A DNA stretch of 64,000 bases from Hyphomicrobiales bacterium (lineage in GTDB: Bacteria; Pseudomonadota; Alphaproteobacteria; Rhizobiales; Rhizobiaceae). The position numbers and the translations under genes are program-made. The DNA is taken from the NCBI GenBank assembly GCA_900469625.1, contig UBXV01000007.1:186001-250000 (forward strand). The letters are read 5' to 3'. Below are positions 1-64,000 of the stretch, in pieces (the stretch's first letter is position 1; the number at the start of each line of letters is the position of its first letter). Below the pieces are notes generated by a model that was not told where the DNA came from, searched no databases, and saw only the letters and a program-made list of their open reading frames with translations.

Positions 1-362
1 GCATCGCCACCCTCCATCTGCGGCGCCGAAAGCACGACCATGCAGCCGCGGGGTTCGTCCCTTTGCGTGAAATTTTTGGCCGAACGCTTCAACAGATCAT
101 GGATCGCTTCCTTCGCCGTCGGTGCTTCGTCGAGAAACTCCCAGATGCCGGCGCCATCGGTGCGACCATAGAGATCGACCGCTTCCAGGAAAAGTTTCGC
201 CTTGCTGCCGAAAGCCGCATAGAGGCTGGGCGGGTTGAGCCCCATCACCCGGGTGAGGTCAGCAAGCGAGGTGTTGTCGAAGCCCTTGTCCCAGAAGATT
301 TCCATCGCGCTTCTGAGCGCGTCATCGCGCGAAAAGGTGCGGGGCCGACCGCGGCTGGACAT
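1..362 (-). CDS. TetR/AcrR-family transcriptional regulator (C-terminus beyond window)
   Basis: About 120 N-terminal residues are visible; the gene runs off the left edge. The start is the ATG at 362, opening MSSRGRPRTFSRDDALRSAM. A typical TetR helix-turn-helix follows, with 'GFDNTSLADLTRVMGLNPPS' then 'LYAAFGSKAKLF' (roughly residues 28-60). The ligand-binding domain is mostly missing, so the inducer cannot be guessed. It is divergent from an SDR oxidoreductase gene. The gap between them carries two matching operator-like sequences flanking a TTGACA hexamer, which suggests that it represses itself and the SDR gene. Confidence 0.9.
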   Translation of the reverse strand, partial: MSSRGRPRTFSRDDALRSAMEIFWDKGFDNTSLADLTRVMGLNPPSLYAAFGSKAKLFLEAVDLYGRTDGAGIWEFLDEAPTAKEAIHDLLKRSAKNFTQRDEPRGCMVVLSAPQMEGGD

Positions 363-379
363 CGTGCGAATTCCTTTTT

Positions 380-449
380 GTACCAATCGATACATAATTC
401 ACTTGACAGCGACAAGCAAGCAAACATCTTTATATGTATCGATCACTAC
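380..449. promoter_or_regulatory. Paired TetR-type operators around a -35 hexamer
   Basis: ATCGATACAT at 386-395 and its exact reverse complement ATGTATCGAT at 434-443 lie 48 bases apart. Each belongs to a longer imperfect dyad of about 16 bases beginning TGTA and ending TACA. Between them TTGACA (403-408) can serve as the -35 of the rightward SDR promoter. A matching -10 is less clear: candidate hexamers lie near 425-436. Assigning the sites to the adjacent TetR protein is inference from position. Confidence 0.55.
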
Positions 450-453
450 AAAT

Positions 454-1206
454 ATGGAGTTGCATGTGTCGAACTTAAAGAACAGGGTCGCATTGGTAAC
501 AGGCGGCGGACGCGGCATCGGTGCGGCGATCGCCAGGCGCCTGGCGAGCGAAGGTGCCATCGTGGCCGTGACCTATGGCCAGTCGCAGGCCAAGGCCGAT
601 GCACTGGTTGCCGAGATTGAGCAGGCCGGAGGCAAGGCGCTCGCGGTTCACGCCGACAATCGAGACATCGACGCGCTGGAGACAGCCGTCAATACGGTGG
701 TCGAACGCCATGGCCGCATCGACATTCTCGTCAACAATGCCGGCATCTACGAGGAAGCGGCGATCACCGAAGTGACCGCGCAGGCTTTCGATCGCACCAT
801 CGACATCAACGTGAAAGCGGTCGTTCTCGCCACGAGCGCTGCTGCCAGGCACATGCCGGAGGGCGGCCGCATCATTTCGGTCGGCAGCAACCTGGCACAG
901 CGCGTTCCCTTTCCCGGCATCAGCCTCTATGCGCTGAGCAAATCGGCGCTCGTCGGTTTCACCAAGGCGGTCGCGCGCGACCTGGGGCCGAAGGGCATCA
1001 CCGTCAACATCGTCCATCCCGGCTCGACAAACACCGACATGAACCCGCAGGACGGCGCGCATGCGGATCCGCAGCGTGGGCTGATGGCGATCCCCCGTTT
1101 CAACGATGCCGACGAGGTGGCAGCTCTTGTCACCTGGCTCGCGGGGCCCGATGCGCGCGGCGTGACCGGCGCCGAGTTCACCATCGACGGCGGCACGAAC
1201 GCCTGA
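454..1206 (+). CDS. SDR-family NAD(P)-dependent oxidoreductase
   Basis: A short-chain dehydrogenase/reductase of 250 aa. The N-terminus has the Rossmann motif TGGGRGIG, followed by NNAG and the active-site YxxxK in 'SLYALSKSA'. A C-terminal GAEFTIDGG segment is typical of the 3-oxoacyl-ACP-reductase-like subgroup. The ATG at 454 was chosen because it sits just before the Rossmann strand; GTG at 466 is a possible alternative, and neither has a strong ribosome binding site. The open frame extends upstream to 235, but that part reads through the operators and the TetR gene. The substrate is unknown. Divergence from a TetR gene suggests an inducible detoxification or catabolic reductase. Confidence 0.88.
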   Translation: MELHVSNLKNRVALVTGGGRGIGAAIARRLASEGAIVAVTYGQSQAKADALVAEIEQAGGKALAVHADNRDIDALETAVNTVVERHGRIDILVNNAGIYEEAAITEVTAQAFDRTIDINVKAVVLATSAAARHMPEGGRIISVGSNLAQRVPFPGISLYALSKSALVGFTKAVARDLGPKGITVNIVHPGSTNTDMNPQDGAHADPQRGLMAIPRFNDADEVAALVTWLAGPDARGVTGAEFTIDGGTNA

Positions 1207-1227
1207 CACCGCCGCGCCGGATGAATA

Positions 1228-1264
1228 CGAAAGAGGCCGGGAGCGATGCTTCCGGCCTCTTTCG
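1228..1264. terminator. Bidirectional terminator between SDR and FAD oxidoreductase genes
   Basis: A perfect 13-bp stem, CGAAAGAGGCCGG (1228-1240) pairing with CCGGCCTCTTTCG (1252-1264), around an 11-base loop. It lies between convergent genes. The A-rich and T-rich stem ends let it work in both directions. Confidence 0.8.
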
Positions 1265-1280
1265 ACGATCGGACGATCGT

Positions 1281-2534
1281 TCAGGAAAAGAAGCGCCCGG
1301 GGCGATAGGGAGCGATGTCGATCACCGTCTTCTCACCGGTCATCGCCTCGGCGAGCGCGCGGCCGGTGACAGGCCCAAGCGTCATGCCATGATGGGCATG
1401 GCCGAAGGCGAACCAGAGGCCCTGGTGGCGCGGCGCTTTGCCGATGATCGGCATCATGTCGGGCGTGCAGGGGCGTGCACCCATCCAGGGCTCCTCGTCG
1501 CGGCGCTCCGCCAGCGGGAAGAATTCACGCGCCACGCGCTCGGCGCGGGTGAGCTGGACCGGCGTCTTCGGCGCATCGCGCCAGGCAAATTCGGCCCCCG
1601 TCGTCAGGCGGATGCCACGCTGCATCGGCGCCAGGAAATAGCCCTTCTCCGCGTCGAGCACCCAATTGTTGAGCTGTGCGCCGTCCTGCATGCCGTAATG
1701 CATGTGATAGCCACGTTTGACCGCGAGCGGGAAGTGGTAGCCGAGCTTTCGGGTCACGGTATCGGCCCAGGGGCCAAGCGCGACGACCACGTCATTCGCC
1801 TCCAGCGGCCCTTCGGGCGTTGCCACCCGCCAGCCCGGACCTTCGAGGATATGCTCCACCGTCGCGGCGTCGCCGGAGACAAGACGGCCGCCGAGCGACT
1901 GGAAGTAGCTCAGATAGGCCTTGTTGAGGCTGTGCGGATCGCGGATCGACCAGGGGTCGCTCCAACGCAGGCCGCCGACGAGATCGGCCTTGATCGAAGG
2001 TTCGATCACCTTCAATTCGCTGGTGGAGAGCTTCTGGTGATTGACGCCGAAACCGGCCGACAGCTTCTCGGCGTCCTTGTAGGCGGCGTCGCGCTCCTTC
2101 TCGGTGCGAAACACCTTCATCCAGCCGTCCTTGCGGATCAGGTCACCGGCGCCGGACGCATTGATGAGATCCTCATGCTCGACGATCGAGTGTTCGATCA
2201 GCGGCGCATACATCTGGGCGATGCGCTGGTGTTGGGTGAAGCCCGAATGCCACCAGTATCGCGCCAGAAACGGCACCAGCCCGGGCAAGGCCCTGATATG
2301 GTAGTGCGCGTCGATGGTGTTGTTGAGCGCATAGCGGAACAGCGCGCCGAAATCGTGCGGGAAGCCGTAGGGGAAGACGCCTTCGCGCTGGATCAGGCCG
2401 GCATTGCCATAGGATGTTTCCTCGCCGGCACCGCGGCGATCGAGCAGCACCACCGACTTGCCGCGCCGCGCCAGATGGATGGCGGTCGAAATGCCGACGA
2501 TGCCGGCGCCGAGAACCACTACGTCAGTCTTCAT
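1281..2534 (-). CDS. D-amino-acid dehydrogenase small-subunit-like FAD oxidoreductase
   Basis: A 417-aa DAO-superfamily flavoprotein. The N-terminal dinucleotide-binding motif is VVVLGAGIVGISTA. The C-terminal FAD region reads 'PIIGKAPRHQGLWFAFGHAHHG' (quoted in part) followed by MTLGPVTGRALAE, as in DadA-type proteins. Such enzymes oxidise D-amino acids to 2-oxo acids and pass electrons to the respiratory chain. There is no alanine racemase partner nearby, so the substrate is not settled. It lies 60 bases downstream of a UPF0114 membrane protein gene on the same strand and may share its transcript. Confidence 0.82.
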   Translation of the reverse strand: MKTDVVVLGAGIVGISTAIHLARRGKSVVLLDRRGAGEETSYGNAGLIQREGVFPYGFPHDFGALFRYALNNTIDAHYHIRALPGLVPFLARYWWHSGFTQHQRIAQMYAPLIEHSIVEHEDLINASGAGDLIRKDGWMKVFRTEKERDAAYKDAEKLSAGFGVNHQKLSTSELKVIEPSIKADLVGGLRWSDPWSIRDPHSLNKAYLSYFQSLGGRLVSGDAATVEHILEGPGWRVATPEGPLEANDVVVALGPWADTVTRKLGYHFPLAVKRGYHMHYGMQDGAQLNNWVLDAEKGYFLAPMQRGIRLTTGAEFAWRDAPKTPVQLTRAERVAREFFPLAERRDEEPWMGARPCTPDMMPIIGKAPRHQGLWFAFGHAHHGMTLGPVTGRALAEAMTGEKTVIDIAPYRPGRFFS

Positions 2535-2594
2535 ATCCCGCTGCCCCGCTCCTCGTTCAAGACCAGCTGCGACGCGATTGCCGCCCGGCCCAAG

Positions 2595-3098
2595 CTACTT
2601 CTTCTTCAGCCCCACCATGATCCGCTCGAGATAACCGAGCAGGACCGCCGAAACCACGAAGGCGAGATGCATGATCGTTGCCCACATCAGTTGCTGGTCG
2701 GTATATTGCTGCGTGTTGAGGAAGATCTGCAAAAGATGGATCGACGAAATCGCGACGATCGACGAGGCGACCTTGATCTTCAGGCTGCCTGCGTCGAGTT
2801 TGCCAAGGAAGGAAACCTCGGCATCTCCCTCGTCGAAGCGGCTGACGAAATTCTCGTATCCCGAGATCATGACCATGACGATCAGGCTTGCCACCAGCGC
2901 CGCATCGATCAGCGCGAGCATCGCCAGGATCATCTGGGCATCATCGTAGACGAAGACCATGCTGGCGATCTTCGCGAGCTTGTACATGAACGAGATGCCG
3001 TAAAGGCCCAAAGCCACAACGAGCCCGAGATAGAAGATGACCAGCAGCCAGCGACTGGACAGGATGATCCGCTCTACGAGGAGTTCCAGCGATTTCAT
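2595..3098 (-). CDS. UPF0114 (YqhA-family) inner membrane protein
   Basis: A 167-aa integral membrane protein with about four hydrophobic segments. It opens MKSLELLVERIILSSRWLL, the characteristic start of the YqhA/UPF0114 family, and ends in a lysine-rich tail (GLKKK). The start at 3098 was chosen by family length; the ATG at 3110 is an alternative with AAAGGA touching it. Its function is unknown in the family. It is followed by the FAD oxidoreductase gene on the same strand. Confidence 0.85.
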   Translation of the reverse strand: MKSLELLVERIILSSRWLLVIFYLGLVVALGLYGISFMYKLAKIASMVFVYDDAQMILAMLALIDAALVASLIVMVMISGYENFVSRFDEGDAEVSFLGKLDAGSLKIKVASSIVAISSIHLLQIFLNTQQYTDQQLMWATIMHLAFVVSAVLLGYLERIMVGLKKK

Positions 3099-3200
3099 GG
3101 CAGTTCGCATTCCTTTGCTGCGCGGCAGATCCGTTTCGGCATGAATAGCCAAGCGCTTCAGCGAGGGCAAGGGATGTCGCGGGAGGGAACCGGACATGCG

Positions 3201-3233
3201 AAAGGGACGAAGTCTTGCGACATTCGTCCCTTT
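3201..3233 (-). terminator. Probable terminator downstream of the DUF1328 gene
   Basis: AAAGGGACGAA (3201-3211) pairs with TTCGTCCCTTT (3223-3233) around an 11-base loop. It is placed 30 bases after the stop of the small membrane protein gene. The T tract is short. Confidence 0.6.
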
Positions 3234-3264
3234 GTTCATGCCCAGGGAGCGGATTTCCGCCCGA

Positions 3265-3429
3265 TCACGTTCTACGCATCAGACCTGCGACCAGCGAAAT
3301 CACCAGGAAGGCAAGGAACAGGAAGAACAGGATCTGTGCGATGCCGGCAGAGGCACCAGCAATACCGCCGAAACCAAGTACACCGGCAATGATGGCCACT
3401 ACCAGAAAGACGAGAGCGTAGTAAAGCAT
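3265..3429 (-). CDS. DUF1328 / UPF0391 small membrane protein
   Basis: A 54-aa protein with two hydrophobic helices, opening [20 protein letters not shown] and ending LVAGLMRRT. This matches the DUF1328 (YtjA-like) family in length and pattern. AAGGAG precedes the ATG at a good distance. About 35 bases further upstream is a candidate EcfG promoter (3463-3488), so expression during general stress is likely. The molecular function of the family is not known. Confidence 0.88.
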
Positions 3430-3462
3430 AGGATATCTCCTTGTGTTCGTCGCTGGAGATGA

Positions 3463-3488
3463 AACGTCGCGGCCCGCTATTTTGTTCC
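3463..3488 (-). promoter_or_regulatory. Candidate EcfG/RpoE2 promoter for the DUF1328 gene
   Basis: On the minus strand GGAAC (3488-3484), 17 bases, then CGTT (3466-3463). This matches the alphaproteobacterial general-stress sigma consensus GGAAC-N16/17-CGTT. Confidence 0.75.
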
Positions 3489-3604
3489 GGTGGACGCGTA
3501 TGCGAGGACGAAATCTTCAGCTCCCAGCCGCGGCATCGAAACCATCTGTTAACCAAGCGAGCCAAAACAGTGCCGATTTGACACAAGCGGGACCAAATTC
3601 GCCA

Positions 3605-3629
3605 GGAACCTTCGAGATAGTCCTACGTT
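3605..3629 (+). promoter_or_regulatory. Candidate EcfG/RpoE2 promoter for the NepR-like gene
   Basis: GGAAC (3605-3609), 16 bases, CGTT (3626-3629), placed 30 bases before the ATG at 3659. Confidence 0.75.
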
Positions 3630-3658
3630 GTTCCCTCAAGGAATAAAGCAGGTTCGAC

Positions 3659-3853
3659 ATGAAGATGCCAATGTCACATATCTGGAAGTCCGCAGCGGAA
3701 ACAGCGCGCCGAAAAGCTGAATTGCCGGACGCTAATCTTCACATCGGCAGGACGATGCGCGATCTCTACGCACCCAACCTGGAAAAACCGAGCAACGACC
3801 TGAACACACTTCTCGAAAAACTGAAAAAAACCGAGCCGAAGTCGGGAAATTAG
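3659..3853 (+). CDS. Small NepR-like protein (possible second anti-sigma factor)
   Basis: A 64-aa charged, helical protein. Residues 29-48 read IGRTMRDLYAPNLEKPSNDL, followed by LLEKL at 51-55. The bona fide NepR of this window (5066-5284) has IGSKLKALY at 28-36, P43, D46, L47 and LLQKL at 51-55. The I-G, L-Y, P, D and L positions therefore keep exact spacing, with one residue missing before the final LL..KL. NepR proteins bind the sigma factor EcfG and are sequestered by phosphorylated PhyR. The gene has its own candidate EcfG promoter. The homology is my reading of a short motif, so treat the function as a hypothesis. The ATG at 3659 was chosen; in-frame ATGs at 3665 and 3671 are possible. 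Confidence 0.6.
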   Translation: MKMPMSHIWKSAAETARRKAELPDANLHIGRTMRDLYAPNLEKPSNDLNTLLEKLKKTEPKSGN

Positions 3854-3882
3854 TTGGGCCGGTGTTGCTCCAGACAGAACGA

Positions 3883-3939
3883 CAACGACATGCAAACGCC
3901 GCAGCGGCACATCACCGCAGCGGCGTTTGCATGTCGTTG
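3883..3939. repeat. 57-base near-perfect hairpin between convergent genes
   Basis: Two 25-base arms, identical in inverted orientation except for one A.A mismatch, enclose the 7-base loop CACATCA. The arms begin CAACGACATGCAAACGCC. There is no U tract. It sits between the 3' ends of the NepR-like gene and a convergent periplasmic protein gene, so it may act as a bidirectional terminator or an mRNA-stabilising structure. Confidence 0.8.
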
Positions 3940-3979
3940 GTAGGCGCGGTGCTGGCCACCGCGCCGGATGAGCGCATGT

Positions 3980-4303
3980 TCAATTGCTCAGCTTCGGCGT
4001 GTCATTGGCGCGCGCTGCAACGGCGTAGCTGCCGTCGTCGGCAATCACCTTGACCTCGAGCTGACGTGCGGGCGTGATGCGCCATTCGATGGTGGCATCC
4101 TCGACGAACAGAGCCGGATCGACTTCGGCGCATTTGCCGTAGGCGCCCTTGAAGGCCTTGCCAACCTCTTCGATCGAGGGCGAAAGCAGTTCCTGGCATT
4201 CCTCGACGGTCTCGAAGCCGACGACGGGCGTCGGCACTTCGCGGCAGGCGGCATCGCCCTGCAGGCACCCGACGAGGACCATGATGGCAGCGATATGTTC
4301 CAT
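3980..4303 (-). CDS. Small periplasmic protein, function unknown
   Basis: A 107-aa protein with a short hydrophobic N-terminus (MEHIAAIMVLVGCLQGDAAC) that looks like an export signal. Further cysteines follow in the mature part (within EECQELL and GKCAEV). I do not recognise the family. The ATG at 4303 was preferred over the ATG at 4309 because AAGGAG lies 7 bases before 4303 but only 1 base before 4309. A candidate EcfG promoter at 4338-4363 suggests expression in the general stress response. Confidence 0.7.
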   Translation of the reverse strand: MEHIAAIMVLVGCLQGDAACREVPTPVVGFETVEECQELLSPSIEEVGKAFKGAYGKCAEVDPALFVEDATIEWRITPARQLEVKVIADDGSYAVAARANDTPKLSN

Positions 4304-4337
4304 ACGCATGCTCCTTCCATCAAAAACTTCATGAGCA

Positions 4338-4363
4338 AACGGTTATGGACGGCCCGAGGTTCC
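4338..4363 (-). promoter_or_regulatory. Candidate EcfG/RpoE2 promoter for the periplasmic protein gene
   Basis: On the minus strand GGAAC (4363-4359), 17 bases, CGTT (4341-4338), 35 bases upstream of the chosen start. Confidence 0.75.
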
Positions 4364-4468
4364 ATGGGGCGGCTCGAAATTTTCAGTGTCGTCTCACACG
4401 GTCGCGAAAAGCAGAACGGTCTCGCAACCTCGCGCGAAACGACATGTTCCAAGAACAATGCCCACGAT

Positions 4469-4493
4469 GGAACAAATCGGCGTGATCGTCGTT
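4469..4493 (+). promoter_or_regulatory. Candidate EcfG/RpoE2 promoter for the lipoprotein unit
   Basis: GGAAC (4469-4473), 16 bases, CGTT (4490-4493), reading towards the small reading frame and lipoprotein gene at 4554-5005. Confidence 0.75.
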
Positions 4494-4553
4494 TCCAGTG
4501 CAATAACAAGCGCCGCGCCCGCGGCGATACCACAAGGGAGACGCTGATGAGCG

Positions 4554-4760
4554 GTGCAGATCCGCCCGTTGCGAAACGTCCAGGGATCATCAAGATCGTC
4601 CAGAAGCCCGGATCAGGGCTGGAACCCGTCATGGCTACAGGTTTTGGCGCGCGACCTCATTATCGTCACTCTGTTCGTCCTCAGTGCCCCGCAACCGGTC
4701 TCGGCCGAATGCATCCTTCAATGCTCAACCAAGCAAACCTCGGATAGGAACGCGTCATGA
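4554..4760 (+). CDS. Possible small exported peptide upstream of lipoprotein
   Basis: A reading frame that may start at GTG 4554, or internally at TTG 4647. It contains a signal-peptide-like stretch, DLIIVTLFVLSAPQPVSA, followed by the short tail ECILQCSTKQTSDRNAS. Its TGA stop overlaps the ATG of the lipoprotein gene (ATGA at 4757-4760), an arrangement typical of translational coupling. A ribosome-binding-like AAGGGAG lies at 4535-4541, and an ATG at 4548 in another frame competes for it. The start is unsettled and the peptide may not be real. Confidence 0.35.
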   Translation: MQIRPLRNVQGSSRSSRSPDQGWNPSWLQVLARDLIIVTLFVLSAPQPVSAECILQCSTKQTSDRNAS

Positions 4761-5005
4761 AGAAAATACTGATCATAGCAAGCCTGGTCCTCCCGCTCGC
4801 GGCCTGCACGCAAACGGAAAAGGGCGCGGCGATCGGCGCGGGCAGCGGGGCCGTCATCGGCGGCCTGGCGACGGGCAATGTCAGAGGTGCTGCAGTGGGT
4901 GCTGCGGTCGGCGGTGTGGCCGGCGCGCTGATCGGCAACGCCAACGAACCTGGCCGCTGCATCTATCGCGACCGCTACGGCCGCCGCTACGAAGCCGCCT
5001 GCTAA
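4757..5005 (+). CDS. Glycine-zipper outer-membrane lipoprotein
   Basis: An 82-aa lipoprotein. It has a signal peptide with lipobox LPLAAC (Cys at residue 17), then GAAIGAGSGAVIGG and GAAVGAAVGGVAGALIG repeats typical of Gly-zipper motifs, and a short tail RCIYRDRYGRRYEAAC. It resembles 17-kDa-antigen/YMGG-type proteins, which sit in the cell envelope. AGGAACGCGTC precedes the ATG. It lies downstream of a candidate EcfG promoter and overlaps a possible small exported peptide by ATGA. Confidence 0.85.
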   Translation: MKKILIIASLVLPLAACTQTEKGAAIGAGSGAVIGGLATGNVRGAAVGAAVGGVAGALIGNANEPGRCIYRDRYGRRYEAAC

Positions 5006-5025
5006 GGCGACAAAAGCGAGACATG

Positions 5026-5054
5026 GAAGGGAACGGGCTTCGGCCCGTTTCCCG
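5026..5054 (+). terminator. Terminator after the lipoprotein gene
   Basis: GGGAACGGGC and GCCCGTTTCCC pair around a stable TTCG loop, with one bulged base, 24 bases after the lipoprotein stop. It may also serve the convergent nepR gene. Confidence 0.6.
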
Positions 5055-5065
5055 ATTTCCTGCGC

Positions 5066-5284
5066 CTAGGGTTTGCTGCGAACCTTGTCGTCGGGACGGG
5101 AGAGCGACTCAGCCTCGTCCAGTTTTTGCAGAAGATCGATGAAAAGGTCGGGCACCGGTTCCTGCTCGAGCGCGCGATAGAGCGCCTTCAGCTTCGAACC
5201 GATCAATCCGTTCGGATCGGACGCTTCGGCCGCCTTTCGGCGCTCCTCATCCCCCACGCCACGCTCGTCCACAGGATCTTTCAT
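5066..5284 (-). CDS. nepR: NepR-family anti-sigma factor (general stress response)
   Basis: A 72-aa protein with the NepR core: NGLIGSKLKALYRALEQEP (about residues 25-43), then VPDLFIDLLQKLDEAE. NepR binds the ECF sigma factor EcfG (RpoE2 in Sinorhizobium) and releases it when phosphorylated PhyR takes NepR away by mimicking the sigma factor. The ATG at 5284 was chosen because upstream residues do not fit the family. It is divergent from phyR with 164 bases between, the usual pairing, though no ecfG gene is in the window. It probably corresponds to E. meliloti RsiA2 (from memory). Confidence 0.9.
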   Translation of the reverse strand: MKDPVDERGVGDEERRKAAEASDPNGLIGSKLKALYRALEQEPVPDLFIDLLQKLDEAESLSRPDDKVRSKP

Positions 5285-5448
5285 TCCCACAATCCCCAAG
5301 CCAGACGGCGCTCCACGCAGCCGAACACACATCGCCGCAACCAGCTTCCCATAGGCTGAAAAACGTGTTCAAAACATTCACGTCTTTTGCGGGATCCTCG
5401 TTGTCCTCAGAAAACAAGCGAATCACATCAGACCCAAGGAAGTACTTG

Positions 5449-6249
5449 ATGTCACTTTCGACGCGTATTGCACCACATCTTCCCTTTCTGCGCCGTTACT
5501 CCCGCGCCGTCACCGGCTCGCAGGCTGCCGGCGACGGTTACGTGGCCGCGGTTCTGGAAGCGTTGATCGAGGACATCAGCCTCTTTCCGGAGAGTTCCAA
5601 CGATCGGATCTCCCTCTACAAACTTTTCTGCACCCTGTTCGAGAAGGTCTCCGTCGACCGGACCGGCAATGTTTCTCCCTTTGCCTGGGAGCAGCAGGCT
5701 GCCGCCAATCTGTCGCTGATTGCGCCGGCCGCCCGCCAGGCCTTCCTTCTCGTCTCGGTCGAGGGCTTCTCGATCGCCGATGCCGCCGAGATCATGGGCC
5801 AGAGCCAGGCGGGCTTTTCCAAGCTGCTGACGGCCGCTTCGGAAGACATTTCGCGCCAGGTCGCAACCGAAGTGCTGATCATCGAGGATGAACCGCTGAT
5901 CGCGCTCGACATCGAGGATATGGTCACCAGCCTCGGCCATCGTGTGACCGGCATCGCCCGCACCCACAAGGAAGCGCTCGATCTCTACCGCAAGACGGCG
6001 CCGAAGATGGTGCTTGCCGACATTCAGCTCGCCGATGGCAGCTCCGGTATCGACGCGGTGAACGAGATCCTGAAGGATGCGGCCGTGCCGGTGATCTTCA
6101 TCACAGCCTTTCCAGAGCGCCTGCTGACCGGAAAGAGGCCCGAGCCCGCCTTCCTCGTCACCAAGCCGTTCAATCCGGACATGGTCAAGGCGCTGATCAG
6201 CCAGGCGCTATTCTTCGACGAGCACGCCCGCTCCTCGACGCGCAGGTAA
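5449..6249 (+). CDS. phyR: PhyR-type response regulator (sigma-like domain plus receiver)
   Basis: 266 aa. Residues 1-135 are a sigma-70-like region opening MSLSTRIAPHLPFLRRYSRA. Residues 142-260 are a receiver with acidic pocket IIEDE (146-148), phosphoacceptor D191 in VLADIQLADG, and the PhyR-specific FITAFPERLLTGKRPEPAFL and TKPF segments. When phosphorylated, the sigma-like domain binds NepR and frees the stress sigma factor. AAGGA 8 bases before the ATG at 5449 decides the start; the 28 extra codons upstream do not fit. It probably corresponds to E. meliloti RsiB2 (from memory). The cognate HWE kinase is not in the window. Confidence 0.93.
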   Translation: MSLSTRIAPHLPFLRRYSRAVTGSQAAGDGYVAAVLEALIEDISLFPESSNDRISLYKLFCTLFEKVSVDRTGNVSPFAWEQQAAANLSLIAPAARQAFLLVSVEGFSIADAAEIMGQSQAGFSKLLTAASEDISRQVATEVLIIEDEPLIALDIEDMVTSLGHRVTGIARTHKEALDLYRKTAPKMVLADIQLADGSSGIDAVNEILKDAAVPVIFITAFPERLLTGKRPEPAFLVTKPFNPDMVKALISQALFFDEHARSSTRR

Positions 6250-6265
6250 GAAGCGGGACGACAGG

Positions 6266-7402
6266 TCACGCCGGCAGCTGCCGTTCCGGCGGCTGCTCGC
6301 GCACCTCTTCGAAAATCGTCATGGCGATCAGCGACAGCGGCAGCGCCAGCATGGCGCCGACCGCGCCCCACATCCACGTCCAGAAGATGATGGCGACGAA
6401 GACGAGGAATGGATTGACCTCGAGCCTGTTGCCCAGGATCGAAGGTATGACAAGGTTTTCCATGAGGAGGTGGACAACGAAGAACGCGGCCGCCGGCGCC
6501 AGCGCCAGCAGGATTGCCTCGTGCGTCATCAGCCCGCCCACGAGCAGCGCCAGCGTCATCATCGTCACCCCGAGATAGGGGATGAAACTGGAGACGAAGG
6601 CAAACAGCCCCCAGAGCGGTGGTACGGCGAGCCCACCGACCAGCGCGATGATCATCGTGACGACGCCGAGGGCGAGATAGATCAGGCTGGCAATCGAGAA
6701 GTACTGGGCGAGCGCGGTCTCGATCGCATTCATGATCCGGATCGTGCTCAGGCGCCGTTCGCGACTGGTGAAGGCTAGAATGGCGGTCTTGCGCAGATGC
6801 AGGCGGCCCAACAGAAACAGCCCGAGTGCTGCAAGGAATATCAAGGTCTGGACAAGGGCGGGGGTCAGCCCACCGGCAACCGCGCCTAGAACCGGCCCTG
6901 CATTCTTCATGACAGTGTCGGCAAGCGCGTCACCGCCGATGCCCTTGGCAAGCGCCAGCCGCAGCCATTCGAAGCGCTCGATGAACGGCATGACGCGCTC
7001 GATCACGCCCTCTACCATGGCAGGCGCCTTCTGGGCCAATTCCGTCATCGGCCCGAGCAAAGCGCTGACCACAGATGCCAAGCCAAGCACGAAGACCAGC
7101 GCCAGCAACAATCCGCCCATCACGGGCGGCAGGCCGAACCTTGCCAGGCTGTCGGCCGCGCGACCGAGCACGATGCCGACGACGACGGCAAGCGTGATCG
7201 GCATCAGGATCGTCTCCATCGAGGAGATGGCGGCGGAACCTGCAATGACGAACAGTCCGATGATGCTCCAGGCGACCATCAGGTCGATGCCGTCCCGCTT
7301 GGGCACGGCAGGCGGAACCGCTTCGACAGAGGCCCTTTCCTCCTCGGCGATACGTTTCAGCTTGTAGTAGGCAGCCGTATGGCCCGATGTGTCCAATGCC
7401 AT
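6266..7402 (-). CDS. AI-2E-family (UPF0118) membrane permease
   Basis: A 378-aa protein with about eight transmembrane segments (first near residues 45-65) and the family-typical C-terminal block VIPSILGNRLEVNPFLVFVA. Members export small molecules or act in Na+/H+ exchange; the autoinducer-2 role is established for only a few. GAGGA lies immediately before the ATG at 7402. It is downstream of a small membrane protein gene (7447-7617) and probably shares its candidate EcfG promoter, which would make it a stress gene. Confidence 0.87.
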   Translation of the reverse strand: MALDTSGHTAAYYKLKRIAEEERASVEAVPPAVPKRDGIDLMVAWSIIGLFVIAGSAAISSMETILMPITLAVVVGIVLGRAADSLARFGLPPVMGGLLLALVFVLGLASVVSALLGPMTELAQKAPAMVEGVIERVMPFIERFEWLRLALAKGIGGDALADTVMKNAGPVLGAVAGGLTPALVQTLIFLAALGLFLLGRLHLRKTAILAFTSRERRLSTIRIMNAIETALAQYFSIASLIYLALGVVTMIIALVGGLAVPPLWGLFAFVSSFIPYLGVTMMTLALLVGGLMTHEAILLALAPAAAFFVVHLLMENLVIPSILGNRLEVNPFLVFVAIIFWTWMWGAVGAMLALPLSLIAMTIFEEVREQPPERQLPA

Positions 7403-7446
7403 TCCTCGTCGTTGTTTCGCCCGGCCCCTGTTGCCGTTCGCGTCGA

Positions 7447-7617
7447 TCAGTGCCGCTCGGGCGGGAACACGTGAAGGGTCAGCGACAGGAGCGCGAGGCC
7501 AAGCGCGATCACCAGCAGCGTGTGCGCCACGCCGGCGGCCGTGTGGGGCACCAATCCGAACCCGATCAACAGGCCTGCGAATGCGAGCGCGCAGGCGCGC
7601 GGTAGCCAATAGAGCAT
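7447..7617 (-). CDS. Small two-helix membrane protein, unknown function
   Basis: A 56-aa protein with two hydrophobic segments (CALAFAGLLIGFGLV and HTLLVIALGLALLSLTL). The start at ATG 7617 follows GGGAGG with 6 bases spacing. It resembles other short stress-induced membrane proteins in length only, and I cannot assign a family. It lies 44 bases before the AI-2E permease gene, with a candidate EcfG promoter upstream (7651-7675). Confidence 0.72.
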   Translation of the reverse strand: MLYWLPRACALAFAGLLIGFGLVPHTAAGVAHTLLVIALGLALLSLTLHVFPPERH

Positions 7618-7650
7618 CGATTGCCTCCCATTTTGATGGAACCTCAGGTA

Positions 7651-7675
7651 AACGCGGCGGCCAGCCGTTGGTTCC
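7651..7675 (-). promoter_or_regulatory. Candidate EcfG/RpoE2 promoter for the small membrane protein/AI-2E unit
   Basis: On the minus strand GGAAC (7675-7671), 16 bases, CGTT (7654-7651), 33 bases before the ATG at 7617. Confidence 0.75.
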
Positions 7676-7703
7676 TGAGGCACGGGGAGGTTGGCGGATC
7701 GGC

Positions 7704-7738
7704 AAAAGAAAAGCCGCCATGCGCAGGGCACGGCGGCT
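7704..7738 (-). terminator. Rho-independent terminator of ridA
   Basis: On the minus strand AGCCGCC and GGCGGCT pair around a 13-base loop, followed directly by TTTTCTTTT. It lies about 50 bases after the ridA-like stop codon. Confidence 0.85.
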
Positions 7739-7785
7739 GAAATGCATGATCCATCAATCGCATTCGATTGGCGGATAAGCCTGCC

Positions 7786-8133
7786 TTAGGCGGCGGCTGC
7801 GACGACGATGACTTCGACGAGGTATTCCGGGGTTGCGAGCTTTGCTTCACCGGTGGCGCGAGCCGGGGTGTTGCCCTGCGGCGCCCAGGCGTCCCAGACA
7901 GAGTTCATCTTCGGGAAGTCGGCCATGTCGGCGAGCCAGATGGTAGCCGAGAGAATGCGGGTCTTGTCGGTGCCGGCGAGCGCCAGAAGACGGTCGACTT
8001 CGGCAAGCGCCTGCTTCGTCTGGGTCACGACATCGTCACCGGCATTGCCGACCTGGCCGGCGAGGTAGACGGTGTTGTTGTAAACCACGGCCTGGCTCAT
8101 CCGGGGGCCGGTTTCGAAACGCTTGATTTCCAT
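7786..8133 (-). CDS. RidA/YjgF-family enamine/imine deaminase
   Basis: A 115-aa single-domain RidA protein. Recognisable elements are VYLAGQVG, the TKQALAEVDRLLALAG helix and the C-terminal PARATGEAKLATPEYLVEV, with the arginine that contacts the substrate carboxylate in characterised RidA proteins. The family hydrolyses reactive enamines/imines from PLP enzymes such as threonine dehydratase. It lies 176 bases downstream of dppF on the same strand, with a hairpin between and a strong terminator after it, so it probably has its own transcript. Confidence 0.88.
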   Translation of the reverse strand: MEIKRFETGPRMSQAVVYNNTVYLAGQVGNAGDDVVTQTKQALAEVDRLLALAGTDKTRILSATIWLADMADFPKMNSVWDAWAPQGNTPARATGEAKLATPEYLVEVIVVAAAA

Positions 8134-8258
8134 GATCGTGTTCCTGAAGTTGGGCCGAACACGGACGGTTCGGCCGAAAAGCGGCTGCCCGCCGCCGAAA
8201 GGCGAGAAGTGAATGGCGGCGCGAAAGCTCTACACCATCGCCCCGTCAAGGCCAAGAA

Positions 8259-8280
8259 GCCGGAGAGTTCTTTCCCCGGC
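8259..8280 (-). terminator. Possible terminator after dppF
   Basis: On the minus strand GCCGG and CCGGC pair around a purine-rich interior and are followed by TTCTT. Short stem, moderate support. Confidence 0.45.
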
Positions 8281-8309
8281 CTCGCTTTTGTCGGACGGCC
8301 CGAAAGCGC

Positions 8310-9140
8310 TCAGGCCGCCTGCTTCTTCTTCGCCAGCCGTGCCTTGATGCTCTCCACATCCGCACGCGGCGTCGCGGCAAACAGCGTCTTGGTATAGCTG
8401 TGCTTCGGGTCGGCAAAGACCTCGTCGCGGCTGCCGTATTCGACCGCTTCGCCGAAATACATCACCATCACGTCGTCAGCGATGTAGCGCACGACCGAGA
8501 GGTCGTGGCTGATGAAGACGTAGGTCAGCTTGAGCTCGTCCTGCAGATCGGCGAGCAGGTTCAATACCTGAGCCTGGACCGAAAGGTCGAGCGCCGATAC
8601 CGGCTCGTCCAGCACCAGCAGCTTCGGGTTGAGCATCAGCGCACGCGCAATGGCGATACGCTGGCGCTGGCCGCCGGAGAACATGTGCGGATAGCGGTTG
8701 AAGTGCAGATCGGTGAGGCCGACCTTCTTCAACATCGCAATTGCCCGGTCGCGACGCTCGTCGGCCGGCGTGTCGGTGTTGATAACCAGCGGCTCCATCA
8801 GGATGTCGCCGATCTTCTGGCGCGGATTGAGCGAGCCGTAGGGGTTCTGGAAAACGATCTGAACCTTGCGGCGCATCTCCGGCGTCATGTCGCCCTTGGA
8901 AATGTCGATCTTCTTGCCTTCGATCAGCAGATCGCCTGCGGTCGCTGGATCGATCAGGGTGAGGATACGTCCAAGCGTCGACTTGCCACAGCCGCTCTCG
9001 CCAACGATTGCGAGCGTCTTGCCTTCTTCCACGCTGAAGCTCACGCCCTTCAGGGCGTGAACGGTCTTTGCCTTTTTGATCAGGCCCCCGGGAATGTGGT
9101 AGTCGCGCACCAGGTTGCGCGCTTCGAGGATCACGCTCAT
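8310..9140 (-). CDS. dppF: Dipeptide ABC transporter ATP-binding protein DppF
   Basis: A 276-aa ABC ATPase. Walker A is GESGCGKST, the signature is FSGGQRQRIAIARAL, Walker B is LLVLDEP, and the H-loop is ISHDLSVV. A C-terminal ATPRAD segment is typical of oligopeptide-transporter ATPases. It overlaps the end of dppD by 4 bases (ATGA), so the two ATPases are translationally coupled. They energise import by DppB/DppC. It is the last gene of dppABCDF. Peptide rather than nickel or opine specificity is inferred from DppA. Confidence 0.9.
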   Translation of the reverse strand: MSVILEARNLVRDYHIPGGLIKKAKTVHALKGVSFSVEEGKTLAIVGESGCGKSTLGRILTLIDPATAGDLLIEGKKIDISKGDMTPEMRRKVQIVFQNPYGSLNPRQKIGDILMEPLVINTDTPADERRDRAIAMLKKVGLTDLHFNRYPHMFSGGQRQRIAIARALMLNPKLLVLDEPVSALDLSVQAQVLNLLADLQDELKLTYVFISHDLSVVRYIADDVMVMYFGEAVEYGSRDEVFADPKHSYTKTLFAATPRADVESIKARLAKKKQAA

Positions 9141-9979
9141 TGGACCGCTCCTTCATCGACGAAGAGTTCGGAGATCGTCGGCAGACGGTCGCCGGTTGCG
9201 TTGTCAGGAAGGGCTGCCAGAAGTGCCCGCGTGTAGTTGCTCTTCGGGTTTTCGAAGAGCGTCAGCACGTCGGCCTCTTCCATCTTGCGGCCCTTGTACT
9301 GCACGACCACGCGGTCGGCGGTTTCCGCAACCACGCCCATATTGTGCGTGATCATGATCAGGCCCATGTTGTGCTCGGCCTGAAGCTTCATCAAGAGGTC
9401 GAGGATCTGCTTCTGGATCGTCACGTCGAGCGCGGTGGTCGGCTCGTCGGCGATCAGGAGCTTCGGATTGCAGGCAATCGCGATCGCGATCATCACGCGC
9501 TGGCACTGGCCGCCCGACATCTGGTGCGGATAGTGGCCGAGCCGCTCGGCCGGATCGGGAATGCCGACCGCTTCGAACAGTTCGATCGCCCGCTTGCGGC
9601 GACCGGCCTTGTCGAGACCGAGGTGAATGCGCAGCACCTCCTCGATCTGGAAGCCGACCGTGAAGCACGGATTGAGGCTTGCGACCGGCTCCTGGAAGAT
9701 CATCGAGATATCCTTGCCGATGATCTTGCGCCGCTCGTTCGCCGACATGCCGAGCAGGTCGCGACCGTTGAAGGCGAGCTTGTCGGCCGTTACCTTCGCC
9801 GTCCAGGGCAGAAGACCCATGGCAGCCAGCATCGACACGGACTTGCCCGATCCGGATTCACCGACGATCGCGAGCACTTCGCCTTCATGGACCTTCATCG
9901 ACACACCGTTGACGGCGCGGAAGGGACCGGAGGCCGTCTGGAATTCGACGACCAGGTTTTCGATTTCGAGAAGCGCCAT
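9137..9979 (-). CDS. dppD: Dipeptide ABC transporter ATP-binding protein DppD
   Basis: A 280-aa ABC ATPase. Walker A is GESGSGKS, the signature is [16 protein letters not shown], Walker B is [12 protein letters not shown], and the H-loop is ITHNMGVV. It belongs to the OppD/DppD class. Its start lies 2 bases after the dppC stop and its end overlaps dppF, as expected for a tightly packed operon. The signature has Cys in place of the common Arg or Gln (GGQCQR); this does not affect the Walker motifs. Confidence 0.9.
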
Positions 9980-9981
9980 GA

Positions 9982-10890
9982 TCAGGACCTCTTCAGCTTG
10001 GGATCGAGCGCATCGCGCAGGCCGTCACCCATCAGGTTGATCGCCAGCACCGTGATCAGGATCGCGATGCCAGGCAGCGTGACCACCCACCAGTGGCTGC
10101 TGATGAACTCGCGCGCTTCGGCGAGCATCGTGCCCCATTCCGGTGTCGGCGGCTGGGCGCCCATGCCGAGGAAGCCGAGCGCGGCGGCATCGAGGATGGC
10201 GCTCGAGAAGGAGAGCGTCGCCTGGACGATCAGCGGTGCCATGCAGTTCGGCAGGATCGTCTTGAACATCAGGCGACCGTGGCCGGCGCCGGCAACCTTG
10301 GCGGCAACCACGTAGTCACGGGTCTTTTCGCTCATGACGGCCGCACGGGTCAGGCGCACGAAGTGCGGCTGGAAGACGAGCGCGATGGCGATCATGGCGT
10401 TGACGAGGCCCGGGCCGAGAACGGCCACGAGCACCAACGCGAGCAGCAGCGACGGGAAGGCAAGGATGATGTCCATCACGCGCATGATGACGGTATCGAC
10501 CCAGCCACGGAAGTAGCCGGCGATAACGCCGAGCGCGATGCCGCCGACGAGCGACAGCGTCGTGACGATGACGCCGACGAACAGCGAGAAGCGGGTGCCG
10601 TAGATCAGCCGGGACAGCATGTCGCGGCCGACGGCGTCCGTGCCGAGCAAGAAGCCGGCGCGTCCACCCTCCTGCCAGACCGGCGGGACCAGCACCGCAT
10701 CGCGGTACTGCGCCACCGGGTCGTGCGGGGCGACCCACGGCGCAAAGACCGCGAGCAGAACGAGGAAGACGAAGAACACGAGGCCGATGACGGCGCCACG
10801 ATTCTCGGAGAAATAATACCAGAACTCGGCCAGTCGCGCCCGGCGGGACGGATCGGTCGAAACGGTGCTTGTTGCAGCAGCTTGAGACAT
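9982..10890 (-). CDS. dppC: Dipeptide ABC transporter permease DppC
   Basis: A 302-aa inner-membrane permease. It has a cytoplasmic N-terminal arm, a first membrane helix near residues 33-53, and then the family motif TDAVGRDMLSRLIYGTRFSL. The EAA-like loop contacting the ATPases is 'VAAKVAGAGHGRLMFKTILPN'-like (about residues 200-220), and it ends DPKLKRS as OppC/DppC proteins do. It pairs with DppB; 10 bases separate the two genes. Confidence 0.9.
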   Translation of the reverse strand: MSQAAATSTVSTDPSRRARLAEFWYYFSENRGAVIGLVFFVFLVLLAVFAPWVAPHDPVAQYRDAVLVPPVWQEGGRAGFLLGTDAVGRDMLSRLIYGTRFSLFVGVIVTTLSLVGGIALGVIAGYFRGWVDTVIMRVMDIILAFPSLLLALVLVAVLGPGLVNAMIAIALVFQPHFVRLTRAAVMSEKTRDYVVAAKVAGAGHGRLMFKTILPNCMAPLIVQATLSFSSAILDAAALGFLGMGAQPPTPEWGTMLAEAREFISSHWWVVTLPGIAILITVLAINLMGDGLRDALDPKLKRS

Positions 10891-10900
10891 GACGCCCTCC

Positions 10901-11905
10901 TTAATGCCGGATGCGCGGATTGATGAGACCGTAGAGCAGGTCGACGATGAGGTTGACCAGCATGATCACGGCCGCGATGACGAGGAGGCCGCCCTGGATG
11001 ACGGCGTAATCGCGACGCGAAACCGAATCCACCATCCACTTGCCGATACCCGGCCAGGAGAAGATCGTTTCGGTCAGGATCGCGCCGGCGAGCATGACGC
11101 CCACCTGCAGGCCGATCGTGGTGATCACCGGGATCATGGCATTGCGCAGCGCATGGACACCGACGACCCGGAAGGTCGAAAGGCCCTTGGCGCGCGCCGT
11201 GCGCACGTAATCTTCGGAGAGAACCTCGAGCATCGCCGAGCGCGTCTGGCGCGCGATGACCGCGAGCGGGATGGTTCCGAGCACGATCGTCGGCAGGATC
11301 AGGTGACTGACCGCCGACTTGAAGGCGCCGGCCTGGCCGGACAACAGCGAGTCGATCAGCATGAAACCGGTGACCGGAGGGAAGAAGTACATCAGCGAGA
11401 TGCGGCCCGAGACCGGCGTCCACTGCAGCATGCCGGAGACCAGCATGATCAGAAGCAGGCCCCACCAGAAGATCGGCATGGAGAAGCCGACGAGTGCCGT
11501 GCCCATCATCGCCTGATCGACGGCGGAACCGCGCTTGATCGCCGCGATCACGCCGGCGGGAATGCCGAGGATGATCGCAAACAAGATCGCGCAAAGCGAA
11601 AGCTCGACGGTTGCCGGGAACAGATCGAAGAACTGGTCGAGGACCGGTTTCTTGGTGACGATCGACGTACCGAAATCACCGTGGAGCACGCCCCAGAGAT
11701 AATCGAGGTACTGGACGACGATCGGCCGGTCGAAACCAAGCGCGTGCGAAATTTCGGCATGTCGCTCCGGCGACATGACACGCTCGCCCGAAAGCAGACC
11801 CACCGGATCGCCGGGCAGCAAGCGAATGAAGGAAAAGGCGATGATGGAGACACCGATGAACGTCGGTATCAGGACAGCCAGTCGCCCCAAGAGAAATCGG
11901 AACAT
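10901..11905 (-). CDS. dppB: Dipeptide ABC transporter permease DppB
   Basis: A 334-aa inner-membrane permease of the DppB/OppB class opening MFRFLLGRLAVLIPTFIGVS, the usual N-terminal helix. LRLLPGDP-like residues (IRLLPGDPV) and the EAA-type loop in 'YVRTARAKGLSTFRVVGVHA' support the family. The ATG at 11905 was preferred to the one at 11962 because family members begin at this helix. It follows dppA after 204 bases that contain a hairpin, a common device giving the binding protein more expression than the permeases. Confidence 0.9.
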   Translation of the reverse strand: MFRFLLGRLAVLIPTFIGVSIIAFSFIRLLPGDPVGLLSGERVMSPERHAEISHALGFDRPIVVQYLDYLWGVLHGDFGTSIVTKKPVLDQFFDLFPATVELSLCAILFAIILGIPAGVIAAIKRGSAVDQAMMGTALVGFSMPIFWWGLLLIMLVSGMLQWTPVSGRISLMYFFPPVTGFMLIDSLLSGQAGAFKSAVSHLILPTIVLGTIPLAVIARQTRSAMLEVLSEDYVRTARAKGLSTFRVVGVHALRNAMIPVITTIGLQVGVMLAGAILTETIFSWPGIGKWMVDSVSRRDYAVIQGGLLVIAAVIMLVNLIVDLLYGLINPRIRH

Positions 11906-12055
11906 GTTAAACCCCGCGCCATGTTGCCGCGGCATTGTATCCCGCCGCTGGCACCACCGCATGCCTTCCCACCTTGACGGCGAAGCACACGGTAAGTCGA
12001 AATGCCACAGCGACCTTGTGCGCTCCAGCTGGAGCTCGGGTCGCTATAGTGGATG

Positions 12056-12090
12056 CAAAGAGGGGCGCTTGCCCTTGGCAAACGCCCCCT
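12056..12090 (-). terminator. Intercistronic attenuator between dppA and dppB
   Basis: A 12-bp stem with one G.U pair (12062-12073 with 12077-12088) and a 3-base loop, followed on the minus strand by TCTTT. It probably terminates part of the dppA transcripts. Confidence 0.7.
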
Positions 12091-12109
12091 TAAGGATCAG
12101 TTAACTAAA

Positions 12110-13705
12110 TTACTCGGTGATGTCCACGCCGTCGAAGGCAAAATCGCCGAGCGGGCTCTGAACGAAGCCCTCAACGTTCTTGCGCATCGGCACGACCGAG
12201 AGAGAGTGGTCGATCGTTGCCCACGGCGCTTCGCGCTTGAAGACGACCTGAGCTTCTTCGTAGAGCTTGGTGCGCTCTGCCGGATCGGAGGTTTCCTTCG
12301 CCTTCTTCACGAGGGCGTCGAATTCCTGGTTGCACCACTGCGCGCGGTTGTTGCCGCCGACAGCGTTGCAGCCGAGCAGCGTGTCGAGGAAGTTGTCCGG
12401 GTCGCCGTTGTCGCCGGTCCAGCCGAGAATGACGGCACCGTCACGATCCTTGGCCTTCGACTTGTCGAGGTATTCGGCCCATTCGTAGGACACGATCTCG
12501 ACCTTGACGCCGACCTTGGCGAAGTCCGACTGCATCAGTTCAGCCGCACGACGGGCGTTCAGCATGTACGGACGCGAAACCGGCATTGCCCAGAGCTTCA
12601 TCGACAGGTCCTTGACGCCTGCGTCTTCAAGCATCTTCTTGGCGACTTCCGGCTCGTAGGTGTCGTCTTCGAGCTTGTCGTTGTAGGACCACATTGTCGG
12701 CGGGATCGGGTTGACGGCCGGCTGGGCTGCGCCCTGGAAGACGGCGTCGACGATTGCCTGCTTGTTGATCGCCTTGTTCAGCGCCTTGCGCACTTCCGGC
12801 TTGTCGAACGGAGCCTGGGTCGTGTTGTAGGCGAGGTACGAGACGTTGAGACCGGCCTGTTCCATGACCTTCAGGTTCGGGTCAGCCTTCATCTTTGCAA
12901 CGTCGGCAGCGTTCGGGAACGGCATCAGGTGGCATTCGCCGGCCTGCAGCTTCTGGTAGCGAACCGAAGCGTCCGAGGTGATTGCGAAGACGAGGTCGTC
13001 GATCTTCTGCTTGCCACCCCAATAGTCCGGGTTTGCCTTGTAGCGGATGACGGCGTCCTGCTGGTAGGCAACGAAAGCGAACGGACCGGTGCCGAGCGGC
13101 ATCTGGTTCATCTGTTCCATCTTGCCGTCAGCCTGCAGCTTGTCGGCGTATTCCTTCGACAGGATCGAAGCGAACGGCATCGCGATGTTGGCGAGGAACG
13201 GCGCTTCCTTGCGCGTCAGGGTGAACTTGACCGTCAGGTCGTCAACCTTCTCGACCGACTTGATGACTTCCGGGAAGCCCATGCCGGCGGCATATTCCCA
13301 GGAAGTACCAGCGATGTACTTGTTCCAGGGGTTGTCAGCCTTCAGCTGGCGCTCATACGAGAAAACCACGTCGTCTGCGGTGAGGTCACGGCTCGGCGTG
13401 AAGAACTCGGTCGTCTGGAACTTGACGCCCGGACGCAGCTTGAAGGTGTACTCCAGGCCGTCATCGGAAATCGTCCAGCTCTCGGCGAGGCCCGGCTCAA
13501 CTTCGGTCGTGCCCTTCTTGAACTCGAGCAGGCGGTTGTAGACCGTGTGCGCAGCCGCGTCGAACGTCGTGCCGGCGGTGTACAGGCCCGGGTCAAAACC
13601 CTCAGGCGAACCTTCCGAGCAATAGACGAACGTCTTCGACCAGGCAGAGCCGGCCATCAGCGTGGCAAGCGCCGTCGCTGCAAAGAGAGTAGTGAGCTTT
13701 TTCAT
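12110..13705 (-). CDS. dppA: Periplasmic dipeptide-binding protein DppA
   Basis: A 531-aa family-5 extracellular solute-binding protein. A Sec signal (MKKLTTLFAATALATLMAGSAWS) is followed by the mature start KTFVYCSEGSPEGFDPGLYTAG, then long bilobed SBP sequence including LTADDVVFSYER and 'LGWTGDNGDPDNFLDTLLGC', close to DppA of other proteobacteria. Two cysteines in this last region and one downstream (QWCNQEF) may form a disulfide. GGGAAG upstream and the signal peptide fix the start at 13705. It feeds peptides, or haem/aminolevulinate in some bacteria, to DppBCDF. Confidence 0.93.
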   Translation of the reverse strand: MKKLTTLFAATALATLMAGSAWSKTFVYCSEGSPEGFDPGLYTAGTTFDAAAHTVYNRLLEFKKGTTEVEPGLAESWTISDDGLEYTFKLRPGVKFQTTEFFTPSRDLTADDVVFSYERQLKADNPWNKYIAGTSWEYAAGMGFPEVIKSVEKVDDLTVKFTLTRKEAPFLANIAMPFASILSKEYADKLQADGKMEQMNQMPLGTGPFAFVAYQQDAVIRYKANPDYWGGKQKIDDLVFAITSDASVRYQKLQAGECHLMPFPNAADVAKMKADPNLKVMEQAGLNVSYLAYNTTQAPFDKPEVRKALNKAINKQAIVDAVFQGAAQPAVNPIPPTMWSYNDKLEDDTYEPEVAKKMLEDAGVKDLSMKLWAMPVSRPYMLNARRAAELMQSDFAKVGVKVEIVSYEWAEYLDKSKAKDRDGAVILGWTGDNGDPDNFLDTLLGCNAVGGNNRAQWCNQEFDALVKKAKETSDPAERTKLYEEAQVVFKREAPWATIDHSLSVVPMRKNVEGFVQSPLGDFAFDGVDITE

Positions 13706-14326
13706 GAGCTTTGCTTCCCAGATTTGTTTTTGTTCTCGTGTTTTCCTGACGCGGAATGACGATTGCCCCCCGGTCAAGGCCGGATGGAACGACATTTGGC
13801 GTCGCATTGCAATAAGTCGCCGAACAAATTTGTCTATGCGAAAAATTCCACCCACGGCTGAGCCGGAGATCTGTCCACTGTTTTAGAATGACCTGAGATT
13901 TCCAGGTGCTTTCTTGGCCCCTGCCCGACCGGCTGGCGACATCCTCGACCGGCCCATCTGACGACGTGGCGCCGGCCATCGGAAGGCGCAGGCGGCAGCG
14001 CCACCCGCCCTGCGTGCATCCTCGCTGCACGTCATCGCCGATTCGAAGAAATTGCAACAAACGGTCAATCCCAAGATCGTTGGGTAGAAATCCGCTGTCT
14101 GATCGTGCAATAGAACCTGGACAAAATCTCGGGGGAGACAAACGACGTGCCAAAACGTCCTTGGGAGGGGGCGGCATCCGCCTCGCGGCGCTTTCGATCC
14201 GGCGGCACCGCCGCGGAGAGACTGGCGTGATGATGCCCATCCGCAATTTCGATGCCGGCTTCATGCGGTTGATTGAGCCGGTCTTGCGGGTAAATTGCCG
14301 CCTCGCGAAAAAGGGGTAGCGCATTC
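13706..14326. other. 621-base intergenic region, no convincing gene
   Basis: Lies between the divergent dppA and LuxR-type genes. Open frames here (for example 13906-14319) have arginine/proline-rich composition typical of non-coding frames in GC-rich DNA. It must hold the dppA promoter and leader, but I see no clear operator or promoter hexamers. Confidence 0.6.
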
Positions 14327-15040
14327 GTGGCAAGTTTGCTGGAAAACCACAGGCGCTACGATCTGCGCGACGATCTGGAGAAGGCGCTCAACCGCGTCGA
14401 CTTCTTCCGCATCTTTCACACGATGGCACTGCGGTTCGGCTTCAACCATTTCGGCATCCTGCAGCTCGGCAACGAGAACGACGCATGCATGCTGTCCACC
14501 CGCCTGGTTCTGCATGACCTGCCCTCGGGCCTTGCCGAGGAATACGACAAGCGCCACCGCTTCGGCGATTCCCTGTTCTACAAGACCCTGCACACCTCGG
14601 TCATTTCCTCCGTCTGGAGATCCGGCGATCCCGGCTGCGTCAACGGGCAGAACCTGCTCGTCCAGCTCGGCTTCGAGCTTCTCCTGAGCGTGCCGGTCCA
14701 CGCGGCCGCAACGGGCGCCCGCTACGCCGTGCTGTTCCTGGGCGACGGCAACGACATCGGCCGTTCCGAGCACTTCGAGCTGGCCTATGACGCCATCTGC
14801 GCCTTCGACTATTTCTATCGTATCGCGCTCTCCAACAAGGCCGGCATGGGCCTCACCCCGCGCGAAACGGAGATCCTCAAATGGATCTCGCACGGAAAGA
14901 CGGCAAGCGAGATCGCGCTGATCGTATCGGTCTCCGAACACACGGTGAACTCGCATACGGCAACGATCCTGAAGAAGCTGGATGTGGTCAATCGAACGCA
15001 GATGGTGGCCAAGGCGATACGCGAGCAGATCATTCAGTAA
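14327..15040 (+). CDS. LuxR-family regulator with N-terminal autoinducer-binding-like domain
   Basis: 237 aa. Residues 15-160 resemble an autoinducer-binding domain, and residues 172-235 are a LuxR HTH (LTPRETEILKWISHGKTASE, then HTVNSHTATILKKL). Aligning on Y73 and W97 (TraR Y61 and W85), the first pocket tryptophan (TraR W57) is Leu69, and the usual DP pair is shifted and reads DS (81-82). Signal binding therefore may differ from classical acyl-homoserine-lactone receptors. No luxI-type synthase is in the window. The start is GTG at 14327, with AAGGGG upstream; no good ATG exists before the domain. Confidence 0.85.
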   Translation: MASLLENHRRYDLRDDLEKALNRVDFFRIFHTMALRFGFNHFGILQLGNENDACMLSTRLVLHDLPSGLAEEYDKRHRFGDSLFYKTLHTSVISSVWRSGDPGCVNGQNLLVQLGFELLLSVPVHAAATGARYAVLFLGDGNDIGRSEHFELAYDAICAFDYFYRIALSNKAGMGLTPRETEILKWISHGKTASEIALIVSVSEHTVNSHTATILKKLDVVNRTQMVAKAIREQIIQ

Positions 15041-15182
15041 CGTCGATCGGCGCGGCGCTTGGCACTGGACAACTGCGCCGCGCGAAAGCGCTGAAACGAT
15101 GCAGACACGCCACCCTACCCGCTTGCCGACGACGGACGCGCACAGCACAATGGCTTCCGGTCACTCAGGTACATGGACGATC

Positions 15183-15572
15183 ATGACACAAAAGGCCCAT
15201 ATCCTGCTCGTTGACGACGACCCCGCGGAGAACCTCATTCTGCGCGCCCTGATCAAGAAGGTCAGCACGATCGAGATCGAACTGCATTATTGCCAGACGA
15301 TCGAAGGCGCGCTCGCGTTCCTGCGTTCAGGCGAGCCGGTCTCGATGGTGTTGATGGACAATCGACTTCAGCCGCAGCGCGATTTTCGCGAAACGGTGCC
15401 GCTGCTGCGCCACCAGGGCTTCATCGGCCCGATCGGCGTGATCTCCGGATCGCTGGTGGAACCCTATTTCCAGAACCTGGAAGACTACGGCGCGGATTTC
15501 CGCATCGACAAATCGGAGATCGATCCGACGGCAATCGAGTTCATTCTGCGGGAGTATCTGGCGCCGAACTGA
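15183..15572 (+). CDS. Stand-alone receiver-domain response regulator
   Basis: A 129-aa single CheY-like domain: LLVDDDPAEN acidic pocket, phosphoacceptor in VLMDNRLQP, and the conserved lysine in RIDKSEI. There is no output domain, so it acts by protein contact or as a phosphate relay. It starts 142 bases after the LuxR-type gene on the same strand. No kinase is adjacent; the CbrA-like kinase is 9 kb away and no link can be claimed. Confidence 0.88.
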   Translation: MTQKAHILLVDDDPAENLILRALIKKVSTIEIELHYCQTIEGALAFLRSGEPVSMVLMDNRLQPQRDFRETVPLLRHQGFIGPIGVISGSLVEPYFQNLEDYGADFRIDKSEIDPTAIEFILREYLAPN

Positions 15573-15610
15573 GCGCCGGCGGCCGCTTTGGGCAGCGGAC
15601 TTGAGGCATG

Positions 15611-15641
15611 ACGGCGCCGGACGTCTGGTACGCGGCGCCGT
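15611..15641. terminator. Terminator between the receiver gene and rirA
   Basis: ACGGCGCCG (15611-15619) pairs perfectly with CGGCGCCGT (15633-15641) between convergent genes. No long T tract. Confidence 0.55.
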
Positions 15642-15650
15642 AAAGATCGA

Positions 15651-16115
15651 TCAGGCCGCAGTCGTCTGCGGGCGCTTGGTCTCTTCGAGGCCGAGCAGGA
15701 AGTTGATCTGCGGACGGGCCTTGACCAGATCGTCGATGGTGTAGCCCTGCAGCACTTCGAAGAACGCGTTCAGCGCCTTGCGCAGCGCGGCGTTGAGGCC
15801 GCAGCTGTCGACCAGCGGGCAATCGATTTCACCGGCCTCGAAGCACTCGGCCATGGCGAAGCTGTCTTCCGTCACCTTGACGACGTCGAACAGGGTAATG
15901 GCCGAAGCCGGCTTGGGCAGGCGCACGCCGCCATTGCGACCGCGCACGGTCTCGACCAGGCCAGCGCGCGTCAGCGGCTGGAGAATCTTGAACAGAAACA
16001 GTTCGGAGACACCGTAGGCCTTGGCAATTTCAGGAACGCGGCTCAGTTTCTCGCCGTTTGCGGCGCAGTACATCAACATGCGAACTGCGTAGTTCGTTTG
16101 CTTCGTCAGTCGCAT
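15651..16115 (-). CDS. rirA: Rhizobial iron regulator RirA (Rrf2 family)
   Basis: A 154-aa Rrf2-type regulator. It has an N-terminal winged helix (MRLTKQTNYAVRMLMYCAAN, then YGVSELFLFKILQPLTRAGL) and the three Fe-S-ligand cysteines in ECFEAGEIDCPLVDSCGL (about C91, C99, C105). RirA represses iron-uptake genes when it carries an Fe-S cluster under iron sufficiency. The ATG at 16115 fits the family start. It is divergent from fbpA, a ferric-ion-binding protein gene, and an Irr-box-like palindrome lies between them. Confidence 0.94.
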   Translation of the reverse strand: MRLTKQTNYAVRMLMYCAANGEKLSRVPEIAKAYGVSELFLFKILQPLTRAGLVETVRGRNGGVRLPKPASAITLFDVVKVTEDSFAMAECFEAGEIDCPLVDSCGLNAALRKALNAFFEVLQGYTIDDLVKARPQINFLLGLEETKRPQTTAA

Positions 16116-16169
16116 AATTCGCTCCGGAATCGAGAGGTTTATCGAACCTTCATATAGGACGGATCGTAG

Positions 16170-16186
16170 TTTGGAACAATTCCAAA
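16170..16186. promoter_or_regulatory. Irr (ICE)-box-like palindrome between rirA and fbpA
   Basis: TTTGGAACAATTCCAAA is a perfect 7-3-7 inverted repeat, 55 bases upstream of rirA and about 120 bases upstream of fbpA. The Irr box consensus as I recall it is TTTAGAA-N3-TTCTAAA, differing at one base per half-site. Irr is known to control rirA in relatives such as Agrobacterium. Confidence 0.55.
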
Positions 16187-16307
16187 AAAGCAAAAAGTCA
16201 CATCTGCTTGATCGTTAACCGTTACCCGGTTGACTGTTGATGAGCTGCGGATCAAAAAGATGAGCGATTTTGTTTACTTAGCTCAAACCAAAAAAATGGA
16301 GGAAGCC

Positions 16308-17348
16308 ATGTCCGTCTCGAGAGCCGCCATGGGTATATTGTCTCTCACTGCCGGCCTGTTTGCGTCTACCGCCGCCTGGGCCGATGGCGAGGTCAACATC
16401 TATTCCTATCGTCAGCCTGACCTGATCAAGCCGCTGCTCGATGCCTTCACCAAGGAAACCGGGATCACGACCAACGTGCTCTTCCTCGACAAGGGCCTTG
16501 TCGAACGTATCCAGGCCGAGGGCGCCAACTCGCCGGCGGACGTGATCCTGACCGTCGACATCAGCCGCCTCACCGAAGCCAAGGATGCGGGCGTGACGCA
16601 GCCTGTGGTCAACGAGACGATCAACAAGGACATCCCGGCGCATTTCCGCGATCCTGAAGGCAACTGGTTCGGCCTGACGACCCGCGGCCGCGTTGTCTAC
16701 GCCTCCAAGGATCGCGTGACCGAGAACGACATCACCTATGAGGAGCTTGCCGACCCCAAGTGGAAGGGCAAAATCTGCACCCGCGATGGCCAGCATTCCT
16801 ACAACATCGGCCTGTTCGCCTCGATGATCGCCCACAAGGGCGAGGCCGAGACCGAAAAGTGGCTGACCGGCCTGAAGAACAACCTCGCCAAGAAGCCGGA
16901 CGGCGGCGACCGCGACCAGGCCAAGGCGATCCTCGCCGGCGAGTGCGACCTGGCGCTCGGCAACACCTATTACGTCGGTCTGATGATGACCAACGAGAAG
17001 GAGCCGGAGCAGAAGGAATGGGCAGCCGCCATCAAGGTTCTCTTCCCGAACGCCAAGGACCGCGGCACGCACGTCAACATCTCGGGCATGGCACTCGCCA
17101 AGAATTCCCCGAACAAGGACAACGCGCTGAAGCTGATGGAATTCCTGTCGGAAGGCGAAGCCCAGAAGATCTACGCCGAGCAGGTGTTCGAATATCCGGT
17201 TCTGCCGGGCGCCGAGCCGTCTGACGTCGTAAAGTCCTTCGGCACGATCAAGCCGGATGAACTGCCGCTGGCCGATATCGCCGCCAACCGCAAGAAGGCC
17301 TCCGAACTGGTCGACAAGGTCGGCTACAACGACGGTCCGCAGGACTGA
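16308..17348 (+). CDS. fbpA: Ferric-iron-binding periplasmic protein FbpA
   Basis: A 346-aa iron(III) SBP. A Sec signal precedes the mature start DGEVNIYSYRQPDL. The tyrosine in NIYSYRQ and the YY pair in LGNTYYVGL match the Fe-ligand tyrosines of FutA/FbpA-type proteins. GGAGGAAGCC directly before the ATG at 16308 fixes the start. No permease or ATPase follows; a terminator stands 25 bases after the stop. An FbpB/SfuB-type two-part permease is encoded 11 kb away (28400-30154). Iron control by RirA and/or Irr is expected. Confidence 0.9.
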   Translation: MSVSRAAMGILSLTAGLFASTAAWADGEVNIYSYRQPDLIKPLLDAFTKETGITTNVLFLDKGLVERIQAEGANSPADVILTVDISRLTEAKDAGVTQPVVNETINKDIPAHFRDPEGNWFGLTTRGRVVYASKDRVTENDITYEELADPKWKGKICTRDGQHSYNIGLFASMIAHKGEAETEKWLTGLKNNLAKKPDGGDRDQAKAILAGECDLALGNTYYVGLMMTNEKEPEQKEWAAAIKVLFPNAKDRGTHVNISGMALAKNSPNKDNALKLMEFLSEGEAQKIYAEQVFEYPVLPGAEPSDVVKSFGTIKPDELPLADIAANRKKASELVDKVGYNDGPQD

Positions 17349-17372
17349 TTTTCAGCAGTCGCCTGAAATGGA

Positions 17373-17405
17373 AGCGGCGGGCCTTGTGCCCGCCGCTTTC
17401 GTTTT
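17373..17405 (+). terminator. Rho-independent terminator of fbpA
   Basis: AGCGGCGGGC and GCCCGCCGCT form a perfect 10-bp stem around CTTGT, followed by TTCGTTTT. It may also stop the convergent M48 transcript. Confidence 0.88.
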
Positions 17406-17445
17406 GTGGTCTGCCGCCTGTCCGGAGGCGCTCGATGGGATGTCC

Positions 17446-18501
17446 TTATCGGCCCCGTGCCCGCAATGCGCCGGCATAATCGAGGATTGCCTTGCGCCGT
17501 TCCGGCGTGCCGGGATGGGTCGAAAGGATGCTGGTGTCGGCACCGTCGCCAAGCTCTTTTTCGAGCAGGTCGAAGAACCGCGCGATCGCCGTCGGATCGC
17601 GCTCCGCCTTCACCATCAGCTCGACCGAGTGCCGATCGGCCTCCGCTTCCGCCGCCCGCGAATAGGAGAGCGTGAGAAGGCCGGCGCCCTGCACCAGAAT
17701 GTCTTCGACACCCGACCCGATGTCGCCACCGATCATCATGATGAGACCCGTTACACCGGCGGCACGATAGATCTGTCGCAGGCTGTGCTCGAGCTCGACA
17801 TGACCGATCTCGTGCGCCAGCACGCCGACGATCATTTCGGTATCGTCGCCGGCAAGCTCGACCAGTTCGTCGGTGACGATCAGCGTACCGTCGGGGAGCG
17901 CGAACGCGTTGGGCCCGATCGCGCCACCCTTGCGGAAGTTCAGCGTGTATCCGCCCTCGCCACGATTGGAGAGCCGCGCGATCGTGGCAAACCCGTCGCG
18001 GATCTTTTGCTGGCGCTCGGCGGCCAGCGCCGTCGTGTCGAGCACGGTGCGGTCCATGGTCTCAAGCGTACTTGCCGACATGATCTTCGGAACGATCGGC
18101 GGCGTCACCAGCACCGCGACTTCGACCAGCGCCGGCACGGCGTAGCGATAGATCATCACGCCGCAGAGCACCGTTGCCAGGACAAACGCGATCAGCCGCG
18201 GGCGAAACCGCTCCCATTCATGGATGAAATTGGTCTTTCCCTTGCCCTTGAGAAACCGATCGATCGCGTCGTTGTCGGTCGTCTCGAACAGCGACCCGTC
18301 GGGGAATTCCGCGCGGCGCGGGATGGCCCCGACGCGCGGAGAAAAATCGACGGCGGCAAAAACGCCGGCTGCGAGTTCGCAGCCGGCCTGATCGAGCGCC
18401 TTGAGGCCATCGTTATCCTCAATGAGCCGCGCGGGCACCGACCGGCTGGAGCCGGCCGGATGCCACTCGCCAACGGCGATGTCCGTCCCGTCAGAAGCCA
18501 A
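17446..18501 (-). CDS. M48-family membrane metallopeptidase
   Basis: About 351 aa. The N-terminal cytoplasmic part is followed by a membrane helix near residues 105-125 (LIAFVLATVLCGVMIYRYAV). The zinc site is HEIGH in GVLAHEIGHVELEH, and the third ligand region is SRAAEAEADRHSVELM. This is the gluzincin M48C/YcaL-like arrangement. No ATG suits the N-terminus. TTG at 18501 was chosen: it has AAGG upstream and overlaps the DUF898 gene end by 11 bases, implying coupling. The pairing with DUF898 suggests an envelope quality-control role, which is inference. Confidence 0.82.
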   Translation of the reverse strand: MASDGTDIAVGEWHPAGSSRSVPARLIEDNDGLKALDQAGCELAAGVFAAVDFSPRVGAIPRRAEFPDGSLFETTDNDAIDRFLKGKGKTNFIHEWERFRPRLIAFVLATVLCGVMIYRYAVPALVEVAVLVTPPIVPKIMSASTLETMDRTVLDTTALAAERQQKIRDGFATIARLSNRGEGGYTLNFRKGGAIGPNAFALPDGTLIVTDELVELAGDDTEMIVGVLAHEIGHVELEHSLRQIYRAAGVTGLIMMIGGDIGSGVEDILVQGAGLLTLSYSRAAEAEADRHSVELMVKAERDPTAIARFFDLLEKELGDGADTSILSTHPGTPERRKAILDYAGALRARGR

Positions 18502-19597
18502 AGTCGAAACCTTCGAACTCCATGAACTCCGCACCGACGGCCGAACCTTCCTGGGCGATCCTGTCGAACATTTCGCCGACATTGCCTTCGAAATGCACGC
18601 CCGTGTGTTCATTGACGTAGCGCGCCATGCGCACCGCGGCCCAGGGACGCATCAGGCCCAGCGTGATGATGGTGACGATCAGGTTGGTGATCGCGATCCA
18701 TGCATAGCGGCCTCGTGACAGGTCGCTCGTCAGCTGGTGCTTGCCGTCGAAGGTCGTTGCCGACCAGGCAACGTTGCGAACGCCGGCGCGGTAGAACAGG
18801 GCTGCGACCCCGAAGATCGCGAAGAACGCAATGTAGCCGAGGACGAACAGCCCGATCATCGACAGCGGCATGCCGCCCATCGGCTCGACGGAACCATCGA
18901 ACAGCGCCATGATCACGGCCAGATTGAGGAAACCGACAAAGGCTATGATTGCAAGGCCCGCGATGATGATCGATGCCGACAGGAACCACGACTTGTAGAT
19001 CGCGCCGAGCAAGGGATCGGTAGCAAACGCCCGCTGCCCGTAACGCAGGTTGCTGCCGATGTAGCGGTAGGACCAGCGGCTGGCGAGCGGCACGAGGATG
19101 CCGAGCGTCAGGGCCGCGATGACCGGGCCGACGATGAAGGCGAGGAATGCGCCACCGACGCCGCCGACGAAATCGAAGCGGACATTGCGATAGCTCGTGA
19201 CGCGGGCGCTAAAGCGCAGGCCCCGGACGACCAGCCAGGGCACGAAGACCACCAGCAGAAGCGCAAGGATGACGCCGGCGATCGGCACGACGTTCAGCAT
19301 GACGTTGTAGAAGATCAGGTAGGCGAAAACGATCACCCGACCGATCAGGATCTGCTTGCCGTTGGCATGATATTCGAAGCCGCGCCCGAGCAGCACCGTG
19401 TTGCCGTAGAAATAGCGATTGCGACGGACCTTTGCCCAGGCGGAATAGATGCCGAGCGTAATGATCGTCAAAAGCACATTGACGATCCAGATGCCAAAAT
19501 ATTCCTTGCCGCTGCCGGTAAACGACAGGCGGTGAAAATTGTCCGGTGCGCTCTGCGTCAGCGCCCCTTGCATCGACGCGGTTTCAGCCACGACCAT
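18491..19597 (-). CDS. DUF898 (YjgN-like) polytopic membrane protein
   Basis: A 368-aa membrane protein with the repeated DUF898 pattern: FTGSGKEYFGIWIVNVLLTI and ITLGIYSAWAKVRRNRYFYGNT near the N-terminus, and TSDLSRGRYAWIAITNLI with ITLGLMRPWAAVRMARYV near the C-terminus. There are about eight hydrophobic segments. The function is unknown. It is the upstream gene of a two-gene unit with an M48 peptidase whose start overlaps its 3' end. Confidence 0.85.
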   Translation of the reverse strand: MVVAETASMQGALTQSAPDNFHRLSFTGSGKEYFGIWIVNVLLTIITLGIYSAWAKVRRNRYFYGNTVLLGRGFEYHANGKQILIGRVIVFAYLIFYNVMLNVVPIAGVILALLLVVFVPWLVVRGLRFSARVTSYRNVRFDFVGGVGGAFLAFIVGPVIAALTLGILVPLASRWSYRYIGSNLRYGQRAFATDPLLGAIYKSWFLSASIIIAGLAIIAFVGFLNLAVIMALFDGSVEPMGGMPLSMIGLFVLGYIAFFAIFGVAALFYRAGVRNVAWSATTFDGKHQLTSDLSRGRYAWIAITNLIVTIITLGLMRPWAAVRMARYVNEHTGVHFEGNVGEMFDRIAQEGSAVGAEFMEFEGFDFGF

Positions 19598-19874
19598 GAT
19601 AAACCTCTCTCAATGAAATTATGTGCGGCCGCCGCCTAGTAGGCTGGCGCCGCGATACGACAGTACAATGTCATTCCTGAACCCAGAGAACTGTGGCTAT
19701 CCCCCCGGATGAGCCTTTCATGCAAAAGAACGGTCGAACCGGCTGCAATATTCGATCAGGGCGAGAATCAATTCACCGCCACACGAGGCATATCAAATTA
19801 GTTGCAGTGCAACATAACACGCAACAGAAAAGTGCTTCGTTCATACGGTGGCGAACGCACCGACATGTAGGCAA
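19598..19874. other. Intergenic region with no recognised gene
   Basis: About 280 AT-richer bases between the DUF898 gene start and the mmsA terminator. No open frame with coding character and no EcfG-type promoter was seen. The promoter of the DUF898-M48 unit must lie here. Confidence 0.5.
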
Positions 19875-19902
19875 CAAAAAAGGGCCTCCCGTAGGAGGCC
19901 CT
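19875..19902 (-). terminator. Rho-independent terminator of mmsA
   Basis: On the minus strand AGGGCCTCC and GGAGGCCCT pair around a 4-base loop and are followed by six T. Confidence 0.9.
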
Positions 19903-19928
19903 CAAGGCGGGAGGATCTTTATCCCGTT

Positions 19929-21425
19929 TTACTTCATCGTCGGCATGACGAATTCGGCACCGTCCTTGATACCCGACGGCCAACGCTCGGTGATCGTCTT
20001 GGTCTTGGTCCAGAACTTGATGGAGTCTGTGCCGTGCTGGTTGAGGTCGCCGAAGGACGAGGACTTCCAGCCGCCGAAAGAGTGGTAGGCGAGCGGAACC
20101 GGGATCGGAACGTTGACGCCGACCATGCCGATGTTGATGCGCGAGGCGAAGTCACGGGCGGCATCGCCGTCGCGGGTGTAGATCGCGACGCCGTTGCCGT
20201 ATTCGTGCTTCATCGGCAGATCGAGGGCTTCCTCGTAGTTCTTGGCGCGAACCACCGAAAGAACCGGTCCGAAGATCTCGGTCTTGTAGATGTCCATGTC
20301 GGGGGTGACGTGGTCGAACAGGCAACCGCCGACAAAGTAGCCATCCTCATAGCCCTGGAGCTTGAAGTCGCGGCCGTCGACGACGAGCTTGGCGCCGGCC
20401 TCGACACCGCTGTCGATCAGGCTCTTGATGCGCGCCTGGGCTTCCTTGGTGACGACGGGGCCCATGTCGGCCTTCTCGTCGGTGTAGGGGCCGATGCGCA
20501 GGCTTTCGACCATCGGCGTCAGCTTGGCGATCAGGCGGTCGGCGGTGTCTTCGCCAACCGGAACGGCAACCGAGATCGCCATGCAGCGCTCGCCGGCCGA
20601 GCCGTAGCCGGCACCCATCAGCGCGTTGGCGGCCTGATCGAGATCGGCGTCCGGCATGATGATCATGTGGTTCTTGGCGCCGCCGAAGCACTGCGCGCGC
20701 TTGCCGTTCATGGCAGCCGTGCCATAGACGTAGCGGGCAATCGGCGTCGAGCCGACGAAGGAGACGGCGGAGATGTCGGGGTTGGTCAGGATCGCGTCGA
20801 CCGCGCCCTTGTCGCCGTTGACGACGTTGAGGATGCCGGCCGGCAGGCCCGCTTCGATCATCAGTTCGGCAAGACGGATCGGAACGGACGGGTCACGCTC
20901 TGAAGGCTTCAGGATGAAAGCGTTGCCGCAGGCGATCGCCGGGGCGAACATCCACATCGGGATCATGGCGGGGAAGTTGAACGGCGTGATGCCGGCGCCG
21001 ATGCCGACGGCCTGGCGGATCGAGTACATGTCGATGCCGGGGCCGGCACCTTCGGTAAACTCGCTCTTCTGCAGGTGCGGAATGCCGATGACGAATTCGC
21101 AGACTTCCAGGCCGCGAACGAGGTCGCCCTTGGCGTCTTCGATCGTCTTGCCATGCTCGCGCGACAGGATCTCGGCAAGCTCGTTCATGTGGGCGTTCAG
21201 GAGTTCGACGAACTTCATGAAGACGCGGGCGCGGCGCTGCGGGTTGGTGGCGGCCCACTTCGGCTGCGCGGCCTTCGCGCTGGCGACGGCGGCGGCAAGT
21301 TCCGCGTCGCTTGCCAGCGCCACGGTGCCCTGCACTTCGCCCGTTGCCGGGTTGAAGATGTTGCTCGTGCGGCCGCTGGTGCCGGCGACGCGCTTGCCAT
21401 CGATGAAATGACCGAGTTCGTACAT
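19929..21425 (-). CDS. mmsA: CoA-acylating methylmalonate-semialdehyde dehydrogenase
   Basis: A 498-aa aldehyde dehydrogenase. The catalytic cysteine lies in GSAGERCMAIS, the NAD-site residues in GITPFNFPAMIPMWMF, and there is a conserved FVGSTPIARYVY block. 'GGAKNHMIIMPDADLDQ', in place of the usual glutamate base, is the mark of the MMSDH/IolA subgroup, which turns methylmalonate or malonate semialdehyde plus CoA into propionyl- or acetyl-CoA in valine, beta-alanine or inositol breakdown. GAGGAGACATCC precedes ATG 21425. It is divergent from a LysR regulator that probably controls it. Confidence 0.93.
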   Translation of the reverse strand: MYELGHFIDGKRVAGTSGRTSNIFNPATGEVQGTVALASDAELAAAVASAKAAQPKWAATNPQRRARVFMKFVELLNAHMNELAEILSREHGKTIEDAKGDLVRGLEVCEFVIGIPHLQKSEFTEGAGPGIDMYSIRQAVGIGAGITPFNFPAMIPMWMFAPAIACGNAFILKPSERDPSVPIRLAELMIEAGLPAGILNVVNGDKGAVDAILTNPDISAVSFVGSTPIARYVYGTAAMNGKRAQCFGGAKNHMIIMPDADLDQAANALMGAGYGSAGERCMAISVAVPVGEDTADRLIAKLTPMVESLRIGPYTDEKADMGPVVTKEAQARIKSLIDSGVEAGAKLVVDGRDFKLQGYEDGYFVGGCLFDHVTPDMDIYKTEIFGPVLSVVRAKNYEEALDLPMKHEYGNGVAIYTRDGDAARDFASRINIGMVGVNVPIPVPLAYHSFGGWKSSSFGDLNQHGTDSIKFWTKTKTITERWPSGIKDGAEFVMPTMK

Positions 21426-21541
21426 GGATGTCTCCTCCTGATCTTGATTGTGGCGGCATGATCGCACTACGATTTGAACAAAGCAATTTCCGATATTCAG
21501 CAACCGTTGTGCACAGATTGAAGCCCTAGGAGATCAGGACC

Positions 21542-22423
21542 ATGAATTGGGACGATGTCAGAATGTTCCTGGCGGTGGCACGCACCGGGCAGATCCTTGC
21601 CGCCTCCAAGCGGCTCGGCCTCAATCATGCCACGCTCAGCCGTCGGGTGACGGCGCTTGAGGAGACGCTGAAGACGCGGCTGTTGGTGCGCCGGCCGAAC
21701 GGCTGTGAACTGACGGCCGAGGGGGAGATCTTTCTGGCGGCAGCCGAACGCATGGAAACGGAGATGCTCGCCGCACAGTCGCAGATCGGTCGCATCGACA
21801 CGGCGATTGCCGGCACCGTGCGCATCGGCGCACCCGACGGTTTCGGCGTTTCCTTCCTCGCACCTCGCCTCGGTCGGCTGACGGCGCGCTATCCGGAGCT
21901 GAAGCTGCAACTCGTGCCGGTGCCCCGCTCCTTCTCGCTGTCGCAGCGCGAAGCCGATATCGCGATCACCATCGAGCGGCCGGAACAGGGTCGCCTCGTC
22001 TCCTCCAAACTCACCGACTACACGCTCGGGCTCTACGCCTCTTCGGCCTATCTGGCGCAGCACGGCACGCCGCAAACGATCGACGACCTCAAGCACCATC
22101 GCCGCATCGGCTATGTCGAGGACCTGATCTTCACGCCGTCGCTCAATTTCTCCGCCGAGATCATGCGCAGCTGGGATGCCTCCTTCGAAATTTCCAGCGC
22201 CACCGGCCAGACGGAGGCCGTGCGCTCCAGCGCCGGCATCGGCATCCTGCACAACTACATCGCCCGGCACACGCCCGAACTCGAACGCATCCTGCCGGAA
22301 ACGACGATCACCCGCGCCTATTGGACCACCTATCACGAAAGCGCCCGCGACCTGGTGCGGGTGCGCACGGTCGTTGCGTTTCTGCAGGAACTGGTTGCGG
22401 CAGAGCATCAGATGTTTGCTTGA
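21542..22423 (+). CDS. LysR-family transcriptional regulator (divergent from mmsA)
   Basis: 293 aa. The N-terminal HTH opens MNWDDVRMFLAVARTGQILA, then SKRLGLNHATLSRRVTALEE; a periplasmic-binding-protein-like effector domain follows from about residue 90. The 'MNWDD' start resembles the subgroup often found beside mmsA genes in rhizobia. AGGAGATCAGGACC precedes the ATG at 21542. The 116-base gap to mmsA should contain the shared control region. Confidence 0.9.
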   Translation: MNWDDVRMFLAVARTGQILAASKRLGLNHATLSRRVTALEETLKTRLLVRRPNGCELTAEGEIFLAAAERMETEMLAAQSQIGRIDTAIAGTVRIGAPDGFGVSFLAPRLGRLTARYPELKLQLVPVPRSFSLSQREADIAITIERPEQGRLVSSKLTDYTLGLYASSAYLAQHGTPQTIDDLKHHRRIGYVEDLIFTPSLNFSAEIMRSWDASFEISSATGQTEAVRSSAGIGILHNYIARHTPELERILPETTITRAYWTTYHESARDLVRVRTVVAFLQELVAAEHQMFA

Positions 22424-22465
22424 ATGGAAGTGCGCTTGCTTGCCGGCCAGACTTCCGTTGCTCAA

Positions 22466-22479
22466 CGGCCAATTGGCCG
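22466..22479. repeat. 14-base perfect palindrome after the LysR gene
   Basis: CGGCCAATTGGCCG, 43 bases after the LysR stop codon. It could be a weak terminator stem or an operator; nothing else supports either. Confidence 0.4.
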
Positions 22480-22633
22480 GTGGCTACCTGTAGCAATTTG
22501 CGTATAGGCCGGCGCCTTCAACGCAGGCGCTGCGAGCAATGCTGAAAGCTCGTTAAACTTGCATATGGATTGTGAACGCGAGCTCAATGTTCATGCCTTA
22601 ATCCCCTTGGGCAATCCAAAGGGGCACGCTTTC

Positions 22634-23605
22634 ATGAAGTCAATTCTTACCGCATCGATCATTTTCATGTCTTGCGCAGTATCGGCGAATGCGACTGGCT
22701 GGCCGCAAGCCGATATTGACCGGGCCATACAAGTCGTTTCGACGCGAGAGAAAAACTACATCGAAGAATGCGTGACGGCGAGCGGCACAAAAATCACTTA
22801 TGACGTCGCGCAGCGAGATGTAAATGGCGACGGCGTCAACGAGTTGATCGTGGAAAGCTACCCTGCGGAGCTGGGGAACGGGGTCACTGGCTGTTACGGC
22901 AGCGTCGCCAAAAACATGTATCTGTTGTCCAAGGCGAAGGGGAACTGGGAAGCCCTGGTCATCGGAGATGCTACTCTTGATTTCGTCTTCCATCCCCGCC
23001 AATCAGGCGAAATGCCAGACGTTGAACTCACGGGGCCTGGCGTCTGCTTTCCAATTCAGCGGCACCATATGGGTGAGTACAAGCTTTGGAAGGTGTGCGA
23101 CGACAATAGGCAACTTTTCGCCGATGCTGCTCCTTGGATCAAGGACAAGACCAGCGTCGTCCCTCACGAGTACGGCGAAAGCAACACACCGGAGAATGCT
23201 GCTCGGCCCCTGTCGGTCTCATCGAACGAGGCGTCTGACCTTGTCGACATGCGCAGCCTGTTTGATCACAACGGTTCCGATGTCCGTATATCGCCCAGCT
23301 CAGGCGAAATCGTCTACGAACGACCCAAGAAGGGGATATCGGGCACTGTCAAACCAGGGATGCTGCTCTTTAAGGCCAGCACTCCGTGGGACCCCTACGA
23401 TAACAACGCGCCGATAAAAGGAACTGCCTATGTTTTCAAGAAGGGATGCGAGCCTGCGCCATATCAGGTAAGCGGCCATCAGCAAGGCTGGCACACGCTT
23501 GTTCTCAGGGGCGCCGCTCCTGTCCGGGACAAGAACGGATGCCGTGTCATCGGATACAAGATGAACAGCAACGCAACGCTGAAATTTGTCAGCTTTGGCG
23601 ACTGA
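22634..23605 (+). CDS. Secreted protein with calcium-loop-like motif, unknown function
   Basis: 323 aa with a Sec signal (MKSILTASIIFMSCAVSANA) and a mature part rich in cysteines. DVNGDGVNELIVESYP (about residues 60-75) resembles the DxNxDG calcium loop seen in FG-GAP/VCBS-type repeats, here as a single copy. I do not recognise the full-length family. GC in four 60-base stretches counted by hand is about 48-58 percent, below its neighbours, which suggests recent acquisition. It lies on the 3' side of tRNA-His. The ATG at 22634 was chosen because of the signal peptide. Confidence 0.75.
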   Translation: MKSILTASIIFMSCAVSANATGWPQADIDRAIQVVSTREKNYIEECVTASGTKITYDVAQRDVNGDGVNELIVESYPAELGNGVTGCYGSVAKNMYLLSKAKGNWEALVIGDATLDFVFHPRQSGEMPDVELTGPGVCFPIQRHHMGEYKLWKVCDDNRQLFADAAPWIKDKTSVVPHEYGESNTPENAARPLSVSSNEASDLVDMRSLFDHNGSDVRISPSSGEIVYERPKKGISGTVKPGMLLFKASTPWDPYDNNAPIKGTAYVFKKGCEPAPYQVSGHQQGWHTLVLRGAAPVRDKNGCRVIGYKMNSNATLKFVSFGD

Positions 23606-23752
23606 CCCAACACGAGCACCACGGACCGAGCCCGGGGAACGCGACATAAGCCGGCCCGCGGCGCAGATAATGCCAGTTCGGGCCGCGCTCGTTCAGACAG
23701 CGCAAGGGATGCAACAAAGCTCCCTAGAATAAATAGATGACTGGAAGAAGAA

Positions 23753-23829
23753 TGGTACGGTTGGGGGGTCTCGAACCTCCGACCTCAGGTGCCACAAACC
23801 TGCGCTCTAACCAACTGAGCTACAACCGC
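23753..23829 (-). tRNA. tRNA-His (anticodon GTG)
   Basis: A full 77-base cloverleaf on the minus strand with encoded CCA. The acceptor is GCGGTTG with CAACCGT (first pair G.U), the D-arm is GCTCAGTTGGTTAGAGC, the anticodon stem CAGGT/ACCTG has loop TTGTGGC giving GTG (His), and the T-arm is GGAGG-TTCGAGA-CCCCC-like. There is no templated G-1 pairing with position 73, and the discriminator is A73, the unusual tRNA-His form known from many alphaproteobacteria. Confidence 0.93.
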
Positions 23830-23912
23830 ACAAACAAGCGACATCAGTCGCTTGGCGGCTCACATACGGAGACTTCCGTCGCATTGCAAGCCTAAACTTG
23901 AGATTATCCTGC

Positions 23913-23941
23913 AAAAAGACCGGATGGCAAGCCACCCGGTC
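23913..23941 (-). terminator. Rho-independent terminator of the phasin gene
   Basis: On the minus strand GACCGG-TGG pairs with CCA-CCGGTC (one mismatch) and is followed by five T, 40 bases after the phasin stop. Confidence 0.75.
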
Positions 23942-23977
23942 CCATTCAAACCCAGCGCGGCCAGGGGCCGGCGCGGA

Positions 23978-24427
23978 TCAGGCCTTCTTGAAAGACGAGA
24001 TCGCCTTTTCGGCGGCGTCCTTGCCCGGCTTTGCAACATTCTCGGCAACCTTCTTGGTTGCTTCCTGCATCGACTTGGTCTGCTCGACGGCAAGTTCGGC
24101 CTGCTTGCGGAAGAACGAGGTCTGCAGCTCGACGAATTCGGACAGCGACTTCACACCGAGCAGCGCTTCCATGTGCGACAGCGAGTTTTCGGCATTGGTG
24201 CGCAGCGCATCGATGGCCTTGAGGCCGAGCTCGACGCTGCCGGTCTGGGCGCTTTCAAGCGTCGCTTCGACGGTCTTGCTTGCTTCCTCGGCCGCGGTCT
24301 TCATCTTGGAATAGGCGTCCTTCGACTGAGCGGCGCCCTTTTCCGCGAAGTCGCGGAAGCTGTCGGCAACCTTGGCCGGGTCGAAAGAGGAGAAGGAAAA
24401 TGCGTCGTCGATCTTCTTGGTAGCCAT
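23978..24427 (-). CDS. Phasin (polyhydroxyalkanoate granule protein)
   Basis: A 149-aa, mostly alpha-helical, Ala/Lys/Glu-rich protein of the phasin_2 family: FSFSSFDPAKVADSFRDFAE near the N-terminus, AQSKDAYSKMKTAAEEASKT, then SLSEFVELQTSFFRKQAEL. Phasins coat PHB granules and limit their number and size. The ATG at 24427 has GGAGC upstream. The promoter region carries two TGCA-N-TGCA elements that could bind the PHB-responsive repressor PhaR/AniA. The nearby acetoacetyl-CoA synthetase gene fits PHB turnover. Confidence 0.92.
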   Translation of the reverse strand: MATKKIDDAFSFSSFDPAKVADSFRDFAEKGAAQSKDAYSKMKTAAEEASKTVEATLESAQTGSVELGLKAIDALRTNAENSLSHMEALLGVKSLSEFVELQTSFFRKQAELAVEQTKSMQEATKKVAENVAKPGKDAAEKAISSFKKA

Positions 24428-24483
24428 GAAAGCGCTCCTTGGTGTCAGGGCCCTCATTTGAGGCGCCGTTGATTGATGCACCT

Positions 24484-24529
24484 TATATAATCGATCTCTT
24501 TGTGCATTGCAATAAAATTGTGCAGTGCA
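24484..24529 (-). promoter_or_regulatory. Phasin promoter with two TGCA-type operators
   Basis: TGCATTGCA (24503-24511) and TGCAGTGCA (24521-24529) are spaced by 18 bases; the second lies in the palindrome TTGTGCAGTGCACAA. On the minus strand TTGCAA (24512-24507), 17 bases, TATATA (24489-24484) makes a good sigma-70 promoter whose -35 is buried in the first operator. TGC-rich sites are known targets of PhaR-type repressors; the assignment is inference. Confidence 0.6.
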
Positions 24530-24657
24530 CAAATTCACCAGCGTTAACCCTTTGCCGTGAAAGGGGTGCGCGAGCGCCCGGGATTGCTGGACCCCCGGCG
24601 CGTCGGCGGGTATTAATAGAGTGTTAACGTACCCGCGACCCGTCAATAGGCCCGTCC

Positions 24658-27600
24658 ATGCCCGCAAGACAGTACCCCTTCATCGACATCGCCGTGCATG
24701 AGCGGGTGCGCGAGCATTTTGCGCGCGGCGATGCGGCGATCCTGTTTTCGCGCGATCTCAGCCGCGTTCTCTGGGCCAACGATCAGGGTGCCGCCTTCTT
24801 CGGCGTCGGCTCCATCTACGATTTCATCGAGCAGGGCCCCAACCCCAACGACCTTTCCGCGCGCCAGCTGAAGGCGGCGGCAACGCAGCTCGTGTCTGTC
24901 GGCGACCGCCGCCAGATCCTGATGCGCGTTGCCTCGGGCTTTCGAAGCCTGGCGCTCAACACGGCCGTGGAACTGATCCGGGTCCGGCCGGACGAACTCG
25001 GCGTGCTCTTTACCGCGCCTCACTCCGGAAAGCCGCTTTCGACAGAGGAACGCGCCGCGCGCATGATCGCCGGGCTCGACGGCCCGGATACGCACATGGC
25101 CGTGCTTGATGCCGACGGCGCGTTCGTTGCGCAGTCGCCGGGTTTTGCCAATCTCGGCATGTCCGACGAGACACGCCGCCAGCTCGTGCTGGCTGTCGCC
25201 CGCGACCACGACTGGCTGATCAAGCGCCCCGTCGCCACGGCCAAGGGACACCTGCCCGCCGCCATCGGCAAGATCGCCGACGCGCCGGCGCTTCATCTGC
25301 TGTTTGCGGTGGAAACGATCCTCGGCAATCTCGATCCGGATGAGGCACCGGCCCCGTCTGTTGCAACCCCGGCAGTCGTTGCCGACGCCGACAACGCCGA
25401 CTTCGCGCCTGATGCGATTGAACCGGTAGCGGCCCCGACGATCGAGACGCTTGAAACAGTCGATGGGCGATCGGCTCCCGACGCGCTGGTGTCGACGGAT
25501 GCGCCGATTGCCGCGCAAGACGAAGACAGCGTTGAGCAGCCGATCGAAACCGATGATACCTCCGTCGCGACCGGAACCGGCGAACACGCGCTGGGCCCGA
25601 CGACCGACGCGGATATGCTGGCTCCAGCGGAGACAGCCACCATCGAAACAGCCGTCGAGGCCGCTGAACATCGCGGCGCCGCGCTGGAAGACAAGGGGCC
25701 GTTGCCGAGCGCAGAGACAGTCGACGTCACTGCCGCGAGCGAAGTCGAAAGCCCATCAGAGGATCTCGACACCGATGCCGAGACGCCGGTGGAAGCGGCA
25801 ATCGAGGAAACAACGGTCGATGTGGCGGCGGAGACCGCGGCGCCGGCGGCGGATCCGGCCGCAGAGCACGAAATGGCGGACGCACAACCCGGCTTCGCCT
25901 TTGCGCCCGGCGGACGGGCGGTACGCTTCGTCTGGAAGATCGACGCGGAAGGCAAGTTCAGCGAAATATCCGAGGAGTTCGCCTCGGCCGTCGGGCCGAA
26001 GGCCGCCGACGTGATCGGCGTCAGCTTCGCCTCGCTTTCCGCCCGCTATGGCCTCGACCCCGACAACAAGATCAACACGCTTCTGCACCGCCGTGACACC
26101 TGGTCGGGCAAGACGATCTTCTGGCCGGTGGAGGGCACCCACCTCAAGGTGCCCGTCGACCTCGCAGCCCTGCCGACCTATTCGCGCTCGCGCGAGTTCG
26201 ACGGATTCCGCGGCTTCGGCATCGTTCGCGTTGCCGACGCCGTCGACGATGAAGATGCCAACGGTCTTTCGCTCGATCGCACCGTGGATGCGGTTGAAAA
26301 CGAGGGCACGGCCAGCACCGTCTTCGACCAACCGGCAATCGCAGATGATGAGACGGCTGAAAGCCCGACCGACGAGACCCCGAGCGTCAGCGCACGCGCG
26401 ACAGACGTTCTGTCGCTTTTCGCCGACGCGCCGCAACCGGGCGCAACGGATGCAGCCGACCAGCCTGATCCCTTCCTCGGCGAGCGTCCGGCGCTTCGCA
26501 TCGTCGAAACGCCGGGCCGACGGGCTTCCGACAAGATCATCGAGCTCGAACAACACCGCCCAGCCGGATCGGGCGCGCTGACCCGTGGCGAGCAGGCGGC
26601 GTTTCGCGAAATCGCCCGGCAGCTCGGCGAGAATGTCGGGACGCAGCCGGAGGCGCAGGACGCGGTTTCGCGCGAGGCTCCAACTGACGCAGTGGAGACG
26701 GACACCGAAGAGCGGCATGTCGAAACCGTCGACGAGACATCCATCGATGCTGCTCCAGCCGCATCGATGGAACCCGAACCTGAGCTCGCACTTGAGACAC
26801 AGGGCGACGTGACTGCAGCTGAACCCCGCGCAGACGACCTGGCCGATGCCGCCATCGATCCGGCGGCGATCGCGAGCGTGGGCTTCAGCGGCGAAATCCT
26901 CGACAGCCTGCCCGTCGGCCTGCTCATCCATCTCGGCGATGACCTCCTGCATGCCAATCCGGAGTTCCTCAGGCTCACCGGCTACGACACGCTCGACGAT
27001 TTCGAGCAGGAAGGCGGCATCGACGCGCTGTTTGCCAACGATGAGGAAATCGGCGTCGCGGAGCCGGATGGCACGATGACGCTGATCCGCAAGACCGGAC
27101 AGCTCGTCCCGGTGACGGCTCACCTGCATTCGATCCGCTGGGACGGCAAGAGCGCTCTGATGCTGGCGCTGGCTTCGACCGAAGCCTTGCAGCCGCAAGA
27201 CAGCCAAGCCACACCGGCCGAAACCGTCCAGCCTGTCGTTCCCGTCGAAGAGGTCGGCAAGCTCAAGACCGAAATCGACGAGTTGCGCTCGATCCTCGAG
27301 ACTGCGACCGATGGCGTCGTCATTCTCGGGCATGACGGCGATATCCGCTCGGTTAATCGCTCGGCCAGCGCGCTCTTCAATTACGATGAGAGCGAAATCC
27401 GCGGCAAACCGTTTGCGGCTCTCTTTGCCCATGAGAGCCAGAAGGCCGTCATCGACTATCTCCAGGGCCTTTCAGGTCACGGCGTTGCCAGCGTGCTCAA
27501 CGACGGCCGCGAAGTGATCGGCCGCGAGGCCGCTGGCGGCTTCCTGCCGTTGTTCATGACCATCGGCCGACTGTCGGCCTCCAACGGCTATTGCGCCGTG

Positions 27601-28380
27601 ATCCGTGATATCACCCAGTGGAAGCGGACCGAGGAAGAGTTGCGCAACGCCAAGCGCGCTGCCGAGACGGCCAATGCCCACAAGACCGAGTTCCTGGCAC
27701 GCGTGAGCCACGAAATCCGCACGCCGCTCAACGCCATCATCGGCTTTTCCGACATGATGGCGAGCGAGCATTTCGGCCCGGTCGGCCATCCGCGCTATAT
27801 CGAATATGCCGGCGACATCGGCCGTTCGGGCCGCCATGTGCTCGACATCGTCAACGATCTGCTCGACATTTCCAAGATCGAAGCGGGCGAGATGGATCTC
27901 GATTTCGGCTCGGTCGAAATCAACGATGCGGTTTCCGAGGCGGTGTCGCTGGTGCAGCCGCAGGCCAACAGCCAGCGCGTCATCATCCGCACCTCGCTGT
28001 CGGCAGCCGTGCCGAGCGTGGTCGCCGACAGCCGCTCGATCAAGCAGATCGCGCTCAACATCCTGGCGAACGCCATTCGCTTCACGCCGTCGGGCGGGCA
28101 GATCGTCGTGTCGACCTCCTATGAGCCCAACGGCAGCGTCATCCTGCGCATTCGCGATACCGGCGTCGGCATGACCCGCGTCGAGCTCGACCAGGCGATG
28201 AAGCCGTTCCGGCAAGTGACGACAGGCGGCCGCAAGCGCGGCGACGGAACCGGCCTCGGCCTGCCTTTGACCAAGGCCATGGCCGAAGCCAATCGCGCCC
28301 AGTTCGCCATCACCTCGGCGCCGAACGAGGGCACGCTGGTGGAAATCTCCTTCCCCTCACAACGCGTCTTGGCGAACTAA
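24658..28380 (+). CDS. cbrA: CbrA-like PAS-containing sensor histidine kinase
   Basis: A 1240-aa soluble-looking kinase with no clear membrane helix. The N-terminus is PAS-like (about 15-110, 'LFSRDLSRVLWANDQGAAFF'). Two long Ala/Glu/Asp/Thr linkers (about 225-420 and 530-740) flank a PAS-like block (about 425-530). PAS domains follow near 745-830 and 875-990. The HisKA box is FLARVSHEIRTPLNAIIGFS with H1018, and the HATPase has NILANAIRFTPSG, DTGVGM and GDGTGLGLPLTKA. This matches the DivJ/PleC/PdhS-related CbrA of Sinorhizobium, which acts on DivK to control cell cycle and exopolysaccharide. Family and position both fit from memory. Confidence 0.87.
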   Translation: MPARQYPFIDIAVHERVREHFARGDAAILFSRDLSRVLWANDQGAAFFGVGSIYDFIEQGPNPNDLSARQLKAAATQLVSVGDRRQILMRVASGFRSLALNTAVELIRVRPDELGVLFTAPHSGKPLSTEERAARMIAGLDGPDTHMAVLDADGAFVAQSPGFANLGMSDETRRQLVLAVARDHDWLIKRPVATAKGHLPAAIGKIADAPALHLLFAVETILGNLDPDEAPAPSVATPAVVADADNADFAPDAIEPVAAPTIETLETVDGRSAPDALVSTDAPIAAQDEDSVEQPIETDDTSVATGTGEHALGPTTDADMLAPAETATIETAVEAAEHRGAALEDKGPLPSAETVDVTAASEVESPSEDLDTDAETPVEAAIEETTVDVAAETAAPAADPAAEHEMADAQPGFAFAPGGRAVRFVWKIDAEGKFSEISEEFASAVGPKAADVIGVSFASLSARYGLDPDNKINTLLHRRDTWSGKTIFWPVEGTHLKVPVDLAALPTYSRSREFDGFRGFGIVRVADAVDDEDANGLSLDRTVDAVENEGTASTVFDQPAIADDETAESPTDETPSVSARATDVLSLFADAPQPGATDAADQPDPFLGERPALRIVETPGRRASDKIIELEQHRPAGSGALTRGEQAAFREIARQLGENVGTQPEAQDAVSREAPTDAVETDTEERHVETVDETSIDAAPAASMEPEPELALETQGDVTAAEPRADDLADAAIDPAAIASVGFSGEILDSLPVGLLIHLGDDLLHANPEFLRLTGYDTLDDFEQEGGIDALFANDEEIGVAEPDGTMTLIRKTGQLVPVTAHLHSIRWDGKSALMLALASTEALQPQDSQATPAETVQPVVPVEEVGKLKTEIDELRSILETATDGVVILGHDGDIRSVNRSASALFNYDESEIRGKPFAALFAHESQKAVIDYLQGLSGHGVASVLNDGREVIGREAAGGFLPLFMTIGRLSASNGYCAVIRDITQWKRTEEELRNAKRAAETANAHKTEFLARVSHEIRTPLNAIIGFSDMMASEHFGPVGHPRYIEYAGDIGRSGRHVLDIVNDLLDISKIEAGEMDLDFGSVEINDAVSEAVSLVQPQANSQRVIIRTSLSAAVPSVVADSRSIKQIALNILANAIRFTPSGGQIVVSTSYEPNGSVILRIRDTGVGMTRVELDQAMKPFRQVTTGGRKRGDGTGLGLPLTKAMAEANRAQFAITSAPNEGTLVEISFPSQRVLAN

Positions 28381-28399
28381 GGCCGGATGCTGTAAGGAA

Positions 28400-30154
28400 A
28401 TGTTGACTTGGGGACGCCAGTTTGCTGGCATCCCCACGGCCATTTCCTGCCGTTTCTCCGGATCCGATCGATTGCAGTCCACGTCACAAAGCCTCAAGCG
28501 GCGCCGCGCCGGCGCGAGAACCGGTCTTTCCCACCCGCTGCTTGCGGTGTGGGCCGGTGGCGCCTCCCTGATCGTGCTGATGCCGATCCTGGCGATCACC
28601 TGGCTTGCCGTTTCGGGCGGCGGTGCCGATTGGCCGCATCTGATGCAGAACGTCATTCCGCGCGCCACCATCCGCACGCTGCTGCTGATCACGTTCACCG
28701 GTGCCGCTACCGCCATCGTTGGCATCGTCACGGCCTGGCTGGTGGCAAGCTGCGAATTTCCGCTGCGCCGGTTCCTGTCGGCAGCGCTCGTGCTGCCGCT
28801 CGCCATCCCCGCCTATCTTGCCGCCTACGCCTTCGGTGAACTGTTCACTTTCACCGGCCCGGTACAGGGGCTGATCCGCGTCGTCTTCGGCTTCAAGACC
28901 AGCCGCGATTACTGGTTTCCCGACATCCGTTCGCTCGGCGGCGCTGTGCTGGTGCTGAGCTCGGTGCTCTACCCCTATATCTATCTCGCCTGCCGTTCGA
29001 TGTTCCTGATGCAGGGGCGCGCTGCCGCCGACGTCGCCCGCACGCTCGGCGCCGGGCCTTTGAAAGTGTTCTTCCGCATCCAGATCCCGATGGCGCGCCC
29101 GGCGATCATGATCGGCCTGACCCTGGTGGCGATGGAGACCTTGAACGACATCGGCGCGGTCGAATTCCTCGGCGTCCAGACGCTGACCTTCTCCATCTTC
29201 GACACCTGGCTCAACCGCGGCAGTCTTGCGGGCGCCGCCCAGATCGCCTGCATCATGCTCGTCTTCGTCATCGGCCTGATGATGATCGAGCGCGCGGCGC
29301 GGCGCAGGCAACGCTTCTCCAGCCAGAAGACGACGTCGGCCGTGCACGATGCCAGCAGGCTTTCGCTTTCCGGTTGGCGCAAGTGGGCGGCAACAATTGC
29401 GTGCCTGCTGCCGGTTCTCTCCGGCTTTGCCGTGCCGGTTGTCATCCTGGGCAACTATGCGCTGAAGCGGCTCGATCAATTCGTAGAGCCAAGGCTGCTC
29501 AACGCACTCTTCCACAGCATCCTGGTGTCCGGTTCCACTGCCCTGGTTGCGGTGCTGCTCGGCTTCACGCTCGCCTATGCGGCGCGCACCGGCCGATCGC
29601 GCTTTACCGACGCGGCCGGCCGCCTCGCCTCCTTCGGCTATGGCGTACCCGGCACGGTGCTCGCCATCGGCGTGCTCTTTCCGCTCGCGGCCCTCGACAA
29701 TTGGGTCGACGCCGGCTTCCGCAGCACGTTTGGCATCTCGACCGGGCTGCTGATGACCGGAACGGGCTTTGCCATCATCTACGCCTGCACCGTACGGTTT
29801 CTGACCATGGCCGAAGGCACGCTGGAAGCGGGCTTCCAGAAGCTGTCGCCGCACCTCGACATGGCCGCGAGAGCACTTGGCCGCACCGGCGGACAGACGC
29901 TGCGCACCGTGCTTCTGCCGATGATGCGCCCGGCAGTGCTGACCGCGGCCCTGCTCGTCTTCATCGAGACCATGAAGGAACTGTCGGCGACGATCATGCT
30001 GCGGCCGTTCAACTTCAACACGCTGGCAACGCTCGTCTATGAGGACGCGTCGCGCGCGAAGGTCGAGGATGCCTCGGTGGCGGCCATGATCATCATCTTT
30101 GCCGGCATGATCCCGGTGATCCTGGTGTCGCGATCGATGGAGCGCCGTCCCTGA
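28400..30154 (+). CDS. Two-part ferric-iron ABC transporter permease (FbpB/SfuB-like)
   Basis: A 584-aa permease made of two similar halves of about six helices each. The EAA loops are VARTLGAGPLKVFFRIQIPMAR (about 213-234, quoted in part) and 'MAARALGRTGGQTLRTVLLP' (about 488-507). This is the FbpB/SfuB architecture for Fe3+ uptake. The ATG at 28400 has AAGG close by; TTG at 28472 is an alternative start nearer the first helix. No SBP or ATPase is adjacent, and the natural partner FbpA is encoded at 16308-17348. The gene begins 20 bases after the CbrA-like kinase. Confidence 0.85.
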   Translation: MLTWGRQFAGIPTAISCRFSGSDRLQSTSQSLKRRRAGARTGLSHPLLAVWAGGASLIVLMPILAITWLAVSGGGADWPHLMQNVIPRATIRTLLLITFTGAATAIVGIVTAWLVASCEFPLRRFLSAALVLPLAIPAYLAAYAFGELFTFTGPVQGLIRVVFGFKTSRDYWFPDIRSLGGAVLVLSSVLYPYIYLACRSMFLMQGRAAADVARTLGAGPLKVFFRIQIPMARPAIMIGLTLVAMETLNDIGAVEFLGVQTLTFSIFDTWLNRGSLAGAAQIACIMLVFVIGLMMIERAARRRQRFSSQKTTSAVHDASRLSLSGWRKWAATIACLLPVLSGFAVPVVILGNYALKRLDQFVEPRLLNALFHSILVSGSTALVAVLLGFTLAYAARTGRSRFTDAAGRLASFGYGVPGTVLAIGVLFPLAALDNWVDAGFRSTFGISTGLLMTGTGFAIIYACTVRFLTMAEGTLEAGFQKLSPHLDMAARALGRTGGQTLRTVLLPMMRPAVLTAALLVFIETMKELSATIMLRPFNFNTLATLVYEDASRAKVEDASVAAMIIIFAGMIPVILVSRSMERRP

Positions 30155-30169
30155 CCTTGCCATCAAGGC

Positions 30170-30198
30170 AAAAAAAGAGGTGGCTGGGAGGCCACCTC
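30170..30198 (-). terminator. Strong minus-strand terminator
   Basis: GAGGTGGC and GCCACCTC form an 8-bp stem with a 6-base loop; on the minus strand seven T follow. It lies 220 bases beyond the acsA2 stop codon. The distance suggests either a long 3' UTR or a separate small RNA (see 30199-30421). Confidence 0.85.
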
Positions 30199-30421
30199 GA
30201 TAGTCGAATGCTAAACCAACAAATGCTCGAGAAGTAATGACATCATGTCTGCGGCGGCATCTCTGCCAGGCGCCGACCACTCATCGGCCGGCCTCAAGTT
30301 GACCCGACCATGCGCCTTCAATCCTTAACAAGACCTTACCGGCAATACCGACAATCTTAGGGATTTATCAGCAAGTCTGAAGCCTTGGTTAATTCCGAAA
30401 GCGCGAACAAGTTAACGCCCC
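30199..30421 (-). ncRNA. Candidate small RNA / leader-peptide region ending in strong terminator
   Basis: A 223-base gap with no long gene. On the minus strand an 11-codon frame (30246-30211) encodes the Leu-rich peptide MMSLLLEHLLV and stops 12 bases before the terminator stem. Upstream there are several short hairpins. It could equally be the acsA2 3' UTR. No promoter was identified, so this is a weak candidate. Confidence 0.25.
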
Positions 30422-32374
<1,953 letters not shown>

Positions 32375-32532
32375 GCTTTCCTCCACTCCTACTCCACGCC
32401 CTCTATACCATGCTGCAACGCAAAATAAACAGCAGGAGAACCGGCGCGGACGTCGCATCGGCGACATTTCCATGTCGGCTGCATTTGATTTATGGATGCC
32501 GAAAGCCTATCCAAGCTGCGTGATCCCAAGCG

Positions 32533-34374
32533 ATGGGCAGCCGGACGGAAATGATACGAAAAATCCTACAAATGGTCGGTGAGTCACGCCCCTGGTTGCG
32601 GCTTCGCCGCCGCCATTTCCTCTGGCCGGCAGCCGTCGGCATCGTGCTTGCCGTCGCATACAATGCGGCGCTGCCGCTGGTAATCTCGACCACCGACGTG
32701 CGGCCGACGATGGAGCGTATGCTCGATGCCTGGTCGGGCGGCAAGAGCCGGATCACCGGCGAGCCGGACATCCGCTTCTGGCCGAACCCGACGCTGACCT
32801 TGTCTGGAGCAACCATCGAGACGACCGATGGCAACCCGCGCACGCTCGCCCGCATCGGTAGCATCACCGCTGCCTTCAGCCTGATCTCGGCCCTTCGTGG
32901 CGAACCGGCGCTCGAAGACATCCGCCTGATCGAGCCGGTTGTGACGCTGGAGCGCGGCATCGACGGCGCGCTGAACTGGGAGCGGCCGCGCTGGCTCACG
33001 CCGCACGAACCTGCCACGGTCGGCGACGACACGCCCTTCGGCGAAATCACCATCGAAAATGGGCGCCTGCAGGTCTTCGACCGGTCGACAAACTATGCGC
33101 AAGAATTTCCAGGCATTTCTGGCACCGTGAAATGGCCATCCTTTACCGGGCGGCTGAACGCGCAACTGTCGAGCGTGATCGGCGGCCAGACCGTGAACTG
33201 GTCGCTTGCCTGCGACGAGCCGCTGACGCTGCTTGCGGGCCGCAACGCGACGCTGAAAACATCGCTGACCTCGGCCCCGCTCAATTTTTCCTTCGACGGT
33301 ATCGGCAACCTTTCGACGAAGCCGTTTGCCTCGGGACGGCTGCAGGTCTCCAGCGCATCGTTGCCGGCGCTTGCCGCCTGGTTCGAGGGCGCTTCGCATG
33401 GCGAGTTGCCTGAGAGCAGCTTCAATCTCAGTGCCAATGTCACCACGGGCGAACAGACGCTGAAGCTGAACGACCTTCACATGTCGCTTGGCGCCGCCAC
33501 GGCAACCGGTGTGCTCGACGTTTCCGTTCCGGCCGACGATACACCGCGTATCGAAGGTACGCTTGCCTTTGACAGGATCGACCTCAACGGACTGCAGCCG
33601 CTGTTCGCCAAGCTTCCGGTCGATCCCGAAGAACTCGCGAAGGATATAACGGACGCCTTTTCTCGCACCTGGCGTGTCGACGTGCGTCTGTCGACGCAGG
33701 AAGCGGCCATCGGCCCACTGAAGCTCACCGATGTCGCCGCCGGCGTCATGGTCGATCACGGCCGTGCATCGCTCGATATCGGTGACAGCACCTATGCGAG
33801 CGGCAGGCTCAGCGGCCGACTGGTGCTGGCGGACGCCGGCCTGGCCCGTGGCGGCAAGCTGGAACTGGTTCTCAAGGACGCGGACCTTGCCGCAGCGGTT
33901 GCCGATTTCGGCTTCAGCGGCCCGGTGCCGTCGGGACGCGGCAGCGTCAATCTCGACATTTCCACCGACCAGCCGTTCTGGACGCCCAAGGCTGCCGATG
34001 CATCCGGCCGCCTGACCCTGTCGCTTGCCAACGGCAAGCTTTCGCAATTCGATGCCAATGCCTTTTCGGAGCTGGTGCGCAAGGGCGAGTTCTTCTCCCT
34101 TTCGCAGGCAGGCAGCGGCACGTTCGATTTTCAGCGCGCCGATATCGAGGCGCGCTTCAGCGACGGGTCCGCCCGGTTGAACCGCGCGACCTTCACCGGA
34201 CCGACCGGCAGCCTGTCCGTCAACGGCGTCATTCCCTATCGCAGCGGCAGCCTGGCGCTCGCCGGCACCTTTACCGATACAGTCAATGCTGCGCAGCGGT
34301 TGCGCTTCTTCGTCGGCGGCTCCTGGCCGAATGCGGTGATCTCGCCGCTTTCGGTACTTGGCGAGCCAAACTGA
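32533..34374 (+). CDS. AsmA-family envelope protein
   Basis: 613 aa. A cytoplasmic arm is followed by one membrane anchor (about residues 28-50, FLWPAAVGIVLAVAYNAALP) and a long beta-rich periplasmic part with AsmA features: 'SRITGEPDIRFWPNPTLTLS' near the N-terminus and the AsmA_2-like SLSQAGSGTFDFQRADIEARF near the C-terminus. AsmA proteins are thought to help lipid transport or outer-membrane assembly. The start is ATG 32533, or possibly ATG 32551. It is divergent from acsA2 with 158 bases between, and convergent with potI across a terminator. Confidence 0.87.
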   Translation: MGSRTEMIRKILQMVGESRPWLRLRRRHFLWPAAVGIVLAVAYNAALPLVISTTDVRPTMERMLDAWSGGKSRITGEPDIRFWPNPTLTLSGATIETTDGNPRTLARIGSITAAFSLISALRGEPALEDIRLIEPVVTLERGIDGALNWERPRWLTPHEPATVGDDTPFGEITIENGRLQVFDRSTNYAQEFPGISGTVKWPSFTGRLNAQLSSVIGGQTVNWSLACDEPLTLLAGRNATLKTSLTSAPLNFSFDGIGNLSTKPFASGRLQVSSASLPALAAWFEGASHGELPESSFNLSANVTTGEQTLKLNDLHMSLGAATATGVLDVSVPADDTPRIEGTLAFDRIDLNGLQPLFAKLPVDPEELAKDITDAFSRTWRVDVRLSTQEAAIGPLKLTDVAAGVMVDHGRASLDIGDSTYASGRLSGRLVLADAGLARGGKLELVLKDADLAAAVADFGFSGPVPSGRGSVNLDISTDQPFWTPKAADASGRLTLSLANGKLSQFDANAFSELVRKGEFFSLSQAGSGTFDFQRADIEARFSDGSARLNRATFTGPTGSLSVNGVIPYRSGSLALAGTFTDTVNAAQRLRFFVGGSWPNAVISPLSVLGEPN

Positions 34375-34377
34375 AAC

Positions 34378-34402
34378 GGCCGGTGCTGATCGCACCGGCC
34401 GC
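34378..34402. terminator. Bidirectional terminator between AsmA gene and potI
   Basis: CGGCCGGTGC and GCACCGGCCG form a perfect 10-bp stem around a 5-base loop, 3 bases after the AsmA stop. Short T runs on both sides only. Confidence 0.75.
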
Positions 34403-34425
34403 CTGTCTTCAAACCATCGAACGTT

Positions 34426-35241
34426 TCATTGCGCAAAGGCGGCGCGCTCGTCCTTCTCGCGCTGGGCCTCGCGCTGCTTGGTAACGACGGAGGCGACGAT
34501 GACGCCGATCGCGACGATGCCGATCAGGATCGTGCAGATCGCGTTGATTTCCGGCGTCACGCCGAGCCGGACCTGGCTGTAGATCTTCATCGGCAGCGTG
34601 GTCGCACCTGGCCCGGTCGTGAAGCTCGAGATCACGAGATCGTCCAGCGACAGCGTGAAAGCCAGGACCCAGCCGGAAAACACCGCCGGTGCTATTACCG
34701 GCAGGGTGATCGCAAAGAAGGTCCTGACCGGGGTCGCCCCCAGATCCTGTGCGGCCTCTTCGATCGATTGATCGAAGCTCAGGAGCCGCGACTGAACAAC
34801 GACTGCGACGAAGCACATGGTGAAGGTGATGTGCGCCAGCGTGATCGTCCAGAAGCCACGATCGAGCCCGATCGCGACGAACAGCAGGAGCAGCGAAAGG
34901 CCGGTGATCACCTCGGGCATCACCAGCGGCGCATAGACCATTCCGGAAAACAGCATGCGCCCGCGAAAGCGCGTGTAGCGCACCAAAGCGAGTGCCGCGA
35001 GCGTTCCGAGCACCGTTGCGCACGTGGCCGAAATCAGCGCGACACGGATGGTGACCCAGGCGGCATCGAGCAGTGCCTGGTTATGCCAAAGCTGCGTGTA
35101 CCACTTGGTCGAAAACCCGGCCCAGACGGTGACGAGCTTCGATTCGTTGAAGGAGAAGACCACCAGGAGCACGATCGGCAGATAGAGAAATCCGAAGCCG
35201 AGCACGATCGAGGCGATGTTGAAACGCGACCAGTTGCCCAT
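34426..35241 (-). CDS. potI: Putrescine ABC transporter permease PotI
   Basis: A 271-aa inner-membrane permease with six helices. 'VVFSFNESKLVTVWAGFSTK' and the EAA loop 'EEAAQDLGATPVRTFFAITL' are typical of PotI/PotC. It is the last gene of potFGHI, 3 bases after potH. Specificity for putrescine rather than spermidine is inferred from the PotF-type binding protein and from putrescine catabolism genes 13 kb away. Confidence 0.9.
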   Translation of the reverse strand: MGNWSRFNIASIVLGFGFLYLPIVLLVVFSFNESKLVTVWAGFSTKWYTQLWHNQALLDAAWVTIRVALISATCATVLGTLAALALVRYTRFRGRMLFSGMVYAPLVMPEVITGLSLLLLFVAIGLDRGFWTITLAHITFTMCFVAVVVQSRLLSFDQSIEEAAQDLGATPVRTFFAITLPVIAPAVFSGWVLAFTLSLDDLVISSFTTGPGATTLPMKIYSQVRLGVTPEINAICTILIGIVAIGVIVASVVTKQREAQREKDERAAFAQ

Positions 35242-35244
35242 GAC

Positions 35245-36156
35245 CTACCTCCCCTCGCTGTCGGCTTTGGCCTGCGCGTTCTGGAAGAACACGATCGGGA
35301 TCACCAGGATCAGAAGCAGGATCGTGGCAACCGCCGAAGAGACCGGCCAGTCTCGGTTGGCGTTGAACTCGTTCCAGAGCGTCTTGCCGATCATCAGCGT
35401 TTCGGAACCGCCGAGCAGATCGGGAATGACGAACTCGCCGACGGCCGGAATGAAGACGAGCAGGCAGCCGGCAACGACGCCGGCCAGGGACAGCGGAAAC
35501 GTCACCTGCCAGAAAGCCGAGAACGGCGTGCAGCCGAGATCGAGCGCAGCTTCCGTCAGCGTGTGGTCCATCTTCTCCAGGGAGGAGTAGATCGGCAGCA
35601 CCATGAACGGCAGGTAGGAATAGACGATGCCGATATAGATCGCCCAGTTGGTATTGAGGATGATCAACGGCTGGTCGATGACATTGATGCTCATCAGGAA
35701 CTGATTGAGAAGTCCTTCCGGCTTCAGGATCGCGATCCAGGCGTAGACGCGGATCAGGAAGCTGGTCCAGAACGGCAGGATCACCAGCATCAGCAGCGTC
35801 GGACGGATCGATTTCGGCGCCTTCGCCATGCCGTAGGCAACCGGATAGGCGATCATCAACGTCAGGATCGTGGAAATGCCGGCGATGATGACGCTCGAAA
35901 CATAGGCGTTGAAATAGAGAACGTCCTCGGTCAGCCAGACATAGTTGTCGAGCGAGAACTCCCGCGCCTTCTCCATGATGCCGGAAAGGCCGCCGAAGAG
36001 ATCGAAGACCGGCGTATAGGGCGGCATCGCCACCGCGGTCTGCGACAGCGAGATGCGGAAGACGATGAAGAACGGGATCAGGAAGAAGAACAGCAGCCAG
36101 GCATAGGGAATGATGATGACCAGGCGGCTGAAGAGGGCTGATGCGACTCTCGCCAT
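35245..36156 (-). CDS. potH: Putrescine ABC transporter permease PotH
   Basis: A 303-aa permease of the PotH/PotB class. The first helix is IIIPYAWLLFFFLIPFFIVF. The EAA loop reads TEAALDLGCTPFSAFWQVTFPL. It ends in the cluster VFFQNAQAKADSEGR. It pairs with PotI in the membrane. The potG stop is 4 bases upstream, indicating one transcript. Confidence 0.9.
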   Translation of the reverse strand: MARVASALFSRLVIIIPYAWLLFFFLIPFFIVFRISLSQTAVAMPPYTPVFDLFGGLSGIMEKAREFSLDNYVWLTEDVLYFNAYVSSVIIAGISTILTLMIAYPVAYGMAKAPKSIRPTLLMLVILPFWTSFLIRVYAWIAILKPEGLLNQFLMSINVIDQPLIILNTNWAIYIGIVYSYLPFMVLPIYSSLEKMDHTLTEAALDLGCTPFSAFWQVTFPLSLAGVVAGCLLVFIPAVGEFVIPDLLGGSETLMIGKTLWNEFNANRDWPVSSAVATILLLILVIPIVFFQNAQAKADSEGR

Positions 36157-36160
36157 GGCT

Positions 36161-37306
36161 TCAATCCTTCAAGACGACGCCGGCGTCTTCGCCGAACGAG
36201 ATCCACACCTGCTGGTCGTAACCGAAGGGATCCTCGACGGCGCGCACCGCGTTCAGCAACGACGCCTTGACGACCCGGCCGTCCTTCAACCGGATGTGGA
36301 AGACGGTCATGTCGCCGAGATAGCCGATATCCCAGATCTCGCCTTCGACCGCGTTGACCGGCGCATGGGCCGGCGCCTGCCGGCTGACGCGGATCTTCTC
36401 CGGGCGAATGGCGACGGCGGCCTTGGCGCCGACGGCCGGCCTGTCGGGCGATGCCATGCGGACCGGGAAGCCGTTTCCGGTCTCGATCCTGAGATAGCCG
36501 TTTTCCGCGGCTGAAACCGTTCCATCGAAAATGTTCACATCGCCGATGAAGTCGGCGACGAAGCGCGAATTGGGCGCCTCGTAGATTTCCGCCGGTGTCG
36601 CCACCTGCACGACCTTGCCATGGCTCATGACGGCGATACGGTCGGCCATGGTCATCGCCTCTTCCTGGTCGTGCGTGACGACGACGAAAGTCAGGCCGAG
36701 CTCCTGCTGCAGGTCCATCAGTTCGAACTGGGTTTCCTCGCGCAGCTTCTTGTCGAGCGCGCCGAGCGGCTCGTCGAGCAGAAGCACCTTCGGCCGCTTG
36801 GCAAGCGAGCGCGCCAGCGCGACACGCTGGCGCTGGCCACCGGAAAGCTGGTGCGGCTTGCGCTTGGCAAATTTCTCGAGCTTCACCAGCTTGAGCATCT
36901 GGCCGACGCGCTCGGCGATATCCGCCTTCGGCATGCCGTCCTGCTTGAGGCCGAAGGCGATGTTGGTCTCCACGGTCATATGCGGAAACAGCGCGTAGGA
37001 CTGGAACATCATGTTGACGGGCCGCCTGTAGGGTGGGATGCCGGCGAGGCTCTGACCATCGAGGATGATCTCGCCCGAGGTCGGCTGCTCGAAGCCGGCG
37101 AGCATGCGCAGGAGCGTCGACTTTCCGCAGCCCGATGCGCCCAGCAGCGCGAAGAACTCACGCGTGTAGATGTCGAGCGAAAGATCGTCGACGGCGGTAA
37201 AATCGCCGAACCGCTTGGTGACGTTCCTGACGGAAATGAATGGCTTGGAAGCTGGATCCGCCCAGGGGGCGAAAGAGCGCCTGATACTGCCGAGTGACTT
37301 CATCAT
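36161..37306 (-). CDS. potG: Putrescine ABC transporter ATP-binding protein PotG
   Basis: A 381-aa CUT-like/MOI-type ATPase. Walker A is GASGCGKST, the signature is LSGGQRQRVALARSL, Walker B is LLLDEP, and the H-loop is VVTHDQEEAM. A C-terminal TOBE region follows (VAIRPEKIRVSR). The start is ATG 37306 or the adjacent ATG 37303, with no strong ribosome binding site. It is separated from potF by about 100 bases containing an attenuator hairpin. Confidence 0.9.
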   Translation of the reverse strand: MMKSLGSIRRSFAPWADPASKPFISVRNVTKRFGDFTAVDDLSLDIYTREFFALLGASGCGKSTLLRMLAGFEQPTSGEIILDGQSLAGIPPYRRPVNMMFQSYALFPHMTVETNIAFGLKQDGMPKADIAERVGQMLKLVKLEKFAKRKPHQLSGGQRQRVALARSLAKRPKVLLLDEPLGALDKKLREETQFELMDLQQELGLTFVVVTHDQEEAMTMADRIAVMSHGKVVQVATPAEIYEAPNSRFVADFIGDVNIFDGTVSAAENGYLRIETGNGFPVRMASPDRPAVGAKAAVAIRPEKIRVSRQAPAHAPVNAVEGEIWDIGYLGDMTVFHIRLKDGRVVKASLLNAVRAVEDPFGYDQQVWISFGEDAGVVLKD

Positions 37307-37367
37307 CTATCCCCGAATGATACAGCCGATGGGCACTCTCGTTTTCCCCGGTGCCCCCTACAAAGAA

Positions 37368-37397
37368 AATTGCCCGGATCTTGCGGTCCGGGCAATT
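37368..37397 (-). terminator. Attenuator between potF and potG
   Basis: AATTGCCCGGA and TCCGGGCAATT form a perfect 11-bp stem with an 8-base loop, followed on the minus strand by TTCTTT. Partial termination would give more binding protein than permease. Confidence 0.85.
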
Positions 37398-37407
37398 CGT
37401 TTCGCTC

Positions 37408-38502
37408 TTACTGGCCGGTGACGACCTTTGTCCAGAGCCGGGTCAGCACCCGCTGCTCCTTGGCCTGGAAGGGCGTGACGGTGAACAGTTTCTGCATCAC
37501 CTCATCCGACGGGTAGATGGCGGTGTCGTCGAGGACCGCCTTGTCGAGGAACTGCTGCGAAGCCTTGTTGCCGTTGGCGTAGAAGACATAGTTCGACGCC
37601 TTGGCGACGACTTCCGGCTTCATCATGTAATTGAGGAACTCATGCGCCTCGGCGACGTGCGGAGCATCCGCCGGAATGGCGAGCATGTCGAACCACATCT
37701 GCGCGCCCTGCGAGGGGATCGCATAATCGACGGTGACCCCGGCCTTGGCTTCGGCGGCGCGGTCGCGCGCCTGGAAGACGTCGCCCGAGAAGCCGACGGC
37801 CAGGCAGATGTCGCCGTTGGCAAGCGCGTTGATGTATTCCGACGAGTGGAACTTGCGGATATTGGGGCGAACGCTGGCAAGCAGCTCGGCCGCCTTTTCC
37901 AGATCCGCCGCCTCGTGGCTATCAGGATTGAGACCGAGATAGGCGAGCGCCGACGGCATCACATCCGTCGGGGAATCGAGCACGTGAATGCCGCAATCCT
38001 TGAACTTGGCGGCCAGTTCCGGCTTGAAGATGACGTCCCAATTGGGCTTCTCGTCGGTGCCGAGGATCGCCTTCATCTTGTCGACGTTGTAGCCGATGCC
38101 AGTGGTGCCCCACATATAGTCGATAGCGTATTCGTTGCCGGGATCGTACTTGGCCGTGCGTTCGGTGATCACGTCCCACATGTTGGAAAGGTTGGGAAGC
38201 TTGGACTTGTCCAGCTTCTGGAACACGCCGGCTGCGATCTGCCGCTGCAGGAAGGTCGCCGTCGGCACGACGACGTCATAGCCCGAACCGCCTGCGAGCA
38301 ACTTGGTTTCGAGAATTTCGTTGGAATCGAAGACGTCGTAGACGACCTTGATGCCGGTTTCCTTGGTGAAGTCTTCCAGAATGCTGCTGTCGATGTAATC
38401 CGACCAATTATAGACGTTTACCACGCGCTCCTGCGCCGAAGCGAGCATGGTCGACCCGGCCAACATGACCGTCGCCATGGTTGTAACGATGAATTTGGAC
38501 AT
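37408..38502 (-). CDS. potF: Putrescine-binding periplasmic protein PotF
   Basis: A 364-aa polyamine SBP. The signal peptide MSKFIVTTMATVMLAGSTMLASAQ is followed by VVNVYNWSDYIDSSILEDF, the classic PotD/PotF N-terminus. Further ligand-site segments are 'GYDVVVPTATFLQRQI', DYMWGTTGIGYN, and 'YAIPSQGAQMWFDMLAIPADAP'. It captures putrescine for PotGHI. It is the first gene of the operon; its promoter should lie within 38503-38840, where I see no certain element. Confidence 0.92.
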   Translation of the reverse strand: MSKFIVTTMATVMLAGSTMLASAQERVVNVYNWSDYIDSSILEDFTKETGIKVVYDVFDSNEILETKLLAGGSGYDVVVPTATFLQRQIAAGVFQKLDKSKLPNLSNMWDVITERTAKYDPGNEYAIDYMWGTTGIGYNVDKMKAILGTDEKPNWDVIFKPELAAKFKDCGIHVLDSPTDVMPSALAYLGLNPDSHEAADLEKAAELLASVRPNIRKFHSSEYINALANGDICLAVGFSGDVFQARDRAAEAKAGVTVDYAIPSQGAQMWFDMLAIPADAPHVAEAHEFLNYMMKPEVVAKASNYVFYANGNKASQQFLDKAVLDDTAIYPSDEVMQKLFTVTPFQAKEQRVLTRLWTKVVTGQ

Positions 38503-38840
38503 GCAGTTCCCTCGTTATTATCGGACCGGGCAAGGCCGACCCGTGACACGGATCCAGGCCCATTCTGGATCGCCCGGGGGCGAGGTTAGGCATGTTTCTC
38601 GACAACCTCAAGGGGTTTCGTGCCGGAAGCAGGCAGACCTCTTCCGTGACCCTCGTTTTAGCAAGCCAAGGAAAATCGGGCACTTATGGCAGCAGGCGCA
38701 ATTGCGCGCATCGATCGGCTGGAGGCGACGGACGTTAACCATGACGGCAACCGGCCCCTGCGCATGCTCGTTTACGATTGATTAACCATAGAGGGCATGC
38801 GATTTTTCCTGTGGTTGTGTATCTGGGTCTGGGCAGTGTC
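38503..38840. other. Intergenic region between potF and the desaturase gene
   Basis: 338 bases between divergent genes. No gene was found. It should hold the promoters of potF (leftward) and of the desaturase (rightward). I cannot point to clear hexamers or a nitrogen-control site. Confidence 0.5.
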
Positions 38841-39794
38841 ATGAGTGAGCGGAACCGCAGGATCGATCCGAGGGAACTGAAGCGCCTCTCCATCCTCCAG
38901 CCATGGAAGTCGCTCGCCGCAATCGCTGCCGATTGGGCGATCATCGCCACCGCCATCGCCGTGAGCGAATATGCCGGCAATGCCTTCGTCTATCTCTTGT
39001 CTGTCCTGGTGATCGCGGGCCGCATGCATGCGCTCGGTTGCCTCGTGCACGAGGCAGCACACTACCGCATCATCAAGGCTCGCAGGCTCAGCGACTGGAT
39101 GAGCGATCTGCTGCTTGCCTGGCCGATGCTGGCGACCGTCGACGGTTACCGCCAGAACCACCTGGCGCATCACCAGCATGCCAATACCGACGACGACCCG
39201 GACTGGACCGCCAAGCGCGGCATGGCGCAGTTCACCTTTCCGCAGAAGGTGGCGCGCGGCCTGGTGCAGTTGCTCGGCTATCTCGTCGCGGTCAACTCGA
39301 TCCGCGACATGGTGCACATGGCCAAGCGCATGTCGAAGAACGACCGATCGACGCGCGGCTACAAGCTGCTGCGGCTGGGGTTCTACGTCGCCGCCGCGGC
39401 CATCATCACCCTCGCCGGTATCTGGCGCGAATTCGCGCTCTACTGGCTGGTGCCGTTCTTCACCGTCTTCTGCCTTTTCCTTTACGTGCGCAGCGTGGCG
39501 GAACATTTCGGCAGCATGGACTATACCGACGAACTCACCAGTTCACGCACGGTCTACCCGCACGCCTGGGAAAAACTGTTCTTCGCCCCGCACAACATCA
39601 ACTACCATCTCGAGCATCATCTCTATCCCGGCGTACCGTTTTACAACCTGCCCGAACTGCACGCGATCCTGATGCGCAACAAGGCCTATGCCGACAGGGC
39701 GCACATCACACGCGGCTATACGACCGGGTTGCCGGCGGAGTGCTTTTCGCCCAGCGCGCCGCTGCTGCCCAGCCAGCATCCGGTCAGCTACTGA
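38841..39794 (+). CDS. Membrane fatty acid desaturase
   Basis: 317 aa with four hydrophobic stretches and the three histidine boxes of PF00487 desaturases: HEAAH, HLAHHQH and HLEHHLYP. The di-iron enzyme would introduce a double bond into membrane lipid acyl chains; the regiochemistry cannot be read from sequence. The ATG at 38841 was chosen; the open frame extends to TTG 38778 without support. It lies alone between pot and the regulator of aceA. Confidence 0.85.
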   Translation: MSERNRRIDPRELKRLSILQPWKSLAAIAADWAIIATAIAVSEYAGNAFVYLLSVLVIAGRMHALGCLVHEAAHYRIIKARRLSDWMSDLLLAWPMLATVDGYRQNHLAHHQHANTDDDPDWTAKRGMAQFTFPQKVARGLVQLLGYLVAVNSIRDMVHMAKRMSKNDRSTRGYKLLRLGFYVAAAAIITLAGIWREFALYWLVPFFTVFCLFLYVRSVAEHFGSMDYTDELTSSRTVYPHAWEKLFFAPHNINYHLEHHLYPGVPFYNLPELHAILMRNKAYADRAHITRGYTTGLPAECFSPSAPLLPSQHPVSY

Positions 39795-39805
39795 GCGTCC
39801 CGCGG

Positions 39806-41215
39806 CTACTGGAAATCGAAGACACTGAGGCCGGTCGCCATCTCGTCGAGGCCGAGCGGACGCGTGACAGGCGGCTCGGCGCGCGCAAGACAGCCCTGGC
39901 GCTCGCAGAGACGACAGGCAGCCCCGATGGCAACAGCCCCTGCGCGCGTCGCGCCATAGACCACCTCGTCGGCGAAGGATGCCTCGCAGCCGATCAACAG
40001 CGCCGTGCGCCGGACCCGCTCGTCGAACGCGGCCTGCGGTCCGTCGAGCGTGCGCGACACGGTGAGGAACGTCAGCCCTTCGGTCGTCTCCACCCGGTCG
40101 ACCAGGATCTGGCCCGGTACCGAGAATGCGGCGTGGATATTGAGCTTGGGGCAGCCGCCGCCAAACCTTGCCTGCGGGAAACCTGCCGCGCCCGAACGAC
40201 GCAGGCGATGGCCGGCATTGTCGATCTCCATCAGGAAGAACGCAACGCCCGTCGCGCCCGGCCGCTGCAGCATGGTCAGCCGATTTGCCACCTGCTCGAA
40301 CGACACCTGGAAGCGCGCGCGAAGCACGTCGATGTCGTACCGCGCCTTGAGGGCCGCCGCGTGAAACGCCGCATAGGGCATCATCAGGGCGTGGGCAGCA
40401 TAACGGGCAAGCTCGAAGCGGCCGATGCGGCGCGCCTCGGCGGTCGATAGCCGCAGCGCCTCAAGCTCCTGGACGATCGCCTCGTGGCAGGCGATCGAGG
40501 CGACCTCCATGGCGATTTCGCGCAGCTGGTCATAGGGCGACAGGCGTTCGGAAATGAAAAGCCGCATGGAATGGCGATCGAAACGGCGGCGCAGATTGGG
40601 CATGGCGTGCACGGGCAGATTGCGCACGACAAGACCATGCTCCTTCTTCAGCCAGGCCTTCAGCGCGCCGACCAGATCGTCGCCCGGCGACAGCGCCTCG
40701 TGAAAGGCTTCGGCCACGCTCTCGATGCGGGCGAAATGATTGGGCCTGGCTTCGAGCGTCTCGCGCACCTCGTCCATCGGCAGGCGCGTTCCCGACAGCG
40801 CCTCCATATGCCCCTGGCCCGCCAGCAGATCGGCGAGGTCCTTCAGCCGCGCCGCCTGCTCGCGATAGGCGCGGTAGAGCTTGACGACGCCGCCAGCCGC
40901 ATTGGGCGCGGCCTCGGCCACTTCGATCAGCTCCTGATCCCCAGGCAGTTCCGCCGCCAGCAGCGGATCGGCAAAGACCTCGCGCAGTTGCGCCAGCCCT
41001 CCGCCGGTCTCGGCCTGCAACTCCTCCAGGTCCACCTTGTAGACAGACGCGAGCTTTAGCAGCAGCTGGACGGTCAGCGGCCGCTGGTTGCGCTCGATCA
41101 GATTGAGGTAGGACGGCGAGATGCCGAGCGCCTCTGCCATCGCCGTCTGCGTCAGCGACAACCCGTTGCGGATGCGGCGGACGCGCGGGCCGGCAAAGAT
41201 CTTGTTCTCAGCCAT
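39806..41215 (-). CDS. XRE-family short-chain fatty acyl/glyoxylate regulator (ScfR/RamB-like)
   Basis: 469 aa. The N-terminal XRE HTH reads 'VRRIRNGLSLTQTAMAEALG' then SPSYLNLIERNQRPL. The middle IrrE-like domain (about 170-300) lacks an HExxH zinc site (FELARYAAHALMMPY instead). The C-terminal DUF2083-type region has a cysteine cluster, CRLCERQGC. This architecture is that of RamB and relatives, which control acetate/glyoxylate or propionate genes. It is divergent from aceA (isocitrate lyase), with repeated ATTTAC motifs and a palindrome between them, so aceA is the likely target. Confidence 0.87.
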   Translation of the reverse strand: MAENKIFAGPRVRRIRNGLSLTQTAMAEALGISPSYLNLIERNQRPLTVQLLLKLASVYKVDLEELQAETGGGLAQLREVFADPLLAAELPGDQELIEVAEAAPNAAGGVVKLYRAYREQAARLKDLADLLAGQGHMEALSGTRLPMDEVRETLEARPNHFARIESVAEAFHEALSPGDDLVGALKAWLKKEHGLVVRNLPVHAMPNLRRRFDRHSMRLFISERLSPYDQLREIAMEVASIACHEAIVQELEALRLSTAEARRIGRFELARYAAHALMMPYAAFHAAALKARYDIDVLRARFQVSFEQVANRLTMLQRPGATGVAFFLMEIDNAGHRLRRSGAAGFPQARFGGGCPKLNIHAAFSVPGQILVDRVETTEGLTFLTVSRTLDGPQAAFDERVRRTALLIGCEASFADEVVYGATRAGAVAIGAACRLCERQGCLARAEPPVTRPLGLDEMATGLSVFDFQ

Positions 41216-41251
41216 TTGTCACTACCTTTACAATCCCGAGCCCACTTGAGG

Positions 41252-41274
41252 ATTTACATGATTTACAAATTTAC
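41252..41274. promoter_or_regulatory. Three ATTTAC direct repeats upstream of aceA and its regulator
   Basis: ATTTAC at 41252-41257, 41261-41266 and 41269-41274, with 9- and 8-base periods, 37-59 bases upstream of the regulator start. A related TTTACA occurs at 41227-41232. Candidate operator of the XRE regulator. Confidence 0.45.
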
Positions 41275-41345
41275 TGCGCGCCGCTGTCAAAGGCAAGACA
41301 AGATAACCCTTTTGAAAGCGCGAATTCTTTGATTCCGATGGCTCT

Positions 41346-41360
41346 ATTGCGCAACGCAAT
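41346..41360. promoter_or_regulatory. ATTGCG-N3-CGCAAT palindrome upstream of aceA
   Basis: A perfect 6-3-6 inverted repeat 85 bases before the aceA ATG, followed by GTAAA. Candidate regulator or promoter element for isocitrate lyase. Confidence 0.45.
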
Positions 41361-41444
41361 GTAAAAACTGTCACATCAACTTGGAGATAGAGATCGCCGC
41401 AAGACAAAAGTCGAATGGCGAATGAGTTCCAGCAGGAGGAAGTA

Positions 41445-42734
<1,290 letters not shown>

Positions 42735-42816
42735 CGAGCCGGGGAGCGTGGCAATCCCTGCCCGCCGCGCTCCCCTAGCAATCGATGAGAAACCGCCGAA
42801 ACCAAGGAGAACTCCA

Positions 42817-43056
42817 ATGACAGTTCAGACACGCGTCAAGGAACGGGCCGAGGAACAGTCTTCGGCCATGACCCCGGACCAACAGGCCGCAATCCGCATG
42901 GTTGCCAACGATCTGCACCGCCTCAACCAGGCGGTCATGAAAGCCGTCGACGCCGGCGTCTCGGTCGAGCTGGTGCGCTCGGCCCGCCATCATGGTGGCG
43001 AGGGCAACTGGGGCGACCTGCTGATCCCTGTCATCGTCACCCAGGGACGGGCATGA
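42817..43056 (+). CDS. Small conserved-looking cytoplasmic protein downstream of aceA
   Basis: 79 aa, opening MTVQTRVKERAEEQSSAMTP with a helical part (IRMVANDLHRLNQAVMKAVD) and a Gly-rich turn before LIPVIVTQGRA. AAGGAGAACTCCA gives a very good ribosome binding site. It lies 82 bases after aceA and probably shares its transcript. I do not recognise the family. Confidence 0.75.
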   Translation: MTVQTRVKERAEEQSSAMTPDQQAAIRMVANDLHRLNQAVMKAVDAGVSVELVRSARHHGGEGNWGDLLIPVIVTQGRA

Positions 43057-43172
43057 TGATCATGCTTGCGACAGTGGCCGCGCACCTCGCGTTGCTGTCG
43101 GCGATCTGTCCGGTTAGCGCCGTGTGCGCTGCGGCACCGGTCGTTGCCGCAAACCGGTTGCGACGGGCATAG
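43053..43172 (+). CDS. Possible 39-aa exported or membrane peptide
   Basis: Its ATG overlaps the previous stop (ATGA at 43053-43056). The product has a single hydrophobic stretch (MLATVAAHLALLSAICPVSA) with two cysteines and a basic end NRLRRA. It ends just before a strong terminator. The operon-like position supports expression, but it is too short for certainty. Confidence 0.45.
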   Translation: MMIMLATVAAHLALLSAICPVSAVCAAAPVVAANRLRRA

Positions 43173-43199
43173 CAAAACAGGTACCCCCCAAAAGAAAAT

Positions 43200-43224
43200 G
43201 GCCGGCAGTCATGCCGGCCTTTTT
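43200..43224 (+). terminator. Rho-independent terminator of the aceA unit
   Basis: GGCCGGCA and TGCCGGCC pair around GTCA and are followed by five T. Confidence 0.92.
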
Positions 43225-43321
43225 CCTTACGCGCCTCGCCCTTGCCGAACACCCTATTTCAAGTTGCATCCGGCATGAGCCCCTGCCTATATTAGTGCCG
43301 ACTATCGCAAGCGGGGCACGC

Positions 43322-44428
43322 ATGTTTCAGCCGGGCAATGCGAAAACGGATGAACTCACCGACCTCGTCTATGGCGCGGCGCTGGGTGAATGCAGCTGGC
43401 AGGATTTTCTCGATCGGTTGGCAAGCGCGCTGCCGAATGGCCGATCGGCGCTGCACTACCATGATCTCGCGGCCCCCAACAGCTATGTCCCGACCGTCTC
43501 CGGGTTTGAGGCCGAGGATATCGAGCAGTTCAACGCCCATTTCGCCGCCGTCAACCCGTGGCTTCCCAGGGCGATGTTCGTCGCCACCGGACAGGGGCTG
43601 GTTGGCGAACAAATCGTTCCGCGCGGCGAACTGATCAGATCCGAATTCTACAATGACTGGCTGAAGCGCAAGACCGGATGCGAGACCAGCGTCGGCGTGA
43701 CGATCATCAGGAGCGCGACACGCACCTTCATGCTGTCGACCTGCACCTCGTCGACAGATGCGGACCTCAACCAGCAGGCCGCCGAGCAATACACCGCTCT
43801 GGCGCCGCACCTGAAGCGGGCGTTCGACCTTCTGCGCAAGCGCGACGGCATGGCGGGCGGACACTGCGAAAGCCGCGATCTGCTCGATAGCGTCGGCGTC
43901 GGCGTGATCTATGTCACCGACAATCTGCGCGTCCGCTCGATGAACAGGAGTGCGGAGCGCATGGTGTCGGGCGACGCGCCCGTCCGGGTTTCGCCCGGTG
44001 GACGGGTCGCGTTGCGGGGCGCCGACACGGCAGCGGCGCTCGAGCTGTTGTCGCTGCGGATCGGAACGAAGTCGGAACCGCACGTCTCGCTCCTCAGGGG
44101 ATCGGACGGTGCCGCCTATCGGATCACGCTGGTTCGCCTGCGTTCCGACGTCTTCGTCGAATTGCTCAACGGGCCAACGGTGGCCATCCTGATCGAACCG
44201 GCAACGTCGCTCCTGCCGGAGGAACGGCGAGAGCACCTGAAGGACATGCACGGCCTGACGCCGGCCGAGGTCCGCATCGCGTCCGGGCTTGCCGCGGGAC
44301 TGTCGCTTCGGGAGATGGCGCAGGCGAATGGCGTCAGCTACGAGACCATCCGCACGCAGCTGAAGAGCATCTACAACAAGACAGCGGTGAACTCGCAGGC
44401 AGCACTCGTCAGCCTGTTGATGCGTTGA
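43322..44428 (+). CDS. LuxR-type HTH regulator without known sensor domain
   Basis: 368 aa. The C-terminal LuxR HTH (about 305-365) reads HGLTPAEVRIASGLAAGLSL, then MAQANGVSYETIRTQLKSIY. The N-terminal 300 residues contain a PAS-like part (about 190-300, LLDSVGVGVIYVTDNLRVRS) but no autoinducer or receiver domain. The ATG at 43322 lies after a gap that also contains the aceA terminator. The target is unknown. Confidence 0.82.
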   Translation: MFQPGNAKTDELTDLVYGAALGECSWQDFLDRLASALPNGRSALHYHDLAAPNSYVPTVSGFEAEDIEQFNAHFAAVNPWLPRAMFVATGQGLVGEQIVPRGELIRSEFYNDWLKRKTGCETSVGVTIIRSATRTFMLSTCTSSTDADLNQQAAEQYTALAPHLKRAFDLLRKRDGMAGGHCESRDLLDSVGVGVIYVTDNLRVRSMNRSAERMVSGDAPVRVSPGGRVALRGADTAAALELLSLRIGTKSEPHVSLLRGSDGAAYRITLVRLRSDVFVELLNGPTVAILIEPATSLLPEERREHLKDMHGLTPAEVRIASGLAAGLSLREMAQANGVSYETIRTQLKSIYNKTAVNSQAALVSLLMR

Positions 44429-44433
44429 CCGTT

Positions 44434-45303
44434 TCAGCTGCGGCGCGGGCGCTTGCCTGCGAAGATGTCGGCGTGGCTTTTCAGCAATCTGGTCATGCGA
44501 TCGACCACCGTGCGGATTTCCGATCGATGGCGGTCCTCATTGTTCATGACGATCCATTGCCGGTGAAGCAGCGTCGGGATTTCTTCGCCCGCGCGCTCCA
44601 GCAGCGGATCGAGATCTCCGACAAAACAGGGAAGCACGGCGCAGCCGGCACCCGCCCGGGCGAGGTCGAGCAATGAGCGCGGCCGGGTTACTGTCGCGAC
44701 AATGCGCCCCGGCGCCTGCTCATGGGGCCAGCGCAGATAGGCCGAAATCGCCTCTTCCTCGCTGACCGCGACCCAGCGCGCGTTGGCAGCGGGCTGCGCA
44801 TTCTTCTGCCGATAGGCGGCATAGGCCACCTCACCGACAGGCCGGGCGGCCAGGTAACTTTCCTGCGGCTCGAAGGCGCGGATACCGATATCGCTCTCGC
44901 GGTAGGCAAGGTTGGCGCGGGTTTCGCCGATGGTGATCGCCAGGCTGAAGCCGTCGCGCTCGCTGCAGAGCGCGGGAAAGTTCTCGGCAAGGAGCCAAGC
45001 GACCCAGGTTCCGGCGGCGATACGCACAACGGCGCCCTCGCCTTCCCGGCGCCAGCTCTCGACACGGCGCGCTGCCGCCTCCATCTCCACGAGTTGCTCG
45101 AACAGCAGTTGCCCGTCACCGGTCAAGAGATAGCCGGTCTGGCTGCGCACGAACAGGGTGCGGCCGGTGCGCTCCTCGATCTCAAGCATGCGCCGGCCGA
45201 CGGTCGCCGGGCTGGACCCAAGCGCCTGCGCCGCGCCGGTCAACCCGCCGCTGCGCGCCACACTCAGGAAACAGCGGTATATGTCCCAATCCATGTCTTT
45301 CAT
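44434..45303 (-). CDS. LysR-family transcriptional regulator
   Basis: About 289 aa. HTH: MDWDIYRCFLSVARSGGLTG then AQALGSSPATVGRRMLEIEE. The effector domain is from about residue 90. ATG 45303, ATG 45306 and ATG 45294 are all possible starts, none with a strong ribosome site. It is convergent with the LuxR-type gene (5 bases between) and divergent from a small protein gene at 45392, which may be its target. Confidence 0.87.
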   Translation of the reverse strand: MKDMDWDIYRCFLSVARSGGLTGAAQALGSSPATVGRRMLEIEERTGRTLFVRSQTGYLLTGDGQLLFEQLVEMEAAARRVESWRREGEGAVVRIAAGTWVAWLLAENFPALCSERDGFSLAITIGETRANLAYRESDIGIRAFEPQESYLAARPVGEVAYAAYRQKNAQPAANARWVAVSEEEAISAYLRWPHEQAPGRIVATVTRPRSLLDLARAGAGCAVLPCFVGDLDPLLERAGEEIPTLLHRQWIVMNNEDRHRSEIRTVVDRMTRLLKSHADIFAGKRPRRS

Positions 45304-45391
45304 CATTGAAAAACATAGGCCGATATCTTGCGTATGTAAAACAGCTTTGGCTGCATAAAAGAGAGGATGCCACCTGATGAGGAGCATCACC

Positions 45392-45604
45392 ATGGAAACG
45401 CTTGCAGCAGCCTATATGGCAGATCTGATCATGAAATCCCGCCGCTGGGACGAGCATTTCGACCCGAAGCCCCCGGGCTTGTGGCGGCGAACGTTTCGCC
45501 GTTTCGCGGCCGCGCTTGCGGCACGCAGGAGTGTTGAGCCAGCCGAGCCATCAGGCCAAACGAAATGCACCGCGCAACCGTTGGGCTGCGCGGTGCAGTG
45601 TTAG
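45392..45604 (+). CDS. Small basic protein divergent from LysR gene
   Basis: A 70-aa frame, METLAAAYMADLIMKSRRWD..., with an Arg/Ala-rich second half (LWRRTFRRFAAALAARRS). GAGGAG lies 6 bases before ATG 45392. The last dozen codons run into the terminator hairpin of the convergent chemoreceptor gene, so the true C-terminus is odd (two Cys from the stem). I do not recognise it. Confidence 0.55.
   Translation: METLAAAYMADLIMKSRRWDEHFDPKPPGLWRRTFRRFAAALAARRSVEPAEPSGQTKCTAQPLGCAVQC
45566..45597 (-). terminator. Terminator of the chemoreceptor gene
   Basis: TGCACCGCGCA and TGCGCGGTGCA form a perfect 11-bp stem with a 10-base loop; the minus strand continues TTTCGTTT. It overlaps the 3' end of the small gene on the other strand. 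Confidence 0.8.
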
Positions 45605-45625
45605 AGATGACAGCGCCGAAGCGGC

Positions 45626-48151
45626 TCAGGCCGCGCGGTAAGCCTGCATATCGGCCGCCTCCGGCTCCAGCCGGAACTGCTCGACCAGCATCATCAGCGT
45701 GTCGGCCTGGTTGGAGAGGGCGAGGCTCGTTGCCGTTGCCTCTTCCACCATCGAGGCGTTCTGCTGGGTCATCTGATCCATCTGGTTGACCGATCCGTTG
45801 ACCTCGTTGAGGGCGACGGCCTGATCGCGGCTTGCGGTTGCGATCATTTCCACGTGCTGGCTGACCGTGACGATCTGGGCACTGATAGATGCCAGCACCG
45901 CGCCGGTCTCCTTGACCAGCAGCGAGCCGGAATTGACCTCGTCCGTCGACTTGTTGATGAGACCCTTGATCTCGCGGGCCGCTTCCGCCGATCGCTGCGC
46001 CAGTTCGCGCACCTCCTGTGCGACGACGGCAAAACCCTTGCCGGCTTCACCGGCGCGCGCAGCCTCGATGCCGGCATTCAGCGCCAGAAGGTTGGTCTGG
46101 AAGGCGATGTCGTCGATGACCTCGATGATCTGCTCGATCTGGCGCGAGGCCTCCTCGATGCGGCCCATGGCGGCGATCGCATTGGTGACGACGGTTGCCG
46201 AGCTGTCGGCGCTCTTCTTCGTCTGGGTCACCGCTACATTCGCCTCGTTCGCGCGCTCGGCCGACGAGCGGACCGTCACGGTGATCTGGTCGACCGCCGC
46301 AGCCGTCTCCTCGAGCGAAGCGGCCTGAGCTTCGGTCCGCTTCGACAGCGAGTCGGCGGCGTGGTGCATGTCGGCGCCGCTCTGCTGGATCGCCTGCGCG
46401 TTGCCGCGGATCTGCGCCAGCGTGTCCTGCAGCCGGATCAGCGAGCCGTTGAAGTCGGTGCGCAGCTGCTCGAGACGGCCATGGAACGGGATGTCGATCT
46501 GGCGCGACAGGTCGCCCTGGGCCAGACGGCCGAGGCCGGCGGCAAGCTCGCTGACGGCAAGGTCGATCTGGCGATCGAGTTCGCGCTTTTCGGCATCGTT
46601 GCGGCTACGCTCGACATCGGCACGGGCGCGCTGTTCTTCGCTTTCGGCCTCGATGCGCACCTTGGAGAGCGCATTTTCCTTGAAGACGCCAAGCGCGCGG
46701 GCCATGTCGCCGATCTCGTCCTGACGGCTGTCGCCGTCAATCGAGGTGTCGAGGCGGCCGTCTGCCAGGCGACGCATGGCGGCGGTGATCTGGCCGATCG
46801 GCTTCTTCAGCGTCAGTGTGAGCGCGATGCCGGCGAGCAGTGCAATGACGACGCCTGCAACGGTGGCGGCAACCGAAATCTGGTTGGCTTCCTGGCGCTC
46901 GGTGCCGGCGGCGACCTTCTGCTGTTCGGCAAAGCCGGTGAGATCGCTCCAGATCTGGTTGATCGACTGGCCGGCGGCATCGAAATCGGCTGTCCGCTTG
47001 ACGGTGATCTCGACCAGCGTGGCGGCGTCCTTCTTCATCACGGTGATGATCGGCATCAGCGTATCGGCAATGGCATCGAAGGATGCGCCTTCGCTCGCCA
47101 CGCCGCGCAGCGTCGCCATGTTCTGCTGAACCGCCAGGAACTTGTCGAGCAGCTTCTGACGGTTGCCTTCGACCGTCACGCCCATGAAGGTGGCTGCGGA
47201 AATCTGGATGTCGGTGATCGACGAGGAAAGCCGGCGCGTCGCGGTCAGAACGGATTCGGTGCTGACGATCAGCTGATCGAGCTCGGCGAAGATCCGGGTG
47301 GCATCCCGCATCTTGCCCACGGAAGCGGCCTCGAGGCGGAAGCTGGCGGTACGGAAACGGTCGACATGCTTGGATATGCCGGCAAGCGTTTCAGGACCGG
47401 CAGGTGCTTTCAGGAGCGAGCCGATCTCGCTCGATGCCGACGTGATCGTCTCGGTCAGCGACTTCTCGTCCTTCGGCAGCAGCCGGAAGATGTCGCGCTC
47501 GGTGCGGCCGATCATCGGGAACCGTTCCTTGACGACCTTGAGCTTCTCCTCGATCGTCGTCGCCTTGCTGACTTCGGTGCCGAACTCGTTGAAGAAGCGC
47601 GAGGCGCGCATCAGCTTTTCGGCTTCGCGCAGCATGGTCTTGGCGGCGTTCTCGTTCTTGCGCACGGCATATTGCAGCCGGTTCGACTCGTCGTTGATCT
47701 TGGCACGTTCCACCAGGAGCGCATCGAGGTTCGTCATCATCGCGGCGCGCATCTCCTGCTCGCCGACATGCAGCTTCCAGAGACCGTCGATGCGTGCTTC
47801 GATATCGTTTGTTGCGGCAATCGCGGCCGTCAGCTCGTCCTGGCCGTTCTGGCCGGCAACCTGAGCGGCGGTATCGGCGAGAATTTCCTTCTGCGCAGCG
47901 ATCTTGCCCTGGAGGGCGTCGCGCGTTTCCTCGGTGGTCGAGTGCAGGAAGTTGTTCATCCCCGCATAGACGTCCTTGAACCCGCTCAGCGTCTGCAGGA
48001 CGCTGTTGGAAATCTCCATCCGCCCCTGCAGCAGGCCGGACGCATAAAGGCCGGTAATGCCGACGGCACAGATGCTGACGACGAAGGGCAGAATGAAGAA
48101 CAGCACCTTCGTCTGGATCTTGAAACGGGCAAGAATTCTGTCAATGAACAT
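45626..48151 (-). CDS. Methyl-accepting chemotaxis protein with very large periplasmic domain
   Basis: 841 aa. TM1 is about 16-38 and TM2 about 427-447, leaving a roughly 385-residue all-helical periplasmic region, far longer than the usual 150-250. HAMP domains follow ([20 protein letters not shown] and a second near 530-580), then the signalling domain with the hairpin tip '[20 protein letters not shown]' and [20 protein letters not shown]. The C-terminus is [13 protein letters not shown]. The elongated helical sensor resembles what I remember of S. meliloti McpZ, but I did not verify that. ATG 48151 places TM1 correctly. Confidence 0.9.
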
Positions 48152-48504
48152 GGAAAACACCTTGGCTCGCAGCTCGCATTCGCCTCCCCCGGCGGCTCGA
48201 AACATGTCTCGCCTCTGGGCCTAACTGCCAAAAGGACGAAACGATCGAGAGCCACCCGATGCGCAAACAGGCTGATGTTTTTCTGAAAAATCATGCGGTG
48301 CACACCGCCAGTCCGTCAGCAATCATTGCGGGACCGCGCCACCTCCCCGGTAGCGAAGTCCTGACGGAACTCACTTCGTCGCAATATTCAATTTGAACGA
48401 TTAAAAATTGTATAAGCGTGCAGCACTCGCCTGCGAATTTTCGAGGGCGCTCGCACGCGCATGGCGCGCCGGTGCTTCTGCCGGCAAGCGGCCGAGCGGC
48501 GGTG
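48152..48504. other. Intergenic region upstream of the chemoreceptor gene
   Basis: 353 bases. Holds the chemoreceptor promoter and an AT-rich stretch near 48380-48420, plus the 14-base palindrome GCGGTGCACACCGC near 48295. No gene was recognised. Confidence 0.5.
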
Positions 48505-48651
48505 TCAGTGCCAGAGGGCCGGAAGCGTCGCGAGGGCGGCAACGGCAAAGAACGCGACCAAGGCGATGCGGGTCAGCATCACTCTCTGTGCGCGGCTCTC
48601 GTCGGTGCGAGCAATGGCGATAGCGCGGGGACGACGGCGTGGCTGGTTCAT
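48505..48651 (-). CDS. Short single-helix membrane protein
   Basis: 48 aa. The basic N-terminus MNQPRRRPRAIAIARTDESR is followed by the hydrophobic helix MLTRIALVAFFAVAALATLP and ends ALWH. AAGGACAGGA lies just before the ATG at 48651. The charge distribution predicts a cytoplasmic N-terminus. The family is unknown. Confidence 0.55.
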   Translation of the reverse strand: MNQPRRRPRAIAIARTDESRAQRVMLTRIALVAFFAVAALATLPALWH

Positions 48652-48885
48652 GACATCCTGTCCTTCTCACTGACCGGCAACAATCGGCCCGGTTACACCG
48701 GCTTGCCAGTCGTCATCATATTGCAGCCATGCTGTGGCAGAGAAAAGCCCTAAAAATGGAAACAGTGTGATTTCCGTTCGCGGAACAATTCCATTCTGAC
48801 CGAGCGCCGGCTGTGCCGACATAAGACGAGGTTCGGGCATATCCGTTAACAATGGCTGAAGCGACCCGCCGCAAAAGCGGGAGGG

Positions 48886-50070
48886 TCAAACGTCCTGCCC
48901 GGCGGCAAAGCCCGAGGCCCAGGCCCATTGGAAATTGTAACCACCGAGCCAGCCGGTCACATCGACGCATTCGCCGATGAAATAGAGCCCGGGAACGGCC
49001 TTTGCCTGCATCGTCTTGGAATCGAGACCGCCGGTATCGACACCGCCAAGCGTCACCTCGGCCGTGCGATATCCTTCTGAGCCGGCCGGCTTGATCGTCC
49101 AGGCCTGGATCGTGGCCGACAGCGCCTCGATCGTCTTGTCGGAGAGATCGGCGAGCTGCTTTCCGGTCAGCTTGGCGCCATCGGCAAAGAACTGCGCAAG
49201 CCGCCGTGGCAGGATATCGGCGAGCGCCGTCTGAACGGCCTGCTTGCCGTTGCTGCGGCGCGCTGCTTTCAGGATCGAGGCGATGTCGATATCGGGCATC
49301 AGCCTCAAGACGATATCCTGCCCTTCGCGCCAATAGGACGATATCTGCAGGATCGCCGGACCGCTCAGGCCGCGATGCGTGATCAGCACCGCTTCGCGAA
49401 ACGCCGTCTTGCCGGACCGCGCCTCGGCGTCGGCGGCGACACCCGCCAGTTCGCCGATCGTCTCGAGCTGGGCCGGATCGAGCGTCAGCGGCACGAGCCC
49501 AGGGCGCGTCTCGACCAGCGCCAGTCCGAACTGCTCGGCGATCTTATAGGCAAGCCCCGTCGCGCCCATCTTCGGGATCGATTTGCCGCCGCTCGCGACC
49601 ACCAGCGACTGCGCGTCCACCGGTCCGTCGGCTGTCATCACCCGGAAGCCGTCGCCATGGCGCTCGACGCTCTCGATCGCCGTCTCCAGTCGCAGCTCGG
49701 CACCGGCCTCGCGCATTTCGGTCAGCAGCATCCTGATGATGTCCTTGGCCGAATGATCGCAGAACAATTGCCCGAGCGTCTTCTCGTGCCAGGCGATGCC
49801 GTGTCTTTCGACCAGCGCCAGGAAATCGCGCGCGCCGTAGCGCGCAAGCGCCGACTTGCAGAAATGCGGGTTGGCGGACAGGAAATTCTTCGGCCCGGCA
49901 TGGATATTGGTGAAGTTGCAGCGGCCGCCGCCGGAGATGCGGATCTTTTCGCCAGGGGCCCTTGCATGGTCGATGACGAGCACGCGCCGGCCACGCTTGC
50001 CGGCCTCGATGGCGCACATCATGCCGGCAGCACCGGCGCCAATGATCACCACATCCCTTTTTTCTGCCAC
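48886..50070 (-). CDS. BaiN/HI0933-family NAD(P)/FAD-dependent oxidoreductase
   Basis: 394 aa. FAD motif VVIIGAGAAGMMCAIEAG, then the family block EKIRISGGGRCNFTN, LVVASGGKSIPKMGATG in the middle, and the C-terminal TLGGVDTGGLDSKTMQAK with 'GLYFIGECVDVTGWLGGYNF' as in HI0933/YhiN proteins. The physiological substrate is unknown for most members; BaiN reduces bile-acid intermediates. It stands alone, divergent from puuA. Confidence 0.9.
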   Translation of the reverse strand: MAEKRDVVIIGAGAAGMMCAIEAGKRGRRVLVIDHARAPGEKIRISGGGRCNFTNIHAGPKNFLSANPHFCKSALARYGARDFLALVERHGIAWHEKTLGQLFCDHSAKDIIRMLLTEMREAGAELRLETAIESVERHGDGFRVMTADGPVDAQSLVVASGGKSIPKMGATGLAYKIAEQFGLALVETRPGLVPLTLDPAQLETIGELAGVAADAEARSGKTAFREAVLITHRGLSGPAILQISSYWREGQDIVLRLMPDIDIASILKAARRSNGKQAVQTALADILPRRLAQFFADGAKLTGKQLADLSDKTIEALSATIQAWTIKPAGSEGYRTAEVTLGGVDTGGLDSKTMQAKAVPGLYFIGECVDVTGWLGGYNFQWAWASGFAAGQDV

Positions 50071-50194
50071 GAAACACCTTTGAGCTCTTCAGCGCATTCC
50101 ATTCCGCTCGCGCCGACGAAAGTCAATCGTCCCGCACTAGCCAATTGGCAATCTCCGGTTATGATGCGCCATCCGAAGCCAAAACCGGTGATTT

Positions 50195-51631
50195 ATGCCC
50201 TCCAAGAGAAGTGCTGCCCAACAAACAACGAAAATCAGCAAAACCTCGAAAATACCCGCCGCCCTGCATTCCCTCCGAGGCGTCAAGACCTGGAAGGAAG
50301 CAACGGACTGGCTGAAGATCCGCGGGATCGAAGACATCGAATGCATCACGCCCGACCTTGCCGGCGTTCCCCGCGGCAAGATGATGCCGACCTCCAAGTT
50401 CACATCCAATACCTCGCTGGCGCTGCCATCGGCCGTCTACCGCCATACGATCTCGGGCGAATATCCTGACGAGACCGGCCAGTTCCGCTACGATTCGCGC
50501 GACAGCGACATCAAGCTCGTGCCCGACCTTTCGACGCTTTCGGTCGTGCCCTGGGAAACAGATCCGACGGCGCAGGTGATCTGCGACATCGTCGGCTCCG
50601 AAGGCGAGCAGATCAGCTATACGCCGCGCAACGTCCTGAAGCGCGTGGTCGAGCTCTACCGCCAGAAGGGCTGGAAGCCGGTTGTCGCCCCCGAAATCGA
50701 GTTCTACCTCGTCGCCACCAATGACGATCCCGACTATCCGCTGCATCCGCCGAAGGGCCGCTCCGGCCGCTCGATCCTCGGCGGCCAGGGTTATTCGATC
50801 GCCGGCATCAACGAGTTCGACGAACTGATCGACGACATCTATCACTTCTCCGAGAAACAGGGTCTGGAGATCGACACGCTGATCCACGAGGAAGGACCGG
50901 CGCAGCTCGAGATCAACCTTCGTCACGGCGATCCGATCGAGCTTGCCGACCAGGTGTTCCTGTTCAAGCGCACGATCCGAGAGGCGGCGCTGAAGCACGG
51001 CATCTACGCCACCTTCATGGCCAAGCCGATGCAGGGCCAGCCGGGTTCGGCCATGCACATCCACCAGTCGGTGATCGAGATCAACACCGGACGAAACCTG
51101 TTCTCCAACCCGGATGGTTCCGCCTCCAAGGAGTTCTTCAACTTCATCGGCGGCATGCAGCATTACGTGCCGCGCACGCTGGTGATGATGGCACCCTACG
51201 TAAATTCCTTCCGCCGGCTGACGCCCGACATGTCGGCGCCGGTGAACACGGCCTGGGGCTACGACAATCGCACGACCGCGTTCCGCATTCCGGTATCCGA
51301 GCCTGTGGCGCGACGGATCGAGAACCGGCTGCCGAGTTCGGACGCCAATCCGTATCTCGCGCTCGCAGCCTCGCTTGCCTGCGGGTATCTCGGGATCATC
51401 GAGGGCCGCGAACCTTCGGCGCCCACGGAAGACACCGCCAACGAAGGCGAGATCGACCTGCCGCGCGGGCTGCTCGAAGCCGTTGCCCTGCTCGAATCCG
51501 CCCCCTCGCTTGCCGAGGTGCTGAGCCCGGAATTCATCGCCATCTATGCGGGCGTGAAACGCGGCGAATTCGAAACCTTCATGCAGGTGATCAGCCCGTG
51601 GGAGCGCGAGTTCCTGCTGCTGAACGTCTGA
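50195..51631 (+). CDS. puuA: Gamma-glutamylputrescine synthetase-like glutamine synthetase (PuuA)
   Basis: A 478-aa type-I glutamine-synthetase fold. The active-site block is PGSAMHIHQSV, the Mg/ATP site is EIEFYLVA, and the C-terminal Arg-loop is RIENRLPSSDANPYLALAA. The adenylylation Tyr region of GlnA is not evident. Such paralogues glutamylate putrescine. The gene 16 bases downstream encodes a matching FAD oxidase, and a putrescine importer is in the same window, so the Puu route is the best reading. Start ATG 50195. Confidence 0.87.
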   Translation: MPSKRSAAQQTTKISKTSKIPAALHSLRGVKTWKEATDWLKIRGIEDIECITPDLAGVPRGKMMPTSKFTSNTSLALPSAVYRHTISGEYPDETGQFRYDSRDSDIKLVPDLSTLSVVPWETDPTAQVICDIVGSEGEQISYTPRNVLKRVVELYRQKGWKPVVAPEIEFYLVATNDDPDYPLHPPKGRSGRSILGGQGYSIAGINEFDELIDDIYHFSEKQGLEIDTLIHEEGPAQLEINLRHGDPIELADQVFLFKRTIREAALKHGIYATFMAKPMQGQPGSAMHIHQSVIEINTGRNLFSNPDGSASKEFFNFIGGMQHYVPRTLVMMAPYVNSFRRLTPDMSAPVNTAWGYDNRTTAFRIPVSEPVARRIENRLPSSDANPYLALAASLACGYLGIIEGREPSAPTEDTANEGEIDLPRGLLEAVALLESAPSLAEVLSPEFIAIYAGVKRGEFETFMQVISPWEREFLLLNV

Positions 51632-51647
51632 CCTGAGAGGCCGACCG

Positions 51648-52934
51648 ATGCCCTGGCAAAGCCCGATCTCGCCCGGTTACTCCTGGTATGAGGCAACCGT
51701 TCCGGATCGACCCGAATTCCCGCAGATGGCGGGATCGCGCAAGGCGGACGTCGCCATCATCGGCGGCGGCTATACCGGGCTTCAGGCAGCCTTCAATCTT
51801 GCCCGCCAGGGCGTCGACGTCACCCTCATCGACGCCTGCCGCTTCGGCGACGGGGCGTCGGGGCGCAATGGCGGCCAGTTCGGCACCGGCCAGCGCGCCT
51901 GGGCCGACGAAACCGAGGAAACGCTCGGCCACGAGCGGGCGCAAGCCCTGTTCGACATGGCCGAAAACGCCAAGCGCTACGTGCTCGATTTCGCCGCCGA
52001 ACATGCGATCGAAATCGAGTTCATGCCGGGGCAGCTTTCGGTTGGTCACAAGAAGAGCCTGGAGAAGGACTACCGCGACCACGTCGAGGCGATGGCGACA
52101 CGATTCGGTTATAAGCACCTCTCGTTCATGGAGCGGGAGGAGACGGCAAGCCGGCTGGGATCGTCGCGCTATCACTTCGGCATCCGCGACGCCGGCACTG
52201 GCCATATCCATCCCTTGAAGCTGCTGGTGGGGCTCGCCCGGCAGGCGGCGCTTTCCGGTGCCAATCTGTTCGAGCAGACGAAGGCACTGAAGATCGACCG
52301 CGACGCGAGAGCGATCGTCATCACCACCGATCGCGGCACGATCACGGCGGACCGGGTGCTCGTCGCCTGCAACGCCTATATCGGCAATCTCGAGCCGATC
52401 AGCGCCAGCCATGTGATGCCGATCCGCTCGTTCATCGGTGCGACCGAGGTCCTCTCTGCCCATCCGAACGTGCTGCCCGGTGGCGAATCGGTCGACGATT
52501 CGCGCTTCGTGGTGCGCTATTTTCGCAAGTCCAAGGACGGGCGGCTGCTGTTTGGCGGGCGCGAGGCCTATACCGCCGACAATCCGCGCGACATTTCCAC
52601 CCATATCCGCCGGCAGATCTCGGAGATCTATCCGGAACTCGGCAATGTCGAGATCACCCATGGCTGGGGCGGCTCGGTGGGCATCACCATGCCGCGCACG
52701 CCCTTCTGTCGCGAAGTCATGCCGGGCGTCACCTCGATCGGCGGCTATTCCGGCCACGGGGTCATGCTTTCGAACTATTGCGGCAAGCTCTATGCTGACC
52801 TGGCGTTGGGCAAAGCAACCGAACTCGACCTGCTGAAAGCCTTGAAAATACCGGCTTTTCCCGGTGGAGCGCGCTTGCGTTCGCCGCTTCTGTTCCTGGC
52901 GCTCAGCTGGTACGCGCTTCGCGACAAGCTCTAG
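51648..52934 (+). CDS. puuB: Gamma-glutamylputrescine oxidase-like FAD oxidoreductase (PuuB/OrdL)
   Basis: 428 aa of the DAO superfamily. An N-terminal SPISPGYSWYEATVPDRPEF is typical of PuuB/OrdL. The FAD motif is VAIIGGGYTGLQAAFNLARQ, followed by GDGASGRNGGQFGTGQR and the C-terminal 'TSIGGYSGHGVMLSNYCGKL'. It would oxidise gamma-glutamylputrescine to the aldehyde. GAGAGG precedes ATG 51648. It forms a two-gene unit with puuA. Confidence 0.87.
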   Translation: MPWQSPISPGYSWYEATVPDRPEFPQMAGSRKADVAIIGGGYTGLQAAFNLARQGVDVTLIDACRFGDGASGRNGGQFGTGQRAWADETEETLGHERAQALFDMAENAKRYVLDFAAEHAIEIEFMPGQLSVGHKKSLEKDYRDHVEAMATRFGYKHLSFMEREETASRLGSSRYHFGIRDAGTGHIHPLKLLVGLARQAALSGANLFEQTKALKIDRDARAIVITTDRGTITADRVLVACNAYIGNLEPISASHVMPIRSFIGATEVLSAHPNVLPGGESVDDSRFVVRYFRKSKDGRLLFGGREAYTADNPRDISTHIRRQISEIYPELGNVEITHGWGGSVGITMPRTPFCREVMPGVTSIGGYSGHGVMLSNYCGKLYADLALGKATELDLLKALKIPAFPGGARLRSPLLFLALSWYALRDKL

Positions 52935-53032
52935 GAAGCGCATTTGCGGCCATTTTATTGCGTCGCACCCTAGCGCCTTTAAATCGATTAGATTATATGT
53001 GGCCCTGACCTGAACAAGATCGAGATTATCCC

Positions 53033-54508
53033 ATGAGCAGCCAGATCATTCCCGTCGAACCGTTTGACTATGTCGTGTTCGGGGGCACCGGCGATCTCGC
53101 CGAGCGCAAGCTGCTGCCAGCGCTCTATCACCGCCAGATGGAAGGCCAGATTACCGAGCCGACCCGCATCATCGGCGCTTCGCGTGCCGCCTTGACGCAC
53201 GAGGAATATCGCAAGTTTGCCGCCGACGCGCTGAAGGAACACCTCAAGCCGGCCGAGTACAACGAAGAGGAAGTGGCGAAGTTCACCGCCCGCCTCTTCT
53301 ACGTCTCCGTCGACGCCAAGTCCGACCAGGGCTGGGACACGCTGAAGAAGATCCTGGAAGAGGGCAAGGACCGCATTCGCGCCTTTTACCTCGCCGTCGG
53401 ACCCGCAATCTTCGGCGACATCTCGGAGAAGATCCGCGACCACAAGCTGATCACCAAGACCACGCGCATCGTCGTTGAAAAGCCGATCGGACGCGACCTT
53501 GCGTCCGCAACCGAGCTCAACGATACGATCGGCAAGGTTTTCCGCGAAGAGCAGATCTTCCGCATCGACCACTATCTCGGCAAGGAGACGGTGCAGAACC
53601 TGATGGCGCTGCGCTTTGCCAACGCGCTCTACGAGCCGCTTTGGAACTCCGCCCATATCGACCATGTGCAGATCACCGTGTCGGAGGCCGTCGGCCTGGA
53701 AAACCGCGCCGGCTATTACGACAAGGCTGGTGCGCTGCGCGACATGGTGCAGAACCACATCCTGCAGCTCGTCTGCTTCGTGGCGATGGAAGCGCCGACC
53801 TCGATGGACGCGGAGGCCGTGCGCGACGAAAAGCTCAAGGTTCTGCGTGCGCTGAAGCCGGTCAACGCCTCCAATGTCGAGCAGGTGACGGTTCGCGGCC
53901 AGTATCGTGCAGGCGCTTCTGCCGGCGGCCCCGTGAAGGGCTACCTCGAAGAGCTTGAAGGCGGCGTTTCGAACACCGAAACCTTCGTCGCGATCAAGGC
54001 CGAAGTCAGCAACTGGCGCTGGGCCGGCGTGCCGTTCTACATCCGCACCGGCAAGCGGCTTGCCGGCCGCATGTCGGAAATCGTCATCACCTTCAAGCAG
54101 ATCCCGCACTCGATCTTCGACAACAGCGCCGGTCGTATTTCCGCCAACCAGCTCGTCATCCGCCTGCAGCCGAACGAAGGCGTCAAGCAGTCGCTGATGA
54201 TCAAGGACCCTGGTCCGGGCGGCATGCGCCTTCGCAATGTCTCGCTCGACATGAGCTTTGCCGAGGAATTCGACGTGCGCAACGCCGATGCCTATGAGCG
54301 GCTGCTGTTCGACGTGGTGCGCAACAACCAGACGCTGTTCGTGCGCCGCGACGAAGTCGAGGCCGCGTGGAAGTGGGTCGATCCGATCCTCAAGGCCTGG
54401 GAAGAGACCGGACAGCAGGTCCAGGGCTACACAGCCGGCACCTGGGGTCCGAGCCAGTCGATCGCGCTGATCGAGCGCGACGGCCGCACCTGGCACGATG
54501 CAATATAG
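53033..54508 (+). CDS. zwf: Glucose-6-phosphate 1-dehydrogenase
   Basis: 491 aa. NAD(P) motif VFGGTGDLAERKLLPALYHR; active site FRIDHYLGKETVQNL with the catalytic histidine. There is a C-terminal structural domain with usual length. It makes 6-phosphogluconolactone for the Entner-Doudoroff and pentose-phosphate routes. It is the first gene of zwf-pgl, with edd 177 bases after pgl. A promoter should lie in the 98-base AT-rich gap before it; no operator was recognised. Confidence 0.96.
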   Translation: MSSQIIPVEPFDYVVFGGTGDLAERKLLPALYHRQMEGQITEPTRIIGASRAALTHEEYRKFAADALKEHLKPAEYNEEEVAKFTARLFYVSVDAKSDQGWDTLKKILEEGKDRIRAFYLAVGPAIFGDISEKIRDHKLITKTTRIVVEKPIGRDLASATELNDTIGKVFREEQIFRIDHYLGKETVQNLMALRFANALYEPLWNSAHIDHVQITVSEAVGLENRAGYYDKAGALRDMVQNHILQLVCFVAMEAPTSMDAEAVRDEKLKVLRALKPVNASNVEQVTVRGQYRAGASAGGPVKGYLEELEGGVSNTETFVAIKAEVSNWRWAGVPFYIRTGKRLAGRMSEIVITFKQIPHSIFDNSAGRISANQLVIRLQPNEGVKQSLMIKDPGPGGMRLRNVSLDMSFAEEFDVRNADAYERLLFDVVRNNQTLFVRRDEVEAAWKWVDPILKAWEETGQQVQGYTAGTWGPSQSIALIERDGRTWHDAI

Positions 54509-54516
54509 GTAAGGCG

Positions 54517-55215
54517 ATGAGCACGACGCTTCACACATTCGACACTGGCGCAGCCCTCGCCGAAGGCCTGGCCGACGCCGTCAGCGCAGCCCTTGCCGCC
54601 GGCATCGCCGCCCGCGGAACCGCCAGCATCGCCGTCTCCGGCGGCTCTACCCCGAAGGCCTTCTTCCAGGCGCTCGCCAGGAAGGACATCGCGTGGGACA
54701 AGGTTACGGTCACGCTGGTGGACGAACGTTTCGTTCCGCCTGAAAGCGACCGGTCCAACCACGCGCTGGTCACGGCCAACCTGCTGCAGGGTCCAGCCGC
54801 CAAGGCGCACTTCCTGCCGCTTTACCACGCCGCCGCTTCGGCGGAAGATGCAGCCGTGCTTGCGAGCAAGGAGACGGCGAAGATCGGCGCACCCTTCGAC
54901 GTCGTCGTGCTTGGCATGGGAACGGATGGCCATACGGCCTCGTTCTTCCCGGGCGGAACGCAGCTTTCCAAGGCAATCGACGCGGCGACGCCACGCGGCG
55001 TCATCACCATGGAAGCGGAAGGCGCCGGCGAGCCGCGGCTGACCTTTACCTTCTCGAGCCTCAACGATGCGAGACTGCTGGTTCTGCACATCGAGGGCGA
55101 AGGCAAGAAAGTCGTGCTGGCGAAGGCAGAAGGTCAAGGCGACGAGGCCGAGATGCCGATCCGCACCATGCTGCGCCGCGCAGCCTCGCCGCTGCAGATT
55201 TACTGGGCGCCGTAA
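54517..55215 (+). CDS. pgl: 6-Phosphogluconolactonase
   Basis: 232 aa of the DevB/Pgl type. SVSGGSTPKAFFQALARKDI near the N-terminus, VTLVDERFVPPESDRSNHAL, then VVLGMGTDGHTASFFPG around the catalytic histidine. It hydrolyses 6-phosphogluconolactone made by Zwf. ATG 54517 lies 8 bases after zwf, so the two are co-transcribed; longer upstream readings overlap zwf and lack similarity. Confidence 0.95.
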   Translation: MSTTLHTFDTGAALAEGLADAVSAALAAGIAARGTASIAVSGGSTPKAFFQALARKDIAWDKVTVTLVDERFVPPESDRSNHALVTANLLQGPAAKAHFLPLYHAAASAEDAAVLASKETAKIGAPFDVVVLGMGTDGHTASFFPGGTQLSKAIDAATPRGVITMEAEGAGEPRLTFTFSSLNDARLLVLHIEGEGKKVVLAKAEGQGDEAEMPIRTMLRRAASPLQIYWAP

Positions 55216-55268
55216 CGGCCGGATGTCCGGCCGGTTCAGGGCACTTTCAACCGGTGGCGCCCCACCGG
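55216..55268 (+). terminator. Two hairpins between pgl and edd
   Basis: GGCCGGA-TG-TCCGGCC (55217-55232) and CCGGTGG-CGCC-CCACCGG (55251-55268). No T tract, so they may be processing or partial-termination elements rather than full terminators. Confidence 0.5.
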
Positions 55269-55392
55269 AATGAGAAGGTGTTCAAAAATCTCATACCGGG
55301 GCGTGGCCTGCACGTTCTCCCAGGCAGGCGACGCTCCGGATCGATGACAGGATGAAGATGAGGAGCGCGCGCGCTCCGGAACAGGATTTGCC

Positions 55393-57213
55393 ATGTCCGC
55401 CGATTCCCGCATTGCCGCAATCACCGCCCGCATTGTCGAGCGCTCGAAGCCGCACCGCGAGCCCTATCTCGATCGCGTACGCCGCGCTGCCTCGAGTGGC
55501 CCGCATCGCAGCGTTCTCGGCTGCGGCAACCTTGCGCACGGATTTGCCGTCTGTTCCCCCGCCGAGAAGGTGGCGCTCGCGGGCGACCGCGTTCCCAACC
55601 TCGGCATCATCACCTCCTATAACGACATGCTGTCGGCCCACCAGCCGTTCGAGACCTATCCGGCGCTGATCCGCGACGCGGCGCGCGAGGCAGGCGGCGT
55701 CGCCCAGGTCGCCGGCGGCGTGCCCGCCATGTGCGACGGCGTCACCCAGGGCCAGCCCGGCATGGAGCTTTCGCTGTTTTCCCGCGACCTGATCGCCATG
55801 GCCGCCGGCGTCGGCCTGTCGCACAACATGTTCGATTCCACCGTCTATCTCGGCGTCTGCGACAAGATCGTGCCGGGCCTCGTCATCGCGGCGCTGACCT
55901 TCGGTCATCTGCCCGCCGTGTTCGTGCCGGCCGGACCGATGACGACAGGTCTGCCGAACGACGAGAAGGCGCGCGTGCGCCAGCTCTTCGCCGAAGGCAA
56001 GGTTGGCCGCGAGGAACTGCTCGAAGCCGAATCCAAGTCCTATCACGGCCCCGGCACCTGCACCTTCTACGGCACGGCCAACTCCAACCAGATGCTGATG
56101 GAAATCATGGGTTTCCACCTGCCCGGCGCCTCCTTCATCAATCCGGGCACGCCGCTGCGCGACGCCTTGACCAAGGAAGCAACCAAGCGGGCGCTGGCGA
56201 TCACCGCCATGGGCAACGAATTCACACCGGCTGGCGAAATGATCGACGAGCGTTCGATCGTCAACGGCGTCGTCGGCCTGCATGCGACCGGCGGCTCGAC
56301 CAATCACACCATGCATATCGTCGCGATGGCCCGCGCAGCCGGCATCGTGCTGACCTGGCAGGATATTTCCGAGCTTTCCGACATCGTGCCGCTGCTGGCG
56401 CGCGTCTATCCCAACGGCCTTGCCGACGTGAACCACTTCCACGCCGCCGGCGGCATGGGCTTCCTGATCAGCCAGTTGCTGCGCGGCGGCCTGCTGCATG
56501 ACGATGTGCGCACCGTCGTCGGCCAGGGTCTCGACGCCTACAAGATCGATGTGCGGCTTGGAGCCGACGGCGGTGTCGAGCGGGTGCCGACCCCCGCAGA
56601 GAGCGCCGATCCGAAGGTGCTTTCCACCATCGACCAGCCGTTCCAGCACTCGGGCGGCCTCAAGATGCTGACTGGCAATCTCGGCAAGGCGGTGATCAAG
56701 ATCTCCGCCGTCAAGCCGGACCGCCACGTCATCGAAGCGCCGGCAAAGATCTTCCACGACCAGAGCGAACTGAACGCCGCCTTCAAGGCCGGCAAGCTCG
56801 AAGGCGATTTCGTCGCCGTCGTGCGCTTCCAGGGGCCGAAGGCGAACGGCATGCCGGAGCTGCACAAGCTGACGACCGTACTCGGCATCCTGCAGGACCG
56901 CGGCCAGCGCGTGGCGATCCTCACCGACGGTCGCATGTCCGGCGCCTCGGGCAAGGTGCCCGCCGCCATTCACGTGACGCCGGAAGCCAAGGACGGCGGC
57001 CCGATCGCCCGTATCCAGGAAGGCGACATCGTGCGCATCGATGCCGTTGCCGGCACGATCGAGGTGCTGGTCGAGGATATCGCGCTCAAGACCCGCGTTC
57101 CCGCCCATGCCGATCTCTCGGACAACGAGTTCGGAATGGGGCGCGAACTGTTCGCGCCGTTCCGCGCCATTGCCGGCTCTGCCGACCACGGCGCAAGCGT
57201 GCTGTTCAACTGA
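55393..57213 (+). CDS. edd: 6-Phosphogluconate dehydratase
   Basis: A 606-aa IlvD/Edd-family Fe-S dehydratase. '[20 protein letters not shown]', the cysteines in AMCDGVTQG and [15 protein letters not shown], and C-terminal [19 protein letters not shown] are typical. It makes 2-keto-3-deoxy-6-phosphogluconate. Length around 606 aa distinguishes Edd from the shorter IlvD. The aldolase gene (eda) is not in the window. ATG 55393 follows GGAACAGGATTTGCC. Confidence 0.96.
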
Positions 57214-57219
57214 CCGAAA

Positions 57220-57273
57220 CTCGGCGTCAAGCCGAGGGTCCAGACACTGCCGACGCCACGCGTCGGTAGTGTC
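57220..57273. terminator. Tandem terminator hairpins between edd and GFA-like gene
   Basis: CTCGGC/GCCGAG (57220-57236), then a 14-bp stem with one G.U pair, 57243-57256 with 57260-57273, around CAC. They lie between convergent genes. Confidence 0.72.
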
Positions 57274-57294
57274 CCTCCCGTGCCGGAGTGCCCG

Positions 57295-57660
57295 CTACTT
57301 CAACGGTCCCGGATACATGTCGTTTCGGCCGTCGTAGCGTCTGACATCAAGCGTGAAGACGTCGATATCCTCGATACAGCGCGCATTGAGCGAGACGCGG
57401 TCGTTCGGGTAGCCGCTGCGCATGATGGCGACGCTGCAGGTCGGGCAGAAATGATGCCCTTCGGTGATGCCGCGCCAGACATAGGTGGTGAGGCGCCTCT
57501 TCCCGGTGATCAGCCGGATTCTGCTCGCATCGACTTTCCAGTGCAGAAAACCGGTGCGTCGGCACGTCGAGCAATTGCACTCGACCAAGTCCTTGAGTTC
57601 CTCATCGACTTCGATGCCGATCTCGCCGCAGTGGCATGAAAGACGGTATGGGCGTGTCAT
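57295..57660 (-). CDS. GFA/CENP-V-family zinc protein (glutathione-dependent aldehyde activating type)
   Basis: 121 aa. Zinc cysteines in SCHCGEIGIE, VECNCSTCRRTG and HHFCPTCSV fit the GFA fold. It was first linked to formaldehyde-glutathione condensation, but most members have unknown substrates. ATG 57660 was chosen by family length, with GAGG upstream; in-frame ATG 57696 is possible. Single gene, convergent with edd. Confidence 0.88.
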   Translation of the reverse strand: MTRPYRLSCHCGEIGIEVDEELKDLVECNCSTCRRTGFLHWKVDASRIRLITGKRRLTTYVWRGITEGHHFCPTCSVAIMRSGYPNDRVSLNARCIEDIDVFTLDVRRYDGRNDMYPGPLK

Positions 57661-57830
57661 CGCTGGCTTGCCTCGTGTGTCGCGCGGATGGGACATGCAA
57701 TCCAGGCGCGAGCCCGAAGTCAAGCACGACACGCCGCGACCAGCTTCCGATGTCCAGGCTGCGCGAGAAGCGGGTCGTCCAGCCGCCCGCACCAGCCGGG
57801 CCGGCAGGTGGCCGCGACCATGGCGGGCGC

Positions 57831-58241
57831 TCAGCGATAGATGTCGAGCGTGCGGTTGCGATGGTTCGGATGCGTGCTGTAGACGAAGATGCGGTTGAGA
57901 TCGCGGTCGGTCAGAAGCCGCAGGAAGCGCGCCTCGATGATGTTGTTGGCGTGAACGCGCTTGACCAGGCAGCCGATCATCTGGATGCGGGCACTCGGAA
58001 TGTCGAGGTAAAAATTCTGCGGCAGCTGGTACTTCGTCAGGATGCCGAGCACGGCACCGCTTTTCGACAGCTTGATGATCTCGCAGCGGCGCGAGCTTAG
58101 CTGCGTCATGCCTTTTTCAGTATATTCGATGCGCGCCTCGTTTCGCGTGTCCTCCATCGGGAAGGTGGTCTCGCGATCGTACATGAAAGATTCTTCCTTG
58201 TTCAGGAAGTGCTGCTGCAGCATCGGCACCGCGGTCGTCAT
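57831..58241 (-). CDS. PilZ-like domain protein
   Basis: A 136-aa protein. The central part 'SSRRCEIIKLSKSGAVLGIL' corresponds to the PilZ beta-barrel, with KxSxxG where c-di-GMP binders have D/NxSxxG. The upstream arginine motif is also not clear. It may therefore fold as PilZ without binding the nucleotide. The start is ATG 58241 or an internal ATG (MYDRE, 19 codons later), which has a GAAGAAAG-type site. Confidence 0.6.
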   Translation of the reverse strand: MTTAVPMLQQHFLNKEESFMYDRETTFPMEDTRNEARIEYTEKGMTQLSSRRCEIIKLSKSGAVLGILTKYQLPQNFYLDIPSARIQMIGCLVKRVHANNIIEARFLRLLTDRDLNRIFVYSTHPNHRNRTLDIYR

Positions 58242-58318
58242 TCAAAAGGCCCCTAAATATCCCCTGTATTCAGGCTAGAGGAAGAAATTTAACAGAGGGT
58301 AGATCGAGGGCGCGGAAT

Positions 58319-58347
58319 GAAAAAACCCGTCCGAAAATCGGACGGGT
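58319..58347 (-). terminator. Rho-independent terminator of the agl operon
   Basis: ACCCGTCCGA and TCGGACGGGT form a perfect 10-bp stem with a 3-base loop; the minus strand then has six T. It lies 24 bases after the aglK stop. Confidence 0.92.
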
Positions 58348-58370
58348 CGATGGGGAAAACCACGGGTGGT

Positions 58371-59459
58371 TCAGGCGCGGTAGCTCTTGCCGCCAGCGTC
58401 GAACAGATGCAGCTTGTTCTTGTCGGCGGTAAACCGCACCTTTTCGCCGCGGTGAATGGGCAGGATGCCCGGGATCTTGGCGATAATCGGCTCCTTTTCG
58501 ACAAGCCCTTCGATGTAGAGCAGCGTCACTTCGCCGAGCGCCTCGACGATCGACACCGTGCCCTCGAAAAGGAAGTCCTCGCCGCTCGCCGTCTGCAGGT
58601 CTTCCGGGCGCACGCCGAAGCTTGCCGTCTTGCCGTTTTCCGATGCGTTGGTGGCGATGTCGAGCGTCACCGACTTGCCCCCGGCAAGCTTCACCGTCGT
58701 CTGCGGACCTGTCGCCGTGATCGTCGCGGGGATGACGTTCATCGCCGGTGAGCCGATGAAGCGGGCGACGAACAGGTTGGCGGGCCGCTCGTAAAGCTCG
58801 AGCGGCGGGCCGACCTGCTCGATATGACCTGCCGACAGTACGACGATCCGGTCGGCAAGCGTCATCGCCTCGACCTGGTCGTGAGTGACATAGATCATCG
58901 TCGTATCGGCCATCTGTTCGTTGAGCCTGGCGATCTCGATGCGGGTGGCAACGCGCAATGCGGCGTCGAGGTTCGACAGCGGCTCGTCGAACAGAAAGAC
59001 CTTGGGATCGCGGCAGATCGCCCGCCCGATCGCCACGCGCTGGCGCTGGCCGCCGGAAAGCGCCTTGGGCAGACGATCGAGATACTTGGTCAGTTGCAGG
59101 ATATCGGCGGCCGCGCGTACGCGCCGGTCGATCTCCTCCTTGCTCTCCTTGGCGATGCGCATGCCAAAGGCCATGTTGTCGTAAACGGTCATATGCGGAT
59201 AAAGCGCATAGGACTGAAACACCATGGCGATGCCGCGCTTGGAGGGCGGCACGTCGTTGACACGTTCGCCGTCGATGAACATGTCGCCGCCGGTGATCTC
59301 CTCCAGCCCGGCGATCATGCGCAGCAATGTCGACTTGCCGCAACCGGACGGTCCGACGAACACGATGAACTCGCCCTGCTTGATGTCGAGATTGATGCCG
59401 TGAATGACATCGACCGCACCGTAGGACTTGCGGATATCTTTAAGCGTCAGACCTGTCAT
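58371..59459 (-). CDS. aglK: Alpha-glucoside ABC transporter ATP-binding protein AglK
   Basis: A 362-aa MalK/UgpC-type ATPase. Walker A is GPSGCGKST, the signature is LSGGQRQRVAIGRAI, Walker B is VFLFDEP, and the H-loop is YVTHDQVEAM. A regulatory C-terminal TOBE domain (FGVRPEDLQ) follows. GGGGAGGGTGCG before ATG 59459 sets the start. It is last in aglEFGAK and energises uptake of sucrose, maltose, trehalose-type alpha-glucosides. Confidence 0.92.
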   Translation of the reverse strand: MTGLTLKDIRKSYGAVDVIHGINLDIKQGEFIVFVGPSGCGKSTLLRMIAGLEEITGGDMFIDGERVNDVPPSKRGIAMVFQSYALYPHMTVYDNMAFGMRIAKESKEEIDRRVRAAADILQLTKYLDRLPKALSGGQRQRVAIGRAICRDPKVFLFDEPLSNLDAALRVATRIEIARLNEQMADTTMIYVTHDQVEAMTLADRIVVLSAGHIEQVGPPLELYERPANLFVARFIGSPAMNVIPATITATGPQTTVKLAGGKSVTLDIATNASENGKTASFGVRPEDLQTASGEDFLFEGTVSIVEALGEVTLLYIEGLVEKEPIIAKIPGILPIHRGEKVRFTADKNKLHLFDAGGKSYRA

Positions 59460-59517
59460 CGCACCCTCCCCTTCGTCTCTCTTATCTCTCGTTTTCTTAG
59501 ACTTATCAGTCGCGATC

Positions 59518-61176
59518 TCACACCAGGCGCGCGAAGAATGCGCTCCAGGCCGGAAGATTGACCTTGTCGCCTGCGATCTTGGCCGGAAAGCCATGTCCTT
59601 CGAGAACCTCCACCGGCTCCCCAGGCAAATCGACCCTGGCGGCGTCAGCGCTCATGTTGAAGGCGCAGAAGAGCTTCTCGTTGCCGTGGCTGCGCACGAA
59701 GGAAAGCGCCGGCGCATCGGTGCTGCGAAACTCGATCTCGCCCTTTGCAAGGGCCGGATGCGCCTTGCGGAACTGCAGGAAGCGACGGTAGTGCTCCAGC
59801 ACGGAGGCTTCATCGCCTTTCTGGGCGGAGACTGCCCGCTTAAGATGTTCGGCCGGCACCGGTAGCCAGGGTTTGGCATCGCCAAAGCCGCCATTTGCAG
59901 CCGTGCTGTCCCAGACCATCGGGGTTCGGCAGCCGTCGCGGCCCTTGAAATCCGGCCAGAACTGAATGCCGTAGGGATCCTTCAAGTCTTCGTAGGCGAG
60001 TTCGGCTTCGCCAAGCGCCAGCTCCTCACCCTGGTAGATGCAGACGGAACCGCGCAGCGACATCAACAGGCTGGCGAGCAGCTTGGCATGGGCATCGCGG
60101 TCGGCGACACCATCGCCCCAGCGGCTGACATGACGCACGACGTCGTGGTTGGAAAACGCCCAGCAGGCCCAGCCCTCGGGCGCAGCTTTCTGGAAGTTAT
60201 GCAGCACCTCGGCGACACCTGCGGGCGTCAGCGGATCGGGCGCCAGGAACTCGAAGGCGTAGCACATGTGCATCTTGTCGCCGTCGGAGGTGTACTCGCC
60301 GGCAATCTCGAGGCCACGCTGGCTGTCGCCGACTTCGCCGACGGCGGCAATCGCCGGGAACTCGTCCATGACGGCGCGAAAACGCTTCAGGAACGCCAGG
60401 TTTTCCGGCTGGTTCTTGTCGTAGAGATGTTCCTGATAATTGTACGGGTTGACCGCCGGTGCGGTCTGGGCGTTGCGGCGCTCGGGCGCCAGCGCCGGAT
60501 TGTCGCGCAGCTGCTTGTCGTGGAAATAGAAGTTGATGGTGTCGAGGCGGAAACCGTCGACGCCGCGCTCGAGCCAGAAGCGCTCGACGCCCAACAGCGC
60601 CTCCTGGACTTCAGGATTGTGCAGGTTGAGATCCGGCTGCGAGGTCAGGAAGTTGTGCAGGTAGTACTGCAGCCGCGTCGGATCCCAGGCCCAGGCCGAG
60701 CCGCCGAAGATCGACAGCCAGTTGTTCGGCGGCGTGCCATCGGGCTTGGAGTCCGCCCATACATACCAGTCCGCCTTGGCATTCTTCCGGCTGGCGCGGC
60801 TTTCCACGAACCAGGGGTGCTGGTCCGAAGTGTGCGATAGCACGAGGTCGATCATCACCCGGATGCCAAGGCGATGGGCCTCGGCGATGAGTTCGTCGAA
60901 ATCGGCAAGATCGCCGAAGATGCCGTCAACGTCGGTGTAGTTGGAAACGTCGTAGCCGAAATCCTTCATCGGCGACGTGAAAAAGGGCGAGATCCAGATG
61001 GCGTCGGCGCCGAGCGAGGCGACATGCGGCAACCGGGCGGTGATGCCCTTGAGGTCGCCGATGCCGTCGCCGTTGGAATCCTGGTAGGAGCGCGGATAGA
61101 TCTGATAGATCACCGCGCCACGCCACCAGTCCTTGTCGATCTGCAATCCGGGTACACTCATTTCAGTCATGCTCAT
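59518..61176 (-). CDS. aglA: Alpha-glucosidase AglA (GH13)
   Basis: A 552-aa GH13 enzyme. Opening 'DKDWWRGAVIYQIYPRSYQD', then GIGDLKGI, VMIDLVLSHTSDQHPWF, the nucleophile region DGFRLDTINFYF, the acid region AAVGEVGD, and SNHDVVRH with the transition-state Asp. It cleaves imported alpha-glucosides in the cytoplasm. Three close starts (ATG 61176, 61170, 61161) are possible. It sits between aglG and aglK, 23 bases after aglG, as in Sinorhizobium agl operons. Confidence 0.93.
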   Translation of the reverse strand: MSMTEMSVPGLQIDKDWWRGAVIYQIYPRSYQDSNGDGIGDLKGITARLPHVASLGADAIWISPFFTSPMKDFGYDVSNYTDVDGIFGDLADFDELIAEAHRLGIRVMIDLVLSHTSDQHPWFVESRASRKNAKADWYVWADSKPDGTPPNNWLSIFGGSAWAWDPTRLQYYLHNFLTSQPDLNLHNPEVQEALLGVERFWLERGVDGFRLDTINFYFHDKQLRDNPALAPERRNAQTAPAVNPYNYQEHLYDKNQPENLAFLKRFRAVMDEFPAIAAVGEVGDSQRGLEIAGEYTSDGDKMHMCYAFEFLAPDPLTPAGVAEVLHNFQKAAPEGWACWAFSNHDVVRHVSRWGDGVADRDAHAKLLASLLMSLRGSVCIYQGEELALGEAELAYEDLKDPYGIQFWPDFKGRDGCRTPMVWDSTAANGGFGDAKPWLPVPAEHLKRAVSAQKGDEASVLEHYRRFLQFRKAHPALAKGEIEFRSTDAPALSFVRSHGNEKLFCAFNMSADAARVDLPGEPVEVLEGHGFPAKIAGDKVNLPAWSAFFARLV

Positions 61177-61199
61177 TGCGTTCAGTGGTCCCTGTGAGG

Positions 61200-62348
61200 T
61201 CAGCCGCCCTTGACCGATCCTGCCAGCAGGCCGCGCACGAGGTAGCGCTGCAGGCTGAAGAAGACGATCAGGGGAACGACGATGGTGATGAAGGCGGAGG
61301 CCGTCAGGATTTCCCAATTGCCGCCGCGAGATCCGAGCAGATTGACCAGCCGGCCTGTGAGCACCAACTCGTCCTGGCCGGCACCGAGGAAGACGATGGC
61401 GACAAGCAGGTCGTTCCAGGTCCACAGGAACTGGAAGATCGCAAAGGACGCCAGCGCCGGAAACGACAAGGGCAGGATGATCTTGACGAAGATGTCGAAG
61501 TCGCTGGCGCCGTCGACACGCGCGGATTCCATGATCTCGCGCGGCAGGCCGGCCATGTAGTTGCGCAAGAGATAGATCGCCAGCGGCAGGCCGAAGCCGG
61601 TATGCGCAAGCCAGATGCCGACATAGGTCTTGGCCGGCACGCCGAAGAAGGCGCCTACGCCGTTGTAAAGCTTCAACAGCGGGATCAGCGACATCTGCAG
61701 CGGCACGACGAGCAGGCCGACGACGACGGCGATCAGGATCGCGCGGCCCGGAAACGGCATCCAGGCGAGCGCATAGGCAGCGAAGGCGGCAATCAGGATC
61801 GGGATGATCGTCGAGGGAATGGCGACCGTCAGTGAATTGATGAAGGATGCGCCGATGCCTTCGGCGCTCAGCACCTCGACGTAGTTGTCGAAGGTGAAGC
61901 GCGGCGGCACGGCGGCGGTGAAGAAGATGCGCTGGCCGCGCGAGCCTTCCATCTTGGTGTCGGAAACGATCTCGAAGCTGCCATCGGCCTGCACCGTCAG
62001 CTTTTCGCCATCGTTCAGTTCCGCGGTTTCGCCGGGCTTGAAGGCGGTCGGCTTCTGGCTCGAAAAGCCGAAAGCGGACACTTCGCCGGCGGCAGTACCG
62101 GCAAGCACGTCGCCCGAGATCACGAACTTGCCGTCACGCTCGACCTGGCTGTCGGCGCCCGGCGCACGGGCGACGATGTTCTGGGTTGAGGTCGAGAGAG
62201 CCGTCCACCAGCCGGAGACGGCCAGTTGATCCTTGTCGCGCAGCGACGAGATCAACAGGCCGGCCGTCGGCAGGGTCCAGAGCGCGACCAGGAGCAGGAC
62301 CGACAGGTGAACGGCCCAGGTAAGAGGGGAGCGGGTCGCCGGGTTCAT
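61200..62348 (-). CDS. aglG: Alpha-glucoside ABC transporter permease AglG
   Basis: A 382-aa MalG-type permease. TM1 is about 12-33. A periplasmic insertion of roughly 100 residues (about 45-145, with GDVLAGTAAGEVSAFGFSSQ) precedes the permease core, making it longer than the usual 280 aa. The EAA loop is ESARVDGASDFDIFVKIILP. The insertion may contact AglE or the sugar. Its stop lies 23 bases before aglA and its start is 1 base from the aglF stop. Confidence 0.91.
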   Translation of the reverse strand: MNPATRSPLTWAVHLSVLLLVALWTLPTAGLLISSLRDKDQLAVSGWWTALSTSTQNIVARAPGADSQVERDGKFVISGDVLAGTAAGEVSAFGFSSQKPTAFKPGETAELNDGEKLTVQADGSFEIVSDTKMEGSRGQRIFFTAAVPPRFTFDNYVEVLSAEGIGASFINSLTVAIPSTIIPILIAAFAAYALAWMPFPGRAILIAVVVGLLVVPLQMSLIPLLKLYNGVGAFFGVPAKTYVGIWLAHTGFGLPLAIYLLRNYMAGLPREIMESARVDGASDFDIFVKIILPLSFPALASFAIFQFLWTWNDLLVAIVFLGAGQDELVLTGRLVNLLGSRGGNWEILTASAFITIVVPLIVFFSLQRYLVRGLLAGSVKGG

Positions 62349-62349
62349 C

Positions 62350-63360
62350 TCAGTGCCCCTTCATTTCTTTGGCCGCGTTGCGGATGTTCCAGACCATGAT
62401 CGGGATGACCAGCACCATGATGACGACGGCGATAGCAGCGCCTCGCCCGAAGTCGCCACCGCCGCGGAACATCCAGTCGAACATCAGGTTGGCGAGCACC
62501 TGGCTCTGCCATTGCCCGTTGGTCATCGCCAGAACGATGTCGAAGACCTTGAGGACGAGGATCGTGATCGTCGTCCAGACCACGGCGATCGTGCCCCAGA
62601 TCTGCGGCACCATGATCTTGAAGAAGATCTGCCAGCCATTGGCGCCATCGATCACGGCGGCCTCGACCGTCTCTTCCGGGATGCCGCGCAGCGCGGCCGA
62701 GAGGATGACCATGGCAAAGCCGGTCTGGATCCAGACGAGGATCGCCATGAGGAAGAAGTTGTTCCAGAAGGGCAGCGTGATCCAGGCCTGCGGCTCGCCG
62801 CCGAAGGCAACGACGATGGCGTTCAGGAGACCGATTTGTTCCGTGCCCTCAGCGCGATAGTCGTAGATGAATTTCCAGATGACGGCAGCGCCGACGAAGG
62901 AGATCGCCATCGGCATGAAGATCAGGGTCTTGGCGATATTGCCCCACCAGATGCGATCGGTCAGGGCCGCGATGACAAGCCCGAAGAAGGTCGCGAGCGC
63001 CGGCACCACCAGCAGCCAGAGGAAATTGTTGAAGATCGACTGGCGAAACTCGCCATCGTTCAGCATCCAGACGTAGTTGCTGGCACCCACGAAGTTTTGT
63101 CCGGCGCGATCGTGCACACTGAACCAGACCGACATGATTACGGGGTAGATGAGATAGATGGTCAGCGCGAACAGCGCGGGGGCGAGAAACAGCCATGGCC
63201 GGATGGCATTGGTGATACGCAGATTGCGCGACGCTTCGACACCGGATCTTCCCTTCGAAGGGAAGATCAGATCGAGGATGAAGCTGGTTCCCCAGAAATA
63301 GGCCGCACAGCCGAGCACCCCGGCCACCATCGTGCCTACCGCAAAGACGAGCTGTTGCAT
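62350..63360 (-). CDS. aglF: Alpha-glucoside ABC transporter permease AglF
   Basis: A 336-aa MalF-type permease with an N-terminal hydrophobic helix (VFAVGTMVAGVLGCAAYFWG) and about seven further segments. The EAA loop is EAAVIDGANGWQIFFKIMVP. It pairs with AglG, 1 base downstream. ATG 63360 was chosen, with GGGAGGGACATGTC upstream. Its upstream gap carries two hairpins. Confidence 0.91.
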   Translation of the reverse strand: MQQLVFAVGTMVAGVLGCAAYFWGTSFILDLIFPSKGRSGVEASRNLRITNAIRPWLFLAPALFALTIYLIYPVIMSVWFSVHDRAGQNFVGASNYVWMLNDGEFRQSIFNNFLWLLVVPALATFFGLVIAALTDRIWWGNIAKTLIFMPMAISFVGAAVIWKFIYDYRAEGTEQIGLLNAIVVAFGGEPQAWITLPFWNNFFLMAILVWIQTGFAMVILSAALRGIPEETVEAAVIDGANGWQIFFKIMVPQIWGTIAVVWTTITILVLKVFDIVLAMTNGQWQSQVLANLMFDWMFRGGGDFGRGAAIAVVIMVLVIPIMVWNIRNAAKEMKGH

Positions 63361-63420
63361 GACATGTCCCTCCCCCAAGTGCGCGTTTCGCGCAGGGCAT
63401 GGCGATTGTCGCCGTTCTCG

Positions 63421-63489
63421 TTGGGGTCCAGACGCCCGAGCGTTCGATGGACCCCAAGGACAGGGCGGGCGGCGCAATTGCCGCCCGCC
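63421..63489 (-). terminator. Tandem hairpins between aglE and aglF
   Basis: TTGGGGTCC (63421-63429) pairs with GGACCCCAA (63449-63457), and GGCGGGCGGC (63464-63473) pairs with GCCGCCCGCC (63480-63489). The second is 10 bases after the aglE stop. Without T tracts, they probably protect the aglE mRNA and lower downstream expression. Confidence 0.7.
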
Positions 63490-63498
63490 GTCCGGTTC

Positions 63499-64000
63499 TT
63501 ACTTGATGGCGTCCCAGGCCTTCTGGACGCTGTCTGCAACGTCGGTCGCCGACTTGCCGCCGACGAAATCGACCATGCCGGTCCAGAACGCGCCCGCACC
63601 GATCTTGCCGGGCATCAGGTCAGAGCCGTCGAAGCGGAAGGTCGTGGCATTCAGCAGGATCTCACCCTGCTTCTTCAGCGGCGGGTTGCCATAGGCATCG
63701 ACGTTGACGCTCTTGTAGGGCGTCAGGAAGCTTGTCTGCGCCATCCAGACTTCATGCGCGATCGGCGTCTTCAGGAACTCGATGAAGGCGCGTGCGGCAG
63801 GGGTGTCCTTGGTGATCATCGCCAGCGTGCCGGCGCCGAGCACCGGATTGCCGAGGTCCTTCTTGCTCTCATAGGGCGGCATGTAGAAGAAGTCGGCGTC
63901 CTCGCCGATCACCGTGCCCTCGGGGAAGAAGGACGGAATGAACGACGCCTGGTGGTGCAGGTAGCACTTCGGCGGCGAGGCAAACAGGCCCTTCGGGCTG
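63499..64000 (-). CDS. aglE: Alpha-glucoside-binding protein AglE (N-terminus beyond window)
   Basis: The last 167 residues of a family-1 sugar SBP; the gene runs off the right edge. Visible parts include PKCYLHHQASFIPSFFPEG, 'FFYMPPYESKKDLGNPVLGA', TPAARAFIEFLKTPIAHEVW, and C-terminal 'FWTGMVDFVGGKSATDVADS'. Its identity as AglE rests largely on context (first gene before aglFGAK). The signal peptide cannot be seen. Confidence 0.87.
   Translation of the reverse strand, partial: SPKGLFASPPKCYLHHQASFIPSFFPEGTVIGEDADFFYMPPYESKKDLGNPVLGAGTLAMITKDTPAARAFIEFLKTPIAHEVWMAQTSFLTPYKSVNVDAYGNPPLKKQGEILLNATTFRFDGSDLMPGKIGAGAFWTGMVDFVGGKSATDVADSVQKAWDAIK

Follow-up and report, generated by a model that had tools for sequence, protein, structure and literature searches.

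A 64-residue NepR-related protein with a predicted EcfG-type promoter in the nepR2–phyR2 island of Rhizobiaceae

Stress-induced NepR paralogues that act as brakes have been reported in two bacteria, Sphingomonas melonis and Methylobacterium (PMC6599016, PMC4814048). In S. melonis, deletion of NepR2 is reported to raise the response and its overexpression to lower it; the protein co-precipitates PhyR, its residues L31 and F35 matter, as L32 and Y36 of S. melonis NepR do for activity, and a lack of EcfG binding is no more than hinted at by two-hybrid data that the authors do not show (PMC6599016). M. extorquens MexAM1_META2p0735 (hereafter META2p0735) is described as co-precipitating PhyR, with no EcfG interaction found in that report, as having an EcfG-dependent, stress-induced promoter, and as a negative regulator when overexpressed (PMC4814048). 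The stress switch of Sinorhizobium meliloti has been described as comprising two anti-sigma factors and two PhyRs (PMC4814048, PMC3616915, PMC6180224); RpoE2 binding is reported for both of its known NepRs (PMC4814048), and rsiA2 is reported not to be RpoE2-dependent (PMC4814048, PMC3616915). An unannotated RsiA-like ORF has also been noted opposite SMb21687, near rpoE5, in this species (PMC6180224).

Here we analyse a short gene of the NepR kind in a 64,000-nucleotide stretch of DNA (hereafter referred to as the window) from a Rhizobiaceae bacterium whose genome comprises 6.54 Mb. The ORF at positions 3659–3853 on the forward strand, described in an earlier note on this DNA and confirmed here, encodes 64 amino acids. 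Orthologues are found in all 16 genomes of its genus, and close orthologues, with 82–85% identity, in five named genomes of Ensifer/Sinorhizobium, the nearest named relatives as regards this gene. Across 37 pairwise comparisons, the dN/dS of the gene is 0.05–0.33 and the third codon positions are the most changeable in every pair, and none of the 29 strong matches to the family contains an internal stop. Since orthologues exist and dN/dS is low, we rejected a chance ORF or non-coding stretch, and on these comparative grounds the ORF is a real gene, for whose products we use the working name IWKS family (3659–3853, forward strand; defined by orthologues, dN/dS and profile comparison).

The gene is embedded in an island of stress-related genes. 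The canonical NepR of the island (nepR2, rsiA2-like; 5066–5284, reverse strand; 72 residues from the ATG; PF18557, 47 bits, E 1.9e-12) is encoded divergently from PhyR (phyR2, rsiB2-like; 5449–6249, forward strand), in which Pfam identifies a sigma-like domain and a receiver. The other neighbours are a DUF1328 peptide (3265–3429, reverse strand; Pfam), with an EcfG-type box starting at 3488 on the same strand, a 109-residue protein with no Pfam family at E 0.01 (3980–4309, reverse strand), with EcfG-type boxes starting at 4363 and 4450 on the same strand, and a glycine-zipper protein that is a conserved neighbour in the island (4757–5005, forward strand). The gene order recurring across genera is oxidoreductase, (UPF0114), (DUF1328), family gene, (109-residue gene), glycine zipper, nepR2 and phyR2, the bracketed genes being missing from some stretches. 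In all 14 fetched islands a nepR gene lies within about 6 kb of the family gene, and phyR falls inside the stretch in 13 of the 14. The genome of the window has two true NepRs above the Pfam cut-off, that at 5066–5284 and another on contig C33 directly before an EcfG-like sigma gene, as in the rsiA1–rpoE2 arrangement. The 64-residue protein, which the earlier note had counted as the second NepR-like protein, is therefore the third NepR-type protein of this genome.

Two further stretches of the island carry EcfG-type boxes. At 4469–4750 (forward strand), a box at 4469 is followed by no clear gene, and the stretch may contain a short ORF that has decayed or is unrelated. In four of six islands that lack the family gene, a short peptide follows a box that stands before the glycine-zipper gene; it belongs to DUF3309 in the one tested, and the other three look alike. 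At 7447–7675 (reverse strand), a 57-residue peptide has a weak, below-cut-off DUF350 match and an EcfG-type box in eight of the eight islands where it was found.

The relationship of the 64-residue protein to NepR is visible in sequence profiles only. The protein alone has no NepR match in Pfam (E up to 10) or NCBIfam, so that the search with the NepR profile proposed in the earlier note, the failure of which, coupled with a lack of binding, was to count against the assignment, returned nothing for this sequence, and BLASTP gives no significant match to NepR2 (E 0.094). The curated cut-off of PF18557 (25.7 bits) is not reached, and only 5 of 15 family members match this model weakly (best E 0.029). 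By contrast, hhalign pairs the family profile (A2, 26 members; one row, L076, short by six residues and others by a few C-terminal residues) with a profile of 24 NepRs (A3) over 50 columns that include both core helices (96.1%, E 3.1e-9). The 24 NepRs score 4.8 to 30.0 bits against the family profile, with a mean of 22.2 bits, compared with means of −1.1 bits for permuted profiles and 1.9 bits for the reversed profile, and the maximum NepR score among 200 column-permuted copies is 7.9 bits. Seven of these NepRs were collected through the family's own matches; among the 17 collected independently, 15 lie above this permutation maximum, the remaining two scoring 6.6 and 4.8 bits.

A smaller profile (A1) was aligned from 15 rows, namely five named Ensifer/Sinorhizobium loci and the best ten matches (E up to 0.022, window included) of a search that gave some match at E up to 10 in 73 of 151 genomes. 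Run against 16 genus genomes, A1 places the family gene at the top in every one and the best-ranked true NepR directly below it, the latter with E values of 4.2e-5 to 4.5e-4 and at the same places as those found by PF18557. Against 177,635 PDB sequences, A1 retrieves the solved NepR chains 5uxx (E 0.011) and 4qic (E 0.016), just above which, through weak repeated stretches, stand two sequences of Tako8, a designed repeat protein (E 0.0075 and 0.0077); the 64-residue sequence alone finds a single PDB match, a designed protein, at E 6.8. A relationship to UBact (PF20513) was rejected, since the match was confined to 1 of 15 members and fell below threshold (12.5 bits, E 0.13; cut-off 27.8 bits). 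A tree sets the family apart from NepR (99/98); because it rests on only 69 columns, the N terminus among them, it was not used to name a parent NepR. The orthologues in related species retain the motif, the absence of which there had been put forward as grounds against the assignment, and NepR ancestry is well supported by the profile comparisons.

The conserved positions divide the protein into an N-terminal segment and a NepR-like core. The segment, residues 7–20 (3677–3718, forward strand; alignment and model), is a low-confidence predicted helix with an I-W-K-[ST] motif, in which I8, W9 and K10 are kept in 24, 23 and 25 of 26 members, respectively, nearly the level of the core; this N terminus is absent from the NepRs inspected. 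The core comprises two predicted NepR-like helices, placed by hhalign and the model, residues 23–41 (NLHIGRTMRDLY; 3725–3781, forward strand) and residues 46–58 (L..LLEKL; 3794–3832, forward strand). The earlier note had read a NepR-like P..D-L pattern and a residue deleted before LL.KL. The letters of the pattern are present, but its conservation is not: five of the 26 members have P44, and none of the 26 shows, at the hhalign-paired position, the proline (P45 of NepR2) that is invariant across 24 of 24 NepRs. The profile alignment places the gap elsewhere, between the two helices. Because it lies below the Pfam NepR threshold and lacks the invariant proline, the 64-residue protein is best termed a NepR-related variant.

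Two core positions, M33, which is M or L throughout the 26 members, and Y37, kept in 22 of them, correspond to L31 and F35 of S. melonis NepR2, a match drawn from a pattern common to both, L-[RK]-x-x-[YF], rather than from the S. melonis sequences; Y37 is replaced in four members and also, by Q, in S. meliloti. The predicted model of the 64-residue protein, with helices at 7–20, 23–41 and 46–58, is weak (pLDDT 63.5), as is that of NepR2, with helices at 10–22, 26–41 and 45–62 (pLDDT 65.6). Since both weak models have a helix before the core, the extra helix is no distinguishing mark, and their agreement on a two-helix core is too weak to build on.

An EcfG-type box, GGAAC-N17-GTT, lies at 3605–3629 on the forward strand, 54 bases before the ATG and at a conserved position. 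All 29 of the family genes have such a box upstream, which supports the earlier suggestion that the gene has its own EcfG promoter; in the form GGAAC-N17/18-GTT, it precedes the start by 51–59 bases in 28 of them and by 94 bases in the remaining one. The EcfG target consensus reported for Sphingopyxis, GGAAC-N16-CGTT (PMC7083833), has a spacing equal to N17-GTT. Across the genome, the pattern by itself shows no enrichment (214 occurrences, versus 221 for the backwards control), and we therefore rejected judging the promoter from a single occurrence and took as evidence the conserved position in 29 genomes; the frequency of the pattern in the island loci is about 0.04 per 150-base stretch. Across 16 islands, in which the starts of neighbouring genes were extrapolated from tblastn and are approximate, the box precedes every one of the 15 family genes, the 15 DUF1328 genes, the 10 genes for the 109-residue protein and the 8 small genes corresponding to that at 7447, compared with one each of the 16 nepR2 and 16 glycine-zipper genes and none of the 15 phyR2 or 16 oxidoreductase genes; the divergent family copy at locus L137 was missed in this count but is included among the 29. 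EcfG-type control of the 64-residue protein is thus predicted, and this prediction is well supported by the position of the box.

Strong matches to the family (E below 1e-17) occur in 17 of 247 sampled Rhizobiaceae genomes from seven genera, six of them besides the genus of the window; the best E value of any other genome in this sample is 3.9e-6, and the weaker matches include true NepRs. No strong match beyond the window gene itself was obtained in the 199 order-level and 289 class-level genomes sampled, with the qualification that these searches scored the best first-look candidates of each genome and may have missed some. The matches at E 0.001 or better in the order and class samples, the window gene aside, begin at profile position 14 or later, and the non-Rhizobiaceae matches inspected (loci L141–L159 and L163) are NepR-like and lack the I-W-K motif. 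Among the 247 Rhizobiaceae genomes, the family gene is present in 17 of the 30 with two NepRs versus 0 of the 217 others (Fisher P = 1.6e-18, a value that overstates the case because it counts related genomes as independent). Thirteen of the 30 two-NepR genomes lack the gene, and in all six of these that were inspected the island is present without it, which marks the gene as accessory.

The gene also occurs in S. meliloti. Five Sinorhizobium records of a plasmid collection carry it, two of them from S. meliloti. In strain Ak57, the product has 64 residues, and the gene, preceded at 56 bases by a GGAAC-N18-GTT box, lies between the DUF1328 and glycine-zipper genes near an annotated rsiB2. The Ak57 record shows no CDS there, in a collection whose gene tables are known to be incomplete; the USDA1021 record encodes an identical protein, and its table has zero genes across the stretch. 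In CP090106.1 (locus L160, 6813–7001), the gene at the rsiA2 position is listed as 'hypothetical protein', its neighbour being named rsiB2. The rsiB2 locus, chromosomal by its SMc tag in strain 1021, was found in the pSymB-titled records CP090106.1 and NZ_CP021802.1, one of which is 3.7 Mb long, and the two records may be mislabelled or rearranged. We found no description of the 64-residue protein in the open-licence literature, including the available text on S. meliloti (PMC3616915, PMC6180224, PMC10117765) and Rhizobium etli (PMC3892343, PMC3188799); it may nonetheless figure among the small ORFs without a name in published listings.

A comparison with the S. meliloti system shows how the protein differs from its established NepRs. 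RsiA1 and RsiA2 are canonical NepRs, and their counterparts in the genome of the window exceed the Pfam NepR cut-off and have the invariant proline, whereas the 64-residue protein is of the NepR kind and has neither. The gene at the rsiA2 position is a separate one in the same island, about 0.6 kb (Ak57) to 1.2 kb (window) from the 64-residue gene. The ORF opposite SMb21687, likewise an overlooked NepR-like ORF of S. meliloti, lies at another place, beside rpoE5, and is described as strikingly rsiA1-like (PMC6180224). In the genome of the window, a second ECF-type sigma gene (contig C35, 192804–193537; loci L005 and L178), 35% identical to the EcfG-like one, is followed about 190 bases downstream by a weak NepR-profile match (E 2.26), which could be either the counterpart of the RsiA-like ORF beside rpoE5 or a chance match.

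The protein also resembles the brakes of the two other lineages. S. melonis Fr1 NepR2 (#1448) is reported to be, like the 64-residue protein, small and inconclusive in BLAST, with NepR-like residues, membership, here predicted, of the EcfG regulon and a place beside GSR genes (PMC6599016). Two marks of that NepR2 kind recur here, a predicted EcfG-type promoter in each of the 29 family genes and the hydrophobic and aromatic residues, by pattern, at M33 and Y37. Moreover, the spacing of the helices seems to be one residue shorter than in NepR in both cases (L31–M46 versus L32–M48 in S. melonis, and M33–L48 versus L32–F48 in the window). The two are likened by description rather than by sequence, and they differ in location, S. 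melonis NepR2 adjoining ecfG and the 64-residue gene lying in the nepR2–phyR2 island. META2p0735, also likened by description, shares the features of a NepR paralogue with an EcfG-type promoter and belongs to another lineage and locus.

The PhyR-facing residues M33 and Y37, the kind of promoter and the shorter helix spacing lead us to favour a stress-induced antagonist of PhyR. Under this model, as described in the literature for other proteins, stress would lead to the phosphorylation of PhyR, which would pull NepR off EcfG. The general stress sigma factor EcfG (RpoE2) would then transcribe the 64-residue gene from the GGAAC-N17-GTT box, as its sequence suggests, and, by analogy, the two NepR-like helices of the product would occupy PhyR at its sigma-like domain, the neighbouring PhyR being the likeliest target. 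Freed NepR could then rebind EcfG, and the response would be limited or switched off, as S. melonis NepR2 and META2p0735 suggest. We regard it as probable, if only just, that the protein is such an EcfG-induced NepR mimic, and negative feedback appears to be its likeliest role. The linkage to nepR2 and phyR2 and the occurrence solely in two-NepR genomes of the sample speak for this reading; the lost NepR proline, the replacement of Y37 in some members, the two NepRs below the permutation maximum and the accessory status of the gene weigh against it. The earlier interpretation is upheld in so far as sequence supports NepR ancestry and EcfG-type control; its label of an extra anti-sigma factor goes further than the evidence reaches.

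The main alternative is that the protein is indeed a direct, third anti-sigma factor, which would bind EcfG (RpoE2) and sequester it upon stress beside NepR1 and NepR2. Profile comparison places both NepR core helices in the protein, and the reported binding of RpoE2 by both known S. meliloti NepRs (PMC4814048) accords with such a role. However, the two EcfG-controlled paralogues described above are reported to bind PhyR, EcfG binding being either not found or hinted to be absent, and the NepR proline has been lost in 26 of 26 members, so that we consider this reading unlikely. Somewhat less likely again is a NepR-derived regulator that uses its I-W-K-[ST] segment to address another target, such as a kinase, another ECF sigma factor or a membrane protein. 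The segment approaches the core in conservation and was not seen in the NepRs inspected, and candidate targets exist, the genome containing 12 further EcfG matches (E 1e-5 or better) of at most 35% identity, as for other ECF-type sigma genes; against this stand the linkage to nepR2 in every fetched island and the retention of the PhyR-facing positions by most members. A NepR duplicate that has lost its function and is in decay, to which the absence of the gene from 13 of 30 two-NepR genomes might point, is very improbable given the low dN/dS, the 29 strong matches free of internal stops and the box preserved in all 29.

A narrower form of the preferred PhyR antagonist can be envisaged, in which the family would consist of Rhizobiaceae-specific, stress-induced NepR mimics dedicated to RsiB2, an N-terminal contact absent from NepR allowing one of the two PhyR inputs, and not the entire response, to be switched off selectively; we hold this to be possible, though doubtful. 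If the proposed role in negative feedback is true, it would add a feedback arm, at the rsiA2–rsiB2 locus, to the model of two anti-sigma factors and two PhyRs in S. meliloti. It would also make the Rhizobiaceae the third lineage to use a stress-induced paralogue of NepR as a brake, which would suggest that this arrangement is commoner than is known and has been overlooked because the genes are so short.
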